Origin: Oceanicola sp. 502str15
GTDB taxonomy: Bacteria; Pseudomonadota; Alphaproteobacteria; Rhodobacterales; Rhodobacteraceae
NCBI RefSeq assembly: GCF_024105635.1
Contig: NZ_WYDQ01000001.1
Span: forward strand, 1,178,001-1,242,000
Length of the DNA: 64,000 nucleotides
Direction: 5' to 3'
The translations under genes and the position numbers were made by a program. Within the stretch, counting starts at the first letter, position 1; each line of letters begins with the position of its first letter. The notes below the pieces were generated by a model. That model searched no databases. It was not told the origin of the DNA and saw nothing but the letters and a program-made list of their open reading frames with translations. Below, one piece after another: positions 1 through 64,000 of this stretch.

Positions 1-18
1 GGACGTCATGGACATGGA

Positions 19-111
19 GGGCCGCATCGCCCCCGCCGCCCAGAACGGGCCTTCACGCCTCCCCTTGCACCGCCTCGGCGTGCCTTTAAGGGGGCAATGC
101 GGCCCGTTTTT
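19..111 (+). terminator. Large stem-loop followed by a T run; probable terminator of an upstream unit
   Basis: Positions 19-34 pair with 90-105 at 15 of 16 positions (one C-A mismatch at 28/96). The T run is at 107-111. The 55-nt loop holds a second perfect 6-bp stem (54-59 with 77-82). The T run lies on the + strand, so this most likely ends a + strand transcript that begins outside the window. The loop is long for a simple terminator, so a structured regulatory RNA is also possible. I find no convincing coding frame in 1-195. Confidence 0.5.
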
Positions 112-195
112 CCAGCCCACCCGCTGGTGCGTCCTCCCCTTGTCAGACAGCGCGCGAGCAGGCATCCATGGGCCGATTCATCGGAGAGCCCTGCG

Positions 196-690
196 ATGCG
201 ACCTGCCCTGATTGCCCTCACCGCCCTGCTTGTTCTGGGCACCGTCGCGGCGCTTGCCCTTGGCCTGTCGCGGCGCAGCCAGACGGCGGGAAGCGGTGAG
301 GATGAGGGGTTTCCGACGCTGTGGAGTGCGGGGGCGTTTACCTATCGCACCGATCTGGAAACCGGGGGCTGCGAGATGAAGATCACCACCGAAGTGATTG
401 AACCGGAAGGGTTTGACGGTGAAAGCCGGGTGCTTTCCGTTGCGCTTTCGGCGCTTGACCCGGCGCGGATCGAGACCACCTCGCGCAACCCCGCCCTTGG
501 CCTGCCGGGACTGCTCACCTTTCATGCCCGCCCGGGCGAGACCGTGGCCTGCACGTTGCTGGAAGGTGGGCCCTGCCCGACCGCGACCCGCGACAAGGCA
601 GAGCTGCAACTGCCGCCCTTCTGGGCCGACCGGCCCGATGACCTTGCCCGGCTGATCCGCGCCGACATAGATGGATGCACCCCCCAATGA
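196..690 (+). CDS. Membrane-anchored hypothetical protein
   Basis: This predicted 164-residue protein was not recognised. The first 25 residues form a single hydrophobic segment rich in Leu, Ala and Val, followed by a short Arg/Ser stretch, which suggests an N-terminal anchor or uncleaved signal with the rest in the periplasm. The soluble part has four Cys, including a pair spaced like a disulfide (ACTLLEGGPC). I chose the start at 196 because GGAGA lies about 7 nt upstream and the anchor begins right after it; a longer frame exists upstream but adds a low-complexity Pro/Arg stretch. The stop codon overlaps the next gene's start as ATGA, so the two are probably translated together, which hints at a link to corrinoid-protein activation. 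Confidence 0.6.
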   Translation: MRPALIALTALLVLGTVAALALGLSRRSQTAGSGEDEGFPTLWSAGAFTYRTDLETGGCEMKITTEVIEPEGFDGESRVLSVALSALDPARIETTSRNPALGLPGLLTFHARPGETVACTLLEGGPCPTATRDKAELQLPPFWADRPDDLARLIRADIDGCTPQ

Positions 691-2720
691 CCGACCCTCT
701 CGTGATCTTCACCCCCTCCGGCAAACGCGGCCGCGTGCCCGCCGGCACCTCGGTTCTGGCCGCCGCCCGCAAACTCGGGGTCGATCTCGACTCGGTCTGC
801 GGGGGGCGCGGGATTTGCTCGAAATGCCAGGTCAGCCCCGGATCGGGCGAGTTTTCCAAGCATGGGGTGACGGTGGAGGCCGATGCGCTGACCGACTGGA
901 ACGAGGTGGAGGCGCGCTATGACCGGGTGCGCGGGCTGAAGGAAGGCCGCCGCTTGGGCTGCCAGGCCTGCATCGAGAAGGACGTGGTGATCGACGTGCC
1001 GCCGGAGAGCCAGGTGCACAAGCAGGTGATCCGCAAGAGCGCCGACACCCGCGCCATCGAGATGGACCCGGCCACGCGGCTCTACCTGGTGGAGGTCGAA
1101 GAGCCCGACATGCACGCCCCCACCGGCGACTTCGAGCGCCTTGCAACGGCGCTGGAGAAGGCGTGGGGCATCAAGGGCTTGCAGGCCGACCTTGACCTGC
1201 TTTCACAGCTTCAGCCGGTGCTGCGCAAGGGGGAGTGGCAGGTGACATGCGCGGTTCATCAGGCCGAGGGCGCGCCCCGGCTGCTGGCGCTTTGGCCGGG
1301 GTTTTACGAGGGGCCGCTGCACGGGCTGGCGATCGACCTTGGCTCCACCACCATCGCCGCGCATCTCTGCGATCTGACCAGTGGCGCGGTGCTGGCCAGC
1401 AGCGGCGTGATGAACCCGCAGATCCGCTTTGGTGAAGACCTGATGAGCCGGGTCAGCTACGCGATGATGAACCCCGGCGGCGACAGGGAAATGACCGCCG
1501 CCATGCGCGGCGCGCTGGCCGACCTTGCCCGCGCCTGCGCCGAGGAGGCCGGGGTGGAGACCGACTCGATCTTTGAGATCACGCTGGTCTGCAACCCGGT
1601 CATGCACCACCTCGCGCTGGGGATCGACCCGGTGGAGCTGGGCCAGGCGCCCTTTGCGCTGGCCACCTCCGATGCGCTGGAGCTGCCCGCCGCCACGCTC
1701 ATGCCCGGCGCGATCCACCCGCAAGCTCGCGCCTTCCTGCTGCCCTGCATCGCAGGCCACGTGGGGGCCGATGCCGCCGCTGTTGCGCTCTCGGAAGCGC
1801 CGCACAAGGCCGAGGCGCTGACGCTGATCGTCGATGTCGGCACCAACGCCGAGATCCTGCTGGGCGACAAGCGCCGCGTGCTGGCCTGCTCCTCGCCCAC
1901 CGGCCCGGCCTTCGAGGGGGCGCAGATCAGCTCGGGGCAGCGGGCCGCGCCCGGCGCGATCGAGCGGGTGGAGATTGACCCCGAGAGCAAGGAGCCGCGC
2001 TTCAAGGTGATCGGCTGCGATCTGTGGAACACCGAGGAGGGGTTTGATCTGGCGACCGCGACCACCGGGGTGACCGGGATTTGCGGCTCGGGGATCATCG
2101 AGGCGGTGGCAGAGATGCGGATGGCCGGGCTGCTTGACCGCTCGGGGCTGATCGGCTCGGCGGAGGCCACGGGCACGGCGCGGATCACGCCGCAGGGGCG
2201 CACCTTCGTGTATCTGATCTTTGACGGCACCGCCGAGGGCGGGCCGCGCATTACCGTCACCCAAGGCGATATCCGGGCGATTCAGCTCGCGAAATCAGCG
2301 CTTTACGCGGGTGCACGGCTGCTGATGGACGAGCTGGGCGTGGACGAGGTCGACCGGGTCGTGCTGGCCGGGGCCTTTGGCGCCCATATCAGCCCGAAAC
2401 ACGCGATGGTGCTCGGGATGATCCCCGATGCGCCGCTAGAGCGGGTGACGAGCGCGGGCAATGCTGCGGGCACGGGGGCGCGGATTGCCCTGCTGAACAA
2501 GGCGGCGCGGGTCGAGGTGCAGAAGATCGTGCGCGAGATCACCAAGGTAGAGACCGCGATCGAGCCGCGCTTTCAGGAGCATTTCGTGGCGGCCAACGGC
2601 ATTCCCCATGCCACGGCGCCCTTTCCGGAACTGTCGAAAGTGGCGCCCCTGCCCGAGCCCTCGTTCAACACCGGCGGCAGCGGTGGTGAGGGCGGACGGC
2701 GGCGGCGCAGGCGGGGCTGA
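687..2720 (+). CDS. ASKHA-domain corrinoid-protein reductive activator (RACo-like, DUF4445)
   Basis: This 677-residue protein resembles RACo proteins, which use ATP and an iron-sulfur centre to re-reduce inactive cob(II)alamin in corrinoid methyltransferases. The N-terminal ferredoxin domain has Cys38, Cys44, Cys47 and Cys92 in the CX5CX2C...C arrangement of a [2Fe-2S] cluster. The ATPase half contains the phosphate-binding motif GLAIDLGSTT and repeated glycine-rich loops such as DVGTNAE and GICGSGIIEA. The start at 687 gives the usual MTDPL N-terminus and an ATGA overlap with the previous gene; a start at 675 is possible. The C-terminus ends in an odd Gly-rich stretch followed by seven residues that are nearly all Arg. 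No corrinoid protein or methyltransferase gene lies nearby in the window; its partners may be left of it. The family assignment is firm, the substrate is not. Confidence 0.88.
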   Translation: MTDPLVIFTPSGKRGRVPAGTSVLAAARKLGVDLDSVCGGRGICSKCQVSPGSGEFSKHGVTVEADALTDWNEVEARYDRVRGLKEGRRLGCQACIEKDVVIDVPPESQVHKQVIRKSADTRAIEMDPATRLYLVEVEEPDMHAPTGDFERLATALEKAWGIKGLQADLDLLSQLQPVLRKGEWQVTCAVHQAEGAPRLLALWPGFYEGPLHGLAIDLGSTTIAAHLCDLTSGAVLASSGVMNPQIRFGEDLMSRVSYAMMNPGGDREMTAAMRGALADLARACAEEAGVETDSIFEITLVCNPVMHHLALGIDPVELGQAPFALATSDALELPAATLMPGAIHPQARAFLLPCIAGHVGADAAAVALSEAPHKAEALTLIVDVGTNAEILLGDKRRVLACSSPTGPAFEGAQISSGQRAAPGAIERVEIDPESKEPRFKVIGCDLWNTEEGFDLATATTGVTGICGSGIIEAVAEMRMAGLLDRSGLIGSAEATGTARITPQGRTFVYLIFDGTAEGGPRITVTQGDIRAIQLAKSALYAGARLLMDELGVDEVDRVVLAGAFGAHISPKHAMVLGMIPDAPLERVTSAGNAAGTGARIALLNKAARVEVQKIVREITKVETAIEPRFQEHFVAANGIPHATAPFPELSKVAPLPEPSFNTGGSGGEGGRRRRRRG

Positions 2721-2879
2721 CGGGCAAACCCTTGGTTTTGCGTGCCTTTCAGGAGGCGCGCAAAAAACCTTATGCGCCAGGTCTGGAAAATCGCCGGGCG
2801 CGCGCCCACCTGTTGAGCATCACGATATTGCGTGATGACCAAGACCTTTTCAGACGATCTTTCGACAGGAAGCCATATC

Positions 2880-3041
2880 ATGACCAGACCCGTTCTTGCA
2901 GCTTTCGCGCTTGTCGCCCTCGTTACGGCCCCGGCCTTTGCTGGCGATATCAAGACCGCGACGAAATCCTCCAAATCCCCGCGCGGCGGCATTTCGGCGC
3001 CCGACAGGGGCTATACCGCGACGGACGACCTCTGGAAGTAA
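2880..3041 (+). CDS. Small exported hypothetical protein (53 aa)
   Basis: This 53-residue protein was not recognised. It begins MTRPVLAAFALVALVTAPAFA, a typical cleavable signal peptide with an AFA-G cleavage site. The predicted mature peptide is only about 32 residues, basic at first (KTATKSSKSPRG) and ending in DDLWK. AGGAAG lies about 6 nt before the ATG. An in-frame ATG at 2832 would put hydrophilic residues before the signal sequence, so I prefer 2880. The gene appears to stand alone, with a possible terminator 130 nt downstream. Confidence 0.6.
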   Translation: MTRPVLAAFALVALVTAPAFAGDIKTATKSSKSPRGGISAPDRGYTATDDLWK

Positions 3042-3170
3042 CACCACGCCGTGGCGGCGCGCCCTCCCCGCGCGCCCGGCAAGAGCAGATCCCGGCCTGA
3101 CGGCCCCGGCGCCCTCTCCTCCCCAAGGCCTGCCCTCCCGCAGGCGGGCGCGCTGTCAGCCGGTAGATCC

Positions 3171-3224
3171 GGGCCGGTGGCCTGGCAGGTCCTCCCCCTG
3201 CCAGCCCCGGCCCGGCCCATTTTT
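3171..3224 (+). terminator. Probable intrinsic terminator
   Basis: An outer stem (3171-3177 with 3212-3218) encloses a perfect 8-bp stem (3182-3189 with 3197-3204) and is followed by A and five T. It could end the transcript of the small exported protein gene that stops at 3041. Confidence 0.5.
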
Positions 3225-3511
3225 GGCAGGCGAAATTGCATGACGGGCTTTGTCATTGGCAATCGGCGCGCGGCTCCCCCATATCTGTTTCATCGCAGCG
3301 ACGAGCTGATGGAGCGAAACGAAATCAAGGGGTTACTTGCCATGGATCCGGTCACTTTCCTCCCAGGCCAGCCATGGCGCCCCCTTGGCCATCAGCTTCG
3401 TTCGCGGCGAGAGGTGTTTCCCTCCGGCGGTTGACGGGGCCTCCCCCAGTCATCCTCCCCTGATGGCCCGATTTCTCCGCGGGCCGGGGGTTGGCTCCCG
3501 CGCCGGTCCTT
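3225..3511. other. Gene-free stretch; possible small transcript
   Basis: No recognisable protein is encoded between the small exported protein gene and the tRNA. The 3290-3350 part is less GC-rich than its surroundings and holds a 41-codon frame (3309-3434) with no clear ribosome binding site. Because a strong terminator follows at 3512-3564 with no gene in front of it, a small RNA ending there is plausible. A weak promoter candidate (TTGGCA at 3256, CATATC at 3280) is the only initiation signal I see. Confidence 0.3.
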
Positions 3512-3564
3512 GCGGGGTGGAGTGTGGCAGGTCAGGCCCTGCCGCTCCGCCCCGCCTCTTTTTT
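3512..3564 (+). terminator. Strong intrinsic terminator upstream of tRNA-Gly
   Basis: GCGGGG at 3512 starts a long GC-rich arm that pairs, with G-T wobbles and a two-base bulge, with the arm ending CCCCGC at 3555. Six T follow at 3559-3564. It must end some + strand transcript, yet no protein gene sits directly upstream. Confidence 0.7.
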
Positions 3565-3571
3565 CAATCCC

Positions 3572-3600
3572 TTGACGGCAGGCGCGGCGAGACGTATCTC
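3572..3600 (+). promoter_or_regulatory. Housekeeping promoter of tRNA-Gly
   Basis: TTGACG (-35, 3572-3577), a 17-nt spacer and TATCTC (-10, 3595-3600) place the transcript start 5-10 nt later, right at the mature tRNA 5' end at 3611. Confidence 0.7.
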
Positions 3601-3610
3601 AGCCTTCGCG

Positions 3611-3684
3611 GCGGGTATGATGTAGTGGTAGCCTGTCAGCTTCCCAAGCTGAACGTGCGGGTTCGATTCCCGCTACCCGCTCCA
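3611..3684 (+). tRNA. tRNA-Gly (anticodon CCC)
   Basis: The acceptor arm GCGGGTA pairs perfectly with TACCCGC. The anticodon stem TCAGC/GCTGA carries the loop TTCCCAA with anticodon CCC, and the T arm GCGGG/CCCGC holds TTCGATT. CCA is encoded at 3682-3684. It reads GGG glycine codons. The gene has its own promoter and lies just downstream of a terminator. No integrase or attachment-site duplication is visible beside it. Confidence 0.97.
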
Positions 3685-3754
3685 GATCTTCGAACAATCG
3701 GATGGGCAGCCGCATGGCCTGCGGGCCGCGCCGGACGGGCGCAGCCTGCCGGGG

Positions 3755-5356
3755 TCAGCGGCGCTTGCGGATGAAATCCACCAGCATCCGGGTGCTGTCG
3801 TCCTTGTCGGCGCCATCGGCTTCGCCGGCGACCACGGGTTGCAGGGCGACGGCGAGTTCCTTGCCGAGTTCCACCCCCCATTGATCGAAGCTGTTGATGC
3901 CGAGGATCACCCCTTCGACGAAGACGCGGTGCTCGTAGAGCGCGATCACCATGCCGAGGATCTCCGGGGTCAGCTCGGGGTAGAGCAGCATGGTGGAGGG
4001 GCGCGAGCCGGGGAAGACGCGGTGGGCGGCCTGGCGCTCGAGTTCGGCACCCTCGAAGCCCTTGGCGGCCATCAGGGCGGTCGCTTCCTTCATCGAGCGG
4101 CCGTTCATCAGCGCCTCGGCCTGGGCGAGGCAGTTGGCGACGAGCAGCTCGTGCTGGTGGGCCAACTCGCTTTCATGGCCGCGGGCGGCGACCATGAACT
4201 CGCAGGGCACAACCCCGGTGCCCTGATGGATGAGCTGGTAGAAGGCGTGCTGGCCATTGGTGCCGGGCTCGCCCCAGACCACCGGGCCGGAGGGCACCTT
4301 GAGCCTGTCGCCCGACATCCGCACCCGCTTGCCGTTGCTCTCCATCTCGAGCTGCTGGAGGTAGGCCGGGAGCCGGGCCAGCCGCTGGTCGTAGGGCAGC
4401 ACGGCGCGGGTGGGGTAGCCGCAGACCTGGTGATGCCAGATGCCGACGAGGGCGAGCAGCACCGGCAGGTTGTCCTTGAACTCGGCGGCGCAGAAGTGCC
4501 TGTCCATCGACTGGGCCCCGCGCAGGAAGGCCTTGAAGGCGTCGGGGCCGATGGCCAGCATCAGCGACAGACCGATCGGGCCCCAGACCGAATAGCGCCC
4601 GCCGACCCAGTCTTCGAAGCCGAACACCCGCTCGGGCGGGATGCCGAAGGCGGCGGTTTTTTCCATGTTGGTCGAGAGCGCGGCGAACTGGGCCTTTGCA
4701 TCGCCCCCGCCCTCGGAGATCCAGGCCTTGGCGGTGGCGGCGTTGGTCATGGTTTCGATGGTGGTGAAGGTCTTGGAGGCGACGATCACCAGCGTTGTCT
4801 TTGGGTCGAGGCCGTGCAGGCTGTCGGTGATGTCGGCACCGTCGACGTTGGAGACGAAATGGGTGCGCGGTCCGTCGTGGTAGGGCGCGAGCGCGAGGCA
4901 GGCCATGGCGGGGCCGAGATCGGAGCCGCCGATGCCGATGTTGACGACATCGGTGATGGCGCCCCCTGCCCCCGTGAAGCTGCCCTTGCGCACCTCGTTC
5001 GAAAACGCCTCCATCCGGCCGAGCACCTCGAGCACGCCGGGCATGACATCGGCGCCGTCGACCATGACAGGGCCGCCGTCGATCCCGCGCAGGGCGGTGT
5101 GCAGCACGGCGCGGCCTTCGGTGTCGTTGATCTTTTCGCCCGCGAACATCGCATCGCGCTTGCCTGCCACCCCGGATTTTTCGGCCAGTTGCATCAGCAG
5201 CCAGAGCGCCTCGGTGTCGATCGAGGTTTTCGAGAAGTCGAACAGCATGTCACCGAAGCGGGCCGAGAAGTTGGCCGCCCGGTTGGGGGTGGCGAAGAGC
5301 CTGGAGATGGGGCGACGGGCATGTTCGGCCTGATAGGCCCTCAGCTTGTCCCACAT
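3755..5356 (-). CDS. pgi: Glucose-6-phosphate isomerase
   Basis: This 533-residue cytoplasmic enzyme interconverts glucose 6-phosphate and fructose 6-phosphate. The length and layout match the family: the sugar-isomerase core carries the GIGGSDLGP and VASKTFTT phosphate-binding stretches, and the conserved signature regions around [12 protein letters not shown] and later [13 protein letters not shown] are intact. AAGGA lies before the ATG. It is the last gene of zwf-pgl-pgi, 98 nt after the pgl stop. In an organism that burns glucose by the Entner-Doudoroff route, this placement suggests it feeds fructose 6-phosphate or recycled triose back into zwf. Very sure. Confidence 0.97.
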
Positions 5357-5454
5357 GGCTGATATCCTTTCGTCGATCCGCCTTCCGGCCTGTTTGCGCT
5401 AAATCTCTGCATGAAAGCTTAACGGCCTTCATGAACCTCAAGTCGGGCGGGCGC

Positions 5455-6125
5455 CTAGGGGGCCCAGTGCACCACGGCCTCGCCCAGCACGCACTTTACC
5501 GGGGCCTCGGCGGGCGAGAGGTGGCGGGCGCGTTCGAGGGCCGAGAGCTTGGCCTCGCCGGTGATGAGAATATGGGTCGAGAGCGCGCCCTGAAGCACCG
5601 GCGCCGAGAGGGTGATGCGCGGCTCGTCGGCGGCTTCGGCCCGCATCGGCAGCAGGATCGGGGCCTCGTCGGAGAGCGCCTCGGTCAGCCGGTCGGCGCC
5701 GGGAAAGAGCGAGGCGGTGTGCATGTCGGCGCCCATGCCGAGCAGCAGGACGGAAATGGGCAGGTGCGGGGCGATTCCCTCTGCGAGCCCCTCCATCGCG
5801 TCTTCTGGGCGATCGGCCGGGGCATAGAGCGGCACGTAGTTGGCCGCCGCCGCCGGGCCGGTGAGCAGGCGCTCGCGGATCAGGCGGGTGTTGGAGCGCG
5901 GGCTGTCTTCGGGCACCCAACGCTCGTCGTTGAGGAACACCGTCACGCGGCTCCAGTCGAGCGACTTGCGCCCTGCGAGCAGGTCGAAGACCGGCCCCGG
6001 GGTGGAGCCGCCGGGCACGCAGAAGCTGGCGGCTTCGTGGGTTTCGAGCGCCATGGTCAGTTCCGACGAGATCTGGTCGGCCAGATCCATCATCATCATC
6101 TCGGCGTCGGGATATTCGCGCAGTT

Positions 6126-6129
<4 letters not shown>
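5455..6129 (-). CDS. pgl: 6-phosphogluconolactonase
   Basis: This 224-residue enzyme hydrolyses 6-phosphogluconolactone to 6-phosphogluconate, the second step after glucose-6-phosphate dehydrogenase. The DevB/SOL-type lactonase motifs are present: SFCVPGGSTPGPVF near residue 40, FLNDERWVPEDSPRSN near 70, and LLGMGADMHTASLFPG near 130. I chose the start at 6129 because it overlaps the zwf stop as ATGA and has AAGG just before it; a start 18 nt further upstream is possible. Tight coupling to zwf fits the pathway order. Confidence 0.95.
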
Positions 6130-7583
<1,454 letters not shown>

Positions 7584-7616
7584 GGGGTCTCCCTGCGGCT
7601 CGGCGCTCTGGGGTTC

Positions 7617-7628
7617 GTTAGCGCTAAC
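7617..7628. promoter_or_regulatory. Palindromic operator of zwf-pgl-pgi
   Basis: GTTAGCGCTAAC is a perfect 12-bp palindrome of the kind bound by LacI-family repressors (central CG). It recurs identically at 32035-32046, in front of edd. The shared site in front of the two halves of one pathway is the main argument for function. Confidence 0.75.
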
Positions 7629-7794
7629 GGCCCCGGTTTAACCGCAGCCCTCGGGGAAGTCTAGCACCCAAGGGTGGGTGGGCAACCCGGCGAATGAACG
7701 GATTTGTCACGACAAGGCGGATTGCCCGACCGGGGCGGCATGAGCATAGTTGGGATGAAGATTTGAGACAGACATTCACCAAGGAGCCATTGCC

Positions 7795-8460
7795 ATGTCC
7801 CCTGCCCTGCGCAGCCTTGCCCTCGCCGCCAGCCTCACCCTTTCACCGCTCGCCGCCACGGCCCAGTCGGGCGGGATGATCCAGCAATCCGACCCCGAGC
7901 ACGTGGCCCGCATCGCCGGGGTGCTGACGGGCATGGGCTTTCAGGTCTCGGACCTCGGGCAGGACGGGCCATGGGGCTTTCTGGCCGAGTACAAGGGCAG
8001 CAAGGTGCTGGTGCAGCCGGTGAGCTGCCAGCAGGGAAAGCCCTGCAACTTCCTGCGGATCGAAACCCGCTATGGCTATGACAGCGCCTTCGATGCCGCC
8101 GATGTCGAGGATTTCAACCGCCGCGCATGGTGCTGCAAGATGGTGCAGGTGGCGCCGGGCAAGGTGCATATGTCGATGACCCTGCCCTTCAACGCGCCGA
8201 TGACCGAGGCCTATCTGCGTGAAAGCCTCGCGGTGCAGTATTCGATGCACAACACCGCCTGGGACATGCTGACCGAATGGTATGAGCGCGGCCCCGCCAC
8301 GGCGGCGGTGGCCCCCTCGCAACCCGCCACGCCGCCCTCTGCCCCGCCGACGCTCGGCATCAGCCCCGCCGAGATCGAAGTGAGCGGCGCGGCCCCCTCC
8401 GAGGCCCCCAAGCTGGGCGTGGGTGTGGGCAGCTTCAGCGCGGATGTGCTGCTGGAGTGA
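7795..8460 (+). CDS. Secreted YbjN-like domain protein
   Basis: This 221-residue protein has a clear signal peptide (cleavage near TAQS, residue 24). Residues about 30-165 form one YbjN-like module: a GMGFQV strand, a Cys pair in VSCQQGKPC, then FNRRAWCCKM and a helix ending in ESLAVQYSMHNTAWDM. The last 50 residues are Pro/Ala-rich and probably disordered. The next gene's third module carries the same CCK motif and the same RESL helix, so the two genes are related by duplication. AAGGAG precedes the ATG. It probably acts in the periplasm, perhaps binding a partner; its biochemical role is unknown. Confidence 0.65.
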   Translation: MSPALRSLALAASLTLSPLAATAQSGGMIQQSDPEHVARIAGVLTGMGFQVSDLGQDGPWGFLAEYKGSKVLVQPVSCQQGKPCNFLRIETRYGYDSAFDAADVEDFNRRAWCCKMVQVAPGKVHMSMTLPFNAPMTEAYLRESLAVQYSMHNTAWDMLTEWYERGPATAAVAPSQPATPPSAPPTLGISPAEIEVSGAAPSEAPKLGVGVGSFSADVLLE

Positions 8461-8501
8461 TCGAGGCCGGGTGAGGCGTTTTCCGTTTGGAGGGTATCGA
8501 G

Positions 8502-9863
8502 ATGTTTCTGCGCAAGACCGTGTTTGCCGCCCTTTTTCTGGCCCCCCTCGCGGCCGGGGCGACCACGCCGGAGGATCTTGCCGAGCTGGCGGCCGGTCAG
8601 GGCGTTGCCTTTGATCCCGCCGGCGGCGAGCTGAGCCCCGGGGGCACGGTCATTGCCTTTCCGCTCGACCTGCCGGGTGGCGACCATGTGCTGCGGTTCT
8701 ATGATTGTAGCGTGGGCGGCTGCGGCGAGGTGGAGGTGACCTCCAAGCTGCCCAATCCGGGCGGGATGGATGGCGACTCCTTCAGCCAGCTGCTGAAATC
8801 GGGCGGGCTTGCGGCCTTCATGTCGCCGCCGCTGAAACACCGGATCACGTTGAAGGCGGAAGAGGCGCGCATCGTCACAGCTTTCGAGACCGACGCGCCG
8901 GAGGCGCTGGCGGAGGCTCTGGGGCATTGGCGGCAAGGGATCGGGGTGCTGGGCAAGGCGCTTGCCGACTTCACCCCGCCGCCGGAGCTGGAGCTGCCGC
9001 CGGTGTTCCGGCCCGAGGCGCTGGAGGCGGTGCTGGCCGAGTTGGGCGGCATTCTGGAGCGCGATGACGAGGGCGGCGCGCGGGTGCCCGAGGGCGAGCG
9101 CAGCTACCTGGTGTCGCTCGACGAGCTCTCCTACCTTGCCATCTTCTCGGGGTGCCGGGCGGAAGGCTGCGGCGGGTTGCAGCTGGAGGCGGTGGTCGAG
9201 AACCGCTCGGGCAGGACCGGCGCGGGGTTCAGCGAGATCTATGACGACGGGCGTTTCGGCTTTCTGGACGAGGGCGAGCTGGCCTATGAGGTGCGCCCCG
9301 GACGGCGCACGGTGACGATCGCCAGCATCGTGGCGCCCGAGCTGTTCGAGCGGCGCGCGGATTTCCTGCGCAGCCTCGGGGTGTTTCATCGCTATGTCAC
9401 CGAGGTGGAGGCGGCTCTGGCCACCGCCCCGCCTGCGCCCGATCCGCTTGAGCTGCGCGCCCGCAGTCCGCAGGAGCTGGCCGAGCTGGCAAAGGCGATC
9501 GGCTACTCGGCCAGCGCGGTAATGAGCGGCGGGCAGCATATTGTACGGGTGGCGACGCGCTCGGCGCCGATCCTCATCCGCTTTCAGGGCGGCTGCGCAG
9601 AGGACGACCCGACGGGCTGCCGCTTTGTGATCCTCTCCTCCAGCCTCGAGCTGCACGAGCGCCCGGGCCTGGAGGACATCGAGCGCTACAACGCGGAAAG
9701 CTACTGCTGCAAGGCGATCTGGTCGGCGGAGACGCGGAGGCTGGTGCACAGCATGAGCCTGCCGCTGCAACAGGGGATCGACGGGGGGCTGCTGCGCGAG
9801 AGCCTGCTGATCCATCGCTCGCAGCGCGCTCTGTTCGAGCGGGCCTTCGGGGCGGCGCAGTAG
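8502..9863 (+). CDS. Secreted protein with three YbjN-like modules
   Basis: This 453-residue protein has a signal peptide (about 19 residues, ending in AAGA). Three repeated modules follow, at about residues 20-165, 190-300 and 315-450. Each has a Cys pair after a beta strand (YDCSVGGC, SGCRAEGC, GGCAEDDPTGC), and modules 1 and 3 begin with a similar helix (LAELAAGQG and LAELAKAIG). Module 3 ends with SYCCKAIW and a helix containing RESLLIHRS, matching the gene just upstream. I chose the start at 8502 because GGAGGG lies 7 nt before it. It is probably co-transcribed with the 7795 gene, 41 nt away. The domain assignment is moderately sure; the function is unknown. Confidence 0.6.
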   Translation: MFLRKTVFAALFLAPLAAGATTPEDLAELAAGQGVAFDPAGGELSPGGTVIAFPLDLPGGDHVLRFYDCSVGGCGEVEVTSKLPNPGGMDGDSFSQLLKSGGLAAFMSPPLKHRITLKAEEARIVTAFETDAPEALAEALGHWRQGIGVLGKALADFTPPPELELPPVFRPEALEAVLAELGGILERDDEGGARVPEGERSYLVSLDELSYLAIFSGCRAEGCGGLQLEAVVENRSGRTGAGFSEIYDDGRFGFLDEGELAYEVRPGRRTVTIASIVAPELFERRADFLRSLGVFHRYVTEVEAALATAPPAPDPLELRARSPQELAELAKAIGYSASAVMSGGQHIVRVATRSAPILIRFQGGCAEDDPTGCRFVILSSSLELHERPGLEDIERYNAESYCCKAIWSAETRRLVHSMSLPLQQGIDGGLLRESLLIHRSQRALFERAFGAAQ

Positions 9864-9872
9864 GCGGGCGGC

Positions 9873-10457
9873 TCAGGCCTCCAGCTCGGCGTCCCAATAG
9901 AGGTAATCGACCCAGCTGTCGTGCAGGTAGTTGGGCGGAAAGCGGCGGCCCATGTTCATCAGTTCGCCCGCGCTCGGGGGCCGTGGCGGCTTGCGCAGGC
10001 TCATGCCGGTTTGCGCCAGCTGGCGCGAGCCCTTGCGCAGGTTGCAAGGCGCACAGGCGGCCACCACGTTTTCCCAGCTGGTGCGCCCGCCGCGGGCACG
10101 GGGCACCACGTGGTCGAAGGTCAGATCGCCCTTGGCCCCGCAGTACTGGCAGCGGAATTCGTCCCTCAGAAACAAATTAAAGCGCGTGAAGGCCACGCGC
10201 TTTTGGGGTTTTACGTAATCTTTCAACACGACGACCGAGGGGATCCTGATCTCGGTGGAGGGACTTCGCACCACCTCGTCGTATTCGGCGATGATGCTCA
10301 CCCTGTCGAGCCAGGCCGCCTTGATGGCCTCCTGCCAGGGCCAGAGGGAGAGCGGGTAGTAGGAGAGCGGACGGTAATCGGCGTTCAGCACCAATGCGGG
10401 GTGGTGTTTGAGGTTCGTGGGTTCTCGGACGAAAGCCGTCCTGAAATCGCCGTCCAT
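9873..10457 (-). CDS. HNH endonuclease family protein
   Basis: This 194-residue protein carries an HNH motif: CQYCG, then DHVVPRARGG with the catalytic His, then NVVAACAPCN and its Cys for the structural zinc. The first 90 residues (LVLNADYRPLSYYPLSLW) are the N-terminal part typical of a small stand-alone HNH family that is widespread in proteobacteria. It is not next to restriction, phage or toxin genes, so a defence role is not supported; a housekeeping DNA-processing role is more likely. It converges closely on the YbjN gene (9 nt between stops). Confidence 0.85.
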   Translation of the reverse strand: MDGDFRTAFVREPTNLKHHPALVLNADYRPLSYYPLSLWPWQEAIKAAWLDRVSIIAEYDEVVRSPSTEIRIPSVVVLKDYVKPQKRVAFTRFNLFLRDEFRCQYCGAKGDLTFDHVVPRARGGRTSWENVVAACAPCNLRKGSRQLAQTGMSLRKPPRPPSAGELMNMGRRFPPNYLHDSWVDYLYWDAELEA

Positions 10458-10678
10458 CTGCCTGTCTCCGTGCTCGTCTGCCTGTCTGTTCTTGCGTCTC
10501 GCGCCGTGAGTCTTTTTCCGACTATATCTGGGGTGAAACCCCGCGCAACCCCCGCAACATGCGGTGTTGTCTGAAGAAATGCCCCGATTCCGTGACAGGG
10601 GCGTGACAGCGCCCGGCCCGGGCGGGCGGCCGGAATGCTGCAGTGCCGCATATAGTGCGCCGCCCCGCGCCGACCAGC

Positions 10679-10701
10679 GTAGGTCGGGACTTGTCCCGAC
10701 A
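10679..10701 (-). repeat. Dispersed palindromic repeat, family A, copy 1
   Basis: The perfect stem GTCGGGAC-TT-GTCCCGAC is preceded by GTAG. It lies 45 nt past the stop of the minus-strand kinase gene at 10746. It is a variant (T for G in the arm) of the copies at 34684, 56614 and 59463. Confidence 0.65.
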
Positions 10702-10745
10702 TTCGGGCGGCGGCGGGTGGTGTCGGGGGGATTTTGGGGGCGGCT

Positions 10746-11579
10746 CTAGGCTCCGGCGAGCTTGAGGAACATCGCCAGAAGGCCAAGCTCGGCATCGGCC
10801 TCAAGCCTGCCCTTGGCGCGCCAGGAGATCGACAGCGCCACCTTGGCGGCCGCCCAGCCCAGCATCTCGGCCTCGCTGACCTCGGCTGCCGGCGCAAAGA
10901 GGGCCGCCAGCCGCAGGGCGCGGGCCGGATCGGCCACCAGCGCCTCGGCCCCCTTGGGGTTGCGAAAGGCGTTGGCGAGGTCGAAGGGGCGCGGGCCGGC
11001 GATGCCCTTGGCGTCGAAGGCGGTCCAGCCACGGGGGCCGAGCTTGACGTTGTCGTGGTGGAGGTCGCCGTGGAGGGCGATGGGGGCGCCGGCCTCTGCC
11101 AGAAGATGGCGCAGGAGCGCCCGGGCCTGTGTGATCGCGGCGCGGTGCGCGGTGCTCAGGCCCGGCGCGAAGTCCAGCGCGTAGAGGGCGCGGCACCAGT
11201 CGGTTTCGCTCACCAGCCGGGGGTTTGGCCAGAGGGCGGGTTGTGACCACAGGCGCCGGGCCACGGCTGCGAGGTGTTCCGCGGCCTCGCGGTCGCGGCC
11301 CTCGCGCACGAGGTCGCCCAGCGAGGGACCGTCGAGCCATTCCATCAGCGCCGCACCTTCGGCCCTTGCGATCACCTGCACCGCACCCTGCCCGGCCCGC
11401 TCGGCCAGATACCCGACGCCGTCGGCCTCGTTGACCATGGACGGGTCGTGCCAGAGCTTCAGCGCCGCCAGCCCCGCGCCATGCCGCACGCGCCAGACCC
11501 GCGCAATCGCGGTTTCGGCCACCAGTTCGGGCGCGGAGACCGCGAAGCGGTCGAGCAGCCAGCGCGGCGGTTCGATCAT
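10746..11579 (-). CDS. APH(6)-like phosphotransferase family protein
   Basis: This 277-residue protein resembles the aminoglycoside/hydroxyurea kinase family (streptomycin 6-kinase type). The catalytic loop HGDLHHDNV and the metal-binding segment FDAKGIAGPRPFDLA are intact, and the N-lobe has the expected lysine in ALKLWHD. The true substrate may be another small hydroxylated molecule rather than a drug. The frame opens further upstream to 11621, but that extension reads through a copy of the family A repeat, so I chose the ATG at 11579; neither start has a clear ribosome binding site. It is last in a run after the esterase gene. Confidence 0.7.
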   Translation of the reverse strand: MIEPPRWLLDRFAVSAPELVAETAIARVWRVRHGAGLAALKLWHDPSMVNEADGVGYLAERAGQGAVQVIARAEGAALMEWLDGPSLGDLVREGRDREAAEHLAAVARRLWSQPALWPNPRLVSETDWCRALYALDFAPGLSTAHRAAITQARALLRHLLAEAGAPIALHGDLHHDNVKLGPRGWTAFDAKGIAGPRPFDLANAFRNPKGAEALVADPARALRLAALFAPAAEVSEAEMLGWAAAKVALSISWRAKGRLEADAELGLLAMFLKLAGA

Positions 11580-11582
11580 GCC

Positions 11583-11603
11583 GTAGGGTGGGTGCAACCC
11601 ACC
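11583..11603 (-). repeat. Palindromic repeat, family A variant
   Basis: GTAGGGTGGG and CCCACC arms flank TGCAA. It has the same GTAGGG prefix and layout as the family A copies but a different loop. It lies just before the chosen start of the kinase gene, inside a possible N-terminal extension. Confidence 0.5.
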
Positions 11604-11657
11604 GCCCGGCGGGTCTGCCATCCCGCAGAGAAGGTGAAACCCACCACGCCCCTGCCC

Positions 11658-12329
11658 TCAGCCATCCTTCAGCAGGAACTCCCGCAGGAAGGCGAAGGCC
11701 TGGCTGAGGCCCTCGGGGGCGATGCCGTGGGGCGTGCCCTCCATGGTGAAGGTATAGACCGGGAAGCCCGCGGCGGTGAGCGCCTCGCCGGCCAGTGCCA
11801 TGCTCTCGAAGGGCACCAGCGGGTCCTGATCGCCATGGGCCAGCAGCACGGGGAAGGTGCTTTTGACCTCGCCCTTCAGCCGCTCCGGCTCGAGCAGGCG
11901 GCCGGAGAATCCGACGACCCCGGCGAAGGGCTCGGCGCGGCGGGGGGCGACGTGGAGGCTCATCATCGTGCCTTGGGAAAAGCCGACGAGGGCGACCTGG
12001 TCCGGGGTCACGCCCTCGGTTTCGAGCACGCTGTCGAGGAAGGCGTTCAGGTCTTCGACCGATTGCGCCATGGAGGCCTGCGCCTCCTGCTGGCTGGAGC
12101 CGTCCATCATGGGGATGGGAAACCACTGGAAGCCCATCGGGTTGTTGCGGCAGGGCTCGGGGGCATCGGGGGCCAGAAACAGCGTGTCGGGCATGTGCTG
12201 GCCGAGCGGGGTGGCGAGGCCGAGCAGGTCGTTGCCATCGGCGCCGTAGCCATGCAGGAAGATCACCACCTGTTTCACAGTGCCCGATTGCGGCGCGACC
12301 CGCCCGACCTTCAGCTCTCTCGGTGCCAT
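11658..12329 (-). CDS. Alpha/beta hydrolase, phospholipase/carboxylesterase family
   Basis: This 223-residue serine hydrolase of the short carboxylesterase type has an oxyanion segment FLHGYGADGND, a nucleophile elbow GFSQG, the acid in AHGDQDPLVP and the final His in GTPHGIAPEG, so the triad is complete. There is no signal peptide, so it is cytoplasmic. Its ATG follows the glycosylase TAG stop with no spacer, which shows tight coupling in the cobK-glycosylase-esterase-kinase run. The natural substrate cannot be told from sequence. Confidence 0.85.
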   Translation of the reverse strand: MAPRELKVGRVAPQSGTVKQVVIFLHGYGADGNDLLGLATPLGQHMPDTLFLAPDAPEPCRNNPMGFQWFPIPMMDGSSQQEAQASMAQSVEDLNAFLDSVLETEGVTPDQVALVGFSQGTMMSLHVAPRRAEPFAGVVGFSGRLLEPERLKGEVKSTFPVLLAHGDQDPLVPFESMALAGEALTAAGFPVYTFTMEGTPHGIAPEGLSQAFAFLREFLLKDG

Positions 12330-12980
12330 CTACAACGTTCCTTCCCGGTTTTTCTCCACCCGGAAGTAGGCCCAAAGCAGCCGCGCCGCAACCGCCCGCC
12401 AGGGCGACCAGGCCTCGGCCATGGCGCGCAGGGCCTTCTCCGAGGGGCGCTCGGGCAGGCCGTAGAGCATGCGGGCGCTCTCTTGCAGGGCGAGGTCGGC
12501 GGGGGCGAAGACATCGGCGCGCCCGAGGGAGAACATCGCGTAGATCTCCGCCGTCCAGCGCCCGATGCCGGGGATCCGGGTGAGGGTGGCGATGATCTCC
12601 TCGTCGGGCGCGAGGCGCAGGGCGAGATAGTCGACCTCGGCCTCCGCCAGTGCGCGGGCGTAGCGGACCTTGGGGCGCGAGAGGCCACAGGCGCGCAGGG
12701 CCTCGTCGTCGGCGGCCCGGACCCGCGCGGGATCGGCAAAGCCCGCCGCCTCGACCCGGGCCCTGATCGCGGCAGCGGAGGCTACGCTGACCTGCTGGCT
12801 GACGATCGCGGAGAGCAGCGCGGGGAAGCCGTCGGGCTTGAGGCGCAGGGGCACCTCGCCGCAGGCCTCGAGCGCGCGGGCCATCTGCGGGCAGTTTGCG
12901 GCGAGCCAGGCGGCGCCTTCGGCCACGCAGGCGGGAGAGTGGATGATGCGGCCCAGCCCTTGGGCGGGCGCGGCACTCAC
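12330..12980 (-). CDS. DNA-3-methyladenine glycosylase (AlkA/HhH-GPD type)
   Basis: This 216-residue base-excision repair enzyme removes alkylated bases. The helix-hairpin-helix motif RIPGIGRWTAEIYAMFSLG is followed by the GPD region containing ADLAL with the catalytic Asp. It lacks the FCL iron-sulfur Cys cluster of the MutY/Nth branch and the N-terminal Ada-like extension. The start is GTG at 12980, which overlaps the cobK stop as GTGA. The gene context is shared by position rather than by function. Confidence 0.88.
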   Translation of the reverse strand: MSAAPAQGLGRIIHSPACVAEGAAWLAANCPQMARALEACGEVPLRLKPDGFPALLSAIVSQQVSVASAAAIRARVEAAGFADPARVRAADDEALRACGLSRPKVRYARALAEAEVDYLALRLAPDEEIIATLTRIPGIGRWTAEIYAMFSLGRADVFAPADLALQESARMLYGLPERPSEKALRAMAEAWSPWRAVAARLLWAYFRVEKNREGTL

Positions 12981-13741
12981 AGGGCCTCGATCCAGTCCAT
13001 CGCGGCCTGGAGGGTTTCGGCGCGTGTCACCCCTTCGGGCTCGGGCGGGCGGGCGAGCATGGCGACCGGAAGGCCCATGGCGCGGGCGGCGTCGAGCTTG
13101 GGGCGCGCGCCTTCGCCGCCGGCGTTCTTGACCACCAGCCAGTCGACCTCGAGTCGATGGAACAGCCGCATCTCGGCCTCCACCGAGAAGGGCGGCACCG
13201 AGACGATGAACTCGCCGCCCTCGAAGGGAAACGGCCCGTCCGCCGCATCGAGCTGGCGGCAGATGACCCGCCGGCCCTCGAGGCAGCCGAAGCGTTCGAG
13301 CCCGGCCCGCCCGGTGCCGAGAAACACGCAGGCGCCTTCGGGGATCAGGCTGCGACAGGCCTCGGGCGAGTCGATCTCGACCCAGTCATCGCCCTTGGTG
13401 GCCTGCCATGGTGCGCGCTCGTGGTGCAGCAGCGGCAAACCGAGGCTGCGGCAGATCCCGGCGGTGCGGGCGGTGATGGATTCGGCATAGGGGTGGGTAG
13501 CGTCGATCACCGCGTCGGGCTTCCAGTCGTCGAGGAAGGCGCGGAAGCCCTCCGCGCCGCCGAAGCCGCCGGTTGTGGCCGCCACCGGAAAGGCCCGCCC
13601 GCGCATGGGACGCGCCAGGCGCACTTCCAGCGTGACACCTTCACGCCAGGCCAACGCCTGTGCCAGCGCCCGGCTCTCACCGCTGCCAGCAAGCAGCAGG
13701 AGTCTTTTGCCCCGATCCCGTATCATACCGACGCGAACCAT
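12977..13741 (-). CDS. cobK: Precorrin-6A/cobalt-precorrin-6A reductase
   Basis: This 254-residue enzyme reduces the corrin ring during cobalamin synthesis. Recognisable parts are the N-terminal LLLLAGSGESRALAQAL, VIDATHPYAESIT in the middle and WLVVKNAGGEGARPKLDAA near the end, all characteristic of CobK/CbiJ. I chose the start at 13741, where GGAG lies 6 nt upstream; an ATG at 13726 has no such site. No other cobalamin genes are in the window, so it is separated from its pathway cluster. The corrinoid activator at 687 is the only other cobalamin-linked gene here. Confidence 0.9.
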   Translation of the reverse strand: MVRVGMIRDRGKRLLLLAGSGESRALAQALAWREGVTLEVRLARPMRGRAFPVAATTGGFGGAEGFRAFLDDWKPDAVIDATHPYAESITARTAGICRSLGLPLLHHERAPWQATKGDDWVEIDSPEACRSLIPEGACVFLGTGRAGLERFGCLEGRRVICRQLDAADGPFPFEGGEFIVSVPPFSVEAEMRLFHRLEVDWLVVKNAGGEGARPKLDAARAMGLPVAMLARPPEPEGVTRAETLQAAMDWIEAL

Positions 13742-13844
13742 AGGTCTCCGGCGCCGCCGGGCCAAGCGTGACGTGGCTAAACAGACTGTTCGCAGAATGG
13801 CTTTGGCGCTTGCACCCCCCCCGGCCTTGGGCTCTAAACCGGCC

Positions 13845-15074
13845 ATGAGCACTGCCCCCCTGACCCCCGCCGGAGACGATCGCAAGGCGCGCCGCAACGT
13901 GACCGTTCTGGTCGCGGCGCAGGCCTTTCTGGGCAGCCAGATGCCGATGATCTTCACCATCGGCGGGCTGGCCGGGCAGAGCCTTGCGCCCAACGTCTGC
14001 CTTGCCACCCTGCCGATCTCGCTGATCGTGCTCGGCTCGATGCTTTCGGCCACCCCGCTCTCGGCGCTGATGCAGCGGTTCGGGCGGCGCGCCGGTTTCT
14101 GGGCGGGCACGGCGGGCGGTGCGGCGGGGGGCGCGATCGGGGCGCTCGGGCTCTATCAGCAGAGCTTCGGGCTGTTCCTGCTGGGCTCGCTCCTTACCGG
14201 TATCTACATGTCGGCGCAGGGTTTTTATCGCTTTGCCGCCGCCGATACCGCCTCGGAGGAATTCCGCCCCAAGGCGATTTCCTACGTCATGGCGGGCGGG
14301 CTGGCCTCGGCCATCATCGGCCCGCAGATCGTGAAGTTGACGGCGGATGCCTATGTCATCCCCTTCCTGGGCACCTATGGCGCGGTGATCGCGGTCAATC
14401 TGATCGGCTCGCTGCTGTTTCTCTTCATCGACATCCCGCGCCCGCCGGTTCCGGCCCATGACGCGCCGAAGGGCCGCTCGCGGATGGAGCTGCTGAAGAC
14501 CCCGCGCATTGCGGTGGCGGTGATCTGTGCGATGGTAAGCTACGCGCTGATGAACCTTGTGATGACCTCGACGCCGCTCGCGGTGGTGGGCTGCGGCTTC
14601 GAGACCGGCGATGCCGCCGACGTGGTGACGGCCCATGTGCTGGCGATGTTCGCGCCGAGCTTCTTTACCGGCCACCTGATCGCACGGTTCGGGGTGGAGA
14701 AGATCATGGCCACGGGGCTGGTGATTCTGGCCGGGGCCGGAGCGGTGGGGCTTTCGGGGGTGAACCTCGAGCAGTTCTTCCTTGCCCTCGTGCTGCTGGG
14801 GCTGGGCTGGAACTTCGGATTCATCGGCGCGACGACCATGCTGGCGGGCGCCCATGGTGCCCATGAGCGCGGGCGGATGCAGGGGCTGAACGATCTGATC
14901 GTCTTCGGCGGCGTCACCCTCGCCTCGCTGGCCTCAGGCGGGCTGATGAACTGCTCGGGCGGCTCGCCGCAGGCCGGGTGGACGGCGGTGAACCTCGCCA
15001 TGGCGCCGTTCCTCGTGCTTGCCGGGGGGGCGCTGATCTGGCTTGTGATGCGCCCGAAGGACACCCGCGCCTGA
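13845..15074 (+). CDS. Major facilitator superfamily transporter
   Basis: This 409-residue inner-membrane transporter has about 12 hydrophobic segments. The cytoplasmic loop after the second helix reads MQRFGRRAGFWAG, close to the MFS signature, and a long basic loop in the middle (DIPRPPVPAHDAPKGRSRM) separates the two six-helix halves. The start at 13845 puts a short hydrophilic tail before the first helix. It is divergent from cobK, about 100 nt away. The substrate cannot be assigned. Confidence 0.87.
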   Translation: MSTAPLTPAGDDRKARRNVTVLVAAQAFLGSQMPMIFTIGGLAGQSLAPNVCLATLPISLIVLGSMLSATPLSALMQRFGRRAGFWAGTAGGAAGGAIGALGLYQQSFGLFLLGSLLTGIYMSAQGFYRFAAADTASEEFRPKAISYVMAGGLASAIIGPQIVKLTADAYVIPFLGTYGAVIAVNLIGSLLFLFIDIPRPPVPAHDAPKGRSRMELLKTPRIAVAVICAMVSYALMNLVMTSTPLAVVGCGFETGDAADVVTAHVLAMFAPSFFTGHLIARFGVEKIMATGLVILAGAGAVGLSGVNLEQFFLALVLLGLGWNFGFIGATTMLAGAHGAHERGRMQGLNDLIVFGGVTLASLASGGLMNCSGGSPQAGWTAVNLAMAPFLVLAGGALIWLVMRPKDTRA

Positions 15075-15103
15075 GCCTGCCGCGGCCCGCGCCCGCCCGG
15101 ACC

Positions 15104-15133
15104 GGAAAAAGGCCCGCCCCAAGGGGACGGACC
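15104..15133 (-). terminator. Terminator of the haem peroxidase gene
   Basis: Read on the minus strand, a 10-bp stem with two G-T wobbles (15111-15120 with 15124-15133) is followed by five T (15106-15110). It lies 62 nt past the peroxidase stop at 15195. It may also stop the convergent MFS transcript, though the + side T run is weak. Confidence 0.7.
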
Positions 15134-15194
15134 TTTCCCGGAAGGGCCCGAGCCACCACGCCTGCGGGCCTTCCTGCCTGGTGAGGGGAAAGGG

Positions 15195-16688
15195 TTAAAC
15201 GCCGCTCACCGGCTGTCCGGAAATCCGCAGGATCGCGGGGAGGCCCCAGTCTGCGTTGTCCTGCCGGTCCTCTGCCGTCAGCATGCCGCTGGCCAGCTCG
15301 TCCTCGGGGGTCCAGCCCGGATCGGCGTTGACGAAGGCGCGCGGGTCGCCCTTGAGCAGGCCGGCGAAGACCGCCGCGACGATGGTGGAGCCGAGCCGGC
15401 CGAGCCGTGCCCCGCCCTGCCCTTCGGCCTCCTTGAGGATGTAGTACCAGAGCGCCGCCGGCTCCTCGGCGGTGAGGGTCACCGCGTTGGGCACGTTCAG
15501 CTTGGCCGCCACGTCGGGGCCCGAGGGCAGCTCGAGCGCGACGCCGCGGATGAGGTTGCGGGCCGCCAGCTTGTTGTCGACATGAGCCGGGTCGCCGTCA
15601 TTCTCGCCGAGGAACAGCAGGGCGTTGGCCAGCTTGGTGTCGATCTTGCGGGCCTTCTGGGGGAAGAAATCGGCCTGGTTGCCCATGTCGAAGAACCAGT
15701 CCCACTGCACCGTCGTCACCTCGGTGCGGGGCCGGAAGCCGCGCAGGTCGGGCTCGTCGGCGCCGGGGCCGGAGGTGATGTTGTTGAACAGCGGCACCCG
15801 CTTGAGCTGGTTGTGGGTGAAGTTGGTCTGGTAGCCGTTGCGCACCATCGAATGGCCGAAGCGGTAGGCCGCGACCGAAAACTCGAGCGGCATGTAGGGA
15901 TTGTACTCCCAGGAGTAGACGTCCTTGAGGCCCAGCTGCCATTGCACCCGCCCGTCCTTGCCCTTGTCCTTCTGGAGCGCGGTATCGACCACCGCGTCGA
16001 TGCAGATGCGGCGGATGAAATCGTTCCAGACGCAGTGCTGGTAGAGATAGGTCAGCACCCGGCGCGCCTCCATGAAGGGGTTCACGGCGCCTGCGGCGAC
16101 GGCGCGGTCGACCAGGGTGTTGTGGGCGGTGAGGAAGGCGAGCTGGATCTGGCTGACGATGGCGTTCTCGTCGTTGCGCTTGTCGCCGATGATGGCGATG
16201 CCATTGCGGTTGCGCGGCAGGTCGGCCAGCCCGGTGCCGGGGATCTCGCCGATCAGGAACTTGCCCGCGCCGTCATACATGAAGGGCTGGTCGCCCGGGC
16301 CGGTGCCGTAGACGCAATCGAGATCGAGCCGGGGCGTGCGGAAGTTCTCGAGCCCTTCCGGGTCGGTGATGGTGACGCCGAGCGGCGAGGGATCGAAGGT
16401 GATGTCATGGTCGACGAATTGGCCGAAGTAGGTGTAGCCCGCCGGGATGTCGGAGCTGAATTCGGCCTCGAGCTCGTCGGTGATCGCGTTGGCCTCGTCG
16501 GGGCTGAGGCCGGGGCGCTCGGTCATGTGGGCATTGGCGAAGGCGACGAAATGCGCCTCGATCTCTCCGAGCGGCACGCCGGGCGGAACCCAGGGCGTGA
16601 GGCCGGGGCAGATGCGCCCGAAACGGCCCTTGTAGAGCTTGGAACGCGGGGCAAAAGCGGGACGGGCGGGGCCTTTGGCATGTGTCAT
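15195..16688 (-). CDS. Animal-type haem peroxidase family protein
   Basis: This 497-residue protein belongs to the peroxidase-cyclooxygenase superfamily. The distal site YFGQFVDHDITFDP holds His94, and the likely proximal haem ligand is His279 in YRFGHSMVRNGYQ. The family uses H2O2 to oxidise halides or organic substrates. It has no signal peptide, membrane segment or RTX calcium repeats, so it is either cytoplasmic or exported by an unseen route. GGAGG lies about 10 nt before the ATG at 16688. It is a single-gene unit with its own terminator and a large hairpin in front. Such genes are scattered in bacteria and often horizontally acquired. Confidence 0.88.
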   Translation of the reverse strand: MTHAKGPARPAFAPRSKLYKGRFGRICPGLTPWVPPGVPLGEIEAHFVAFANAHMTERPGLSPDEANAITDELEAEFSSDIPAGYTYFGQFVDHDITFDPSPLGVTITDPEGLENFRTPRLDLDCVYGTGPGDQPFMYDGAGKFLIGEIPGTGLADLPRNRNGIAIIGDKRNDENAIVSQIQLAFLTAHNTLVDRAVAAGAVNPFMEARRVLTYLYQHCVWNDFIRRICIDAVVDTALQKDKGKDGRVQWQLGLKDVYSWEYNPYMPLEFSVAAYRFGHSMVRNGYQTNFTHNQLKRVPLFNNITSGPGADEPDLRGFRPRTEVTTVQWDWFFDMGNQADFFPQKARKIDTKLANALLFLGENDGDPAHVDNKLAARNLIRGVALELPSGPDVAAKLNVPNAVTLTAEEPAALWYYILKEAEGQGGARLGRLGSTIVAAVFAGLLKGDPRAFVNADPGWTPEDELASGMLTAEDRQDNADWGLPAILRISGQPVSGV

Positions 16689-16740
16689 TGCTGGAGTCCT
16701 CCTGAAGAACGGCCACGCCGGGGGCGCGGCATTTGCTGGG

Positions 16741-16810
16741 GGCACCGGGCAGAGAGGTCGGGGGAAACGACAGCTTGGCCTTGGGGCCGGCAAGCCGTCT
16801 GCCCGGTGCC
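16741..16810 (-). other. Long inverted repeat upstream of the haem peroxidase gene
   Basis: Perfect 13-bp arms (16741-16753 and 16798-16810; GGCACCGGGCAGA and its complement) enclose a 44-nt loop with smaller inverted stretches. It lies 53-122 nt before the peroxidase start and so falls in its probable 5' leader. It could be an RNA regulatory structure or a protein binding site. There is no T run. Confidence 0.5.
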
Positions 16811-16984
16811 TGCGACGAGGGTTGCGCCGGGGCTGACCCAGCGGCAATCGCGGCGGGGGCGCATTCACGCGGTTGCACCGGAGCATTCACGTTTCCGTAA
16901 CGGAAGCCGGGGCACGGGGGCGCGCGCTTTGCCGGAATCGGTGCGCGTGCTAGGCTTGGGGAATTAACCGGAGGTATGAGACCC

Positions 16985-17140
16985 ATGAAGACGAAGACCG
17001 CCCTGGCCGCCCTCGTGCTGGCCCTCGCTCCCGCGCTTGCCCATGCCGAATGCTCGTCGAGCCACGAGGTCACGATGACCTGCGCCGACGGCAAGGTCTG
17101 GGACGAGAAATCTGCAAGCTGCATCACGCCCACCGGCTGA
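16985..17140 (+). CDS. Small exported Cys-containing protein (51 aa)
   Basis: This 51-residue protein has a strong signal peptide (MKTKTALAALVLALAPALAHA, cut before ECSS). The mature part is about 30 residues with three Cys (ECSS, MTCADG, ASCITPTG) and a VWD motif before the last Cys. The odd Cys number suggests either dimer formation or one free thiol. CCGGAGG lies about 8 nt upstream of the ATG. I know of similar short proteins in Rhodobacteraceae but not their function. It probably acts in the periplasm. Confidence 0.7.
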   Translation: MKTKTALAALVLALAPALAHAECSSSHEVTMTCADGKVWDEKSASCITPTG

Positions 17141-17241
17141 GGCAGGAACGGCCCGGCAGAAACGCGGGCGCGGTAACGCCGCCTTAAACTCATCCGCCTA
17201 AGCTGGTCGGCAACGATCACTGCTCGAGGCGCGAGGCGCTG

Positions 17242-18381
17242 ATGTCTACCTCTCTTTCCCCGCTGCCCGGCGGGCTGGGTGCCTTTGACTCCCTGTCCGA
17301 TGATGGCCCCGCGTCCTCCGGCGGCCTCGGCGGGCTGCCTGCCATGGCGGGGGGCGGCATGGGCGGTGGCGGCGCGGCGAGCGTGAAGCTGTCGCGGCGC
17401 CAGAAGGCCGCGATCATCGTGCGGCTGCTGGTGAATGGCGGGGCCAAGCTGCCGCTCGCCGACTGGCCCGACGGGATGCAGACCGAGCTGACCCGCGCCA
17501 TGAGCCAGCTGCGCACCATCGACCGCGACACGCTGGCCGAGGTCATTTCGGAGTTTTCCGGCGAGCTCGACCGCATTGCGCTGTGCTTTCCGGGCGCGAT
17601 GGAGGGGGCGCTCGGCCTGCTCGACGGCCATATCTCGCCCATCACCGCCGCCCGCCTGCGCCGTGAGGCCGGGGTGGCCGCCAAGGGCGACCCCTGGGAG
17701 CGGATTGCCGGGCTCGATGCTGCCAAGCTCCAGCCCATGCTGGAGGAGGAGAGCGTGGAGGTCGGCGCCGTGGTGCTGGCAAAGCTGCCCACCGGCAAGG
17801 CGGCGGAGGTGCTCGGCCGCCTGCCCGGCGACAAGGCGCGCCGGATCACCCATGCGATGTCGCGCACCGGCAAGGTTGCGCCCGAAACCGTGGCCCGCAT
17901 CGGGCTGACGCTCGCTGCCCAGTTCGATGCCCTGCCCATCGCCGCCTTCGAGGAAGGTCCGGTGGAGCGGGTTGCCGCGGTGCTGAACTTCTCGCCCTCC
18001 GCCACCCGTGATGACGTGCTCAAGGGGCTCGAGGAAGACGATGCCGAGTTTGCCGACCAGGTGAAGAAGGCGATCTTCACCTTCGCCAATATCGCCGACC
18101 GCCTCTCGACCCGCGATATCCCCAAGATCATCCGCGGCATCGACCAGTCGGTGCTCGTCACCGCGCTGGCCGCCGCCACCGGCGAGGCCGAGCGCAGCCG
18201 CGATCACATCCTCGACAATATCTCCAAGCGCATGGCCGAAGGGCTGCGCGAGGAAATGGCCGAGCGTGGCAAGGTCAAGGAGAAGGAGGGTGAGGAGGCG
18301 ATGACGGAGGTGGTCGGCGAGATCCGCCGCCTCGAAGCCGCCGGAGACGTGATCCTGCTGTCGCCCGACGACGAGGAGTAG
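17242..18381 (+). CDS. fliG: Flagellar motor switch protein FliG
   Basis: This 379-residue protein builds the rotor ring that contacts the stator and transmits torque. After a 50-residue Gly-rich head, LSRRQKAAIIVRLL begins the FliG N-terminal domain, followed by the middle domain and a charged C-terminal domain around DDAEFADQVKKAIFTFANI. The Gly-rich N-terminal tail is unusual compared with enteric FliG. No other flagellar gene is in the window, so it stands alone. Start and length fit well. Confidence 0.9.
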   Translation: MSTSLSPLPGGLGAFDSLSDDGPASSGGLGGLPAMAGGGMGGGGAASVKLSRRQKAAIIVRLLVNGGAKLPLADWPDGMQTELTRAMSQLRTIDRDTLAEVISEFSGELDRIALCFPGAMEGALGLLDGHISPITAARLRREAGVAAKGDPWERIAGLDAAKLQPMLEEESVEVGAVVLAKLPTGKAAEVLGRLPGDKARRITHAMSRTGKVAPETVARIGLTLAAQFDALPIAAFEEGPVERVAAVLNFSPSATRDDVLKGLEEDDAEFADQVKKAIFTFANIADRLSTRDIPKIIRGIDQSVLVTALAAATGEAERSRDHILDNISKRMAEGLREEMAERGKVKEKEGEEAMTEVVGEIRRLEAAGDVILLSPDDEE

Positions 18382-18460
18382 ACCGCCCGAGCCATAGCCT
18401 CCCCCTTCCCTTCCCGCCGCCCCACGGCTAACCCTGTGCCACCACCCGGGGAGGAGCCGC

Positions 18461-19351
18461 ATGGCCGAAACCGAAGAGGATGCACCGCAGGGCTCGGCGG
18501 CCGACTGGCTGACCGACAAGCTCCTGCGCGGCTTCATCGGCGGGGCGCGGCTGCTGCCCTATCCGGCCCGCATCCCCGCCTTCGGCAAGCTCACCCGCGG
18601 CGTCATCGGCCCGCTGGCGGGCTATGGCAAGCGGGCGCGCGACAACCTCGCATGGGTCTGGCCCGACATGGACCCGCCCGCCCGCGCCGCCCTTGCCGCC
18701 AAAGTCTGCGAAAACGCGGGCCGGGTGCTGATGGAGAACTACTCCAACCCCCAGTTCTTTGCCCGCGCCTCCGGCTTCTCGCTCTCCGGCCCCGGCCTGC
18801 CGGCGCTGGAAGAGGCGCGCGAAGCGGGCCGCGCGGTGATTGCCGTCACCGGGCATTTCGGCAATTACGAGGCGGCCCGCGCCCGGCTCAACACCGGGGG
18901 CTACCACTTCGGCGGGCTCTACCGGCCGATGGCCAATGCCTTCTTCAACCAGCATTATGTCGCGACGATGGAGGCGGTCGGCCGCCCTGTATTCCCGCAG
19001 GGACGCAAGGGCACCATGGCCTTCATCCGCCACCTGAAATCGGGCGGCATGCTGATCATCCTGCACGACGTCCACGCCTGGCGCGGCGAGGTGATCGACT
19101 TCATGGGCCGCCCTGCCCGCACCGCCACCTCCGCCGCCGAAATGGCCCTGCGCTACGATGCGCTGATGATCCCGATCTATGCCACGCGCCAGAACGGCGG
19201 CCTCGATTATGCCGTCGAGGTGGAGGCCCCGATTGCCCACAGCGACCCGCGCAGCATGACCGAGGCCGCCACCCGCAGCCTCGAAGACCGCATCGAGGCC
19301 GACCCCGACCAGTGGTTCTGGATCCATCGCCGCTGGAAAGAAGGCCGCTGA
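18461..19351 (+). CDS. Lipid A-type lysophospholipid acyltransferase (LpxL/HtrB family)
   Basis: This 296-residue protein belongs to the LPLAT family that adds a secondary acyl chain to lipid A precursors. The catalytic HX4E motif is in VTGHFGNYEAA near residue 130, and further conserved blocks are GGLYRPM and PDQWFWIHRRWKEGR at the C-terminus, which is typical of LpxL. There is a weak N-terminal amphipathic region rather than a full membrane helix. GGGGAGGAG lies before the ATG. It follows fliG by 79 nt on the same strand, without an obvious functional link. Confidence 0.87.
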   Translation: MAETEEDAPQGSAADWLTDKLLRGFIGGARLLPYPARIPAFGKLTRGVIGPLAGYGKRARDNLAWVWPDMDPPARAALAAKVCENAGRVLMENYSNPQFFARASGFSLSGPGLPALEEAREAGRAVIAVTGHFGNYEAARARLNTGGYHFGGLYRPMANAFFNQHYVATMEAVGRPVFPQGRKGTMAFIRHLKSGGMLIILHDVHAWRGEVIDFMGRPARTATSAAEMALRYDALMIPIYATRQNGGLDYAVEVEAPIAHSDPRSMTEAATRSLEDRIEADPDQWFWIHRRWKEGR

Positions 19352-19356
19352 GGGCC

Positions 19357-19381
19357 GGAACATCCCCTGCGCTGCCACGTT
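19357..19381 (+). promoter_or_regulatory. EcfG-type general stress promoter of osmC
   Basis: GGAAC (19357-19361), a 16-nt spacer and CGTT (19378-19381) match the alphaproteobacterial EcfG consensus exactly. The expected start is about 25 nt before the OsmC start codon. Confidence 0.75.
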
Positions 19382-19413
19382 GACAGGCTCAACAACTCAA
19401 CAGGAGGCACCTC

Positions 19414-19851
19414 ATGATCAAGCGCAACGCATCGGCCCATTGGAGCGGCGGCATCAAGGAGGGCAAGGGCAGCATCTCGACCGGCTCCGGCGCCCTGTCC
19501 GACCAGCCCTACGGCTTCAACACCCGGTTCGAGGACAAGCCCGGCACCAACCCCGAAGAGCTGATCGGCGCGGCCCATGCGGGCTGCTTCACCATGGCGC
19601 TCTCCAAGGTGATCACCGACCAGACCGGCAAGGAAGCCGAGGCGCTGGAGACCAAGGCGACGGTCTACATGGACAAGGAAGGTGACGGATTTGCCGTGAA
19701 GCGCGTGCATCTCGAGCTGACCGGCCGCGTGGCGGGCATCGACGAAGAGGCCTTCGTGGCCGCAGCAGAAGCCGCCAAGGCCAACTGCCCGATCTCCAAG
19801 CTGCTCGAGGGCGGCGCCGAGATCACCCTCGAGACCACCTTCGAAGGCTAG
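19414..19851 (+). CDS. osmC: OsmC family peroxiredoxin
   Basis: This 145-residue protein reduces organic hydroperoxides with two conserved Cys: one in EELIGAAHAGCFTMAL near residue 62 and one in KANCPISKLL near residue 125. The length and spacing fit the OsmC branch. AGGAGG lies before the ATG. A perfect EcfG promoter directly upstream places it in the general stress response, as is known for osmC genes in this class. It converges with the small membrane protein gene, with a 4-nt overlap of the ends. Confidence 0.93.
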   Translation: MIKRNASAHWSGGIKEGKGSISTGSGALSDQPYGFNTRFEDKPGTNPEELIGAAHAGCFTMALSKVITDQTGKEAEALETKATVYMDKEGDGFAVKRVHLELTGRVAGIDEEAFVAAAEAAKANCPISKLLEGGAEITLETTFEG

Positions 19852-20165
19852 AGGTAGAGACCGACCAGCCAGGCAATCGCCGCCAGCCAGGCCACACCCA
19901 GCACCCTGCCTGCAAAGAGGCAGGCCCGGGTCTGGCCGGCGGCGAGAAGGCTCTGCTGTGCGCCGAGCAGCAGCGGAATGGCGAAGAAGAAGGCGAAGGC
20001 GAGGGCAAAAAGCGCGCTCTCCATGCCGCCGCCCTCGCTCAGCCGCAGGCCCGAGGCGGCCAGCGCGGCGGCAAAGATCGCGGCGGCGAGCACAAGGGCC
20101 GCACGGCCCGCCATCGGGCGCCATGTGGGGGTGACTGTAAGAAGGGTGGGGTCGCTCATATGCAT
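19848..20165 (-). CDS. Small multi-pass membrane protein (hypothetical)
   Basis: This 105-residue protein was not recognised. It has three hydrophobic segments, roughly residues 23-41, 50-66 and 84-103, joined by short loops. I chose ATG 20165 because GGAG lies 9 nt upstream; a TTG at 20195 and a second ATG at 20159 are alternatives. Its end overlaps the convergent osmC gene by 4 nt, so the two transcripts must overlap. No catalytic motif is visible. Confidence 0.6.
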   Translation of the reverse strand: MHMSDPTLLTVTPTWRPMAGRAALVLAAAIFAAALAASGLRLSEGGGMESALFALAFAFFFAIPLLLGAQQSLLAAGQTRACLFAGRVLGVAWLAAIAWLVGLYL

Positions 20166-20263
20166 CGGGGCAGCTCCGAAAGGATTGGTCGTCAAAGGTA
20201 TTTGGCGTTCTGAATGGCCCCAAGATGGGAAGCCGCTTGCCCGCTCGCAAGGCCCAATCAGAG

Positions 20264-20294
20264 GGATTCACGCCCGCAGGCCCCGGATTCACGC
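20264..20294. repeat. Direct repeat upstream of the M48 protease gene
   Basis: GGATTCACGC occurs at 20264-20273 and again at 20285-20294, 21 bp apart, which is two helical turns. It lies 50-80 nt before the protease start and could be a tandem activator binding site. Confidence 0.4.
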
Positions 20295-20343
20295 TCGTGC
20301 AAGCACCTTTCCCTGCCCGCTTCGAAGCCCCATATAGAGGCCA

Positions 20344-21030
20344 ATGCTCAAGCTCACCCCCATCCTCCTCGCCCTCGCCTACGGGCTGATCCTGTGGCGC
20401 TTCTCGGCCTGGCGGCTGGCGCGCCAGCTCGACAGCCAGAGCAGCCCGCTCGACGATCCGGCGATGAGCAAACTCACCGACCGCATGGCCCGCAGCCTCG
20501 ATCTGCCCCGGCTGCGGGTGCATATCTTCGAAACCCCGGCGATAAACGGCCTCGCCGCGCCCGACGGGCGGATCTTCATCACCCGGGGCTTCCACAACGC
20601 GCTGAAGCAGGGCGCGGTGACCGAGCAGGAGCTGGCTTCGGTCATTGCCCATGAGCTCGGCCATGTGGCACTGGGCCATTCGCGCCGCCGGATGATCGAC
20701 TTTTCCGGGCAAAACGCCCTGCGGGTCGGGCTTGCCATGGTGCTCAACCGCATCCTGCCCGGCATCGGCGCCGCCATCGCCACCGGCCTGACCTCGATGC
20801 TCATGGCCCGCCTGTCGCGCGCCGACGAGTTCGAGGCCGACGCCTATGCTTCCGCCCTGCTGACCAAATCGGGCATCGGCACCGCGGCGCAGAAATCGCT
20901 CTTTGCCAAGCTCGACAAGCTCACCGGCGCAGGTGGGGCCAAGACCCCGGCCTGGTTCCTGAGCCATCCGCCGGCGGCAAAACGCATCGCCGCGATCGAG
21001 GCCAACGAGAAGAAGTGGGGCGGGGCCTGA
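20344..21030 (+). CDS. M48 family metallopeptidase
   Basis: This 228-residue membrane-anchored zinc protease has an N-terminal hydrophobic segment (residues 3-18) and the zinc motif H103-E104-x-x-H107 in VIAHELGHVALGH. The third ligand is expected in SRADEFEADAYA near residue 165. It lacks the four-helix layout of HtpX and looks more like small periplasmic Oma1/BepA-type proteases without TPRs. No clear ribosome binding site is seen; a TATA-like stretch only a few nt before the ATG raises the possibility of a leaderless message. It probably works in envelope protein quality control. Confidence 0.85.
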   Translation: MLKLTPILLALAYGLILWRFSAWRLARQLDSQSSPLDDPAMSKLTDRMARSLDLPRLRVHIFETPAINGLAAPDGRIFITRGFHNALKQGAVTEQELASVIAHELGHVALGHSRRRMIDFSGQNALRVGLAMVLNRILPGIGAAIATGLTSMLMARLSRADEFEADAYASALLTKSGIGTAAQKSLFAKLDKLTGAGGAKTPAWFLSHPPAAKRIAAIEANEKKWGGA

Positions 21031-21044
21031 GCGCACAACCCGTT

Positions 21045-21065
21045 CATTTTCTTGCTGAAAATATC
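21045..21065 (+). repeat. Dispersed 3' repeat, family B, copy 1
   Basis: A 21-nt element beginning CATTTTCTTGC and ending AAATATC contains the inverted pair ATTTTC/GAAAAT. It lies 15 nt past the M48 stop, in the direction of that gene. Other copies are at 34603, 59354 and 62854. Confidence 0.7.
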
Positions 21066-21113
21066 CATACACGCCGTTGCCGCGGGCGTCTCACCGCGAC
21101 GGCACGCCGCCCT

Positions 21114-21653
21114 TCAGGCCAGCGCCTTGCCCAGCCGCGGGAGGCGCGCCTTCTTCAGGAGTGCCCGCATGTCCCAAGGCTCGCCCGAGAGCCGCTCGGC
21201 CTCGGCGCGCACTGCCTCCGCCACGCTGGCCATCCGGGCGCGGTCGGCCTCGGCGAAGCCCAGCAGCAGCCCGTCGGGATCGGCCCGCATCAGCCCCTCT
21301 TCGGCCAGCACGTTTCTGGGAAAATCCTTGGCGTTGGCGGTCACGATCCCGTCGGCCGATCCGGCCACGGCGGCGGCCAGCACGTGCACATCGGCCGGGT
21401 CGGGCAGCCAGAGGCGGGCTTCGAGGCCGGGCTCGACCTTCACCTCGGCGCGCGGCCAGGCGGCGCGCACCATCGCGATCTCGCCCTCGGCCTGCACTCC
21501 CACGACCGGACCGCGCTTGAGCGCGGCGCGGCGCCATTCCTCGAGGATGCGCGCCGACCACATCGGGGTGAAGAACCCGGCCCGCGCCGCACCGAGCAGC
21601 ACCTCCCGCATCACCGTGGGGTAGATCACGCAGGTGTCGAGGCAGAGCTTCAC
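21114..21653 (-). CDS. PIN domain protein (RSP_2648-type)
   Basis: This 179-residue protein has a PIN-like nuclease fold: the first acidic residue is in KLCLDTCVIYP, the middle acidic cluster in LPDPADVHVLAAA and a further Asp in IVTANAKDFP. PIN domains usually cut RNA with a metal ion. It has no partner antitoxin gene; instead it follows an RNA methyltransferase gene by 7 nt, an arrangement I know from Rhodobacteraceae. A role with that methyltransferase in RNA handling is therefore more likely than a toxin-antitoxin role. The start is GTG at 21653. Confidence 0.82.
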   Translation of the reverse strand: MKLCLDTCVIYPTVMREVLLGAARAGFFTPMWSARILEEWRRAALKRGPVVGVQAEGEIAMVRAAWPRAEVKVEPGLEARLWLPDPADVHVLAAAVAGSADGIVTANAKDFPRNVLAEEGLMRADPDGLLLGFAEADRARMASVAEAVRAEAERLSGEPWDMRALLKKARLPRLGKALA

Positions 21654-21660
21654 CGGCGTG

Positions 21661-22866
21661 TCATCCCGGCAGCCGGTAGGTGAGCGCCTTCAGGTAGCCC
21701 GACTCCGCCAGTTGCGGCAGCATCGGGTGATCGGGGGCGGCGTAGCCGGTGCGCAGCAGTTGCGGCGCCCTGCCCGCCCGCCCGATGCCCCGGGCGCAGG
21801 CATTGCCGAACTTGCCGAGATCGGCGGCGTGGGAGCAGGAGCAGAGCGTGAGGTAGCCGCCCGGGGCGACCAGCGGCGCGGCGAGGCGGGCGACGCGCTC
21901 GTAGGCGCGCAGGCCCTGGGTCAGCGCCTTTTTCGAGGGTGCGAAGGCGGGCGGGTCGCAGATGACCACGTCGAAGCGGGCCCCCTCTTCGGCCAGCGCC
22001 TCCAGCACGGCAAAGGCATCGCCCTTGCGGGTGGTGAAGCGCTCGGCCATGCCGCCGGCCGCCGCCCCTGCCTCGGCCAGCGCGAGGGCGGGTTCGGAGC
22101 CATCGACCGCCAGCGCGCTCTCGGCCCCGCCCGCCAGCGCGGCAAGGGCGAAGCCGCCGACGTGGGAGAAGACATCGAGCACGCGCGCGCCCCGCGAGAG
22201 GGCGGCGGTGAAGGCGTGGTTGTCGCGCTGGTCGTAGAACAGGCCGGTCTTCTGCCCGCCCATGAGGTCTGCCATGTAGGTCGCCCCGTTCATCGGCACC
22301 GGCAGCGGGCCTTCAGGGGCGGAGCCATGGACCACCTCCAGCTTTTCCTCGAGACCCTCGAGCTTTCGGGCCCGGCCCATGCCGTTCAGGATCACGCAGG
22401 TTGCGCCCGTCACCTCGCGCGCGGCCTCGGCCAGCGCGTCGAAAAGGGCATCGGCCCATGCCGCGTTGGGCTGGATCACGAGGGTGTCGCCGAAGCGGTC
22501 GATCACGACGCCGGGCAGCCCGTCGGCCTCGGCGTGGACGAGCCGGTAGAACGGCGCGTCATAGAGCCTTTCGCGCAGGTCGAGCGCGCCTTGCAGGCGG
22601 TTGGTGAACCATGCCCTGTCGATGCTGGCCTCGCAGTCGCGATCCAGCACCCGGGCGGCGATGCGGCTTTCAGGGGTGACGCCGACCAGCGCGAGCGGCG
22701 CCCGGTTGGCATCTTCCAGCACGGCAATCGTGCCCGCGGCCAGCGCCTTGGTGCGCCGGTCGAGCACGAGGGTATCGGAATAGGCCCAAGGCGCGCCGTG
22801 GCGGATGGCACGGGCGTCGGCGGAGGGCTTGAGACGGACGGTGGGGAGGGTTTGGGCAGCACACAT
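21661..22866 (-). CDS. Class I SAM-dependent RNA methyltransferase (RlmI-like)
   Basis: This 401-residue protein has an N-terminal PUA-type RNA-binding domain (residues about 8-90) and a Rossmann methyltransferase domain with the SAM-binding motif VLDVFSHVGGFALAAL and catalytic motif VVICDPPAFAPSKKAL. This layout matches enzymes that methylate C5 of cytosine in 23S rRNA. The downstream PIN gene is probably co-transcribed. The exact target nucleotide cannot be told. Confidence 0.88.
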   Translation of the reverse strand: MCAAQTLPTVRLKPSADARAIRHGAPWAYSDTLVLDRRTKALAAGTIAVLEDANRAPLALVGVTPESRIAARVLDRDCEASIDRAWFTNRLQGALDLRERLYDAPFYRLVHAEADGLPGVVIDRFGDTLVIQPNAAWADALFDALAEAAREVTGATCVILNGMGRARKLEGLEEKLEVVHGSAPEGPLPVPMNGATYMADLMGGQKTGLFYDQRDNHAFTAALSRGARVLDVFSHVGGFALAALAGGAESALAVDGSEPALALAEAGAAAGGMAERFTTRKGDAFAVLEALAEEGARFDVVICDPPAFAPSKKALTQGLRAYERVARLAAPLVAPGGYLTLCSCSHAADLGKFGNACARGIGRAGRAPQLLRTGYAAPDHPMLPQLAESGYLKALTYRLPG

Positions 22867-22905
22867 GCGCCTGACCTATCCGGTCAGGCCGCCGCCGAAA
22901 AGGGG

Positions 22906-23040
22906 TCAGCGATAGTTGCCGGTCGACCAGACGGTGGTGCTGTCGAGTTGCTGCACCGGAATGGCCTCGATCGGGGATTGCGAACAGGCGGCCAGGGTGG
23001 CCAGCGCCAGTGTAACCAGAGTGAGTTTGGGTGTCATCAT
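22906..23040 (-). CDS. Small lipoprotein (44 aa)
   Basis: This 44-residue protein starts MMTPKLTLVTLALATLAAC, with the lipobox LAAC at residues 16-19, so Cys19 is expected to be lipid-modified. The mature peptide is about 26 residues (SQSPIEAIPVQQLD, then TTVWSTGNYR). AGGA lies about 9 nt before the start. A perfect EcfG promoter lies upstream, so it is probably a general stress gene. Its function is unknown. Confidence 0.72.
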   Translation of the reverse strand: MMTPKLTLVTLALATLAACSQSPIEAIPVQQLDSTTVWSTGNYR

Positions 23041-23060
23041 CGGTTCATCCTTTGAGGCTC

Positions 23061-23086
23061 AACGCGGAGCCCTTGCTGCTCGTTCC
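23061..23086 (-). promoter_or_regulatory. EcfG-type promoter of the small lipoprotein gene
   Basis: On the minus strand, GGAAC (23082-23086), 17 nt and CGTT (23061-23064) match the EcfG consensus exactly. The lipoprotein gene starts 20 nt further on. Confidence 0.7.
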
Positions 23087-23212
23087 CCGTTATATGTCAA
23101 AACATGAGCTTTCGGGGCTTTTCTCGATGTTTTCGCACGAATTGCTTACTTAAGGGTAACCTGCGTGCAACACCGGCGGCTTCTTGCCGCCGCCGGCGTG
23201 GTCTGTGTCGGG

Positions 23213-23836
23213 TCAGCTGGCCGTGGGATGGGCCGAAAGCTCGGCGGCAAAGGTATTGGCCAGATGTTGTGTGATGCGGGCTTTCTGCCCCCACCCTTTG
23301 GCTTCCATCGCCACCGCCTTGGAGCCGCCATAGGCCTTGAGGTCGGCGGTGATCACCCGGCTTTCCAGCTCTTCGCCGGTGTCCGGGTCAACCACGGTCA
23401 TGCGGAACTTGATCGAATGCACGCCGCCCACGGTGTAGCGGGTCTTTTCGGTGAGCGAGTGGAAGCGCATCACCTCGATCTGCACGTCGACCGGCTTGCC
23501 CTTGGTCAGGCGCACCGATCCGCGGCCGAGGGCCTCTTCGAAGATCGCGGCGACCTGCTTGTGGCGGTCGCCGGGTGCATCATCGCGCCAGACGATATCG
23601 GCGTTGGGGAAATAGGTGTTGGCCTCTGAGACGCGCAGCGAGCTGGGCACGTTCACGTCGATGTCGTGGATCTGGTAGGCCTGCGCCACGGCGGCGCGCT
23701 GTTGGGTGACGGCCACCGGCTGAGAGGTGCCGAGCGGCGCGGACCGGGTGGCAACCGGAACGCTGGTGTTCACGGCGCAGCCTGCGACCGACAGCACGAC
23801 GGCGGCCAGGGCGGCGGTTTTCGCGAGTTGTTTCAT
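23213..23836 (-). CDS. Lipoprotein, DUF6778 family
   Basis: This 207-residue protein has a lipoprotein signal (lipobox SVAGC, Cys20). The mature protein begins with a Ser/Thr/Pro-rich linker to about residue 60, then a folded domain with IHDIDVNVPSSLRVSEA, DVQIEVMRFHSLTEKTRY and a C-terminal helix. It resembles the DUF6778 family, which I know mainly from Rhodobacterales. GGAGG precedes the ATG. It lies 141 nt downstream of the three CHAT genes on the same strand, so a functional link is possible but unproven. Confidence 0.7.
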   Translation of the reverse strand: MKQLAKTAALAAVVLSVAGCAVNTSVPVATRSAPLGTSQPVAVTQQRAAVAQAYQIHDIDVNVPSSLRVSEANTYFPNADIVWRDDAPGDRHKQVAAIFEEALGRGSVRLTKGKPVDVQIEVMRFHSLTEKTRYTVGGVHSIKFRMTVVDPDTGEELESRVITADLKAYGGSKAVAMEAKGWGQKARITQHLANTFAAELSAHPTAS

Positions 23837-23977
23837 GGTTCAATCCTCCGGACCGATTGCAGTGTTTGACCTGCTGATGCCCGGATGGAGCGCCGAAATT
23901 GAGGCAAGAATATGATAAATTCGACCGAATTGTTCACCATGGGGGGACAATGGCCTGCTGTGGCCGGAAAGCCGCAG

Positions 23978-26647
23978 TCAGCCCGGATCGCCCACGAGGA
24001 TGAAGGGGGCCCAATAGGCGGGGTGGCTCCATTTGGGTTGCTGCATGAGGGCGAGCACCGCCTGCTGCTGGGCCTTCGCGGCCGAAAGCTCGGGGTCGGC
24101 GGCGCGGCGGGCGAAGATATCGGTCATCAACGCCACCGCGCTCTGGCTCTCCACCGGCCAGTGGCTGACCAGCAGCGCCCGCGCCCCGGCGTAGAAGAAC
24201 CCCTGCGCCAGCCCCGAGAGCGCCTCGCCCCCCGGTTTGCCCCCCACGGCGGTGTTGCAGGCCGAGAGCACGACCCAATCGGCGTTGAGCTTGAGCCGGG
24301 CAATCTCTGAGACGGTCAGAAAGCCGTCTTCTCCGGTGCCGGGGGTCAGCGCGAGGGCGGGTTCGGCGAGCACCGCGCCACCCACCGCATCGCCCGCGAC
24401 AAGCCCGTGGGTGGCGAAATAGAGCACGCGGAAGCGGTCGAGCGCCCTGCCCTTCAGCGCGGCCTCGCTGGCGGCGGCCTGTTCCAGCACCGCCCCTGCG
24501 CCCGCCCGGACCGCGCCGGCGACTGCGTGCACCTCTCCGGCGGTTTCCGGCAGCGGGGCGAGGCCGGCGCGAAGCTGCGCGGCGCGGGCATTGGTGGCGG
24601 GGGCCGGAACGCCATAGTCGGGGTTGGCCACGCCGAGGAAGGGCTCGGGCGCGCGGCCCAGCTCGGCCCCGAGCGCGGTGATACGCAGCGAGAGCACCGA
24701 GGGGATCACGGTGATGGCGTGATGGCGGATCAGCCAGTCGGCCCCGGCGAGGTCGGGGTTGGGGGCCGTTGGGGCGGAGCGTAGCAGGAGCTGCGGCGGC
24801 AGGGCGGAGACCGGGCCGCGCATTTCGACGTAGATGTGGTGCACGCCCTCCAGCGCCGGGGCGATCTGGCCGAAGGTGAGCGCATAGAGCTCTGCCGCCG
24901 CCTCGGTATCGAAGGCAGGCGGGGCCTCGCCGGTGGCGGCTTTCAGCGAGGTGGCGGCGCGCACGCCGATCTGAAGCTCGATGCCGCTGCGCACCCGCTC
25001 CACCAGCGCCGCAAGCTCGGGCTGGGTGGCCGGGACTGGCGCCCAGGCGGCGGTGTCCGGGGTCACCACCACGATCCGGCTGCTGCCCCATGCCTTGGAC
25101 GAGACATCGAGGATGACCACCGCCTCGCCCGGCTTCAGCCCTTCGCGGGCCTGTGCTGCCGTGGCCGCCGCGCCTTCGGCCAGCCCGTTCAGCCAGGGGT
25201 CGCGCCCGGCCAGCTCGGCCTGGAAGGCCTCCATCCGCGCGATGGTGCGGCGCAGCTCGTCTTGCAGGATCTCGGCGCTGTCGGCGGCGCGCTCCTCGAC
25301 CGGCAGCGCGGAGTTGGCCAGCAGCGCGGCCTGTAGCTCGTTGCGCCGCCGCAGGCTGTCGGTGTAGCCGCGCGCCGCATCGCCTACGCCCTCGCGGGCG
25401 AAGTCGAGCCGTTGGGCCAGCATGCTGGTGCTGGCGGAGGCCACCGAGATGTAGCTCGACTGCACCGCCTCGAAGGCCTCTTCGGCGGCGCTGACCGCGG
25501 TCATCTTTCCGGCGGCCTCGGCGCCGGCCAGCGCGTCGAACCATGGGCCGGACATGGAGGTGCCGATCTCGGCGGACCATCGGGCCAGCTCCAGCGCCCG
25601 CTCCCATCGGTTCTGCTCCATCGCCAGGGTGGCGGCCCAGGCCAGCGGTTCGGAGAGCGCGGGATGGGTGCGGCCGAGGGTTTCCTCCATGTTGGCGAGC
25701 ACCGTATCCATCAGCCCGATGCCGATGTCGTAATACTGCGCATCCGGCCCCTCGCGGGTGAGCAGCAGGGCGATCATGGCGTTGACCTCGTTGGTCTGGC
25801 GACTCTTCATGCCATAGAGCGCCTCGGCCAGTTGCGCGCTTTCCAGCAGCACCTGCGAGGCCACGTCGAAATGGCCCTGCTGGGCGGCCAGCCGTCCGGC
25901 CTTGTAGAGCACCGCTTGCAGCGCCGGATGGCTGTTTCCGAAGGCGGCACGGGTGGCGACGACGGCCTCGGCAAAGAGCTGGAGCGCCTCGTCGTCGCGC
26001 CCCAGTTGCTCGGCCATCCGCGCCGCGTGGCCGTAGGCGTTGGCCCGGTGCCGCTCGGCCCGCAGCCCGCTGGCCCCCTCCAGCGCCTCGGCCACCGCCC
26101 TGAACTCGGCCAGCGCCGCCTCGAACTCGCCGGTGCGCTCCATCAGCCCGGCGACGTTGGAGCGGAAGAACAGCGTGGTCACATGTTCCGGGCCCCAATG
26201 GCCGCGGGCGAACTCGAAGGCTTCAAGCGCATAGGGCATTGCCTCGCCCGCGCGGTGGGCGTTGGAGAGCGCCATGGCGAGGTTCATCCGTGCGCGCTGG
26301 GCCTGCGGATGGTCGCGCCCGTGGTGGGTGACCCAGAGGTCGAGCACGCGGCGGCTGATCTCGAGCCCCTCGTCGCGGCGCCCGATGCGCTCGAGGATAT
26401 TGGCGAGCAGCGCATGGTTGAGCAGCGCGCGCTCGGAATGGAGACCATAGGCCGCCTCGAGCGCGGTCTGGAGCGCCTCGGCGGCGGGGAGCGCCTCTTC
26501 GAACCGGCCTTGGGAGTAGAGCTCGAAGATCGCGTCTTCGTCGGCATCGGCCGCGATCTGGGCCGTGGTCTTCCCGCCCTCTTGGGCCTGCGCTGGCGCG
26601 GCCAGGGCGAGGCAGAGGGCAAGGAGGATGGGGCGCAGGCAGGTCAT
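23978..26647 (-). CDS. Exported TPR-CHAT protease-like protein (third of three)
   Basis: This 889-residue protein has a signal peptide (cut near AQAQ, residue 22), a TPR-like helical region to about residue 330, a more variable middle region, and a C-terminal CHAT domain (about 590-885). CHAT domains are caspase-like Cys proteases: the catalytic His is H747 in YFATHGLVAGD and the catalytic Cys is C797 in VVLSACNTAVGG, both intact. The last residues WAPFILVGDPG are shared with its two neighbours. Its ATG overlaps the stop of the previous CHAT gene as ATGA. Export to the periplasm is my inference from the signal peptide. Confidence 0.85.
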   Translation of the reverse strand: MTCLRPILLALCLALAAPAQAQEGGKTTAQIAADADEDAIFELYSQGRFEEALPAAEALQTALEAAYGLHSERALLNHALLANILERIGRRDEGLEISRRVLDLWVTHHGRDHPQAQRARMNLAMALSNAHRAGEAMPYALEAFEFARGHWGPEHVTTLFFRSNVAGLMERTGEFEAALAEFRAVAEALEGASGLRAERHRANAYGHAARMAEQLGRDDEALQLFAEAVVATRAAFGNSHPALQAVLYKAGRLAAQQGHFDVASQVLLESAQLAEALYGMKSRQTNEVNAMIALLLTREGPDAQYYDIGIGLMDTVLANMEETLGRTHPALSEPLAWAATLAMEQNRWERALELARWSAEIGTSMSGPWFDALAGAEAAGKMTAVSAAEEAFEAVQSSYISVASASTSMLAQRLDFAREGVGDAARGYTDSLRRRNELQAALLANSALPVEERAADSAEILQDELRRTIARMEAFQAELAGRDPWLNGLAEGAAATAAQAREGLKPGEAVVILDVSSKAWGSSRIVVVTPDTAAWAPVPATQPELAALVERVRSGIELQIGVRAATSLKAATGEAPPAFDTEAAAELYALTFGQIAPALEGVHHIYVEMRGPVSALPPQLLLRSAPTAPNPDLAGADWLIRHHAITVIPSVLSLRITALGAELGRAPEPFLGVANPDYGVPAPATNARAAQLRAGLAPLPETAGEVHAVAGAVRAGAGAVLEQAAASEAALKGRALDRFRVLYFATHGLVAGDAVGGAVLAEPALALTPGTGEDGFLTVSEIARLKLNADWVVLSACNTAVGGKPGGEALSGLAQGFFYAGARALLVSHWPVESQSAVALMTDIFARRAADPELSAAKAQQQAVLALMQQPKWSHPAYWAPFILVGDPG

Positions 26648-29271
26648 CTGTCGGGGTCTCCCACAAGGATGAAGGGGGCCCAGAAGGCGGGGTGGTGCCA
26701 GTCCGGGTTGGGCCCGTCGATCATGGCCAGCATGGACTGGCGCTGGGCCTCGGCGGCGGGCATCGCGGGGTTTGCGGCGCGGCGGGCGAAGATATCGGTC
26801 ATCAGGGCCACGGCGCTCTGGCTCTCGACCGGCCAGTGGCTGACCAGCAGCCCCCGCGCCCCGGCGTAGGTGAAGGCCTGCGCCAACCCTGAAAGCGCCT
26901 CGCCCCCCGCGCCGTCGCCCTGCGCGGTGTTGCAGGCCGAGAGCACGACGAGGTCGGCATCCAGCGTGAGCGCGGCGATCTCGGAGGCCTTCAGCAGGCC
27001 GTCCTCGCCGCCGCCGCCGGTGAGCGCGAGCGCGGGCTCGTCCAGCCGCTGACCGCCCACCACATCGCCTGCGACGAGGCCGTGGGTGGCGAAGTAGAGG
27101 GTCTTGTAGAGGGCGAGGTCGGCGGATTTGGCTGCTGCCTCGCTGGCGCCGGCGCCGTCGCGCAGGCCCTCGGCCCCGCCGCCGAGGGCGCGGGCCACGG
27201 AGTGGAGTTCGCCGGTGGTTTCGGGCAGCGCCAGCAGGGCCCCGGCGAAATCGGGGTTGGAGAAGCCGAGGATGGGGGCCTCACCCCCTGCCCCGCCCGT
27301 GCCGGTCCGCCCGCCGCGCAGGGCGGCCACCGAGGGAATCACCGTGATGGAGACATGGCGCACCAACCAGTCAGCCTCTTCCAGCCTTTCGGGCGCGTTG
27401 CGCGAAAGCAGATGCGGCGGCAGGCTGGCCATGGCCCCGCGCTGGAGCACGAAGAGGTGGCTCTTGTCGGCCAGCGCCGGTTCGATGGCGGCAAAGCTCA
27501 TCCGGTAGAGCCATGCGGAGGCCGGAAGGTGGAAGGGTTTGGGGCCGGCGCCTGCACCCTCCGGGGCCTTCAGCGCCGTGGCCGCGCGGACCCCGAGGCG
27601 CAGGTCGATGGAGCCGCGCAGGTCGGCCACCGCGGCGGCCAGCGCCTCGGCCTCGACATGGATCGGCACATAGATTGCCTGCTCGCGGGTAATGGCGTGG
27701 ATCACATGCGGATCGCCCGGGCGGGGCGAGTAATCCATCACCACCAGCGCCTCTCGCGGCCCCAGCAGCGCCTGCACCTCCTCGATCTCCAGCACGGCCG
27801 AGCCCAGCAGGTCGGACATGGCCGGTAGCTGCCCGGATAGGGCCTGTTCGAGCCGGGCGATCTCGGCGGTGTTCTCGCTGATCGCCCCGCGCAGCGCAGC
27901 CTCCTGAACGGGGTCACGCTGGGCGAGCGGGCGGCCCGCGATCTCGGCCAGCGCGGCGTGAAGCTGCCCCTCCCGGCGTTGCCGGTCGGTCAGGGCCCGA
28001 TACTCCCCGCCCCCCTCTCCGAGCGCCTTGCGATAGGCACTCTGCTCGAAGGCGATGCCCGCCCGGCTGGCGAGGAAGCCCTGCGCCACCCGGAACATCT
28101 CGCGCGTGGCCCGCTCGCCGGAGATGACGCCGTGGGTGAGCGCATTGTCGAGCATTCCGATCAGCAGCTTGCGGCTCGGGGCGCGGGCCTGTTCGGCGGC
28201 GAGCGCGGTTTCGAGCGCCTCCAGCGGTGCCCCGGCGTCGCGCAGCATCGGGGCGAGATCGAGCAGCGCCCGGCCGAGTTCGGGGTGGTTGGGGGGCAGG
28301 ATCTCGCGCAGCAGGGCCACCACGGCGCGCTGGTCGTCGATGGCGCTCGCAAAGAGCGCGCTGCCTGTAGGCGAGCGGCTGCGCAGGAGGGCGCGCAGGT
28401 GGAGGGTCTGGGCGTAGGTCAGGTTGCGGGTGCCGTAGGTTTCGATGGTGCGCGCCAGCGCGACCTCGATGAGATCGTGCGCTTCGAGGATGCCGCCTGC
28501 GTGGTAGAGGCGCAGCGCCTGGTCGCGCATCGTGCGCAGGGTTTCGGGGTGGATCGGGCCGAGGCGGTCCTGCGCGAGGGCGATCGCCTCGCGGCCCCGC
28601 GCCGCGGCCGCCTCCCCCTGCCCCATCTCGTCACCGAGCCGCGCCCATTGCGCCATCACCGTCGCCCGGTAGAGCGCGGCCTGTGCGGAGCCGGGCGCGC
28701 GGGCCAGCGCCTCTGCCGCGCGGCCATAGATCGCGTCGGCCTCCGCCAGCCGCCCGAGGTCCTGAAGGAAGCCGCCAAGGTTGTAGCGCCAGAGATTGAG
28801 CTGGGGGTCATCGGCGGGCAGATGGGCCTCGGCCATGGCAATGGCCTCCAGCGCCAGCGGCACCGCGCGCTCCGGCTCGCCCACTTCCGAGAGGCGCACG
28901 GCGAAGGTCATGGCCTCGGTCTGGGTGCGCCGGTGCCCGGGGCCGAGCACGGCCAGAAACCCCTCGTAGGCGCGCTGCCCCTCCTGCCGGGCCGCGCCGT
29001 AGTCGCCCACCCCGCTGAGGAGCCTTGCCCGCATCGCCCGCGCCTCCAGCGCCTGCTCCGAGCCTGCGCCCCAGCCCGCCTCGGCCGCCGGCAGCAGCCG
29101 GTCGGCCATCGCGAGGGCGGCGGGGAAGTCGCCGCGGGCCTCGGCGGCGATCATGTTGCCCCAGAGTGCATCCCATGCCGCCGGGCTTTCGACGGGTTGC
29201 GCCCCGGCGGGCGGGACCAGCGAGACAAGTGCCAGAAGGGCCGCCGTCAGAAGGACAGCCGCCGCCCTCAT
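26644..29271 (-). CDS. Exported TPR-CHAT protease-like protein (second of three)
   Basis: This 875-residue paralog has the same plan: a signal peptide (MRAAAVLLTAALLALVSLV, cut near AGAQ), a TPR-like region, a linker and a CHAT domain. Catalytic residues are H730 in YFATHGLVAGD and C780 in VVLSACNTAQGD. I chose the start at 29271 because the signal peptide begins there and ATG overlaps the upstream stop as ATGA. The frame stays open far upstream, which is only a GC-rich overlap with the first CHAT gene and not a fusion. The middle region differs clearly from its neighbours, so target binding may have diverged. Confidence 0.85.
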   Translation of the reverse strand: MRAAAVLLTAALLALVSLVPPAGAQPVESPAAWDALWGNMIAAEARGDFPAALAMADRLLPAAEAGWGAGSEQALEARAMRARLLSGVGDYGAARQEGQRAYEGFLAVLGPGHRRTQTEAMTFAVRLSEVGEPERAVPLALEAIAMAEAHLPADDPQLNLWRYNLGGFLQDLGRLAEADAIYGRAAEALARAPGSAQAALYRATVMAQWARLGDEMGQGEAAAARGREAIALAQDRLGPIHPETLRTMRDQALRLYHAGGILEAHDLIEVALARTIETYGTRNLTYAQTLHLRALLRSRSPTGSALFASAIDDQRAVVALLREILPPNHPELGRALLDLAPMLRDAGAPLEALETALAAEQARAPSRKLLIGMLDNALTHGVISGERATREMFRVAQGFLASRAGIAFEQSAYRKALGEGGGEYRALTDRQRREGQLHAALAEIAGRPLAQRDPVQEAALRGAISENTAEIARLEQALSGQLPAMSDLLGSAVLEIEEVQALLGPREALVVMDYSPRPGDPHVIHAITREQAIYVPIHVEAEALAAAVADLRGSIDLRLGVRAATALKAPEGAGAGPKPFHLPASAWLYRMSFAAIEPALADKSHLFVLQRGAMASLPPHLLSRNAPERLEEADWLVRHVSITVIPSVAALRGGRTGTGGAGGEAPILGFSNPDFAGALLALPETTGELHSVARALGGGAEGLRDGAGASEAAAKSADLALYKTLYFATHGLVAGDVVGGQRLDEPALALTGGGGEDGLLKASEIAALTLDADLVVLSACNTAQGDGAGGEALSGLAQAFTYAGARGLLVSHWPVESQSAVALMTDIFARRAANPAMPAAEAQRQSMLAMIDGPNPDWHHPAFWAPFILVGDPDR

Positions 29272-31952
29272 CTGTCGGGGTCGCCCACGAGGATGAAGGG
29301 GGCCCAGTAGGCCGGGTGATGCCACTCGGTCCGCGGCCCGTCGATCATGGCCAGCATCGCCTGACGCTGGGCCTCGGCGGCGGGCAGATCGGGGTTGGCG
29401 GCGCGGCGGGCGAAGATGTCGGTCATCAACGACACGGCGCTCTGGCTCTCCACCGGCCAGTGGCTCACCAGCAGCGCCCGCGCCCCGGCATAGAGGAAGC
29501 TCTGGGCAAGCCCTGAGAGCGCCTCGGCGTCCGGGGTCTGGCCCACGGCGGTGTTGCAGGCCGAGAGCACGACCCAATCGGGGTTCATCCGCAGCAGGGC
29601 GATCTCGGAGGCGGTCAGCAGCCCGTCCTCGCCATCGCCGGGCGTCAGCGCAAGGGCGGGTTCCTCGACCACGAGGTCCTTCACCTCGTCGCCCGAAACC
29701 AGCCCGTGGGTGGCGAAGTAGAGCACCTGATACTGCGACAGGTCCGCGCTCTTGATTGCCGCCTCGCTGGCCGCCGCCTGCTGGATCACCGCCTCCGCGC
29801 CTGCCCCCATGGAAGCCGCCACGTCGCGCACCTCGCCGAAGGTTTCCGGCAGCGGCGACAGCGCGCCGCCGCGGTTGGAGGAGACCTGCACCGGCGCGGT
29901 GCCGGAGGGGTCGAAATCGGGGTTGGCGATGCCAAGGATCGGCTGGGGGGCGTGGGGCTTGTCGCGGGTCAGCTCCATGGCCTTCATCGCGAAGACCGAG
30001 GGGATCACGGTGATCGCATGGTGGCGGATCAGCCAGTCGGCCTCTTCCAGCGAGGTGGCCGGGCGGCGCACCAGCAGGTGCGGCGGGATCGCCGCCATGC
30101 CGCCGCGCAGCTCGACATAGAGGTGGGTCTTGCCCTCGAGGTAGGGTTCGGCCACCTCGAAGGTCTGGGTATAGAGCCAATGGGCCGCGCCGAGGGCAAA
30201 GCCGCTTGTGCTGCCGCTTTCCTGCGCCTTCAGCGAAGTCGCCGCCCGCACCCCGAGCTTGAGGTCGACCGAGGCGCGCAGATCTGCAATCGCCTCGTCG
30301 AGCTGGGTCGGGTCGATCGGCATGGGGATCCAGAAGCGCTGATCGGCGGTGATGATGAAGATGAAGTCCCAGTCGTCGGGCGCCGGCCCGACATCGAGCA
30401 CCACGACCGCCTCGTCGGGGCCGAGCAGGGCCTGGGTTTCGGCAATGGTGATCTTGCCGCCAGAGACCATGGCGGAGAAGTCGGGCGCAGTGGCGTAGAG
30501 CTCGTCGGTCAGCCGCTTCTGCTCGCGCGAGGTGGCCGCCAGATCGGCCTTGAGGCGCGCCTCGTGGGTCGGGTCGCGCTCGGCGACCGGGGTGAGCATG
30601 AGCGCGGCATATTCGCTCTGCAGCTCGGACTCGGTGGCGTTTGCATCGGTGATGGCACGGTGAAGGGCGGCAGCCGGGCTGTCGCCCAGGGTCAGCCGGG
30701 TGACCATCTGGTAGAGCGCGTGGCCGGCATCCGTCTGGGTGCTGTTCTGGGCGATCCGGTAGCTCTCTTCGATCACGTCGCTCCAGCTCCAGGCCTCCTC
30801 GATCCCGGCCCGGTCGAGCGCCTGCAGCAGGGTGTTGCGGCTTGCCTGCCCCAGCTGTTCGGCCTTCAGCGCCGCGCGTACCGAGCCGTCCCAGTCGCCG
30901 GTATCCGACAGCACCGCCGAAAGGTTGAGCACCGCCTTGCCCCAGCTTTCATGCACCGCACCCGGCTGCGGGCCCTTGGGAAAGGAGGCATCGAACATGT
31001 CGGCCGCCGCCTGAAGCATCTCGAGCCCCTGGGCAAAACTCGCCACCTCGGGGCCGCCCCGCAGGAAGTAGAGCGCATGCACGCTCAACGCCCGCGCCGT
31101 GAAGGGGTTGTCGCCCTCGTAGATCGCGTCGATCTGGGGCAGCACCTCGCGGATCACCCGGTCCATCTCGTCGTATTGGTCGAGGTCCACGAGGTAATCG
31201 GCCAGCTTGAGCTTGTAGGCGATGGTCTCGGCATCGCCCTTGCCGTAATAGGTCTCGACCCGCGGCATGATGGCCTGCAACTGGGCCAGCGCCGCCGCGT
31301 CCTCGCCCCGCTCCTTCAGCAGCTCGGCGATGTTCGTGCCCATGGTGATCGAGGCGGTGTAGAGCCCGCCCGAATTCGGGTCGTTCACCTCGGCGATGTT
31401 GCGCTCGAGCCCCGCCAGCGACGCTTGGAACAGGTCGAGCGCCTCCTGCCGGTAGTTCTCGGCCCGCAACATCTCGGCCAGCTTGCCGCGCCAGATATTG
31501 GCGACAAACCCGTCGGGCCCGTGCAGCGCCTCGGCCACCGACACCGCCTCGATCGCCAGCGGCAGCGCCTCGCGGCGCTGGCCGGTCGCCGCCAGCGCCA
31601 CCGCCAGATCCATCTGCGCGATGGCATGGGAGGGGTGGTAGACGGTCGAGACCTTGCGGAAGCGCTCCCAGATGTCGCGCCGCATCTCCAGTTCGGTCGC
31701 CCTGTCGCCCTGCCGCCCGCGCATCGAGGCGATCTGCCCCTCGACCGTCAGCAGCTGGGGCGCGTTCTCGGGGTTGTCCTTGCGCAGCTCCGCCAGAAGC
31801 GCGCGCAGCACCTCCTCGGCCTCCGCCAGCCGGTTCTCCAGCGCGAGCCGATCGGCCCTCTGGTGCATCTCCTGAAGGGCCGGCGGCATGTCCTGCGCGG
31901 GCGCCGCAGCGGCCCAGAGCAGGAACCAGATCATGTGCATGACGTATCGCAT
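29268..31952 (-). CDS. Exported TPR-CHAT protease-like protein (first of three)
   Basis: This 894-residue protein is the first of the tandem set. It has a short signal peptide (MHMIWFLLWAAAAPAQ), a TPR-like region up to about residue 330 and a C-terminal CHAT domain with H749 in YFATHGLVSGD and C799 in VVLSACNTAVGQ. The C-terminal tail WAPFILVGDPDR is identical to that of the second copy. ATG codons at 31940 and 31934 are alternative starts. It is divergent from edd, with 157 nt between them, so the promoter for all three CHAT genes must lie there. In this family the TPRs sense or bind a partner and the CHAT domain cuts protein; the target here is unknown. Confidence 0.85.
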   Translation of the reverse strand: MRYVMHMIWFLLWAAAAPAQDMPPALQEMHQRADRLALENRLAEAEEVLRALLAELRKDNPENAPQLLTVEGQIASMRGRQGDRATELEMRRDIWERFRKVSTVYHPSHAIAQMDLAVALAATGQRREALPLAIEAVSVAEALHGPDGFVANIWRGKLAEMLRAENYRQEALDLFQASLAGLERNIAEVNDPNSGGLYTASITMGTNIAELLKERGEDAAALAQLQAIMPRVETYYGKGDAETIAYKLKLADYLVDLDQYDEMDRVIREVLPQIDAIYEGDNPFTARALSVHALYFLRGGPEVASFAQGLEMLQAAADMFDASFPKGPQPGAVHESWGKAVLNLSAVLSDTGDWDGSVRAALKAEQLGQASRNTLLQALDRAGIEEAWSWSDVIEESYRIAQNSTQTDAGHALYQMVTRLTLGDSPAAALHRAITDANATESELQSEYAALMLTPVAERDPTHEARLKADLAATSREQKRLTDELYATAPDFSAMVSGGKITIAETQALLGPDEAVVVLDVGPAPDDWDFIFIITADQRFWIPMPIDPTQLDEAIADLRASVDLKLGVRAATSLKAQESGSTSGFALGAAHWLYTQTFEVAEPYLEGKTHLYVELRGGMAAIPPHLLVRRPATSLEEADWLIRHHAITVIPSVFAMKAMELTRDKPHAPQPILGIANPDFDPSGTAPVQVSSNRGGALSPLPETFGEVRDVAASMGAGAEAVIQQAAASEAAIKSADLSQYQVLYFATHGLVSGDEVKDLVVEEPALALTPGDGEDGLLTASEIALLRMNPDWVVLSACNTAVGQTPDAEALSGLAQSFLYAGARALLVSHWPVESQSAVSLMTDIFARRAANPDLPAAEAQRQAMLAMIDGPRTEWHHPAYWAPFILVGDPDR

Positions 31953-32027
31953 GGCTTGAAATATCCGGCTTCAGCCCTTCATGGTCAAAGGGAATTGCGT
32001 GACAAATCCGGTCATTCAATCCCCTGT

Positions 32028-32056
32028 TTGCCCCGTTAGCGCTAACAGGCTATCCT
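32028..32056 (+). promoter_or_regulatory. edd promoter with embedded operator
   Basis: TTGCCC (-35, 32028-32033), a 17-nt spacer and TATCCT (-10, 32051-32056). The palindrome at 32035-32046 lies entirely within the spacer, so a bound protein would block RNA polymerase. Confidence 0.6.
32035..32046. promoter_or_regulatory. Palindromic operator of edd-eda
   Basis: GTTAGCGCTAAC is identical to the site in front of zwf. It lies 64 nt before the edd start and 83 nt before the divergent CHAT genes, so it could in principle affect both. Confidence 0.75.
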
Positions 32057-32109
32057 GACGCCAGCCAGAATCGGTTTATCCCAAGCACGCCACCCGAAAG
32101 GCCAAGCCC

Positions 32110-33915
32110 TTGCCGCTCAACCCCACCATCGCCGCCGTCACCCAACGCATCATCGACCGCTCCGCCTCCGCCCGGGGCGCCTATCTCGAGCGGATCGGCC
32201 GGGCGGCAGAGGCCGGGCCGGTGCGCGCGCATCTGAGCTGCTCCAACCAGGCCCATGCCTATGCGCCGATGGGCGAGGATCAGGCCGCGCTGGCAGGCGG
32301 CACCGCCCCCAACATCGGCATCGTCACCGCCTATAACGACATGCTCTCGGCCCATCAGCCCTTCGAGCGCTTCCCCGACCTCATCCGCGAGGCGGCCCGC
32401 GCCAAGGGCGCCACCGCGCAGGTGGCAGGCGGCGTGCCCGCCATGTGCGATGGCGTCACCCAGGGCCAGCCCGGCATGGAGCTGTCGCTGTTTTCGCGCG
32501 ACGTGATCGCGCTGGCCGCGGGTGTCTCGCTCTCGCACAACTGCTTTGACAGCTCGATCTACCTCGGCGTCTGCGACAAGATCGTGCCCGGCCTTATCAT
32601 CGCCGCCGCCACCTTCGGCCACATCCCGGCGGTGTTCCTGCCCGCCGGCCCGATGACCTCGGGCCTGCCGAACGACGAAAAGGCCAAGGTCCGCCAGAAG
32701 TTCGCCACCGGCGAAGTGGGCCGCGAGGAGCTGATGAAGGCCGAGATGGCCTCCTACCACGGGCCGGGCACCTGCACCTTCTACGGCACCGCCAACACCA
32801 ACCAGATGCTGATGGAGTTCATGGGCCTCCACCTGCCCGGCGCCAGCTTCGTCAACCCGAACACTCCGCTCCGCGATGCGCTCACCGTCGCGGGCACCGA
32901 GCGCGCGCTGGAGATCACGGCGGCCGGGAATGATTACCGCCCCGCCGGGCTGGTGCTCGACGAAAAGGCCTTCGTCAACGGCATCGTCGGGCTGATGGCC
33001 ACCGGTGGCTCCACCAATCTCGTGCTGCACCTGCCCGCCATGGCCCGCGCTGCCGGGGTGATCCTCGACCTTCAGGATTTCTCCGACATCTCCGAGACCG
33101 TGCCGCTGATGGCCAAGGTCTACCCCAACGGTCTGGCTGACGTGAACCACTTCCACGCTGCCGGAGGCCTGCAATACCTCATCCGCCAGCTTCTCTCCGA
33201 GGGGCTGCTCCATGACGACACGCTCACCGTGTCCGGCGAGGGCCTTGGCAGCTACACCGAGGAACCCAAGCTGGTGGATGGCAAGCTGCACTGGCAGCCG
33301 GCCGCCGAAGAGAGCCAGAATGACCGCATCCTGCGTCCCGCCACCGACCCCTTCCAGAAGACCGGCGGGCTGAAGGAGCTGAAAGGCTCGCTGGGCCGGG
33401 GCGTGATGAAGGTCTCCGCCGTCGCCCCCGAGCGCCATGTGATCGAGGCCAAGGCCCGCGTGTTCCACGACCAGCACGATGTGAAAAAGGCGTTTCAGGC
33501 CGGGGAGTTCACCGAGGACACGGTGGTTGTCGTCCGCTTTCAGGGGCCCAAGGCCAACGGCATGCCCGAGCTGCATTCGCTCACCCCGCCCCTCGCGGTG
33601 CTGCAGGACCGCGGGCTGAAGGTGGCGCTGGTCACCGATGGCCGGATGTCCGGCGCCTCCGGCAAGGTGCCCGCCGCCATCCATGTCACCCCCGAGGCCG
33701 CCATGGGCGGGCCGATCGCGCGGGTGCATGACGGTGACCTCGTGCGCGTCGATGCCTCCGCCGGCACGCTCGACATTCTCGTCGAAGGCTGGGAAGCCCG
33801 CACCCCCGCCAGCCCCGACCTCACGGCAAACAAATTCGGCATCGGCCGCGAACTCTTCGAGGCCTTCCGCCAGACGGTCGGCACCTCGGACGAGGGCGCG
33901 GCGGTGGTTGTCTGA
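32110..33915 (+). CDS. edd: Phosphogluconate dehydratase
   Basis: This 601-residue iron-sulfur dehydratase converts 6-phosphogluconate to 2-keto-3-deoxy-6-phosphogluconate, the first committed step of the Entner-Doudoroff pathway. IlvD/Edd family blocks are clear: [52 protein letters not shown] and [15 protein letters not shown], with Cys in the positions expected for the [4Fe-4S] cluster. The start is TTG at 32110: GAAAGG lies upstream, the N-terminus [14 protein letters not shown] fits the family, and no ATG is available. It is followed by eda after 18 nt. Confidence 0.96.
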
Positions 33916-33933
33916 ACACAAAGGATCAAGAGC

Positions 33934-34575
33934 ATGACCCCGGCAGAAGCCTCCCAGAAGACAAAAGAAATCTGCGCCCTCGCCCCGGTCGTCCCGGTGC
34001 TGGTGGTCGATGACGCGGCCCATGCCGCGCCGCTGGCCCGCGCGCTGGTGGCGGGCGGGCTGCCCGCGCTGGAAGTGACCCTGCGCACCCCCGCCGCGCT
34101 CGACGTGATCCGCGAAATGGCGCAGGTCGAAGGTGGCGTGGTCGGTGCAGGCACCCTGCTCACCCCGGCAGACGTAAAGGCCGCTGTCGCCGCCGGTGCC
34201 AAGTTCGGCGTCTCTCCCGGCGCGACCGACACCATCCTGAAAGCCTGCGAAGACGAGGGCCTGCCCCTCCTGCCCGGCGCCGCCACCGCCTCCGAGGCGA
34301 TGCGCCTGCTCGAGCGCGGCTATACGGCGATGAAGTTCTTCCCCGCCGAAGCCTCCGGCGGCGCGCCCGCGCTCAAGGCCATCGGCGCCCCGATCCCGCA
34401 GATCAGCTTCTGCCCGACCGGCGGCGTCAGCCTGAAGAACGCTCATGACTACCTGGGCCTGTCCAACGTCATGTGCGTCGGCGGCTCCTGGGTCGCCCCC
34501 AAGGACAAGGTGCTCTCGGGCGATTGGGACGGGATCGAAAGCCTCGCCCGCGAGGCCGCTCAACTCAAGGGCTGA
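33934..34575 (+). CDS. eda: KDPG aldolase
   Basis: This 213-residue enzyme splits 2-keto-3-deoxy-6-phosphogluconate into pyruvate and glyceraldehyde 3-phosphate. The Schiff-base Lys lies in YTAMKFFPAEASGG, and the phosphate-binding loops are GAGTLLTP and CPTGGVSLKN. AAGGA lies upstream of the ATG. It is co-transcribed with edd, and with zwf and pgl in the other operon completes the Entner-Doudoroff pathway. Confidence 0.96.
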   Translation: MTPAEASQKTKEICALAPVVPVLVVDDAAHAAPLARALVAGGLPALEVTLRTPAALDVIREMAQVEGGVVGAGTLLTPADVKAAVAAGAKFGVSPGATDTILKACEDEGLPLLPGAATASEAMRLLERGYTAMKFFPAEASGGAPALKAIGAPIPQISFCPTGGVSLKNAHDYLGLSNVMCVGGSWVAPKDKVLSGDWDGIESLAREAAQLKG

Positions 34576-34602
34576 CCCGCGCCGAAAAAGCGCGACAGGC
34601 TG

Positions 34603-34623
34603 CATTTTCTTGCTGCAAATACT
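34603..34623 (+). repeat. Dispersed 3' repeat, family B, divergent copy
   Basis: Begins CATTTTCTTGCTGCAAATA; it differs from the other copies in the second half. It lies 28 nt past the eda stop, in the direction of eda. Confidence 0.55.
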
Positions 34624-34683
34624 CTGCCCCGCAGGTGCAACCACGCGCCGCGCTCAAGACGGCGCGCATGCCCTGGCAGCCGC

Positions 34684-34707
34684 GTAGGGCGGGACTTGTC
34701 CCGCCCT
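34684..34707 (-). repeat. Dispersed palindromic repeat, family A, copy 2
   Basis: GTAG is followed by the stem GGCGGGAC-TT-GTCCCGCC. It lies 12 nt past the stop of the minus-strand gene at 34719. Confidence 0.7.
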
Positions 34708-34718
34708 CCGAAAAGCCC

Positions 34719-34997
34719 TCAGGAGCGCCGGCCGCGCCAGCCGCCGCGCCGGCGCGGCGCGGCTTCCTGCTCCATCGCCGCCTTCAGCACCTGGCTCATC
34801 GGATGCTCCGGCGCCTCGCGCCCGTAGTGCGCCCAGAGCGCCTCCAGCGCCATGGCCTGCTCGGTCTGCTCGGGCAGGCTCAGAGCCCAGTCCAGAAAGA
34901 TCGACCGCGCCTCGGGATCGCCCACGCCTTCCATCCGGTAGGCCTCTCGGATCAGTCCCTTGTGGTCGAATCGCGCCGTTTCATCGAGCTGTGCCAT
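34719..34997 (-). CDS. Hypothetical protein downstream of glnE
   Basis: This 92-residue protein was not recognised. It is mostly helical and acidic (DETARFDHKGLIREAYRMEG, SLPEQTEQAMALEALWAHYG), with a basic tail rich in Arg and Gly (RRRGGWRGRRS) that could bind nucleic acid or simply be disordered. Its ATG overlaps the glnE stop as TGATG, so translation is coupled to glnE. There is no signal peptide or membrane segment. Confidence 0.7.
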   Translation of the reverse strand: MAQLDETARFDHKGLIREAYRMEGVGDPEARSIFLDWALSLPEQTEQAMALEALWAHYGREAPEHPMSQVLKAAMEQEAAPRRRGGWRGRRS

Positions 34998-37783
34998 CAG
35001 CCGTCCCCTTCTGCGCTGCCTAGCGCGGTTTCTATCAACTCCGCCGCCTCGGCGGCGGCCTCTTCCATCCGGGCCACCAGGGCCGGTCCGTCGGGTTCGC
35101 CGGTCTCGCGTGCCAGCAGCGCCTCGGCACCCTCTCCCAGAGCCTCCGCCTCCAGCGGACCCTCGGTCAGGAGCCGGGCGCAGCCCTGCACCTTTCGCAT
35201 CAGCGCATAGGTCTCGGCAAGCCGTTCGGCCGCCGCGGCCCCCAACCAGTCACCGGCGGCGGCAAGCTGCGGGTCGAGCCTGCGGTCGGGCGCGCCCGCC
35301 AGCAGCGCGGCGGCCTGGGCCACCAGCTCGATATCCTGCATCCGCCCCGGGCCGATCTTGGCTTCCAGCCCGCCGCCGGTGCCCTTGGCCTCGAAGATCC
35401 GCGCCCGCATCTCGGCCACGTCGCCCAGCAACCTGGCGCGGTCGCGCCGGGCGGCCAGCACCTCGCAGCGCACCGCCTCCACCTCCTCGGCCAGCGCCTT
35501 TGCGCCGCAGATCACCCGCGCCCGCGTCAGCGCGAGGTGCTCCCATGTCCAGGCCTCCTCGCGCTGATAGGCGGCGAAGGCCCCGATCGAGGTGGCAACC
35601 GGCCCGGCATTGCCCGAGGGCCGCAGCCGCATGTCGACCTCATAGAGACGCCCCTCGGCCATCAGCGCGGTCAGCGCCGTCACCAGCGCCTTGGTCAGCC
35701 GCGCATACCACGCCCCGGCCGTCAGCGGACGCTTGCCCTCGCTCGCCTCCACGCCGGCGGAATCGTAGATCACGATCAGGTCGAGGTCGGAGCGCGCATT
35801 GAGCCAACCCGCCCCGAGCGAGCCCATGCCCAGCACCACCGCCCCGCGCCCCGGCGCCGCGCCGTGGCGCGCGGCATGTTCGGCCTCCACCACCGGGAAG
35901 ACCGCACGCAGCACCGCCTCCGCCAGCAGTGCATATTGCTCGCCCGCCACCAGCGCATCGGCATGGCCACGCAGCAAGTGCACGCCGATCCTGAAGTGCC
36001 ATTCCTTGGCCCAGCGGCGGGCGGTGTCGAGCTTGCCCTCGTAATCCCCCGCCCGCGCCATCTCCTCTCGCAGCGCCTCGGCCAGCACCTCGACGCCCGG
36101 CCAGTCGGCAAAGAAATCGCCGCCGATCACCGCATCCAGCACGCCCGCGTTCCGACTGAGGTATTCCGCCAGTTCCGGGGCGCTGGCGCAGATGTCGACG
36201 ATCAGCCCGAGGAGCTGCGGATTGGAGGCGAAGAGCGAAAAGATCTGCACCCCCGCCGGAAGTCCGCGCAGGAAACCGTCGAAGGCCAGCAGGGCCTCTT
36301 CCGGGCGCGGTGCCCGGCCGAGCTGGGCCATCAGCTCGGGGCGGATACGGGTGAAGAGCTCGACCGCACGCTGCGAGCGCAGCGCCGGGTAGCCCTTCCA
36401 GCGGCCGATGACCTCGCGGGCGCTCTCGCTCCACTCCGGCCCGTCCTGCGGGCTGCGCTTGCTGCCGGGCGCAAAGAAGCCCTCGGCCAGCTTCGCCACC
36501 CGCTCGAGTCGCGCCGTCAGCCCCGCGCGAAACGCCGCCGTGTCGCCCTCGCCCGCCAGCCGCGCCACCCGCTCGATCCCGGCGGCGTCCTTGGGCAGCG
36601 CATGGGTCTGCTGGTCGTTGACCATCTGGATGCGGTGCTCCAGCTCGCGGTGCGCCCGGTAGTCCTGCGCCAGCTGCACCGCCTCCTCCGAGCCCACCCA
36701 GCCTTTCTCCGCCAGCCGGGCCAGTCCCTCGACCGTGCCGCGCACCCGCAGCTCGGGGTCACGCCCGCCGGCGATGATCTGTCGGGTCTGGGTGAAGAAC
36801 TCGATCTCGCGAATGCCCCCGCGCCCCAGCTTCAGGTCGCGCCCCTCCAGCGCGTCGCCATAGAGCCCCTTGTGCTCGCGGATCGCCAGCCGCATGTCGT
36901 GGGCGTCCTGAATGGCGGCAAAGTCGAGATGCTTGCGCCAGATGAAGGGCCGCAGCCGCTCCAGATAGCCCGCGCCCGCCGCCGCATCCCCGGCACAGAC
37001 CCGTGCCTTGATGTGGGCCGCCCGCTCCCATGTCCGCCCGAGACTTTCGTAATAGCGTTCGGCGGCTTCCATCGACAGGCAGACCGGCGTGACCGAAGGG
37101 TCGGGCCGCAGCCGTAGGTCGGTGCGAAACACGTAACCCTCGGCGGTGTTCTCGCCCACGATCTGCGCCGCCGCGCGGGTGGCCCGCACGAGGCTGCTGC
37201 GCAGCTCATGGGGATCGCGCTCGGGCCAGCGGTCCTGATCGTAGAGCGCGATGAGGTCGATGTCGGAGGAGTAGTTCAACTCGCCCGCGCCCATCTTGCC
37301 CATTGCCAGCACGAAGATGCCGCAGAGGTCATCGTCCACGTCCTCCGGCTCCAGCACCGACTTGCGCCGCGCAGCCTCGACTTGCAACGCATGGCGCCAG
37401 GCAAGCTGCACCGCCGTATCGGCCAGCCCCGTGAGCGCGCCCGTCACCTGTTCCAGCGGCCAGACCCCGGCGAGGTCGGCCAGCGCGGTGAACAGCGCCG
37501 TGCGCCGCTTGGTGACGCGCAATGCTACCGAGGGGTCGCCCTCGGCAGCGGCGGCCTCCGCCAGCAGCCCGGGCACCACCCCGTCGAGCGGGCTGGCGAT
37601 CGCCTCTTCCAGCCAGGCGCTCTCGCGGGCGATGAGCCCGGCGAGATAGGGCGACGACCCCGCCGCCCCGGCCAGCAGGCGGGCCATGTCGCCCCCGGCC
37701 CAGCCTGCGGCCTCAAGCGCCCTCTGGCCGGCGGTTTCGTCAACGGCGATGGGCAGGCGGGTGATGCGGGATTCAAACTCCAT
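34997..37783 (-). CDS. glnE: Bifunctional glutamine synthetase adenylyltransferase/deadenylase
   Basis: This 928-residue enzyme adds AMP to, and removes it from, a tyrosine of glutamine synthetase in response to the PII protein and glutamine. Two nucleotidyltransferase domains are visible: the first contains NYSSDIDLIALYD near residue 175 (deadenylase), the second SLGAGWLNARSDLDLIVIYD near residue 660 (adenylylating). Each is followed by helical linker regions. The start at 37783 fits the family length. The gene is followed without gap by the 92-residue hypothetical. Confidence 0.95.
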   Translation of the reverse strand: MEFESRITRLPIAVDETAGQRALEAAGWAGGDMARLLAGAAGSSPYLAGLIARESAWLEEAIASPLDGVVPGLLAEAAAAEGDPSVALRVTKRRTALFTALADLAGVWPLEQVTGALTGLADTAVQLAWRHALQVEAARRKSVLEPEDVDDDLCGIFVLAMGKMGAGELNYSSDIDLIALYDQDRWPERDPHELRSSLVRATRAAAQIVGENTAEGYVFRTDLRLRPDPSVTPVCLSMEAAERYYESLGRTWERAAHIKARVCAGDAAAGAGYLERLRPFIWRKHLDFAAIQDAHDMRLAIREHKGLYGDALEGRDLKLGRGGIREIEFFTQTRQIIAGGRDPELRVRGTVEGLARLAEKGWVGSEEAVQLAQDYRAHRELEHRIQMVNDQQTHALPKDAAGIERVARLAGEGDTAAFRAGLTARLERVAKLAEGFFAPGSKRSPQDGPEWSESAREVIGRWKGYPALRSQRAVELFTRIRPELMAQLGRAPRPEEALLAFDGFLRGLPAGVQIFSLFASNPQLLGLIVDICASAPELAEYLSRNAGVLDAVIGGDFFADWPGVEVLAEALREEMARAGDYEGKLDTARRWAKEWHFRIGVHLLRGHADALVAGEQYALLAEAVLRAVFPVVEAEHAARHGAAPGRGAVVLGMGSLGAGWLNARSDLDLIVIYDSAGVEASEGKRPLTAGAWYARLTKALVTALTALMAEGRLYEVDMRLRPSGNAGPVATSIGAFAAYQREEAWTWEHLALTRARVICGAKALAEEVEAVRCEVLAARRDRARLLGDVAEMRARIFEAKGTGGGLEAKIGPGRMQDIELVAQAAALLAGAPDRRLDPQLAAAGDWLGAAAAERLAETYALMRKVQGCARLLTEGPLEAEALGEGAEALLARETGEPDGPALVARMEEAAAEAAELIETALGSAEGDG

Positions 37784-37905
37784 GCCGCCTTCATCACCCG
37801 CCCGCGCGGCCCGGTCAACGGGGGCAGATATTCCGCCCCCGCCCCCTTGTTGCCGCCCCCTGCGGTCCCGATATGCGGCAAACCACCCTTTGAGGTCTGC
37901 CTCCC

Positions 37906-38823
37906 ATGCTTCTGCTTTCCCTGGCCGCCGGCCTTGCCCTGCTGATCCTCGGCGGCGAGCTTCTGCTGCGCGGCGCTGTCGCGCTCTCGCTCCGGCTCGG
38001 CCTGTCGCCGCTTTTCATCGGGCTGACCGTGGTCGGTTTCGGTACCTCCACGCCCGAACTCTTCACCTCCTTGCAGGCCACCTTCTCCGGCGCGCCCGAT
38101 ATCGCGCTGGGCAATGTCATCGGCTCGAACATCGCCAATGCCCTGCTTATCCTCGGCGCCGCCGCGCTGATGGCCCCCATGGCGGTGCGCCGCGCCGCGC
38201 TCTATCGCGACGGGATCGCGGTGATGCTGGCCACCCTCGCCTGCACCGGGCTGGCCCTGACCGGCAGCTTCACGCCGCTCTCGGGCGTGCTTCTGCTCGC
38301 GGGCCTCGCCGCCTACCTGCTGCTCGCATGGAAGACCGAATCCGCCGAGGCTCCCGAGCCGCTGCCTCAGGCCCTGCCCCCGCTCGCGGCACTGGCCCTC
38401 ACCGCAGGCGGCATTGCGCTCACCCTCCTTGGCGCGCGCTTCCTTGTCTCGGGCGCGGTGGAACTCGCCACAACCCTCGGCGTCTCCGAGGCGGTGATCG
38501 GGCTGACCATCGTGGCCGTGGGCACCTCGCTGCCCGAGCTGGTCACCTCGATCATGGCCGCCCGCAAGGGCCAGCCCGAGCTGGCGCTGGGCAACGTGCT
38601 CGGCTCCAACATCTACAACATCCTCGGCATTCTGGGCGCCACCGCCCTGCTCAGCCCCGCCCCGCTCGATGCCTCGGCGATGGTGCCCGATGCGCTGGCG
38701 ATGCTGGCGGCCACCACGTTGATGTTGGTGCTCGCCACCACCGGCTGGCGGATCACCCGCACCGAGGGCGGGCTGCTGCTGGCGCCCTACGCGGCCTATC
38801 TGATCTGGCTGATCCCGGCCTAG
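37906..38823 (+). CDS. Calcium/sodium antiporter (CaCA family, YrbG-like)
   Basis: This 305-residue inner-membrane exchanger has about 10 hydrophobic segments in two related halves. The alpha repeats that form the ion site are GLTVVGFGTSTPELFTS with GNVIGSNIANALLILG in the first half, and GLTIVAVGTSLPELVTS with GNVLGSNIYNILGILG in the second. The length and symmetry are typical. It is divergent from glnE, and the YbaK-type gene follows on the same strand after 42 nt. Confidence 0.93.
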   Translation: MLLLSLAAGLALLILGGELLLRGAVALSLRLGLSPLFIGLTVVGFGTSTPELFTSLQATFSGAPDIALGNVIGSNIANALLILGAAALMAPMAVRRAALYRDGIAVMLATLACTGLALTGSFTPLSGVLLLAGLAAYLLLAWKTESAEAPEPLPQALPPLAALALTAGGIALTLLGARFLVSGAVELATTLGVSEAVIGLTIVAVGTSLPELVTSIMAARKGQPELALGNVLGSNIYNILGILGATALLSPAPLDASAMVPDALAMLAATTLMLVLATTGWRITRTEGGLLLAPYAAYLIWLIPA

Positions 38824-38865
38824 GCTCCTAGAGTGGGCGCACCCCAGCAATTCCAAGGCCCTGTC

Positions 38866-39336
38866 ATGTCGAAATCCCTCAAGCGCGTCCGCGCCGCCCT
38901 GCTCGCCGCGGCGCTGCCCGACACGATCTGTGAAATGCCCGAAAGCACCCGCACCGCCGCCGAGGCCGCCGCGGCGGCGGGCTGCGAGATCGACCAGATC
39001 ACCAAGTCGATCCTCTTTGCAGGCGAAGAGAGCGGCGCGCTGCTGCTGTTCCTGACCGCAGGCGGCAACCAGGTCGACCCGGCCAAGGCAAGCGCCGCCG
39101 CCGGGGAGCCGCTCGCCCGCGCCGATGCCGGGCAGGTCCGCGCCGTGACCGGCTTTGCCATCGGCGGCGTCGCCCCCATCGGCCACCTCACCCCGCCCCG
39201 CGCCTTCCTCGACCCGCGCCTGCTGGACTTCGCCGAGGTCTGGGCCGCCGCGGGCACCCCGCGCCATATCTTCTCGATCGCCCCGCAGGACATGGCCCGC
39301 CTCGCCGGGGCCGAGACGGTGGCCTTTACCGCGTGA
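38866..39336 (+). CDS. YbaK/EbsC-type aminoacyl-tRNA deacylase
   Basis: This 156-residue protein matches the family that hydrolyses mischarged tRNAs such as Cys-tRNA(Pro). Conserved parts are EIDQITKSILFAGE with the catalytic Lys, the FLTAGGNQVD strand and GFAIGGVAPIGH. I chose ATG 38866 since the usual short N-terminus begins there; a GTG-type start at 38833 would add 11 residues. It is probably co-transcribed with the antiporter gene. Confidence 0.87.
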   Translation: MSKSLKRVRAALLAAALPDTICEMPESTRTAAEAAAAAGCEIDQITKSILFAGEESGALLLFLTAGGNQVDPAKASAAAGEPLARADAGQVRAVTGFAIGGVAPIGHLTPPRAFLDPRLLDFAEVWAAAGTPRHIFSIAPQDMARLAGAETVAFTA

Positions 39337-39361
39337 CGGCCTGCCGGCCCTTAAGTCGGAA

Positions 39362-39380
39362 ATGTAAAAAACCTTCACAT
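39362..39380. promoter_or_regulatory. Imperfect palindrome upstream of DUF2852 gene
   Basis: ATGTAAA, 5 nt and TTCACAT. It has the same arms and spacing as the site at 39421, with one arm mismatch. Centres of the two sites are 59 bp apart. Confidence 0.5.
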
Positions 39381-39420
39381 CGACCCTTGAAGCCCGCGGA
39401 AGCCGCCCCCATCTGGTGTA

Positions 39421-39439
39421 ATGTGAAAGACATTCACAT
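39421..39439. promoter_or_regulatory. Perfect palindrome upstream of DUF2852 gene
   Basis: ATGTGAA, 5 nt and TTCACAT: 7-bp perfect arms, 25 nt before the DUF2852 start. It looks like an operator for a dimeric regulator, which I cannot name. Confidence 0.6.
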
Positions 39440-39464
39440 ACACAAACAAACGGAGATACCCCTG

Positions 39465-39932
39465 ATGAACACCGCCCAAACCGCCACCGTCACGCCCCAG
39501 CCCGGATTGCTGGCCCGTGCCGAAGGCTGGCTGGACGAGCGTGGCAAGGGAGCCTGGATCGCAGCCATGGTGCTGGGGTTCATCTTCTTCTGGCCCCTCG
39601 GTCTCGCCCTTCTCGCCTACATGATCTGGAGCAAACGCATGTTTTCCGGCAAATGCGCCCACCGGCGCTCGCACCACCACGAAACCCACCGGATGAACCG
39701 TCGCCATGGCTTCCGCTCTTCCGGCAACACCGCCTTCGACGCCTACAAGGCCGAAACCCTGCGCCGCCTCGAAGACGAGCAGGGCGCCTTCGAAAGCTTC
39801 CTCGAACGCCTCCGGGCCGCCAAGGACAAGGAAGAGTTCGATGCCTTCATGGATGACCGCGCCACCGCTGCGCGCGGCGACAGCAAAGGCAGCGACGAAA
39901 GCGCCGAACCCGAGCTGAACGAGCCGCGCTAA
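39465..39932 (+). CDS. DUF2852 membrane protein
   Basis: This 155-residue protein has one strong membrane segment (AAMVLGFIFFWPLGLALLAYMIW, about residues 34-56), a His/Arg-rich stretch right after it (HRRSHHHETHRMNRRHGF) and a charged, probably coiled-coil C-terminal region. The pattern matches DUF2852, common in Alphaproteobacteria and of unknown function. The His-rich patch could bind metal. GGAGA lies before the ATG, and two related palindromes precede it, so its expression is probably tightly controlled. Confidence 0.82.
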   Translation: MNTAQTATVTPQPGLLARAEGWLDERGKGAWIAAMVLGFIFFWPLGLALLAYMIWSKRMFSGKCAHRRSHHHETHRMNRRHGFRSSGNTAFDAYKAETLRRLEDEQGAFESFLERLRAAKDKEEFDAFMDDRATAARGDSKGSDESAEPELNEPR

Positions 39933-39942
39933 GGCTTTCCTC

Positions 39943-39968
39943 GGAACGGGGTGCGCCCTTCCCGCGTT
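39943..39968 (+). promoter_or_regulatory. EcfG-type promoter of the RDD gene
   Basis: GGAAC (39943-39947), a 17-nt spacer and CGTT (39965-39968). The leader to the RDD start would be about 65 nt long. Confidence 0.6.
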
Positions 39969-39978
39969 ACCCCTGCAA

Positions 39979-40014
39979 TGGCCCGCCGCGTCCTCCCCCC
40001 TGCGCGGCGGGCCA
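39979..40014 (+). other. Leader hairpin upstream of the RDD gene
   Basis: Perfect 12-bp stem (39979-39990 with 40003-40014) with a pyrimidine-rich loop containing TCCTCC, which is complementary to a Shine-Dalgarno sequence. No T run follows. It could end DUF2852 transcripts weakly or modulate RDD translation. Confidence 0.45.
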
Positions 40015-40041
40015 CTTACATTCAGAACGGAGACACCCCAG

Positions 40042-40506
40042 ATGTCCGCCATGGACTATGACCACCAAGCCCCCCTGCCCGACCCGGAGCTGAACCCCGA
40101 GTTCTACGCCGACACGCCCGCCAAGCGGTTCTTTGCCTGGCTGGTCGACGGGGTGCTGATCTTTCTGGTCACGCTGGCCGTGCTGCCCTTCACCGCCTTC
40201 ACCGGCATCTTCTTCTACCCGCTGCTCTGGCTGGTGATATCCTTCGCCTATCGCACCGTGACCCTCGCCTCCGGCTCCGCCACATGGGGCATGCGGCTGA
40301 TGTCGCTCGAGATGCGCACTCACAGGGGCGAGCGCTTCGGGCTGGGCGAGGCCTTCATCCACACGCTGGTCTATTCCTTCGCCATCTCCACCTTCTTCGT
40401 GCAGGCGATTTCCATCGTGCTGATGCTCGCCACCCCGCGCCGCCAGAGTCTGGGCGATCATCTTCTGGGCAGCGTCGCCCTCAATCGCGCCGCCGCCCGC
40501 CGCTGA
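40042..40506 (+). CDS. RDD family membrane protein
   Basis: This 154-residue protein has the RDD domain: the Arg of the first helix is in AKRFFAWLVDGVLIFLV and the Asp pair follows; two further membrane segments are at about residues 48-66 and 115-133. The short cytoplasmic segment ATWGMRLMSLEM is characteristic. Some RDD proteins have been linked to ion or proton exchange under salt stress; the predicted EcfG promoter would fit that. GGAG lies before the ATG. Confidence 0.85.
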   Translation: MSAMDYDHQAPLPDPELNPEFYADTPAKRFFAWLVDGVLIFLVTLAVLPFTAFTGIFFYPLLWLVISFAYRTVTLASGSATWGMRLMSLEMRTHRGERFGLGEAFIHTLVYSFAISTFFVQAISIVLMLATPRRQSLGDHLLGSVALNRAAARR

Positions 40507-40625
40507 CCCGGGTTTTCGCTGCACGGCAGCATCTTTGCCGCGCCTCCCCCGTTCTGGGGGCTTGGCGCGGCGTCATACCACTGTTACCGTCCCCCCGAAG
40601 CCCTTGAACCAACAGCTGCCTGCCC

Positions 40626-41489
40626 TTGCGCCACACCCTTCCTATCGCGCCCCAATTCTACGTGACGGCCCCCCAACCCTGCCCCTACCTCGACGGGCGG
40701 ATGGAGCGGAAGCTGTTCACCGCGTTGCAGGGCGAAGGCGCCGAAAAGCTGAATGACACGCTCTCGCAGCAAGGCTTCCGCCGCAGCCAGAACGTGCTCT
40801 ACCGCCCCTCCTGCGCCGATTGCTCGGCCTGCATGTCGGCCCGCATCCGGGTGGCCGATTTCGTGCCCACGAAGAGCCAGCGCCGGGTGACGCGGCGCAA
40901 CACCCTGCTCACCCGCAAGGCCAATTCGCCCTGGGCGACCGAGGAGCAATACGCGCTCTTCCGCCGCTACCTCGACCAGCGCCACGCCGATGGCGGCATG
41001 GCCGACATGGATATCTTCGAGTTTGCCGCGATGATCGAGGAAACCCCGGTGAAGAGCCGGGTGGTCGAGTATCACCTGCCCGCCGGGGCCGAGGGCAACC
41101 AGACCGGCGAGGAACAGCTTGTCGCGGTCTGCCTGACCGACGTGCTCGAGGACGGGGTGAGCCTTGTCTATTCCTTCTTCGAGCCGACGATGGAGAAGCA
41201 CTCGCTCGGGCGCTACATCATCCTCGATCACATCGACATCGCCCGCGAGGCGGGCCTGCCCTATGTCTACCTCGGCTACTGGGTGCCGGGCTCGCCCAAG
41301 ATGGGCTACAAGGCCAGCTACGGCGCGCTCGAGATCTACAAGAACGGCGCGTGGCGCGAACTCGGCAACCCCGAGACCCACCGGCAGGACATGCACCCGC
41401 TCTCGGTCGACCCGATCGCCGAGCAGGTCGCCCGCATCCGCCTGCCCGACAGCCGCCCCGCCACCCGCCGCGCCAGCGGGCAGGACTGA
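40626..41489 (+). CDS. bpt: Aspartate/glutamate leucyl- or arginyltransferase
   Basis: This 287-residue enzyme adds Leu (or Arg) from aminoacyl-tRNA to the N-terminal Asp or Glu of proteins, marking them for degradation by ClpAP through the N-end rule. Family landmarks are the Cys in PQPCPYL and in [15 protein letters not shown] near the N-terminus and [17 protein letters not shown] near residue 220. The start is TTG at 40626, giving the usual [14 protein letters not shown]; no ATG or GTG is available. A bidirectional terminator follows. Confidence 0.92.
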
Positions 41490-41536
41490 CGCGCCGAACG
41501 GCCCCGCGCCGCCCGCCGCCCCCCCCACCAGCAACG

Positions 41537-41574
41537 AAAAAGGGCACCCCGCAAGGTGCCCTTTCGTGTTTTTT
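41537..41574 (+). terminator. Bidirectional intrinsic terminator
   Basis: Perfect 10-bp stem AAAGGGCACC/GGTGCCCTTT (41539-41548 with 41555-41564), followed on + by a T-rich tract and on minus by five T. It serves both bpt and the convergent dctM operon. Confidence 0.85.
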
Positions 41575-41612
41575 GCGCAGCGGCGGCGGCGCTGCGTACG
41601 CCGCCTGCCGGA

Positions 41613-43979
41613 TCAGTTCGGGATCAGGTCGGGGATGATCGAGACGATCCCCGGGAAGACCCAGAGCAGCCCCAGCCCGACCACCTGGATCAGCACGAAG
41701 GGGGCAACCCCGCGGTAGATATGGCCAGTCGTCACCTGCGGCGGCGCGACGCCCCGCAGATAGAACAGCGCAAAGCCGAAGGGCGGCGTGAGGAAGCTGG
41801 TCTGGAGATTCACCGCGATCATGATCGTCACCCACTTCGGGTCCATCGTGCCGCCATAGATCACCGGCCCCACGATCGGCACCACGATGTAGATGATCTC
41901 GAGGAAGTCGAGCACGAAGCCGAGGATGAACATCACCAGCATCACGATCAGGAAGACCTTGAACTCGCTGTCGAAGCTCTTGAGGAACTGCTGGATGTAA
42001 TGCTCGCCGCCAAAGCTGATGACCACCAGGTTCAGGAGCTGCGAGCCGATGAGGATGGTGAAGACCATGCTCGTCACCTTCGCCGTCTCCCGTACCACCG
42101 GTGTCATCACCGCGCCGCGATAGAGCACCCAGACCCCGTAGAGCACGCCGAAGAAGGCCACCATGTAGGCCGAGTAGGCCACGAGGAAGGCGATCCACGT
42201 CACCGGACGCACGGTCTCCTGGTTGATCCGCAGGTCGAAGTTCATGCCCGCGAGGATCATCAGGATCGTGGCATAGGCCGCGATCAGGATTACCTGCCCC
42301 GAGCCGCCCTCTTCGCGCAGCTTGCGGTAGGCCGCCAGCATGATCGCCCCGGCCGCGCCGAGTGCGGCGGCGGGCGTGGGGTTGGTGATGCCCCCGAGGA
42401 TCGAGCCGAGCACGGCCACGATCAGCACCAGCGGCGGAAACACCACCCGGATCAGCTCGTTCTGCGCCAGCCGCCCGGCGGCATGGCGCATCGACCAGAG
42501 CACGACGATGATCGGAATGAGCAGGATCACCAGCGTCTCGGCCGACGACATGCCCGAGTGGATCAGCAGCGCATCGGCCAGCAGCATCACCACGATGCCG
42601 CCCGCCCCGATCAGCAGCGGAACCGGGCTGGCCGTGGGCGCCACCCCACGGGCGACCAGCAGGGTCAGCCCGAAGAGCACCGCGAGGGTTGCCACGCCGG
42701 TTCCGATCGGCGGGGCGTTGGGCACCGGGGCGGCCTCTTCCACCGACTCGCCGGCTTCCAGCGCGGCCGCATCGGCCTCTTCGGCGGCAGCCACCGCAGC
42801 CGCACCGGCGGCGCGCGCCTCGACAGAGGCATCCCAGCGGGCCTGCCCGTGAAGCTCGATCATCGCCGCCTGGCACTGCTCGCTGACATTGGTGCGCAGG
42901 ATCCCGCCCTCGACCCCATGGGTCTCGGTCTGCACTGCCCGCACCACCTGGCTGCCGATCACGCCGACCTGCCCCAGGATCACCGCGCCGCCGATCAGCA
43001 CGACCGGAAGCGCGAGGAACCATGTCAGCCCTTCGCGGCGGGTGATCACCTGGCCACCGGTGGAGGCTTCAAGCTGCACCGCCGGCGCCTTGGAGGGGTT
43101 CACCACCGCGTAGCCGAAGGCATAGAGCGCATAGAGCGCCGCCAGCATCACGCCGGGCAGCATCGCCGCCTGAAACAGCGTGCCGACCGACACCACCGCA
43201 GGCCGCCCCAGCAGGGTCAGCGCATCCGAGCAGCCCACCGTTTGGGCCCGCGCTTCCTGCGCCGTCGAGTAGAGATCGCCCGCCAGCGTGCCGAGCAGAA
43301 CGATCACGATCGAGGGCGGAATGATCTGCCCCAGCGTGCCCGAGGCTGCGATCACCCCGGTCGAGAGCTCGGGGCTGTAGCCGCTGCGCAGCATGGTGGG
43401 CAGGCTCAGCAGGCCCATCGTCACCACCGTCGCGCCGACGATGCCGGTGGAGGCGGCGAGGAAAGCGCCCACGACCACGACCGAAACGGCAAGGCCGCCC
43501 GGCAGCGGGCCGAAGACCTTGGCCATCGTGGTCAGCAGATCCTCGGCGATCTTGGAGCGCTCAAGCACGATGCCCATCATCACGAACATCAGCACCGCAA
43601 GCAGCGTCTCGATGGACTGGCCCGCAAAGACCCGCTCGTTCATACGGTTGACGACAAACGACAGGTTCCGGTTGATCGCCTGCTCCCAGCCGCCCGGAAA
43701 CAGCGATTCCTCGACCCTCGGCAATTCCGGGTATCGGAAGACGCTCACATCGTCCCGATGGACCCCGCTCGCCAAAATGTCCCTATAGGCATCGGAGCCT
43801 GTGTCGATGGCCTGGTGTATCAGCACACCCTGCGCATCGAGCAGCGCGATGATCCCGAAGGCTATGAGCCCGGCGCCACCGATGGCAAAGGCCACCGGGA
43901 ACCCCGAGAGAATGCCGCCAAACAGGCAAAGCAGAACGATCAGCAGGCCGATCTCGACGCCATCTAGTCCGAAAATCAT
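41613..43979 (-). CDS. dctM: TRAP transporter large permease subunit
   Basis: This 788-residue protein is the ion-coupled membrane channel of a TRAP transporter. Typical DctM blocks are present, such as GGILSGFPVAFAIGG near the start, AFLAASTGIVGATVVTMG, GTLGQIIPPSIVIVLLG and, near the end, FLTPPFGFALFYLRGV. It is far longer than the common 430-residue form: there is an inserted hydrophilic stretch at about residues 50-105 and a second, acidic Ala/Glu-rich insert at about 348-424 followed by extra membrane segments. Such long forms are known among TRAP permeases for 2-oxo acids. It is last in the operon, 11 nt after dctQ. Confidence 0.92.
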   Translation of the reverse strand: MIFGLDGVEIGLLIVLLCLFGGILSGFPVAFAIGGAGLIAFGIIALLDAQGVLIHQAIDTGSDAYRDILASGVHRDDVSVFRYPELPRVEESLFPGGWEQAINRNLSFVVNRMNERVFAGQSIETLLAVLMFVMMGIVLERSKIAEDLLTTMAKVFGPLPGGLAVSVVVVGAFLAASTGIVGATVVTMGLLSLPTMLRSGYSPELSTGVIAASGTLGQIIPPSIVIVLLGTLAGDLYSTAQEARAQTVGCSDALTLLGRPAVVSVGTLFQAAMLPGVMLAALYALYAFGYAVVNPSKAPAVQLEASTGGQVITRREGLTWFLALPVVLIGGAVILGQVGVIGSQVVRAVQTETHGVEGGILRTNVSEQCQAAMIELHGQARWDASVEARAAGAAAVAAAEEADAAALEAGESVEEAAPVPNAPPIGTGVATLAVLFGLTLLVARGVAPTASPVPLLIGAGGIVVMLLADALLIHSGMSSAETLVILLIPIIVVLWSMRHAAGRLAQNELIRVVFPPLVLIVAVLGSILGGITNPTPAAALGAAGAIMLAAYRKLREEGGSGQVILIAAYATILMILAGMNFDLRINQETVRPVTWIAFLVAYSAYMVAFFGVLYGVWVLYRGAVMTPVVRETAKVTSMVFTILIGSQLLNLVVISFGGEHYIQQFLKSFDSEFKVFLIVMLVMFILGFVLDFLEIIYIVVPIVGPVIYGGTMDPKWVTIMIAVNLQTSFLTPPFGFALFYLRGVAPPQVTTGHIYRGVAPFVLIQVVGLGLLWVFPGIVSIIPDLIPN

Positions 43980-43990
43980 CTGCCGGTCCC

Positions 43991-44884
43991 CTAGTGTGTG
44001 CCTTCGTAGGCTTCTTCACCCTCGCCGAGAGTGTCTTTATCCAGATACTTGCCGTCGCTCTCCGGCCCCTCCAAGAACTCGCGGTAGCTGCGGTAGAAGA
44101 AGGCGACCGCCTGAAGCAGCACCAGCCCGCAGAAGGCGACCATGAGGATCTTGAAGAGGAAGTAGGCGTTGAAGCCGTTGGGCGAGAAGCCGATGGTCTC
44201 GACGTTCCACTTCACGATCTTGCTCTTGCGCATCAGCAGGTCGAGCCCTTCGGAGGCGCTGACCTTGGGCGTGATGAGCGAGCGCCAGAGGAAGAACCAG
44301 GCGTAGAGCCACGTGAGCACGGCCACCGGCACCATGAAGAACAGGCTGCCGAACATGTCGATCACCTTGCGGGTGCGGTAGCGCACCACGGCGTAGACAA
44401 GGTCCACCCGCACGTGACTGCCCTGCACGAAGGCGTAGGTGACGCAGAGCGCGACCACCATGGCGTTGTAGAATTTCAACTCTTCGCCGAACCAGCTCAC
44501 CGATTGGGTGAAGCCGAAGCCGAAGGGCGCAATGGTGATCTCGCCGAAGCGGAACACCGATTGCAGGAACACGACCATCACCTGCTGGAGCACCATCAAC
44601 AGGCCGACCCAGGCCACCAGCCGGCCGATGCCGTTGGCAAACCATTCCAGCCCGCGCACGCAACTCCACATGAACCGCGGAAAGATGAAGCCGATGATGG
44701 TGATGACCAGGAAGATGTCGAAGACTGCAAAGAACAACTCGACCGAGGCGCCGTAGTAGATGAAGCGCATCAGGCTTTCCGTGTTGGTCCAATCCAACCA
44801 GAGTCCCGGATGCGTCACCGCATATGCGATGTTGTAAAAGCCCATCCCGATCTGGGTGATGAGCCAAACGAGCGCGGTCCCCAT
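43991..44884 (-). CDS. dctQ: TRAP transporter small permease subunit
   Basis: This 297-residue integral membrane subunit pairs with DctM. It is longer than the usual 160-200 residues. Hydrophobic segments are at about 48-67, 85-105, 135-155 and 180-205, with the conserved QGSHVRVDLVY region and a further C-terminal segment. I chose ATG 44884 because GGGAGAAGG lies upstream; an earlier start exists but adds a polar tail. It lies between the binding-protein genes and dctM. Confidence 0.9.
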   Translation of the reverse strand: MGTALVWLITQIGMGFYNIAYAVTHPGLWLDWTNTESLMRFIYYGASVELFFAVFDIFLVITIIGFIFPRFMWSCVRGLEWFANGIGRLVAWVGLLMVLQQVMVVFLQSVFRFGEITIAPFGFGFTQSVSWFGEELKFYNAMVVALCVTYAFVQGSHVRVDLVYAVVRYRTRKVIDMFGSLFFMVPVAVLTWLYAWFFLWRSLITPKVSASEGLDLLMRKSKIVKWNVETIGFSPNGFNAYFLFKILMVAFCGLVLLQAVAFFYRSYREFLEGPESDGKYLDKDTLGEGEEAYEGTH

Positions 44885-44908
44885 ACGCCCTTCTCCCCGT
44901 CTGTTGCT

Positions 44909-44937
44909 GGGCCCCACGCCACTGTGGCGGGAGGCCC
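44909..44937 (-). other. Intercistronic hairpin between binding protein and dctQ genes
   Basis: GGGCC at 44909 pairs with GGCCC ending at 44937, with an inner CGCCAC/GTGGCG stem. Minus-strand transcripts would carry a stable hairpin without a T run, typical of elements that protect the upstream binding-protein message. The T-rich tract on the + side serves no known gene. Confidence 0.5.
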
Positions 44938-44972
44938 GTTTTCATTTTTTCCTGCCGGGGACTGCAGCCGCT

Positions 44973-46061
44973 CTAGAGCGAAGACAGAACCCGATCGCGT
45001 TGCCGCGTATAGGCGCTTTCAGCCAGCGAAAGCCAGCCCGAAGACGCCCGCATCGAAGCCTGTGCGCTCTCGTGGACCTCCTTGAAGAGGTCGTCGCCCA
45101 GGTATTGTCCCAGCACCGAAACCGCGCCGGAGCCGAAGGCATCCCAGATGTCGTCGGCAAACTCGCGCACCTGTGTTCCGCCGTCCTTCAGCCGCTGCAG
45201 AGCCGGGCCGTTGTTGGAGGTGAAGAGCGCGTAGTTGGCCTGGTGGCCTTCGGCGGTGGCGGTCTCGATCATCAGCTGCTGTGCCGGGGTGAGGCTGTTG
45301 AACACCTCGAGGTTCACCCCGATCGACAGCGCCGGGCCAGCCTCGTGGAAGCCCGCCGGGTAGTAGAAGTCGCAAACCTCCTGAAGGCCCAGCTTCTCGT
45401 CCGACCAGGGGCCGATCCACTCGGTCGCATCCAGCGCGCCGGTGGAGAGTGCCTGGTAGATCTCGCCGCCCGGAAGCACCTGCACCGAGGCGCCCATGGA
45501 GGCCAGAACCTCGCCGCCGAGACCCGGCATGCGGAACTTCAGGCCATTGAAATCATCGGCAGAATTGACCTCGGAGCGGAACCATCCGCCGCCCTGCGCG
45601 CCGGTCTGACCGCCAAGGAACGGACGGATCCCGAAGACCTCGCCCAGCTGCTTGTGCAGGTCGGCGCCGCCATCGGCATAGTACCAGGTCATCATCTCGG
45701 CAGCGGTCATGCCAAAGGGCACGGCGCCGAAATAGGCCCAGGCCGGGTGCTGGCCGATCCAGTAGTAATCCACCCCGTGATAGATATCGGCCTGCCCGGC
45801 CACCACGGCGTCAAAGCTCTCGAAGGCGCCGACGAGTTCGCCGGCGGCCTTGGGCTCGACCGTCAGTTCGCCATCCGTCATCTCGGTGATGCGGTTGGCA
45901 AAGCGCTCCACGCTGTCCCACACGCCGGCCAGCCCGCGCGGCCATGTGGTGACCATGGTGAGCGTGCGGCCGCCCTGTGCCAAGGCCGGAGCGGCAAGCG
46001 TGCTTGCGGCGGCTGCGGTGCCCCCGAGCGCAGAAGTCTTTAGAAATGAGCGTCGATCCAC
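44973..46061 (-). CDS. TRAP transporter substrate-binding protein, copy 1
   Basis: This 362-residue periplasmic protein has a TAT-type signal (DRRSFLKTSALGG, cut near ALAQ). The mature part starts RTLTMVTTWPRGLAGVWDSV, characteristic of the TakP-like 2-oxo acid branch of DctP proteins, and the ligand Arg is probably in FRMPGLGG. The start is GTG at 46061, aligned with the ATG of the second copy; GGGAGGA lies upstream. The sequence aligns without gaps to the protein encoded at 46295-47383, with most positions identical. The precise ligand is unknown; a 2-oxo acid or similar carboxylate is the best guess. Confidence 0.92.
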   Translation of the reverse strand: MDRRSFLKTSALGGTAAAASTLAAPALAQGGRTLTMVTTWPRGLAGVWDSVERFANRITEMTDGELTVEPKAAGELVGAFESFDAVVAGQADIYHGVDYYWIGQHPAWAYFGAVPFGMTAAEMMTWYYADGGADLHKQLGEVFGIRPFLGGQTGAQGGGWFRSEVNSADDFNGLKFRMPGLGGEVLASMGASVQVLPGGEIYQALSTGALDATEWIGPWSDEKLGLQEVCDFYYPAGFHEAGPALSIGVNLEVFNSLTPAQQLMIETATAEGHQANYALFTSNNGPALQRLKDGGTQVREFADDIWDAFGSGAVSVLGQYLGDDLFKEVHESAQASMRASSGWLSLAESAYTRQRDRVLSSL

Positions 46062-46230
46062 GGATCGTCCTCCCTGGGTATTGCATGTTGAAAAAACGAC
46101 CAGGAACACGCCGGTCCCTGCATCGAACGCCACATTATGTCCGCAACAAACGGGCGCAACCAGAAATATGCTTAGGGCACATCTGTATTTTCAACATATA
46201 ATCGCAAGACCAAGCCTTGAGCCTTACGAA

Positions 46231-46256
46231 ACTGCGGCCGGAAGACCGGCCGCAGT
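46231..46256 (-). terminator. Stem-loop after the second binding-protein gene
   Basis: Perfect 11-bp stem (46231-46241 with 46246-46256) with a 4-nt loop, 39 nt past the 46295 stop. On the minus strand only TTTCG follows, so it probably stops part of the transcription and raises the amount of the first binding protein over the rest of the operon. Confidence 0.6.
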
Positions 46257-46294
46257 TCTGTCTCTGCCTTGCCCGCGGCAAGGCCGTTTCAGGC

Positions 46295-47383
46295 TTACAT
46301 CGCGGCCAGAACGCGGTTGCGCTGGGCGGCGTAGTAGCTGTCGGACACCGAGAGCCAGCCCGAGGTGGACTTCATCGAAGCCTGGGCGCTGTCGTGGATC
46401 TTCTTGAACAGATCGTCCGAGGTGTAGCCGTTCAGCAGCTCGACCGAGGCCTTGCCGAAGGCGTCCCACACGTCGTCGGGGAACTCCATGACATTGGTGC
46501 CGCCGGACTTCAGACGCTCCAGCGCCGGGCCGTTGTTGGCAAGGAACTGGGCGTAGTTGGCCTGGTGGGCATCGGCGCAGGCGATCTCGACGATCTTCTG
46601 CTGGCTCGGGGTCAGGCTGTTGAACACTTCGAGGTTCATGCCTGCCGACAGGGCCGCGCCGGGCTCGTGGAAGCCGGCGGGGTAGTAGTAGTCGCAGACC
46701 TCCTGCAGGCCGAGCTTCTCGTCCGACCACGGGCCGATCCACTCGGTGCCGTCCAGCGCGCCGGTGGAAAGTGCCTGGTAGATCTCGCCGCCCGGAAGCA
46801 CCTGCACCGAAGCGCCCAGCTTGGAGAGCGCCTCGCCGCCAAGGCCCGGCATGCGGAACTTGAGGCCGTTGAAGTCATCGGCAGAGGTGATCTCCTTGCG
46901 GAACCAGCCACCGCCCTGCGCCCCGGTCTGACCGGCGATGAACGACTTCACGCCGAAGACGTCGCCCAGCTCGTGGTGCAGCGCCATGCCGTCCTGGCCG
47001 TAGTACCAGGTCATCAGCTCGGGCACGGTCATGCCGAAGGGAACGGCGGTGAAGTAGGCCCATGCCGGATGCTGGCCGACCCAGTAGTAGTCGGCGCCGT
47101 GATACATGTCGGCCTGGCCCGAAACGGTGGCGTCAAAGCTCTCGAACGCGCCGACGAGTTCGCCCGCGGCCTTCGGCTCGACGGTGATCTGCCCGTCGGT
47201 TGCGGCGGTGATGTTGTTGGCGACCCGCTCCACCGAGTCCCAAACGCCGGCAAGGCCGCGCGGCCAGGTCGTAACCATGGTCAGCGTGCGGTTGCCCTGA
47301 GCATAGGCCGGTGCGGCCAGCGTGGCTGCGGCGGCTGCACCGCCACCGAGTGCCGACGTCTTCAGAAATGAACGACGATCCAT
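46295..47383 (-). CDS. TRAP transporter substrate-binding protein, copy 2
   Basis: This 362-residue paralog begins with MDRRSFLKTSALGG and has the same TAT signal, length and domains as copy 1. It is the promoter-proximal gene of the operon, and the hairpin after it should make it the most abundant product. Differences between the copies cluster in segments such as residues 120-155 and 320-350, so ligand preference may have shifted. GGGAGGA lies before the ATG. It faces a divergent two-component system. Confidence 0.92.
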   Translation of the reverse strand: MDRRSFLKTSALGGGAAAAATLAAPAYAQGNRTLTMVTTWPRGLAGVWDSVERVANNITAATDGQITVEPKAAGELVGAFESFDATVSGQADMYHGADYYWVGQHPAWAYFTAVPFGMTVPELMTWYYGQDGMALHHELGDVFGVKSFIAGQTGAQGGGWFRKEITSADDFNGLKFRMPGLGGEALSKLGASVQVLPGGEIYQALSTGALDGTEWIGPWSDEKLGLQEVCDYYYPAGFHEPGAALSAGMNLEVFNSLTPSQQKIVEIACADAHQANYAQFLANNGPALERLKSGGTNVMEFPDDVWDAFGKASVELLNGYTSDDLFKKIHDSAQASMKSTSGWLSVSDSYYAAQRNRVLAAM

Positions 47384-47673
47384 TGTGTCCTCCCATAAGT
47401 AGGCCCGGTCCTCTCCGAGCCTTTCCTTCTTGTGGGCGTCAGCCTAGCGACAAGCCATGTCAAAGCATATACCCACAACTGCGTAGAGAGGGCCGAAAGA
47501 ATCTTGCGCGCCCGATCCCGCCTCCGGGCGATTGACGCGCCTGCCCCGCCGCGCCACTCTTTCGACGCCCACCCAACCCCGGAGCCCCGCCGCTGAAACG
47601 CCTGCTGCGATACCTCGACCGCCATCTTGCCCCGCGCTACGCCCAGAAGCTGTTTCTTCTGGCCACCCTGCCG

Positions 47674-49017
47674 ATGCTGCTGGCGGTGGCGGCCATCTCG
47701 GTGCTGGTCGCGCAGCAGTCGCGCCTTCTGGCCGAGCGCGAGATCGCCGCGCTGGAGGCCCAGCTGATCGAGGCCAAGAAGGCCGAGCTGCGCAACTACG
47801 TCACCCTCGCGCGCGCCGCCTTCTACTCGGTCTATGCCGCCGCCACCCCCAGCGATCACAAGGCACAAACCCGCGTCACCCAGATCCTCGCCGCCATGAC
47901 CTATGGCACCGACGGCTACTTCTATGTCTACGACTACGAGGGCACCAACCTCGTCGCCCCGCTCCAGACCGAGCTGATCACCCGCAACTGGCAGGGCCTG
48001 ACCGACAGCGAGGGCACCCTCGTCGTCGACCGGCTCATCGAGCAGGCCCGCAAGGGCGGCGGCTATCACACCTACCTCTGGAAGAAGCCCTCCACCGGAA
48101 AGGAGGCGCTGATGATCTCCTACACCGGCGGCCTGCAGGACTGGCGATGGGCGGTGGGCACCGGCGTGTTTCTCGATGACGTGCTCGCCTCGGTCGCCGC
48201 CGCCCGCGCCCAGACCGAAGCCCGCATCCGCACCACCTTCCTGTGGATCGCCGTCATCACCCTCGGCGCGGTGATGCTGGTGTTCCTCTCCGGGCTGGCG
48301 CTCAACATCCGCGAACGGCGGCTGGCCGACAACAAGCTGAAGGCCCTGACCCAGCGCATCTTCGACACCCAGGAAGAGGAGCGCGGCCGCGTCGCCCGCG
48401 AGCTGCACGATTCCATCTCGCAGCTGCTGGTCGGCATCCGCTACGCGCTGGAACTGGCCAAGCGCCGCCTCTCCACCGGCGACCCCAACGCCGTGGAGAG
48501 CGTGGAAAAGGGCATTGTCGGGCTGAACGGCGCCATTCAGGAGGTCCGCCGCATCTCGCGCGACCTGCGCCCCGGGCTGCTCGACGATCTCGGCCTCGGC
48601 CCCGCCATCCAGGCGTTGACCGAGAGCTTTGCCGCGCGCACCGGCATTGCCGTGGAGTTTGAAACCGTTGTGTTCCGGAACCGGCTCGACCAGGAGGCCA
48701 AGATCGCGCTCTACCGGATCGCCCAGGAGGCACTGACCAATATCGAGCGCCATGCCGGCGCCAGCCGCGTCACCGTCAACCTGCGCGGCCACAGGCGCGG
48801 GGCGCTGATGCGGATCGAGGATGACGGCATCGGCCTGAGCGAGGTGGCCGGTGCCCCCGAGAGCCCCGGCATGGGCCTGCGCAACATGGCTGAACGCATC
48901 GAACAGCTCGACGGCACCCTGCGGGTCATGTCCTCGCGCAGCGGAACCCTCATTGAAGCCGAGATCCCGCTAAGCCATATGCTGCCCCCCGAGAACGCAC
49001 AGAAGGCATCCGCATGA
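47674..49017 (+). CDS. Cache-domain sensor histidine kinase
   Basis: This 447-residue membrane kinase has a first membrane segment at the very N-terminus, a single periplasmic cache domain (about 35-175) with GTDGYFYVYDYEGTNLV, a second membrane segment (about 190-210) and a HisKA_3-type dimerisation region with the phospho-acceptor His245 in VARELHDSISQLLVG. The ATPase domain is intact (QEALTNIERHAGA, DDGIG, GMGLRNM). The only standard start is ATG 47674, but that cuts into the first membrane segment; the frame is open upstream and an in-frame CTG at 47593 with CCGGAG before it would give a full helix. Divergent from the TRAP operon, it probably senses the same ligand. Confidence 0.88.
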   Translation: MLLAVAAISVLVAQQSRLLAEREIAALEAQLIEAKKAELRNYVTLARAAFYSVYAAATPSDHKAQTRVTQILAAMTYGTDGYFYVYDYEGTNLVAPLQTELITRNWQGLTDSEGTLVVDRLIEQARKGGGYHTYLWKKPSTGKEALMISYTGGLQDWRWAVGTGVFLDDVLASVAAARAQTEARIRTTFLWIAVITLGAVMLVFLSGLALNIRERRLADNKLKALTQRIFDTQEEERGRVARELHDSISQLLVGIRYALELAKRRLSTGDPNAVESVEKGIVGLNGAIQEVRRISRDLRPGLLDDLGLGPAIQALTESFAARTGIAVEFETVVFRNRLDQEAKIALYRIAQEALTNIERHAGASRVTVNLRGHRRGALMRIEDDGIGLSEVAGAPESPGMGLRNMAERIEQLDGTLRVMSSRSGTLIEAEIPLSHMLPPENAQKASA

Positions 49018-49661
49018 ACACTCCCGCCCCGATCCGCGTGGCCATCGTCGACGATCACCCCATGGTGGCCGAGGGCGTGCAGGCGATCCTGCAAACCTAT
49101 GACGATATCGAAGTGGTCGGCACGCTCTCCTCCGGGCAGGAGATCATCGACTCCGTCGAGGAGCTTGCGCCGGACGTGGTGCTGCTCGATCTCAACATGC
49201 CCGGCGTCAGCGGCCTCACCGCCACCGAGCTGCTGCTCGAGCGCCGCCCCGAAACCCGCGTGCTGATCCTCTCGATGCACGACAGCACCGGCTACATCTC
49301 CTCCGCCCTCTCCCACGGGGCGATGGGCTACATCCTCAAGGACGTGCCGACCGAAGAGATCAAGACCGCGATCGACACCGTGATGCAGGGCGAGCGCTAC
49401 CTCTGCACCGGCGCCACCGCCTCGCTCCGCCCCGCAACCCGCGGCGGCGTCGAGCAGCTCACCAACCGCGAGCAGACGATCCTGCTGCAACTGGCACAGG
49501 GCAAATCCAACAAGGAAGTCGCGCTGGCGCTCGACATCTCCGTGCGCACCGTCGAGACCCACCGCAAGAACCTGCGCGCCAAACTCGGCATAACCTCCAC
49601 CGCCGGCCTCACCCGCTACGCGATGGAGCATGGCGTGTTGCAGGGAACTGGGAAGTTCTGA
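49014..49661 (+). CDS. LuxR-type response regulator (NarL/FixJ family)
   Basis: This 215-residue regulator has a receiver domain with the phosphorylated Asp59 in VVLLDLNMPGVSG and switch Lys in GYILKDVPT, and a C-terminal HTH with LTNREQTILLQLAQGKSNKEVA. Its start overlaps the kinase stop as ATGA, so they form a pair. It probably activates the divergent TRAP operon. A strong terminator follows. Confidence 0.93.
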   Translation: MNTPAPIRVAIVDDHPMVAEGVQAILQTYDDIEVVGTLSSGQEIIDSVEELAPDVVLLDLNMPGVSGLTATELLLERRPETRVLILSMHDSTGYISSALSHGAMGYILKDVPTEEIKTAIDTVMQGERYLCTGATASLRPATRGGVEQLTNREQTILLQLAQGKSNKEVALALDISVRTVETHRKNLRAKLGITSTAGLTRYAMEHGVLQGTGKF

Positions 49662-49668
49662 AATGCAC

Positions 49669-49705
49669 AAAGGCCCGGCGCAGGGGCCGGGCCTTTGGCG
49701 TTTGT
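49669..49705 (+). terminator. Terminator of the two-component operon
   Basis: Perfect 11-bp stem AAAGGCCCGGC (49669-49679 with 49686-49696) followed by a T-rich tract. It probably also serves the convergent stress operon. Confidence 0.8.
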
Positions 49706-49722
49706 TTCGCGGCGCTGTTCCT

Positions 49723-49794
49723 TCAGGTGAAGAGAATGAACAGCAGGATGATCCAGATCGGAACACCGAGCAGCCAGAGAAGTATCGCTTTCAT
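49723..49794 (-). CDS. Tiny membrane protein (23 aa)
   Basis: This 23-residue protein (MKAILLWLLGVPIWIILLFI, then LFT) is essentially one membrane helix with a short basic start. AGGAGG lies 8 nt before the ATG, which is a strong sign that it is translated. It follows the 231-residue membrane protein by 11 nt. Very short proteins of this pattern recur in proteobacteria near stress genes; the function is unknown. Confidence 0.72.
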   Translation of the reverse strand: MKAILLWLLGVPIWIILLFILFT

Positions 49795-49805
49795 GGCTTG
49801 TCCTC

Positions 49806-50501
49806 CTATGTCCAGCGGCCGAAGTGCTTGAAGCTCCGGCTCTCGTCGCGGTGCAGGCCACCGACACCGGCAGCCCAATAAGCACCCGCAGCGGCGATCA
49901 TCAGCGACGCGGCAAGGGCAAAGGCCGAGATCACCGAGTATTTCCGCGCCGTTTCCGCCGCAGCGGCAGCATCGGCCTGGCTCACCTCGGCTTCGGCCAC
50001 GGCTTCACCGGCCGCGTCCACCGCATCGCCGGTCGTGCCGTCACTCGCGGCTGCCGCCACCTGCGCCACGGAAGAGGCGGTTTCACTCGTTGCCTGAACG
50101 GCGGTATCCGCCGTTGCGCCCAGCAGGTAGGCGCCCAGCAGCACGGCCACGGCCCAGACGGTCAGCCCGTGAATACCGTCGCGCACGGCCACCTCATCGG
50201 CCTCTGCCGCATCCACCCGGCGGCGCATCCGCCCGGCAATGTAGCCCCCGGCCATGAAGCTCGAGATCGTCGTCCACAGCATCCAGGAGGCCACGGCGAT
50301 CAGCGCGGCCATGGCATTGCCGTCGCCCTCGTACGGCGAGATGATCGACAGCCCGAGGGCGGCGCCGAAGGTGGTGAAGACGAAGGCGATCCCGGAGGCG
50401 ACAGCCGCGCCCGCAAGGATCGACGCCCAGTCGACATAACTGCCCTCCAGAGCCACGCGGGGCGCGGCGGACTGGGTCAGTGCTTCTGTTCGTTCGGTCA
50501 T
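49806..50501 (-). CDS. Stress-associated membrane protein (hypothetical)
   Basis: This 231-residue protein has four hydrophobic segments: about residues 24-48, 65-90, 112-135 and 195-220. Between the third and fourth lies an acidic Ala/Glu/Asp-rich, helix-prone stretch (AAASDGTTGDAVDAAGEA and beyond). I chose ATG 50501 because AAGGA lies upstream. It sits between two tiny membrane protein genes under an EcfG-type promoter. I cannot assign a biochemical role. Confidence 0.7.
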   Translation of the reverse strand: MTERTEALTQSAAPRVALEGSYVDWASILAGAAVASGIAFVFTTFGAALGLSIISPYEGDGNAMAALIAVASWMLWTTISSFMAGGYIAGRMRRRVDAAEADEVAVRDGIHGLTVWAVAVLLGAYLLGATADTAVQATSETASSVAQVAAAASDGTTGDAVDAAGEAVAEAEVSQADAAAAAETARKYSVISAFALAASLMIAAAGAYWAAGVGGLHRDESRSFKHFGRWT

Positions 50502-50532
50502 GTATCTGTCCTTTTTCTGGGATTGGTCTGGG

Positions 50533-50607
50533 TCAGCCGAGGCCAATGAGGGACAGCACCGCCATAACGATGACAACGAGCCCGACGAGATAGATAATAC
50601 CGTGCAT
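50533..50607 (-). CDS. Tiny membrane protein (24 aa)
   Basis: This 24-residue protein (MHGIIYLVGLVVIVMAVLSL, then IGLG) is a single membrane helix. GGAGGA lies 8 nt before the ATG. It is the first gene downstream of a perfect EcfG promoter and is followed by the 231-residue membrane protein gene after 31 nt. Confidence 0.7.
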   Translation of the reverse strand: MHGIIYLVGLVVIVMAVLSLIGLG

Positions 50608-50667
50608 TTTCAGATTCCTCCGGTGTGTTTTTAAAGTGAGCTGACAAGAACTCACGTCTCGGTGAAC

Positions 50668-50693
50668 AACGCCGGCTTTCGCAGAATTGTTCC
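50668..50693 (-). promoter_or_regulatory. EcfG-type promoter of the tiny membrane protein operon
   Basis: On the minus strand, GGAAC (50689-50693), a 17-nt spacer and CGTT (50668-50671) match the EcfG consensus exactly. The first gene starts 60 nt downstream. Confidence 0.75.
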
Positions 50694-50760
50694 GCCCGGC
50701 CGTTTTCCACCCCCGCCAAGGGGCGGCCCGAGCCACATTCCGCCGAGCCAAAACCACGCC

Positions 50761-50785
50761 GGAACATCGCAGGTACTTCCGGGTT
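50761..50785 (+). promoter_or_regulatory. Weaker EcfG-type promoter of the PRC-barrel gene
   Basis: GGAAC (50761-50765), a 16-nt spacer and GGTT (50782-50785). One mismatch from the CGTT consensus. The start codon is 28 nt further. Confidence 0.5.
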
Positions 50786-50813
50786 GGTTTTCCATCAAAC
50801 GGAGGAGACAAAT

Positions 50814-51167
50814 ATGACCACAACAACCACCAACCGCCTCGTCGCCTCGAGCGACGTGAACGGCACCGAAGTCTACAGCCGCGACGGCACCCACATCGGC
50901 TCGATCGACCACCTGATGATCGACAAGGAGTCGGGCAAGGTCGCCTATGCCGTGATGGGCTTCGGCGGCTTTCTCGGCATCGGCGAAGAGCATTATCCCG
51001 TGCCATGGGGCAAGCTGACCTTCGACACCGCCAAGGATGGCTTCGTCACCGACATCACCGAAGAACAGGTGAAGGGCGCGCCCGCGCGCCATGACACCTG
51101 GCACGACGACCGCGAGTGGGAGCGCCGCGCGCACGACCACTACGGCGCGCCCTTCTACTGGATGTAA
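50814..51167 (+). CDS. PRC-barrel domain protein
   Basis: This 117-residue protein has one PRC-barrel: VNGTEVYSRDGTHIGSIDHL, then KVAYAVMGFGGFLGIGEEHY and the PVPWGKL strand. Its C-terminal tail is rich in His, Asp and Arg (RHDTWHDDREWERRAHDHY). PRC-barrels in this class are common general stress genes. GGAGGAGA lies before the ATG. It is divergent from the tiny membrane protein operon and ends at its own terminator. Confidence 0.88.
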   Translation: MTTTTTNRLVASSDVNGTEVYSRDGTHIGSIDHLMIDKESGKVAYAVMGFGGFLGIGEEHYPVPWGKLTFDTAKDGFVTDITEEQVKGAPARHDTWHDDREWERRAHDHYGAPFYWM

Positions 51168-51186
51168 CCCCTCAGCCCAACCGGCG

Positions 51187-51213
51187 ACGGCTCCCCTCAG
51201 CGGGAGCCGTTTT
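51187..51213 (+). terminator. Terminator of the PRC-barrel gene
   Basis: ACGGCTCCC pairs with GGGAGCCGT (51187-51195 with 51202-51210), followed by TTT. The gene on the far side is convergent. Confidence 0.72.
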
Positions 51214-51249
51214 CGCATCCGAGGGCCAAATGCGCCCTCAGTCCGGCCC

Positions 51250-52530
51250 TCAGTCCGGGTCGTGATCGCCAAGCCGGTCCATCGCCCAGCCCACGGTGAA
51301 CCCGTGCAGCAGGGTCGACAGCAGGATCACCAGGGCGACGAGCGACCAGAGCTGCGCCTCGTTGAAGAACTCCACATGCCCGCTGGCGTAGCAGAGGTAG
51401 TAGATCGACCCGATCCCCCGCACCCCGTAAACCGAGACCACGCCCCTGTCGTGGTGCGTGATCTGCGTCCCCATCAGCGCAACCCACCCCGCCGCCGGGC
51501 GGATGAGCAGGATCAGGGCCAGCGCGATCCACAGGTGCGTCCAGTCCAGATCGGCAAACAGCATCGGCAGGGCGGTGCCGAGCGCCACCAGCAAAATGGC
51601 GGTCAGCGCGTGCTCGATGGATTCCGAGAAGTTGTGCAACCGACGGTGAAAGTGGTGGTCCTCCTCGATCCGCCGCAGCGTCAGCCCCAGCACCGCCACC
51701 GCGATGAAGCCATAGCCTTCCACCAGCTCGGTCGAGCCGTAACACAGCAGAACCCCGGCAAAGGCGATCACCCCCGAGCCGGTATCGGCCAGCACCGATC
51801 CCTTGGGCACCATGAACAGCACGAACCCCAGCGCACGGCCCCCGAGCCAGCCCATCCCCACGCCCACGGCGATCCGGTAGAAAATGTCCAGGCCCACCCA
51901 TTGCAGCGCCCAAGCGCCCGGCGAAAACCCCTCCGCCGCGATGATTAAGCCAAGGTAGACGAAGGGGAAGGCCAGCCCGTCGTTCAGCGCCGCCTCGGTG
52001 GTCAGCGTGAAGCGCACCGGGTGTTCGGCCCCCTCCTGCGGCGGGCCAACCTGCACATCCGCGGCCAGCACCGGGTCGGTCGGCGCCAGAACCGCACCAA
52101 GCAGGATCGCACCCGCCAGCGTCAGCCCGCCGAGCCAGACGCCCAGCAGCGCCACCGCCAGAATGGTCAGCGGCATCGCGATGGCCAACATGCGCACCGT
52201 CGGAATCCAGCGCCGCCATGGCCGCAGGCTGTCGATCCGCATCCCCGCCCCAAACAGCGCCACGATCACCGCCAGCTCGCTGACCAGCTCCCAGGGCCGC
52301 GGCACCTCGCGCGGATCGGGAAGCATCTGGAGGTGGTCGGGCACCAGCAGCGCCGCCCCCGCTCCGAACAGGATCATCAGCGGCGCCGCCGCCGGCTCCC
52401 GGTCGGAGAACAGCCGCGGCAGCCAGCGCGACAGGATCACCACCGCGCCCACCAGTGCCAGCGTGATGTGATAGTCATCGAATGAGAAAAATGCGTCGTC
52501 CAAGGGGCTCGCGATCCTGTTCCGCTGCAT
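51250..52530 (-). CDS. Cation:proton antiporter (NhaP/CPA1-like)
   Basis: This 426-residue inner-membrane exchanger has about 12 hydrophobic segments. Ion-site motifs are LLGAVLAPTDPVLAADV and TEAALNDGLAFPFVYLGL, the latter with the ND pair of electroneutral exchangers, and a conserved Arg region GVRGIGSIYYLCYA late in the sequence. I chose ATG 52530 (GAAGGG upstream). It likely expels Na+ or K+ for pH and salt balance, in line with the neighbouring stress genes. Confidence 0.9.
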   Translation of the reverse strand: MQRNRIASPLDDAFFSFDDYHITLALVGAVVILSRWLPRLFSDREPAAAPLMILFGAGAALLVPDHLQMLPDPREVPRPWELVSELAVIVALFGAGMRIDSLRPWRRWIPTVRMLAIAMPLTILAVALLGVWLGGLTLAGAILLGAVLAPTDPVLAADVQVGPPQEGAEHPVRFTLTTEAALNDGLAFPFVYLGLIIAAEGFSPGAWALQWVGLDIFYRIAVGVGMGWLGGRALGFVLFMVPKGSVLADTGSGVIAFAGVLLCYGSTELVEGYGFIAVAVLGLTLRRIEEDHHFHRRLHNFSESIEHALTAILLVALGTALPMLFADLDWTHLWIALALILLIRPAAGWVALMGTQITHHDRGVVSVYGVRGIGSIYYLCYASGHVEFFNEAQLWSLVALVILLSTLLHGFTVGWAMDRLGDHDPD

Positions 52531-52670
52531 GAGCCCTTCGCCCAGCACCCGCCACCCTACCGCGCCCGGCCCCCGGGCCACCAGCGCCTTCCCGCAGCGA
52601 CACCACCCACGCCCCCTGCAACAAAGTTACCAATTTCCCGCTCACCACGACATTTTCTGAATTTCGCCTG

Positions 52671-52699
52671 TTGACGCCCCCGCCCTCCTCTCCTAACGT
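52671..52699 (+). promoter_or_regulatory. Promoter of the ilvB leader
   Basis: TTGACG (-35, 52671-52676), 17 nt and TAACGT (-10, 52694-52699). Transcription would begin about 24 nt before the leader peptide start. Confidence 0.65.
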
Positions 52700-52729
52700 C
52701 CGCCCACGCAACACGCATGAGAGACCAGA

Positions 52730-52777
52730 ATGACCAACATTCTCGTACTTGTAGGAGAAAGGCGCATGGGCCGGTAA
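52730..52777 (+). CDS. ilv leader peptide
   Basis: The 15-residue peptide MTNILVLVGERRMGR contains Ile, Leu, Val, Leu, Val in a row at residues 4-8, the end products of the pathway it precedes. It is followed by a long stem and an intrinsic terminator before ilvB. This is the classical layout of a branched-chain amino acid attenuator: slow translation of the ILVLV codons when these amino acids are scarce would change RNA folding. The peptide itself has no other role. A purine-rich GAGA before the ATG is a weak ribosome site. Confidence 0.78.
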   Translation: MTNILVLVGERRMGR

Positions 52778-52836
52778 ACACCGGAAAGCTCAAGACCTTA
52801 TCCCATGCGCCCCCGATGACCCTCGGGGGTTTTTTT
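52761..52836 (+). promoter_or_regulatory. Transcription attenuator of ilvB
   Basis: GGCGCATGGG (52761-52770) pairs perfectly with 52802-52811. The terminator stem CCCCCGA (52810-52816) with TCGGGGG (52823-52829) follows, with seven T at 52830-52836. The first arm overlaps the end of the leader peptide frame, so a ribosome finishing the peptide would cover it, while a stalled ribosome would leave part of it free. The two stems share only two bases, so exactly how one excludes the other is unclear. Confidence 0.72.
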
Positions 52837-52874
52837 ATGCGAATCGAAGATGACGCCAGAACGGAGAAGAGAAC

Positions 52875-54626
52875 ATGGCACGTCAGATGACCGGCGCAAA
52901 AATGGTAGTCCAGGCCCTGAAGGATCAGGGTGTGGAAGTCGTATTTGGCTATCCCGGCGGTGCGGTCCTTCCGATCTACGACGAGATCTTCCAGCAGAAT
53001 GACATTCGCCACATCCTGGTCCGTCACGAGCAGGGCGCGACCCACGCCGCCGAGGGCTATGCCCGCTCCACCGGCAAGCCCGGCGTTGTGCTCGTCACCT
53101 CCGGCCCCGGCGCGACCAATGCCGTGACCGGCATCACCGACGCGCTGATGGATTCGATCCCGATGATCGTGCTCACCGGCCAGGTGCCCACCTTCGCCAT
53201 CGGCTCCGATGCCTTCCAGGAGGCCGACACCGTGGGCATCACCCGCCCTTGCACCAAGATGAACTGGCTGGTGAAGGACACCGACCAGCTTGGCCAAACC
53301 ATCCACGAGGCCTTTCACGTCGCCACCTCGGGCCGCCCCGGCCCGGTGCTGATCGACATCCCGAAGGACGTGCAGTTTGCCAATGGCACCTACACCTCGC
53401 CCAAGCAGATGCAGTCGCATTACGCCCCCAAGGTGAAGGGCGACAGCGAGATGATCACCGCGCTGGTCGAGGCGATGGAAGAGGCCGAGCGCCCGGTGTT
53501 CTACACCGGCGGCGGCGTCATCAACTCCGGCACCGCGGCCAGCCAGCTGCTGCGCGAGTTCGTGTCGGAAACCGGCTTTCCGATCACCTCCACCCTGATG
53601 GGCCTCGGGGCCTACCCGGCCTCGGGCAAGGAATGGCTGGGGATGCTGGGGATGCACGGTCTCTACGAGGCCAACCTCGCGATGCATGGCTGCGACCTGA
53701 TGATCAACATCGGCGCGCGCTTCGACGACCGCATCACCGGGCGCATCTCCGACTTTTCGCCCCATTCCGCCAAGGCCCATATCGACATCGACCCAAGCTC
53801 CATCAACAAGGTGATCCACGTCGATTTCCCGATCGTGGGCGACGTGGCCCATGTGCTCGAGGATGCCCTGCGCATCTGGAAGTCGCGCGGCCGCAAGACC
53901 AACAAGGCCGGCCTCTCCAAGTGGTGGAAGCAGATCGCCGACTGGAAGGCCGTGCGCTGCCTCGCCTACGAGCCGAGCAAGAAGACCATCAAGCCCCAGC
54001 ACGCGCTGGAACGGCTGGAGGCGCTCACCAAGGACCATGACCGCTACATCACCACCGAGGTCGGCCAGCACCAGATGTGGGCGGCCCAGTTCCTCGGCTT
54101 CGAGGACCCCAACCGCTGGATGACCTCCGGCGGCCTCGGCACCATGGGCTACGGCTTCCCCGCCTCCATCGGCGTGCAGATCGCCCATCCCGACGCGCTG
54201 GTGATCAACGTCGCCGGCGAGGCGAGCTGGCTGATGAACATGCAGGAAATGGGCACCGCGGCGCAGTATCGCCTGCCGGTGAAGCAGTTCATCCTCAACA
54301 ACGAGCGGCTGGGGATGGTGCGCCAGTGGCAGGAGCTGCTGCACGGCGAGCGCTATTCGCACTCCTGGTCCGAGGCGCTGCCCGATTTCGTCAAGCTGGC
54401 CGAGGCCTTCGGCGCCAAGGGCATCTGCATCTCCGACCCCGCAGACCTCGATGACGCGATCATGGAGATGATCAACCACGACGGCCCCGTGATCTTCGAC
54501 TGCCTCGTCGAAAAGCACGAGAACTGCCTGCCGATGATCCCCTCGGGCGAGCCCCACAACAAGATGATCCTCAACGGCGCCAACACCGCCGATGCCATCA
54601 AGGAGGGCGGCAAGGTCATGGTCTGA
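52875..54626 (+). CDS. ilvB: Acetolactate synthase, large subunit
   Basis: This 583-residue thiamine diphosphate enzyme makes acetolactate or acetohydroxybutyrate, the first common step of Val, Leu and Ile synthesis. It shows the catalytic Glu in VRHEQGATHAAEGYARSTGK near residue 54, a central FAD-binding region, and the ThDP motif beginning with GGLGTMGYG near residue 420 and ending at NNERLGMVRQW. The regulatory attenuator lies upstream. The small subunit is not adjacent but 1.4 kb further on. Confidence 0.96.
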   Translation: MARQMTGAKMVVQALKDQGVEVVFGYPGGAVLPIYDEIFQQNDIRHILVRHEQGATHAAEGYARSTGKPGVVLVTSGPGATNAVTGITDALMDSIPMIVLTGQVPTFAIGSDAFQEADTVGITRPCTKMNWLVKDTDQLGQTIHEAFHVATSGRPGPVLIDIPKDVQFANGTYTSPKQMQSHYAPKVKGDSEMITALVEAMEEAERPVFYTGGGVINSGTAASQLLREFVSETGFPITSTLMGLGAYPASGKEWLGMLGMHGLYEANLAMHGCDLMINIGARFDDRITGRISDFSPHSAKAHIDIDPSSINKVIHVDFPIVGDVAHVLEDALRIWKSRGRKTNKAGLSKWWKQIADWKAVRCLAYEPSKKTIKPQHALERLEALTKDHDRYITTEVGQHQMWAAQFLGFEDPNRWMTSGGLGTMGYGFPASIGVQIAHPDALVINVAGEASWLMNMQEMGTAAQYRLPVKQFILNNERLGMVRQWQELLHGERYSHSWSEALPDFVKLAEAFGAKGICISDPADLDDAIMEMINHDGPVIFDCLVEKHENCLPMIPSGEPHNKMILNGANTADAIKEGGKVMV

Positions 54627-54639
54627 CCGGCCCCCGGTG

Positions 54640-54667
54640 CGGCGCCCCCCCTCGCGGGGGCGCCGCC
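54640..54667 (+). other. Strong hairpin after ilvB
   Basis: Perfect 11-bp GC stem (54640-54650 with 54657-54667), loop CCTCGC, no T run. It may partly end or protect the ilvB message. Confidence 0.5.
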
Positions 54668-54687
54668 CTTCTGCCCGAGGCACCCTC

Positions 54688-55140
54688 ATGTCGCACTACA
54701 TGCGCTTCTTCTTCACCAGCCCCGCGCCCGCGCTGTCCCGGCTCGCCGCCACGCTGCCCACCGCCCTGCCCCGCCACAGCCTGCGTCACCTCGCCCCCGA
54801 GGACGCCCCCCGCGAGGCAGAGCTCTACGCGGGCGAAACCCTCTGCGCCGCGCTCGACCTCACCCTGCCCGGCACGCCGCTCTTCACAGACGAGATCGCC
54901 GAGTTCATCGCGGCGCTGGAGGCCGGCAAGGGCACCGGCGAAATGGCCCGGGTGCGCGATGTGCTCACCCGCTGCACCGCCGTCCTCGCCGCCCAGATCC
55001 TGTGGCAGGGCCGCAAGACCGATGAGGTGATGGACGATATCGACCCGTTCTGGGACTGGATCGCCGCGCAGCACGAGGGGCTGCTGCAAGCCGACACGCA
55101 AGGCTTTTTCGAGGGGTATGACCGTGTCCTTGCGCTCTGA
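54688..55140 (+). CDS. Hypothetical protein between ilvB and ilvN
   Basis: This 150-residue protein was not recognised. It begins MSHYMRFFFTSPAPALSRLA and is mostly helical, with acidic segments (FTDEIAEFIAALEAG, MDDIDPFWDWIAAQ). No signal peptide, membrane helix or metal motif is visible. It is on the same strand as ilvB, 61 nt after it, behind a hairpin. It converges on the Cys-rich gene at 55142, with only 1 nt between stops. Confidence 0.7.
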   Translation: MSHYMRFFFTSPAPALSRLAATLPTALPRHSLRHLAPEDAPREAELYAGETLCAALDLTLPGTPLFTDEIAEFIAALEAGKGTGEMARVRDVLTRCTAVLAAQILWQGRKTDEVMDDIDPFWDWIAAQHEGLLQADTQGFFEGYDRVLAL

Positions 55141-55141
55141 G

Positions 55142-55930
55142 CTACGCCTCGACCTCTTCCCAGCTCCCGTCGCGCGCCATGACGCTGACAACCTGCACCC
55201 CGGCCTCGTCGGCAGCCACCACCACCACCGGCCCCGCCGCGCCCTCTGCCTCCTCGATCAGCGCATCGAGCAGCTCGCAGTGAAAGGTGTTGCAGATCCC
55301 GGCCCGATGACTGCGCGGCAGGGTGCAGCCCATCGGCCCCTGAAACAGGCAGCCCCCGGCGCTGCTCTCTTCGGGAAAATGCGCCTCGTAGCGCGCCAGC
55401 ACCGCCTCCTTCGTCAGCCCGGGCTCGGCCCGGCGAAAGCCCTGGATCGTGCCCAGTTTCACGAAGGCCATCTGCCCGAAGCCCCTGATGCAGCAGCTCC
55501 CCCGGCAAGACGCACAGGCCCGCCCCACCACGTCGGGCTCCTCCGGCTCCTGCGCCTTGCGGTCGTAGACATCCCCGATCGCCTCCACATCGACCCGGAA
55601 GGCCTCGTCGCAGAGCCGCGCCACATGGGCCAGAAACGCGGCGCGCCGGCCCTCCTCGGCCGCCACCAGCACCGGCACCCGGTGCGTCACTGCACCCAGC
55701 AGCGGCCTGGCACCGGCACCATCCTCGGCCTGCACCCGGGCCAGCACGGGCGCAACGGCCTCCGCCACCCGCGCCCGCGCCGCGCCGGCCTCCACGCGCC
55801 GCGCGTCCACAGCCCTCTCGGCCGCCGCCCGGCTGTTCGCGAGGGCACAGAGCGGCCTGCCGCAATGGCCCGCCACCGGATGGGCCATCGCGTCATCGCA
55901 GTATGGGCAGTTCGCCTCGCCGGACCGCAT
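55142..55930 (-). CDS. Cys-rich metal-binding protein with YkgJ-like cluster
   Basis: This 262-residue protein has two Cys clusters. The N-terminal one (CPYCDDAM ... GHCGRPLC) looks like a zinc ribbon. The second starts with CASCRGSCC near residue 140 and continues with Cys in GGCLFQ, MGCTLP and GICNTFHC, the pattern of YkgJ-type zinc/iron-chelating domains. Between them lies an Arg/Ala-rich helical region. I chose ATG 55930, which has AGGAG 7 nt upstream; a GTG at 55936 is too close to it. It is transcribed opposite to the ilv genes around it. The substrate is unknown. Confidence 0.7.
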   Translation of the reverse strand: MRSGEANCPYCDDAMAHPVAGHCGRPLCALANSRAAAERAVDARRVEAGAARARVAEAVAPVLARVQAEDGAGARPLLGAVTHRVPVLVAAEEGRRAAFLAHVARLCDEAFRVDVEAIGDVYDRKAQEPEEPDVVGRACASCRGSCCIRGFGQMAFVKLGTIQGFRRAEPGLTKEAVLARYEAHFPEESSAGGCLFQGPMGCTLPRSHRAGICNTFHCELLDALIEEAEGAAGPVVVVAADEAGVQVVSVMARDGSWEEVEA

Positions 55931-56037
55931 CGGCACTCTCCTTCACAGGACGCCCTGCCAGCCTATGCCCCCGCCCCGGCATTGACAAACCGCGGCCCAG
56001 CCGCAAAACCACGACCAAACCCACCAAGGAGCCCGAA

Positions 56038-56604
56038 ATGGCCGCGCTGAAACTCAAGAAGGGTCTGTCGAAGCATTCCGCCTACGACCTGAAGGACCCC
56101 AACGCCGAAGTGATCGAAACCCACACCCTCGCGGTGCTGGTCGAAAACGAGGCCGGGGTGCTGGCGCGGGTGATCGGGCTGTTCTCGGGCCGGGGCTACA
56201 ACATCGAAAGCCTCACCGTGGCCGAGGTCGACCACGAGGGCCACCGCTCGCGCATCACCATCGTCACCACCGGCACCCCCGGGATCATCGAGCAGATCAA
56301 GGCCCAGCTCGGCCGCCTCGTGCCGGTCCACGAGGTCCACGACCTCACCGTCGAAGGCCCCGCCGTCGAGCGCGAACTGGCGCTGTTCATGGTGGCGGGC
56401 GAAGGCGAAAAGCGCGTCGAAGCCCTGCGCCTGGCCGATATCTTCCGCGCCAACGTGGTCGACAGCACGCTGCACAGCTTCATCTTCGAGATGACCGGCC
56501 CCTCCGAAAAGATCGACGCCTTCGCCGACCTCATGCGCCCCCTCGGCCTGAGCGAAATCGCCCGCACCGGCGTCGTGGCGCTCTCACGCGGCGAAAAGGG
56601 CTGA
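56038..56604 (+). CDS. ilvN: Acetolactate synthase, small regulatory subunit
   Basis: This 188-residue subunit binds valine and adjusts the activity of the large subunit. The ACT domain is at HTLAVLVENEAGVLARVIGL with GYNIESLTVAEV, and the C-terminal part carries SEIARTGVVALSRG. I chose ATG 56038 because AAGGAG lies 6 nt upstream. It is separated from ilvB by two genes, one of them on the opposite strand, so it probably has its own promoter. Confidence 0.94.
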   Translation: MAALKLKKGLSKHSAYDLKDPNAEVIETHTLAVLVENEAGVLARVIGLFSGRGYNIESLTVAEVDHEGHRSRITIVTTGTPGIIEQIKAQLGRLVPVHEVHDLTVEGPAVERELALFMVAGEGEKRVEALRLADIFRANVVDSTLHSFIFEMTGPSEKIDAFADLMRPLGLSEIARTGVVALSRGEKG

Positions 56605-56613
56605 TCGGCCCCC

Positions 56614-56637
56614 GTAGGGCGGGACTTGTCCCGCCCT
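56614..56637 (-). repeat. Dispersed palindromic repeat, family A, copy 3
   Basis: GTAG and the stem GGCGGGAC-TT-GTCCCGCC, identical over these positions to copy 2. It lies 23 nt past the minus-strand stop at 56660 and 10 nt past ilvN. Confidence 0.7.
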
Positions 56638-56659
56638 CACCCGCCAGCAGGCACCCGGC

Positions 56660-57280
56660 CTATTTCTCCAGAACCAGCGTCATCCGGCAGCTGAACAGCC
56701 CACGCTGCGCCATCTCCCGTGCCATCGCCACCGGGTAGCTCTGCCGTGCCCGCACCGCCGCGCCCCGGCATTTTTGCAGTGCCACCGCCTTCGCCTCCGC
56801 CCCGCTGCCAAGGTTGCTCGCCCCGCCCCAGGCCCCTTCGGGCGTATTGGCAAAGGCCGACCAGCGGCCATGTCGAAGGCTCCGGAAGCGGTCCACCATC
56901 ACGTTCGCCAGCGTCCCCGAATTGGCAATCCGCCCCTTCGGCCCGGCATTCACGCCCCGAGGCATGATTTCCGCATGGGGCACGCAGGCCTGCCGCGCCC
57001 GCCGCTCGCAGCCCAGCCGGGCGATCAGATGCGCCGCTGCCGCCGAGCTTGCGCCCGCATGGCCGTGGGCCACGTCGCCCGAGCGGCTCACGTAGAAGGC
57101 CCCGTAGTAGTCATGCGAATGTCCGAAGCGCGCCAACGCGGCCTCCTGCTGCGGCCCGAGGGCCTTCACCGCCCGCACCGCCACCTTCCCGGCGGTTTCG
57201 AGACGCACCTGCGCGGCGGCCTGCTGGGGCAGCGCGAGGCTGAGTGCGATGATGGCGGCGATCCTGGCAAATGCTGTCAT
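56660..57280 (-). CDS. Secreted protein with DUF4189-like repeats
   Basis: This 206-residue protein has a signal peptide (cut near AAAQ, residue 23). Two related stretches are seen: YGAFYVSRSGDVAHGHAGAS followed by Cys, and WSAFANTPEGAWGGASNLGS followed by Cys. Both resemble DUF4189, which pairs a short strand with an Ala-rich helix holding a Cys. Four Cys could form two disulfides in the periplasm. Function unknown. Similarity is moderate and judged by eye. Confidence 0.55.
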   Translation of the reverse strand: MTAFARIAAIIALSLALPQQAAAQVRLETAGKVAVRAVKALGPQQEAALARFGHSHDYYGAFYVSRSGDVAHGHAGASSAAAAHLIARLGCERRARQACVPHAEIMPRGVNAGPKGRIANSGTLANVMVDRFRSLRHGRWSAFANTPEGAWGGASNLGSGAEAKAVALQKCRGAAVRARQSYPVAMAREMAQRGLFSCRMTLVLEK

Positions 57281-57391
57281 GGGGCTGGCTCCTCTGTTGC
57301 CCCGAAGCTCGCCCCTGGCCGCGCCGAAAATGGGGCAAAGCCCTGCCCCGGGCGTGGCCCATCGCTAAAATCCAATCCATCCGCCCGCGTT

Positions 57392-57778
57392 CTAACGGCA
57401 GGCCAGCGCCTCGCCAAACGCCTCTTCCGGCCAGCCCGTCAGCCGCACGCCGCCCGGCCCGGCGCAGAGGAGCTGCGGGTCGTTCCCCGCATCCACCGCG
57501 TAGCCGCAGACCAGCTGCATGCCAAAGAGCCGCCCCTTCAGCCGCCAGCTCTCGTGCTCCCGCCGCCAGCGCAGCGTGCCCGCCGGACCGGCGCAGCCCT
57601 CCGCCTTCAGCCCGCGCCTCTGCACCCGAAGCGCGAGCGGCTCGGCCATCAGCGCCCCGTCCGCCCCCCGGCCCACCATCTCGTAGGTCTCTTCGAAAAA
57701 CCCGAGCTCCGGCCCGTTCTCCGGCCCCGCCGCCAGCGCCGCCCCCGCGCTCATCGCCCAGATCACCAGCCACCGCAT
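57392..57778 (-). CDS. Secreted hypothetical protein
   Basis: This 128-residue protein has a short signal peptide (MRWLVIWAMSAGAALA, then AGPEN). The mature part is compact, with four Cys (EGCAG, LVCGY, LLCAG, and ALACR as the C-terminal pair member) and a Trp/Arg stretch RWRREHESWRLKGRL. AAGAGGGG precedes the ATG. It may be co-transcribed with the 56660 gene, but 111 nt separate them. No function can be assigned. Confidence 0.6.
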   Translation of the reverse strand: MRWLVIWAMSAGAALAAGPENGPELGFFEETYEMVGRGADGALMAEPLALRVQRRGLKAEGCAGPAGTLRWRREHESWRLKGRLFGMQLVCGYAVDAGNDPQLLCAGPGGVRLTGWPEEAFGEALACR

Positions 57779-57856
57779 CGCCGCACCCCTCTTGTTGCTA
57801 CCGCCCCCCGAGTGTATCCGACCCTCGACCGCTGACCAGACGCGAAAGGCGCACCC

Positions 57857-59158
57857 ATGATCCCCCGCTATTCCCGCCCCGAGATGACCGCCATCTGGGA
57901 ACCCGCCACCAAGTTCCGCATCTGGTATGAGATCGAGGCCCACGCCTGCGACGCCATGGCAAACCTCGGGGTGATCCCGCGCGAGAATGCCGAGGCCGTC
58001 TGGAAAGCCAAGGACGTCGAATTCGACGTCGCCCGCATCGACGAGATCGAAGCCGTCACCAAGCATGATGTCATCGCCTTCCTGACCCATCTGGCCGAAC
58101 ACGTCGGCTCCGAAGAGGCCCGCTTCGTCCATCAGGGCATGACCTCCTCGGATGTGCTCGACACCTGCCTCAACGTCCAGCTCACCCGCGCCGCCGACAT
58201 CCTGCTCGACGATATGGATGGCCTGCTCGAAGCCCTCAAGAAACGCGCGATGGAGCACAAGCATACCGTCCGCGTCGGCCGCTCCCACGGCATCCACGCC
58301 GAGCCGACGACAATGGGCCTCACCTTCGCCCGCTTCTACGCCGAGATGGATCGCAACAAGGCCCGCCTCAAGGCCGCCCGCGAAGAGATTGCCACAGGGG
58401 CCATCTCCGGCGCCGTCGGCACCTTCGCCAACATCGACCCGGCGGTGGAAGAACACGTCTGCGCCAAGCTCGGCCTGCACCCCGAGCCGATCTCCACCCA
58501 AGTGATCCCCCGTGACCGCCACGCCATGTTCTTCGCCGTCCTCGGGGTGATCGCCTCGAGCATCGAAAACGTCGCCATCGAGATCCGCCATATGCAGCGC
58601 ACCGAGGTGCTGGAAGGCGCCGAGTTCTTCTCCATGGGCCAGAAGGGCAGCTCCGCCATGCCCCACAAGAAGAACCCGGTGCTGACCGAAAACCTCACCG
58701 GCCTCGCCCGGCTCGTCCGCATGGCCGTGATCCCGGCAATGGAAAACGTGGCCCTCTGGCACGAGCGCGACATCTCCCACTCCTCCGTCGAGCGCGCCAT
58801 CGGCCCCGACGCCACCATCACGCTGGACTTCGCCCTGAAACGCCTCACCGGCGTCATCGACAAGATGCTGATCTTCCCCGAGAACATGCTCGACAACATG
58901 AACAAGTTCCCCGGCCTCGTGATGAGTCAACGCGTCCTCCTCGCCCTAACCCAGGCCGGCGTGAGCCGCGAAGACGCCTACGCCATGGTCCAGCGCAACG
59001 CCCTGAAGGTCTGGGAAGACCGCGTCGATTTCCGCGAACAGCTGCTGGCCGACGCCGATGTGGTCGCCGCTCTCGGAGAAGAGGCCATCAACGAGAAGTT
59101 CGACATGGGCTACCACACCAAACACGTCGACACGATCTTCACCCGCGTCTTCGGCTAA
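57857..59158 (+). CDS. purB: Adenylosuccinate lyase
   Basis: This 433-residue enzyme acts twice in purine synthesis, splitting SAICAR and adenylosuccinate to release fumarate. The signature GSSAMPHKKNPV near residue 262 holds the catalytic Ser of the fumarase superfamily, and the conserved QGMTSSDVLDT and VGRSHGIHAEPTTMG blocks are intact. AAAGG lies before the ATG. It appears to be a single-gene unit. Confidence 0.97.
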   Translation: MIPRYSRPEMTAIWEPATKFRIWYEIEAHACDAMANLGVIPRENAEAVWKAKDVEFDVARIDEIEAVTKHDVIAFLTHLAEHVGSEEARFVHQGMTSSDVLDTCLNVQLTRAADILLDDMDGLLEALKKRAMEHKHTVRVGRSHGIHAEPTTMGLTFARFYAEMDRNKARLKAAREEIATGAISGAVGTFANIDPAVEEHVCAKLGLHPEPISTQVIPRDRHAMFFAVLGVIASSIENVAIEIRHMQRTEVLEGAEFFSMGQKGSSAMPHKKNPVLTENLTGLARLVRMAVIPAMENVALWHERDISHSSVERAIGPDATITLDFALKRLTGVIDKMLIFPENMLDNMNKFPGLVMSQRVLLALTQAGVSREDAYAMVQRNALKVWEDRVDFREQLLADADVVAALGEEAINEKFDMGYHTKHVDTIFTRVFG

Positions 59159-59168
59159 TCGGATAAGT

Positions 59169-59219
59169 GGTGGGGTCCACCATCCCTACAGGCCGCCTGT
59201 AGGCCACCTGGATCCCACC
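59169..59219. repeat. Long hairpin after purB
   Basis: The outer stem 59169-59179 with 59209-59219 (11 bp, one G-T pair) and inner stem CTACAGG/CCTGTAG (59186-59192 with 59196-59202). It may end the purB message; no T run is present. Confidence 0.55.
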
Positions 59220-59353
59220 CCAAACTGCCCAAATCCCGTCTCCGATTTCACACCCCGGGATCGCTCCGCGACGCCCGCGGCAAAGGCTCCTTGATAAGCC
59301 TCAAAGAGCCCATGTCACCGCACGCCACGCCCCGGGAAAACCGCACCCCTGCT

Positions 59354-59404
59354 CATTTTCTTGCTGAAAATATCTCCGGGGGGTGCGGGGGGCTGGCCCC
59401 CCGC
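59354..59404 (+). repeat. Family B repeat, long copy
   Basis: Fifty-one bases: the common CATTTTCTTGC element plus a GC-rich tail with the stem GGGGGGC-TG-GCCCCCC. It is an exact inverted copy of 62854-62904. Confidence 0.75.
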
Positions 59405-59462
59405 CGCACGACGTCACCCAGAGAACTCACGCCCCAGGCAACCCAACCCCCCGCAACATACC

Positions 59463-59486
59463 GTAGAGCGGGACTTGTCCCGCCCC
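59463..59486 (-). repeat. Dispersed palindromic repeat, family A, copy 4
   Basis: GTAG, one changed base, then GCGGGAC-TT-GTCCCGC. It lies 5 nt past the ccmE stop. Confidence 0.7.
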
Positions 59487-59490
59487 GGCC

Positions 59491-59943
59491 TCAGCTCTCA
59501 GGCTCCACGTAAACGCCCTGCTCCTTCAGCGCGTCCACAACCTCTTTGGGCATGTAGGTCTCGTCATGCTTGGCCAAAATCTCCGTGGCCCTGAACACCC
59601 GACCGTCATAGCTGCCGGTGCCCACCATGCCCTGCCCCTCGCCAAAGAGGTCGGGCAGGATGCCGGTGAACTCCACCGGCACCACCGCGCCGCCATCGGT
59701 GACTGAAAAGCGCACCGTCTCCCCCTCGCCGCGCACGATCGAGCCCTCTTCCACCAGCCCGCCGATGCGGAACACCTCATTCGGGCTGGGCGGGCTCTCC
59801 ATCACCTGGCTGGGCGAGCGGAAGAAGTTGATACCATCCTTGAAGCCATAGCCGATAAGCCCGCCCGAGAGCGCCAGCGCCACGGCGGCCACCGCCAGCA
59901 CCTGCACCCTGCGCCGCTTCTTAAGCCCCTTGAGCCCGGCCAT
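59491..59943 (-). CDS. ccmE: Cytochrome c maturation haem chaperone CcmE
   Basis: This 150-residue periplasmic protein, anchored by one N-terminal helix (residues 14-34), carries haem bound covalently to His126 on its way to apocytochrome c. The motif HDETYMP with H126 and Tyr130 is intact and the beta-barrel (OB) domain spans about 45-125. It is the only cytochrome c maturation gene in the window. It follows argC by 9 nt, so the two are probably transcribed together. Confidence 0.95.
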   Translation of the reverse strand: MAGLKGLKKRRRVQVLAVAAVALALSGGLIGYGFKDGINFFRSPSQVMESPPSPNEVFRIGGLVEEGSIVRGEGETVRFSVTDGGAVVPVEFTGILPDLFGEGQGMVGTGSYDGRVFRATEILAKHDETYMPKEVVDALKEQGVYVEPES

Positions 59944-59952
59944 GCGCCCTCC

Positions 59953-60981
59953 TTACGGGAACAACGGGGCCATCATCAGCCCCTCGGTTTCCGGCAACCC
60001 CAGCATCAGGTTGGCGTTCTGCACCGCCTGCCCGCTGGAGCCCTTGGTCAGGTTATCGAGGGCGGCAAACACCGTCGCCCGGCCCCGGGCCCGCTCCTGC
60101 GCCACGCCCAGATGCACCATGTTGCTGCCCCGGATCGAGCGGGTCGAGGGCACCTGCCCCATCGGCAGCACATGCACGAAAGGTTCGCCCTCATAGGCCG
60201 CGACCAGCGCCGCATGAAGCGCCGCAGCCTCGCCCTGCACATAGGCCGCCGAAAGGATGCCCCGGTTTGCCGGGATCAGCGTGGGGGTGAACTGCACCCG
60301 CACCTCGCGCCCCGCCGCCCTTGAAAACTCCTGGTCGAACTCGCCCAAGTGCCGATGCTTGCCGCCCGCCGCATAGGGCATCCAGCCCTCGGAGAGCTCG
60401 GCATGCAGCAGGTTCTCCTTCAGGCTCCGCCCGGCGCCCGAAACCCCAACCTTCATGTCGAGGATCACCGAGTCCGGATCGATCATCCCGGCCCTGAACA
60501 GCGGCAGGAGCGAAAACATACCGGTCGCCGCATTACAGCCCGTCCCGGCCACGAAACGCGCGCCCCGGATCTCGTCGCGGTAAAACTCGGTGAGGCCATA
60601 GACCGCCTCTTTCTGAAGCTCCACCGCCTGATGCGGCTGGCCGTACCACTTTTCGTATTCCGCCGGATCGCGCAGCCGGAAGTCGGCCGAAAGATCCACC
60701 ACTTTCAACCCCTCGGGCAGACCGGGGATCACCTGCTGGCTGGTCACATGCGGCAGCGCGGCAAAACAAAGGTCGATCTGGCCAAAGTCGATCTCGTCGA
60801 TCGTCACCAGCTTGGGCAGGTCGAGATGGGCCAGATGCGGGAAGACATCGCGCATCTCCATCCCGGCCTTGCGGTCGGCAGCCAGCGCGGCCACCTCCAT
60901 CCCGGGGTGCGAGGCGATGATCCTGACGAGTTCGGCGCCGGTGTAGCCGGACGCGCCGAGAATGGCGATCTTTGCGGTCAT
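59953..60981 (-). CDS. argC: N-acetyl-gamma-glutamyl-phosphate reductase
   Basis: This 342-residue enzyme makes N-acetylglutamate semialdehyde, the third step of arginine synthesis. The NADP-binding motif is [15 protein letters not shown], and the active-site Cys lies in [15 protein letters not shown] near residue 148. The length fits the long ArgC type. It is followed by ccmE and preceded, 63 nt away, by murI, so this is a mixed housekeeping run. Confidence 0.95.
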
Positions 60982-61044
60982 GGGTCTTTCCTTGGTCGTG
61001 CGATGTTTAAGCTGAAGTCAGACAGACTGAAATTCAACTCTTGT

Positions 61045-61857
61045 TCAGGCCGAGACAAACTCGACCCTTCGTCGCAAGAAACGCGTGGCCTGATCCGTCA
61101 CCTTGCGCGGATCGCCGGTGGTGAGATATTTCGTCTCCTCGCCGGCGCCCAGCTTGTCGGGGTGGCGGGTGAGATAATCGGCAAGGCTGTCGGCCACGAT
61201 GCTGGCCTGGCTGTACACGCTCACCTCCGGGCCGAGCGCCTCCTGAAAGGCCTCTTCCATGATGGGGTAATGCGTGCAGCCCAGAATGGCGGCCTCGGGG
61301 GTGGGCATCTTGCGCTTGAGCGCATCGACATGGCTGTGCACCAGCGCCTCGGCCAGGATCATGTCGCCATCCTCGATGGCATCCACCACCCCGCCGCAGG
61401 CCTGCGCCTCGACATCAACGCCAATCGCCCGAAACGCCAGCTCGCGCTGAAAGGCGCGGCTGGCAACCGTGGCAGGCGTGGCAAACAGCGCCACATGCTT
61501 CACCGCAACCTCGCGAGGGGGCGAGTTATCGCCCCACTGCCGCTCGGTCAGCGCCTCGATCAGCGGCACGAAGACGCCAAGCACCCGTTTGCCCTCGGGC
61601 ACCCCGGCCTCCTGCATCCGCCGCAACGCCGCGGCGCTCGCCGTGTTGCAGGCCAGCACGACCAGATCGCAGCCCTCGTTCCACAGCCGCTCCACGGCGG
61701 CCCGGGTCAGGTCATGGATGTTGTCGGCGGTACGCACGCCATAGGGGCTGTGGGCATGGTCGCCATAATAGACAAACGCCTGATCGGGCAGCCGTTTCTG
61801 CACCGCGTCCAGCACGGTGAGCCCGCCGATCCCTGAGTCGAAAATGCCAACCGCCAT
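61045..61857 (-). CDS. murI: Glutamate racemase
   Basis: This 270-residue enzyme makes D-glutamate for peptidoglycan. The motif [13 protein letters not shown] is at the start, the two catalytic Cys are in [14 protein letters not shown] near residue 70 and [13 protein letters not shown] near residue 185. It starts 6 nt after the acyltransferase stop, so the two genes are co-transcribed. Confidence 0.96.
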
Positions 61858-61863
61858 GGCAGC

Positions 61864-62763
61864 TTACGCCTTGTGAAAATCCTCGAATTCCTTGCCGTAT
61901 TCGCGTGCACGAACCGGCGTGTTCGACAGGCTATACGTTGCCTCGCGCAGGAAATCCATCAGAGCTTTGGGATCGCCCGCGCGACTGTCGATTTCATGCC
62001 GCGGGATCGGCTGGCCAATGGCCACATCCACCGGCTCGTCGATGCGGGCGCGGAACTCCTTGATCAGCAGGGCGATCCGGAGGGTCGAATGGATATGGCT
62101 GGCCATCTGGAACAACCGGCTGTTGGCCCCCTCGAAGAACACCGGCACCACGGTTGCATTCGACTTGGCGATCATCTTGGCGGTAAAGCGCCGCCAGCCC
62201 GGATCGAGCGGGCGCGAGAGCAGGCGCGCCGAGGTGCTCACCGTGCCGCCCGGAAACACCCCGATCGCCCCGCCCTGCCCCAGATAGGCCAGCGACTCCT
62301 TGCGGGTGGCGAGGTTGGTGGCCTGGGCCTCGCGGCTGCCATCAAAGTCGATCGGCAGGATGATCCGGTTCAGCTCTTCGGAGCGCTTGAAGACCTGATG
62401 CGCCAGAATGCGGAAATCGCCTCGGGTCTGGCTGAGGATATGGCCCATCATCAGCCCGTCGAGGATGCCGTAGGGATGGTTGGCCACCAGCACCAGCGGC
62501 CCGGTGGTTGGGATGTTGCCGAGGCTACCCCGCGTGATGCGCAGGCTCAGGCCATAGCGGCGGCGGATCACATCCCAGAAGTCCTCGCCCTGCGCCACGT
62601 CGCTCTCGTAGCCATCGGCCCGCTTGATCAGGCCGATCCGCCCGGTGGCGTTTTCCAGCAGCTTCACGAAGGCACGGCCCGGCTTGGAGCGCACCGAGTT
62701 GGCATAGGTGATGTCACGGGCGACCTGGTGGCGCTGGTCCATGGGGCGCGTCCTCTTCTTCAT
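61864..62763 (-). CDS. Lysophospholipid acyltransferase family protein
   Basis: This 299-residue protein has the acyltransferase motif NHPYGILDG (NHX4D type) near residue 90, FVFP-like substrate motif as GVFPGGTVST, and PVFFEGANSRLFQMAS later, the pattern of the haemolysin-like/OlsA branch of PlsC enzymes. It probably acylates a lyso-lipid at the inner membrane face. ATG codons at 62763 and 62742 are both possible; the second has the better ribosome site (AGAGGA). Its link to murI is only positional. Confidence 0.84.
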   Translation of the reverse strand: MKKRTRPMDQRHQVARDITYANSVRSKPGRAFVKLLENATGRIGLIKRADGYESDVAQGEDFWDVIRRRYGLSLRITRGSLGNIPTTGPLVLVANHPYGILDGLMMGHILSQTRGDFRILAHQVFKRSEELNRIILPIDFDGSREAQATNLATRKESLAYLGQGGAIGVFPGGTVSTSARLLSRPLDPGWRRFTAKMIAKSNATVVPVFFEGANSRLFQMASHIHSTLRIALLIKEFRARIDEPVDVAIGQPIPRHEIDSRAGDPKALMDFLREATYSLSNTPVRAREYGKEFEDFHKA

Positions 62764-62853
62764 GGCGCTCAAATAGGGCGCGGGGGCCGATCTGGGAAGG
62801 CTTTATGACGGGTGCGTAAAGCCTGTGTGACACCCTGTTGGAGAGGTTGCGCA

Positions 62854-62904
62854 GCGGGGGGCCAGCCCCCCGCACCCCCCGGAGATATTTTCAGCAAGAA
62901 AATG
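62854..62904 (-). repeat. Family B repeat, long inverted copy
   Basis: Reverse complement of 59354-59404 over all 51 bases. It lies 7 nt past the stop of the minus-strand oxidoreductase gene. Confidence 0.75.
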
Positions 62905-62910
62905 AACAGG

Positions 62911-64000
62911 TTATTCCGCAGCCTGGCGCATAGGCGCTTCGGGGTTGCGGAAGACTTGCAGGAGTTCCTCACGCCGTTTGGCCGCCTTTTCGGCGTTGGC
63001 GAGCTTTACCGGGCCGAATCCGCGAATGGTGAGCGGGAGTTCGGCCAGCGCCAGCGCCGGGGCGCGGTTGTGGTCGTTCAGGCCGGCGAGGATATCGGCC
63101 ATGTCGGACTCGTATTGCGCGATCAGGGCGCGTTCGAGCTTGCGTTCATGGGCGAAGCGGAAGGGGTCGAAGAGCGTGCCGCGCAGGGGCTTCATCGCCG
63201 CGAGCAGCTTGAAGCCCTGCCGCATCCACGGGCCGAAGGCGCGCTTTTTCGGGCGGCCACCGGGGCCCTTGGTGCCGAAGATCGGCGGGGCGAGGTGGTA
63301 GTTGAAGCGCATCTCGCCCTCGAAGACCTCGGCCGCCTTGGCCTCGGTGTCCAGCAGCAGGCGGGCGGTTTCGTATTCGTCCTTGTAGGCCATCAGCTTG
63401 TGGTAGCCCTGCGCGATGGCCAGCTTCATCTCGTCATCGGGCGCGCGCGCCACCAGCGCGCGGTAGCGGCGGGCGGTTTCGGCATTGCCCCAGGCTTCGA
63501 GGTGGGCGGCGCGATACTCGATCCGCTCGGCGAGGGTCTTCTCATTCGGCGTTTCGGGGGTGAGCAGCGCGGCGGCACCTTCCGGCTCGACCACGGCCCA
63601 TCGGCCGATCTCGAAGGCCCGGGTGTTGCCCGCCACAGCCTGCCCGTTCAGCTCGATGGCGCGCATCAGCGCCTCATAGCTCACCGGCACCAGCCCGGCC
63701 TGCCAAGCGGCGCCGAGGATCATCATGTTGGAATAGATGCTGTCACCCAGTAGGATGCGGGAAAGCGCCTGCGCATCAAACACTTGCAAGCCGTCCTTCA
63801 GGCGGGCCTGAAGCGCCAGGACCATCCGGTCATGGGGCAGCTTGAAGTTGATGTCGCGGGTGAAATGGCCGGTGATGATATCGGCCCCGTTCACCACCGC
63901 CCCGGTCTGCCCCTCGCGCATCAGCCCCAGCGTCTTGGAGCCTGCCGTGGTGACAAGATCGCCGCCGATGACCGCGTTGGCCTCGCCGGTGCCCACCCGG
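62911..64000 (-). CDS. Indolepyruvate ferredoxin oxidoreductase family protein, C-terminal part
   Basis: Only the last 363 or so residues are in the window; the gene runs off the right edge. The visible part has the gamma-type domain end (VIGGDLVTTAGSKTLGLM, VVNGADIITGHF) and the long C-terminal extension of the fused, about 1,150-residue alphaproteobacterial enzyme (GPWMRQGFKLLAAMKPLRG, LPLTIRGFGPVKLANAEKA). It turns aryl pyruvates from aromatic amino acids into acyl-CoA. The family B repeat follows its stop at once. Confidence 0.88.
   Translation of the reverse strand, partial: RVGTGEANAVIGGDLVTTAGSKTLGLMREGQTGAVVNGADIITGHFTRDINFKLPHDRMVLALQARLKDGLQVFDAQALSRILLGDSIYSNMMILGAAWQAGLVPVSYEALMRAIELNGQAVAGNTRAFEIGRWAVVEPEGAAALLTPETPNEKTLAERIEYRAAHLEAWGNAETARRYRALVARAPDDEMKLAIAQGYHKLMAYKDEYETARLLLDTEAKAAEVFEGEMRFNYHLAPPIFGTKGPGGRPKKRAFGPWMRQGFKLLAAMKPLRGTLFDPFRFAHERKLERALIAQYESDMADILAGLNDHNRAPALALAELPLTIRGFGPVKLANAEKAAKRREELLQVFRNPEAPMRQAAE

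Follow-up and report, generated by a model that had tools for sequence, protein, structure and literature searches.

Sequence comparison indicates that, in one pair of related species, the sensing half of the first gene in an array of three tandem TPR-CHAT protease genes was replaced as a module while its signal peptide and catalytic half were kept. This module replacement suggests a receptor-protease whose recognition changes, and replacement of the sensor in the first gene is the point that goes beyond the TPR-CHAT proteases already known. The array lies in a window of 64,000 nucleotides, the whole stretch of DNA analysed, from Oceanicola sp. 502str15 (the window genome, W). Its features are listed below.

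29268-31952, minus strand: P1, TPR-CHAT protease, probably exported (894 amino acids, transcribed first)
26644-29271, minus strand: P2, TPR-CHAT protease, probably exported (875 amino acids, second in the array)
23978-26647, minus strand: P3, TPR-CHAT protease, probably exported (889 amino acids, third in the array)
29268..29271, minus strand: P1/P2 stop/start overlap, ATGA, read from the sequence
26644..26647, minus strand: P2/P3 stop/start overlap, ATGA, read from the sequence
31893..31952, minus strand: P1 signal peptide, ~20 codons, cleavage site set by inspection
29890..31892, minus strand: P1 exchangeable block, ~residues 21-688, borders projected from the comparison of G151 with G153
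29271..29855, minus strand: P1 constant catalytic domain, ~residues 700-894, with H749 and C799, from Pfam and alignment
31960..31988, minus strand: weak sigma-70-like promoter match (9/12), immediately 5' of P1

The three tandem genes, their lengths, their ATGA overlaps and their intact His and Cys residues, as described earlier from the sequence alone, were confirmed by Pfam, alignment and reading of the junctions. CHAT domain (PF12770) scores are 184 bits for P1, 174 for P2 and 172 for P3, compared with a Pfam cut-off of 24, and TPR_12/TPR_10 matches are found in the N-terminal half of each protein. A family alignment of 97 rows was prepared from 95 of 120 listed homologs plus P1 and P3; the homologs excluded were six fragments, two that duplicated window proteins and the 17 that ranked lowest. 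His and Cys residues align with H749 and C799 of P1 in 97/97 rows, including P2 and P3. The catalytic Cys is residue 780 in P2 and 797 in P3, and in both the His lies 50 residues before it, as read from the alignment by eye. P1 through P3 belong to the CHAT protease family, with an intact predicted His-Cys pair and profile scores well above the cut-off.

The sequence-only reading would have been contradicted by homologs that are always single genes with no conserved tandem arrangement. Tandems recur instead, and an overlapping ATGA, GTGA or TTGA is possible at 9/9 array junctions read in 7 genomes. The array is predicted to be translationally coupled. Sigma-70-like sites of the same grade as the one preceding P1 number 2 in the region versus a shuffle mean of 0.6. 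Among P1, P2 and P3, residues 20-400 (the TPR half) are 14-28% identical and residues 700-894 are 68-72% identical. The divergence therefore involves the whole TPR half, and not chiefly the middle regions as had been proposed, although the accompanying idea that the copies recognise different partners is plausible. Each of the three proteins forms its own group across congeners in the sensor tree and the catalytic tree alike (both calculated without two rows: L139 and the N-terminal piece of G150 copy 2 that ends with its contig). Because they group separately in both trees, the three are ancient paralogs, with copies gained and lost over time, and recent in-genome duplication or gene conversion among them is ruled out.

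The AlphaFold model of P1 (pLDDT 90.7) shows roughly nine pairs of TPR-like helices followed by a helical linker, and the predicted fold follows the TPR, linker, CHAT order of Csx29. In Craspase, Csx29 acts on gRAMP/Cas7-11, and its protease is activated when non-self RNA binds. The best structural match to P1 is this Csx29/TPR-CHAT protein of the type III-E Craspase (PDB 7y9x, 8eex), which shares the order of the fold and the His-Cys dyad; structure searches show likeness and are compatible with other folds. Unlike Csx29, P1 through P3 are probably exported and lie in arrays with a replaced sensor, with no Cas domain in the scanned neighbours. Separase (peptidase C50) similarly has a caspase-like protease domain preceded by helical repeats, but it is eukaryotic, inhibited by securin and mostly larger, and identity is low (10-17%). 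A PDB sequence search with P1 alone returned TPR proteins only, and a search with the family profile gave no CHAT or separase chain among the best 60 of 129 rows. The PADLOC defence models yielded no good fit (best, BovA, E 2e-4 for P1; no match for P2 or P3), and Pfam reports no NACHT/STAND domain in P1 through P3.

The N-termini of P1, P2 and P3 are signal-peptide-like by a crude, home-made rule. By the same rule (not SignalP), such a start is present in 91/97 homologs versus 8/52 control proteins, the latter drawn from six neighbouring-gene clusters and assumed to be cytosolic. The general view that TPR-CHAT proteins are usually cytoplasmic is thus a poor fit for this branch. In addition, the catalytic Cys is the sole Cys of the predicted mature chain in all three proteins, as the two further Cys residues of P3 (positions 3 and 12) lie inside its signal peptide. 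A single mature Cys would suit an oxidising compartment, and P1 through P3 are probably exported. Of the periplasmic protease set envisaged earlier, what is supported is a probably exported, coupled TPR-CHAT array; the fixed-ratio cascade is not. When distant CHAT genes were scanned for signal peptides with any start allowed, the outcome (29/49 versus 85/228 controls, with 15 further genes cut at contig ends) was too noisy to use.

The case for replacement comes from two genomes of the same genus, G151 and G153, which are colinear and mostly ~95% identical in DNA over 180 kb. Across the array their identity is ~94%, falls to 50-64% per 150 nucleotides for ~2 kb within gene 1, and then returns to 90-100%. 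In the encoded proteins, the TPR part is 40-45% identical, whereas the catalytic domain is 100% identical. The left border of the divergent block coincides with the signal-peptide cleavage site: the signal peptide and the DNA upstream of it hardly differ, and divergence sets in with the codons that follow. The right border falls at approximately residue 680-690, just N-terminal of the catalytic domain and beside a loop of low confidence in both structure models (residues 687-695 and 691-694). The block thereby comprises the TPR superhelix, the helical linker and the non-catalytic first half of the caspase-like fold. Synonymous divergence (pS) between the two genomes is 0.64 in the gene-1 sensor (0.69 up to residue 690), compared with 0.20 in the catalytic part and 0.15-0.27 in glnE, ilvD, rlmI and the longer parts of P3. 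Since the sensor value is far above those of the catalytic part and the neighbours, we conclude from these values that the block was replaced. Neither P3 nor three other CHAT genes of G151 and G153 carry a divergent block of this type.

Phylogenetic trees yield the same picture. In the P1 sensor tree, W groups with G151 (100/100) and G153 with G152 and G150 (100/98), whereas the flanking proteins pair G151 with G153 (100/100), as does the P3 sensor. Forcing G151 and G153 together in the P1 sensor tree costs 205 log-likelihood units (p-AU 7.7e-6), a constraint that was picked after viewing an earlier tree. An assembly chimera is unlikely, because both sensors occur elsewhere: the protein cluster P0009, on a different contig, shares 97% identity with the G153 sensor, and the G151 class is also that of W. 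An open frame and the predicted fold are kept in both sensor classes. Discrete sensor classes joined to a constant effector domain, as in receptors of the allorecognition or incompatibility type, are found for gene 1, in this one pair.

Sensor divergence extends beyond these two genomes. When W (class A) is compared with G152 (class B), nonsynonymous divergence (pN) is 0.39 for the P1 sensor and 0.12 for the P3 sensor, with pS values of 0.54 and 0.49, respectively. Within class A, the corresponding pN values for W and G151 are 0.17 and 0.19. In 5/5 pairs between classes A and B besides G151/G153, the P1 sensor exceeds the P3 sensor ~2-3-fold in nonsynonymous divergence, with the two alike in synonymous divergence. 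The G153 sensor may represent a third class, as its pN is 0.28 versus G150 and 0.31 versus G152, with 0.21 between the latter two. Interspecies synonymous divergence is almost saturated (pS as high as 0.64), which makes the ages of the classes rough. Classes A and B cut across the pairing of species, in a sample of one genome per species for which a single transfer may suffice. In a Tabrizicola-like branch, sensors in the same slot are 17-44% identical in 20/21 pairs and 82% in the remaining one, with most IlvD/RlmI pairs 81-91% identical (67-75% for IlvD of UBA1943). These slot residents may represent distinct paralogs rather than alleles.

The array sits in a conserved slot. ilvD is divergent and upstream, and a DUF6778 lipoprotein gene and an RlmI-like methyltransferase gene lie downstream; together with GlnE, these encode the nearest neighbours. 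Ten neighbouring frames scanned with Pfam include IlvD, GlnE, an M48 peptidase and the RlmI-like methyltransferase. No phage or defence domain was found among them, and a two-partner-secretion or haemagglutinin partner was rejected because no such domain is present in these ten frames. These frames and DUF6778 likewise include no gasdermin gene by Pfam, so that the array does not present as a CHAT-gasdermin pair. Similarly, there is no gRAMP/Cas7-11 or Csx30 gene among the locus neighbours that would make it a Craspase component. Counting W, 16 genomes have a recognisable slot next to ilvD. It holds three copies in W and in Vannielia litorea EBW16 (G150, where copy 2 is split by a contig end), two copies in G151, G152, G153 and G121, and one copy in the ten other genomes, so a tandem is ruled out as a general family trait. 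Within the genus, protease matches are present in 6/7 genomes (the seventh, G154, is 87% complete). P3 is present in all six members with the locus and is the sole copy in G149. Among these six, P2 is found only in W and G150.

Beyond the genus, the protease family is patchy. Matches at E<=1e-30 occur in 14/149 family genomes (up to 6 candidates scored per genome), and in 3/149 (G000, G121 and G034) the match starts at or before residue 42 and so reaches the N-terminal part. A wider survey gave 7/394 at E<=1e-100 (up to two candidates scored per genome). Relatives also reside at other sites, for example beside formate-THF ligase in Oricola and Ahrensia. At L041:2212-11366, a conserved run encodes an AAA ATPase, DUF6638, DUF2333, TPR-CHAT and formate-THF ligase; runs of this type are present in Ahrensia and two Oricola genomes, with Pfam applied to the Ahrensia genes. 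Phage carriage of the family was considered and dropped, as 0 of 41 pattern matches in viral contigs were confirmed as a relative.

This distribution bears on two earlier proposals. A proteolytic cascade, in which three copies made in fixed ratio activate one another in turn, would be consistent with the possible stop/start overlap at all nine junctions. However, a single site can hold one, two or three copies, 4/6 genus members with the locus lack P2, P3 stands alone in G149, and no copy among the 97 aligned rows has lost its His or Cys. We therefore consider such a cascade very improbable. The suggestion that the DUF6778 lipoprotein is the cognate substrate or anchor fares even worse and is scarcely credible. 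Its gene is next in W, 141 bp downstream, and is next in line in several relatives, but it is far more widespread than the protease (87/149 family genomes, 85 above the family cut-off, versus 14/149 at E<=1e-30). Moreover, it is unmatched at three Thalassovita-type protease loci (L032-L034), and the G151 and G153 versions share 98% identity despite the different sensors of these genomes. In a comparison short of whole genomes, no partner gene, DUF6778 included, was found to vary with sensor class.

Our best reading, to which we give close to an even chance, is that the array encodes receptor-proteases that are exported and allosterically switched, and that combine an unchanging catalytic end with sensors that can be replaced. 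The three proteins would be built like the Craspase TPR-CHAT protein and separase. An N-terminal KLC-like TPR superhelix would bind a ligand in the cell envelope, ligand binding would open the C-terminal caspase-like active site, and the opened protease would cleave an envelope substrate. With catalytic domains alike and sensors different, each copy would widen the range of signals feeding the proteolytic response. Swapping the modular gene-1 sensor, which is flanked by the signal peptide and the catalytic domain, would change specificity while export and catalysis stay. We infer ligand-triggered activation and a substrate common to the copies. The ligand would presumably be non-self or variable, such as a molecule from a phage, competitor or predator, or else a self component that varies, and a role of the array in non-self recognition is possible. 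A bolder version holds that the ilvD slot is an envelope non-self recognition locus, which would parallel the fungal het genes in the periplasm. Its separase-like proteases would have TPR sensors swapped between lineages at the signal-peptide and catalytic borders, and gain and loss of copies would alter the repertoire of foreign molecules. We regard this version as doubtful.

Two broader alternatives could account for much of the same data. The proteins might be regulated periplasmic proteases for envelope quality control or signalling, whose TPRs track endogenous partners, with the class difference arising as they co-evolve with envelope proteins that vary, in the absence of any conflict. 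Such a housekeeping role is consistent with a slot that is stable beside housekeeping genes in 16 genomes, with ordinary evolution within a class (the W and G151 values above) and with ten neighbouring frames that carry no phage or defence domain. The patchy presence (14/149, with three reaching the N-terminal part) and variable copy number would be unusual for a protease of this kind. The low identity of the Tabrizicola-like slot sensors also argues against it, although those residents may be paralogs. On balance, a housekeeping role is unlikely, while deserving consideration. A further explanation is that chance homeologous recombination without adaptive meaning produced the block and that rapid TPR divergence reflects relaxed constraint. 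This is a serious rival, if an improbable one. The YjeF-type NAD(P)HX epimerase/dehydratase gene of the same two genomes (L150:10088-11749, minus strand) also has a divergent block of ~1.4 kb, with 55-74% DNA identity against a background of ~95%, and there are unalignable stretches elsewhere. A flank tree with W basal (86/84, weak) would permit one transfer into G151 to explain all classes, although the P3 tree, which places W with G152, would alone require more than one. Against chance recombination are the borders of the block at the signal-peptide cleavage site and near a domain edge, the intact open frame and fold in both classes, and the excess nonsynonymous divergence between classes A and B in the five pairs besides G151/G153.

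Divergent stretches between G151 and G153 are not confined to gene 1. In the 180-kb control, 3/592 windows fall below 80% identity, all within one 1961-codon open frame. This count was dropped as proof of rarity because the blastn procedure is blind to blocks like that of gene 1, where its alignment breaks off at 8077 and picks up again at 9710 (L134). The procedure left five stretches unscored in 180 kb (2039 bases of G151), and two of these (758/1212 and 963/1240 nucleotides) align at just 51-53%. A non-systematic look at the 180 kb revealed no internal replacement in a gene kept on both sides, and no coding-like frame was seen in the 963/1240-nucleotide stretch. The 1961-codon frame (G151 C1, about 1376400-1377400) gives many shifted self-like matches and perhaps encodes a repetitive surface protein. 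Opposite the unalignable 758-nucleotide G151 stretch, G153 (C1, about 1584500-1585700) has a 379-codon frame that G151 lacks and that, judged from its start, might encode a sulfotransferase-type protein.

If our preferred reading of exported receptor-proteases is correct, caspase-like receptor-proteases would be placed in the bacterial envelope, in coupled arrays whose sensors change by module. A clean handle on recognition comes from the two naturally occurring alleles, whose sensors differ while the catalytic domain is the same and the signal peptide almost so. The solved TPR-CHAT protease structures among those matched are the Craspase ones, and among the papers listed by literature searches, titles and abstract openings gave no paper recognised as concerning such arrays. 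An excerpt of PMC10907252 likens variable bacterial sensors, of other proteins, to fungal incompatibility receptors, and names TPR for the fungal receptors and CHAT for one DGR target. As in these fungal heterokaryon-incompatibility receptors and DGR-diversified sensors, a highly variable sensor is joined to an effector. Unlike them, gene 1 varies by replacement of the whole sensor and not by reverse transcription, and Pfam reports no NACHT/STAND domain in the array proteins. An excerpt of PMC10811720 describes a CHAT-gene mutation in a phage-resistant cyanobacterial strain, tied to nitrogen fixation.

Other CHAT genes of the genus (L157, L152 and L148) differ from the array in having the sensor in a separate gene, in lying at other sites and in lacking the G151/G153 divergent block. 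At L157:3688-6809 (compare L152:6805-9914), a CHAT gene of ~550 amino acids, in which TPR was not found, is followed by a gene that overlaps it stop to start. This CHAT and TPR pair (3688-5346 with 5343-6809) lies between homoserine dehydrogenase and glpX, and resembles the array proteins in placing an overlapping TPR gene after the CHAT gene; protease and sensor may thus be split over two genes. In the window genome, a fourth CHAT gene (L029:9555-12590, minus strand; C1 about 1323563) lies among purine genes in the order purC, 75-amino-acid ORF, 184-amino-acid ORF, CHAT, purQ, all in the same orientation. The 75-amino-acid ORF following purC looks PurS-like to us. The CHAT frame at this locus is probably over-long, and an internal start gives an N-terminus that is signal-peptide-like by eye.
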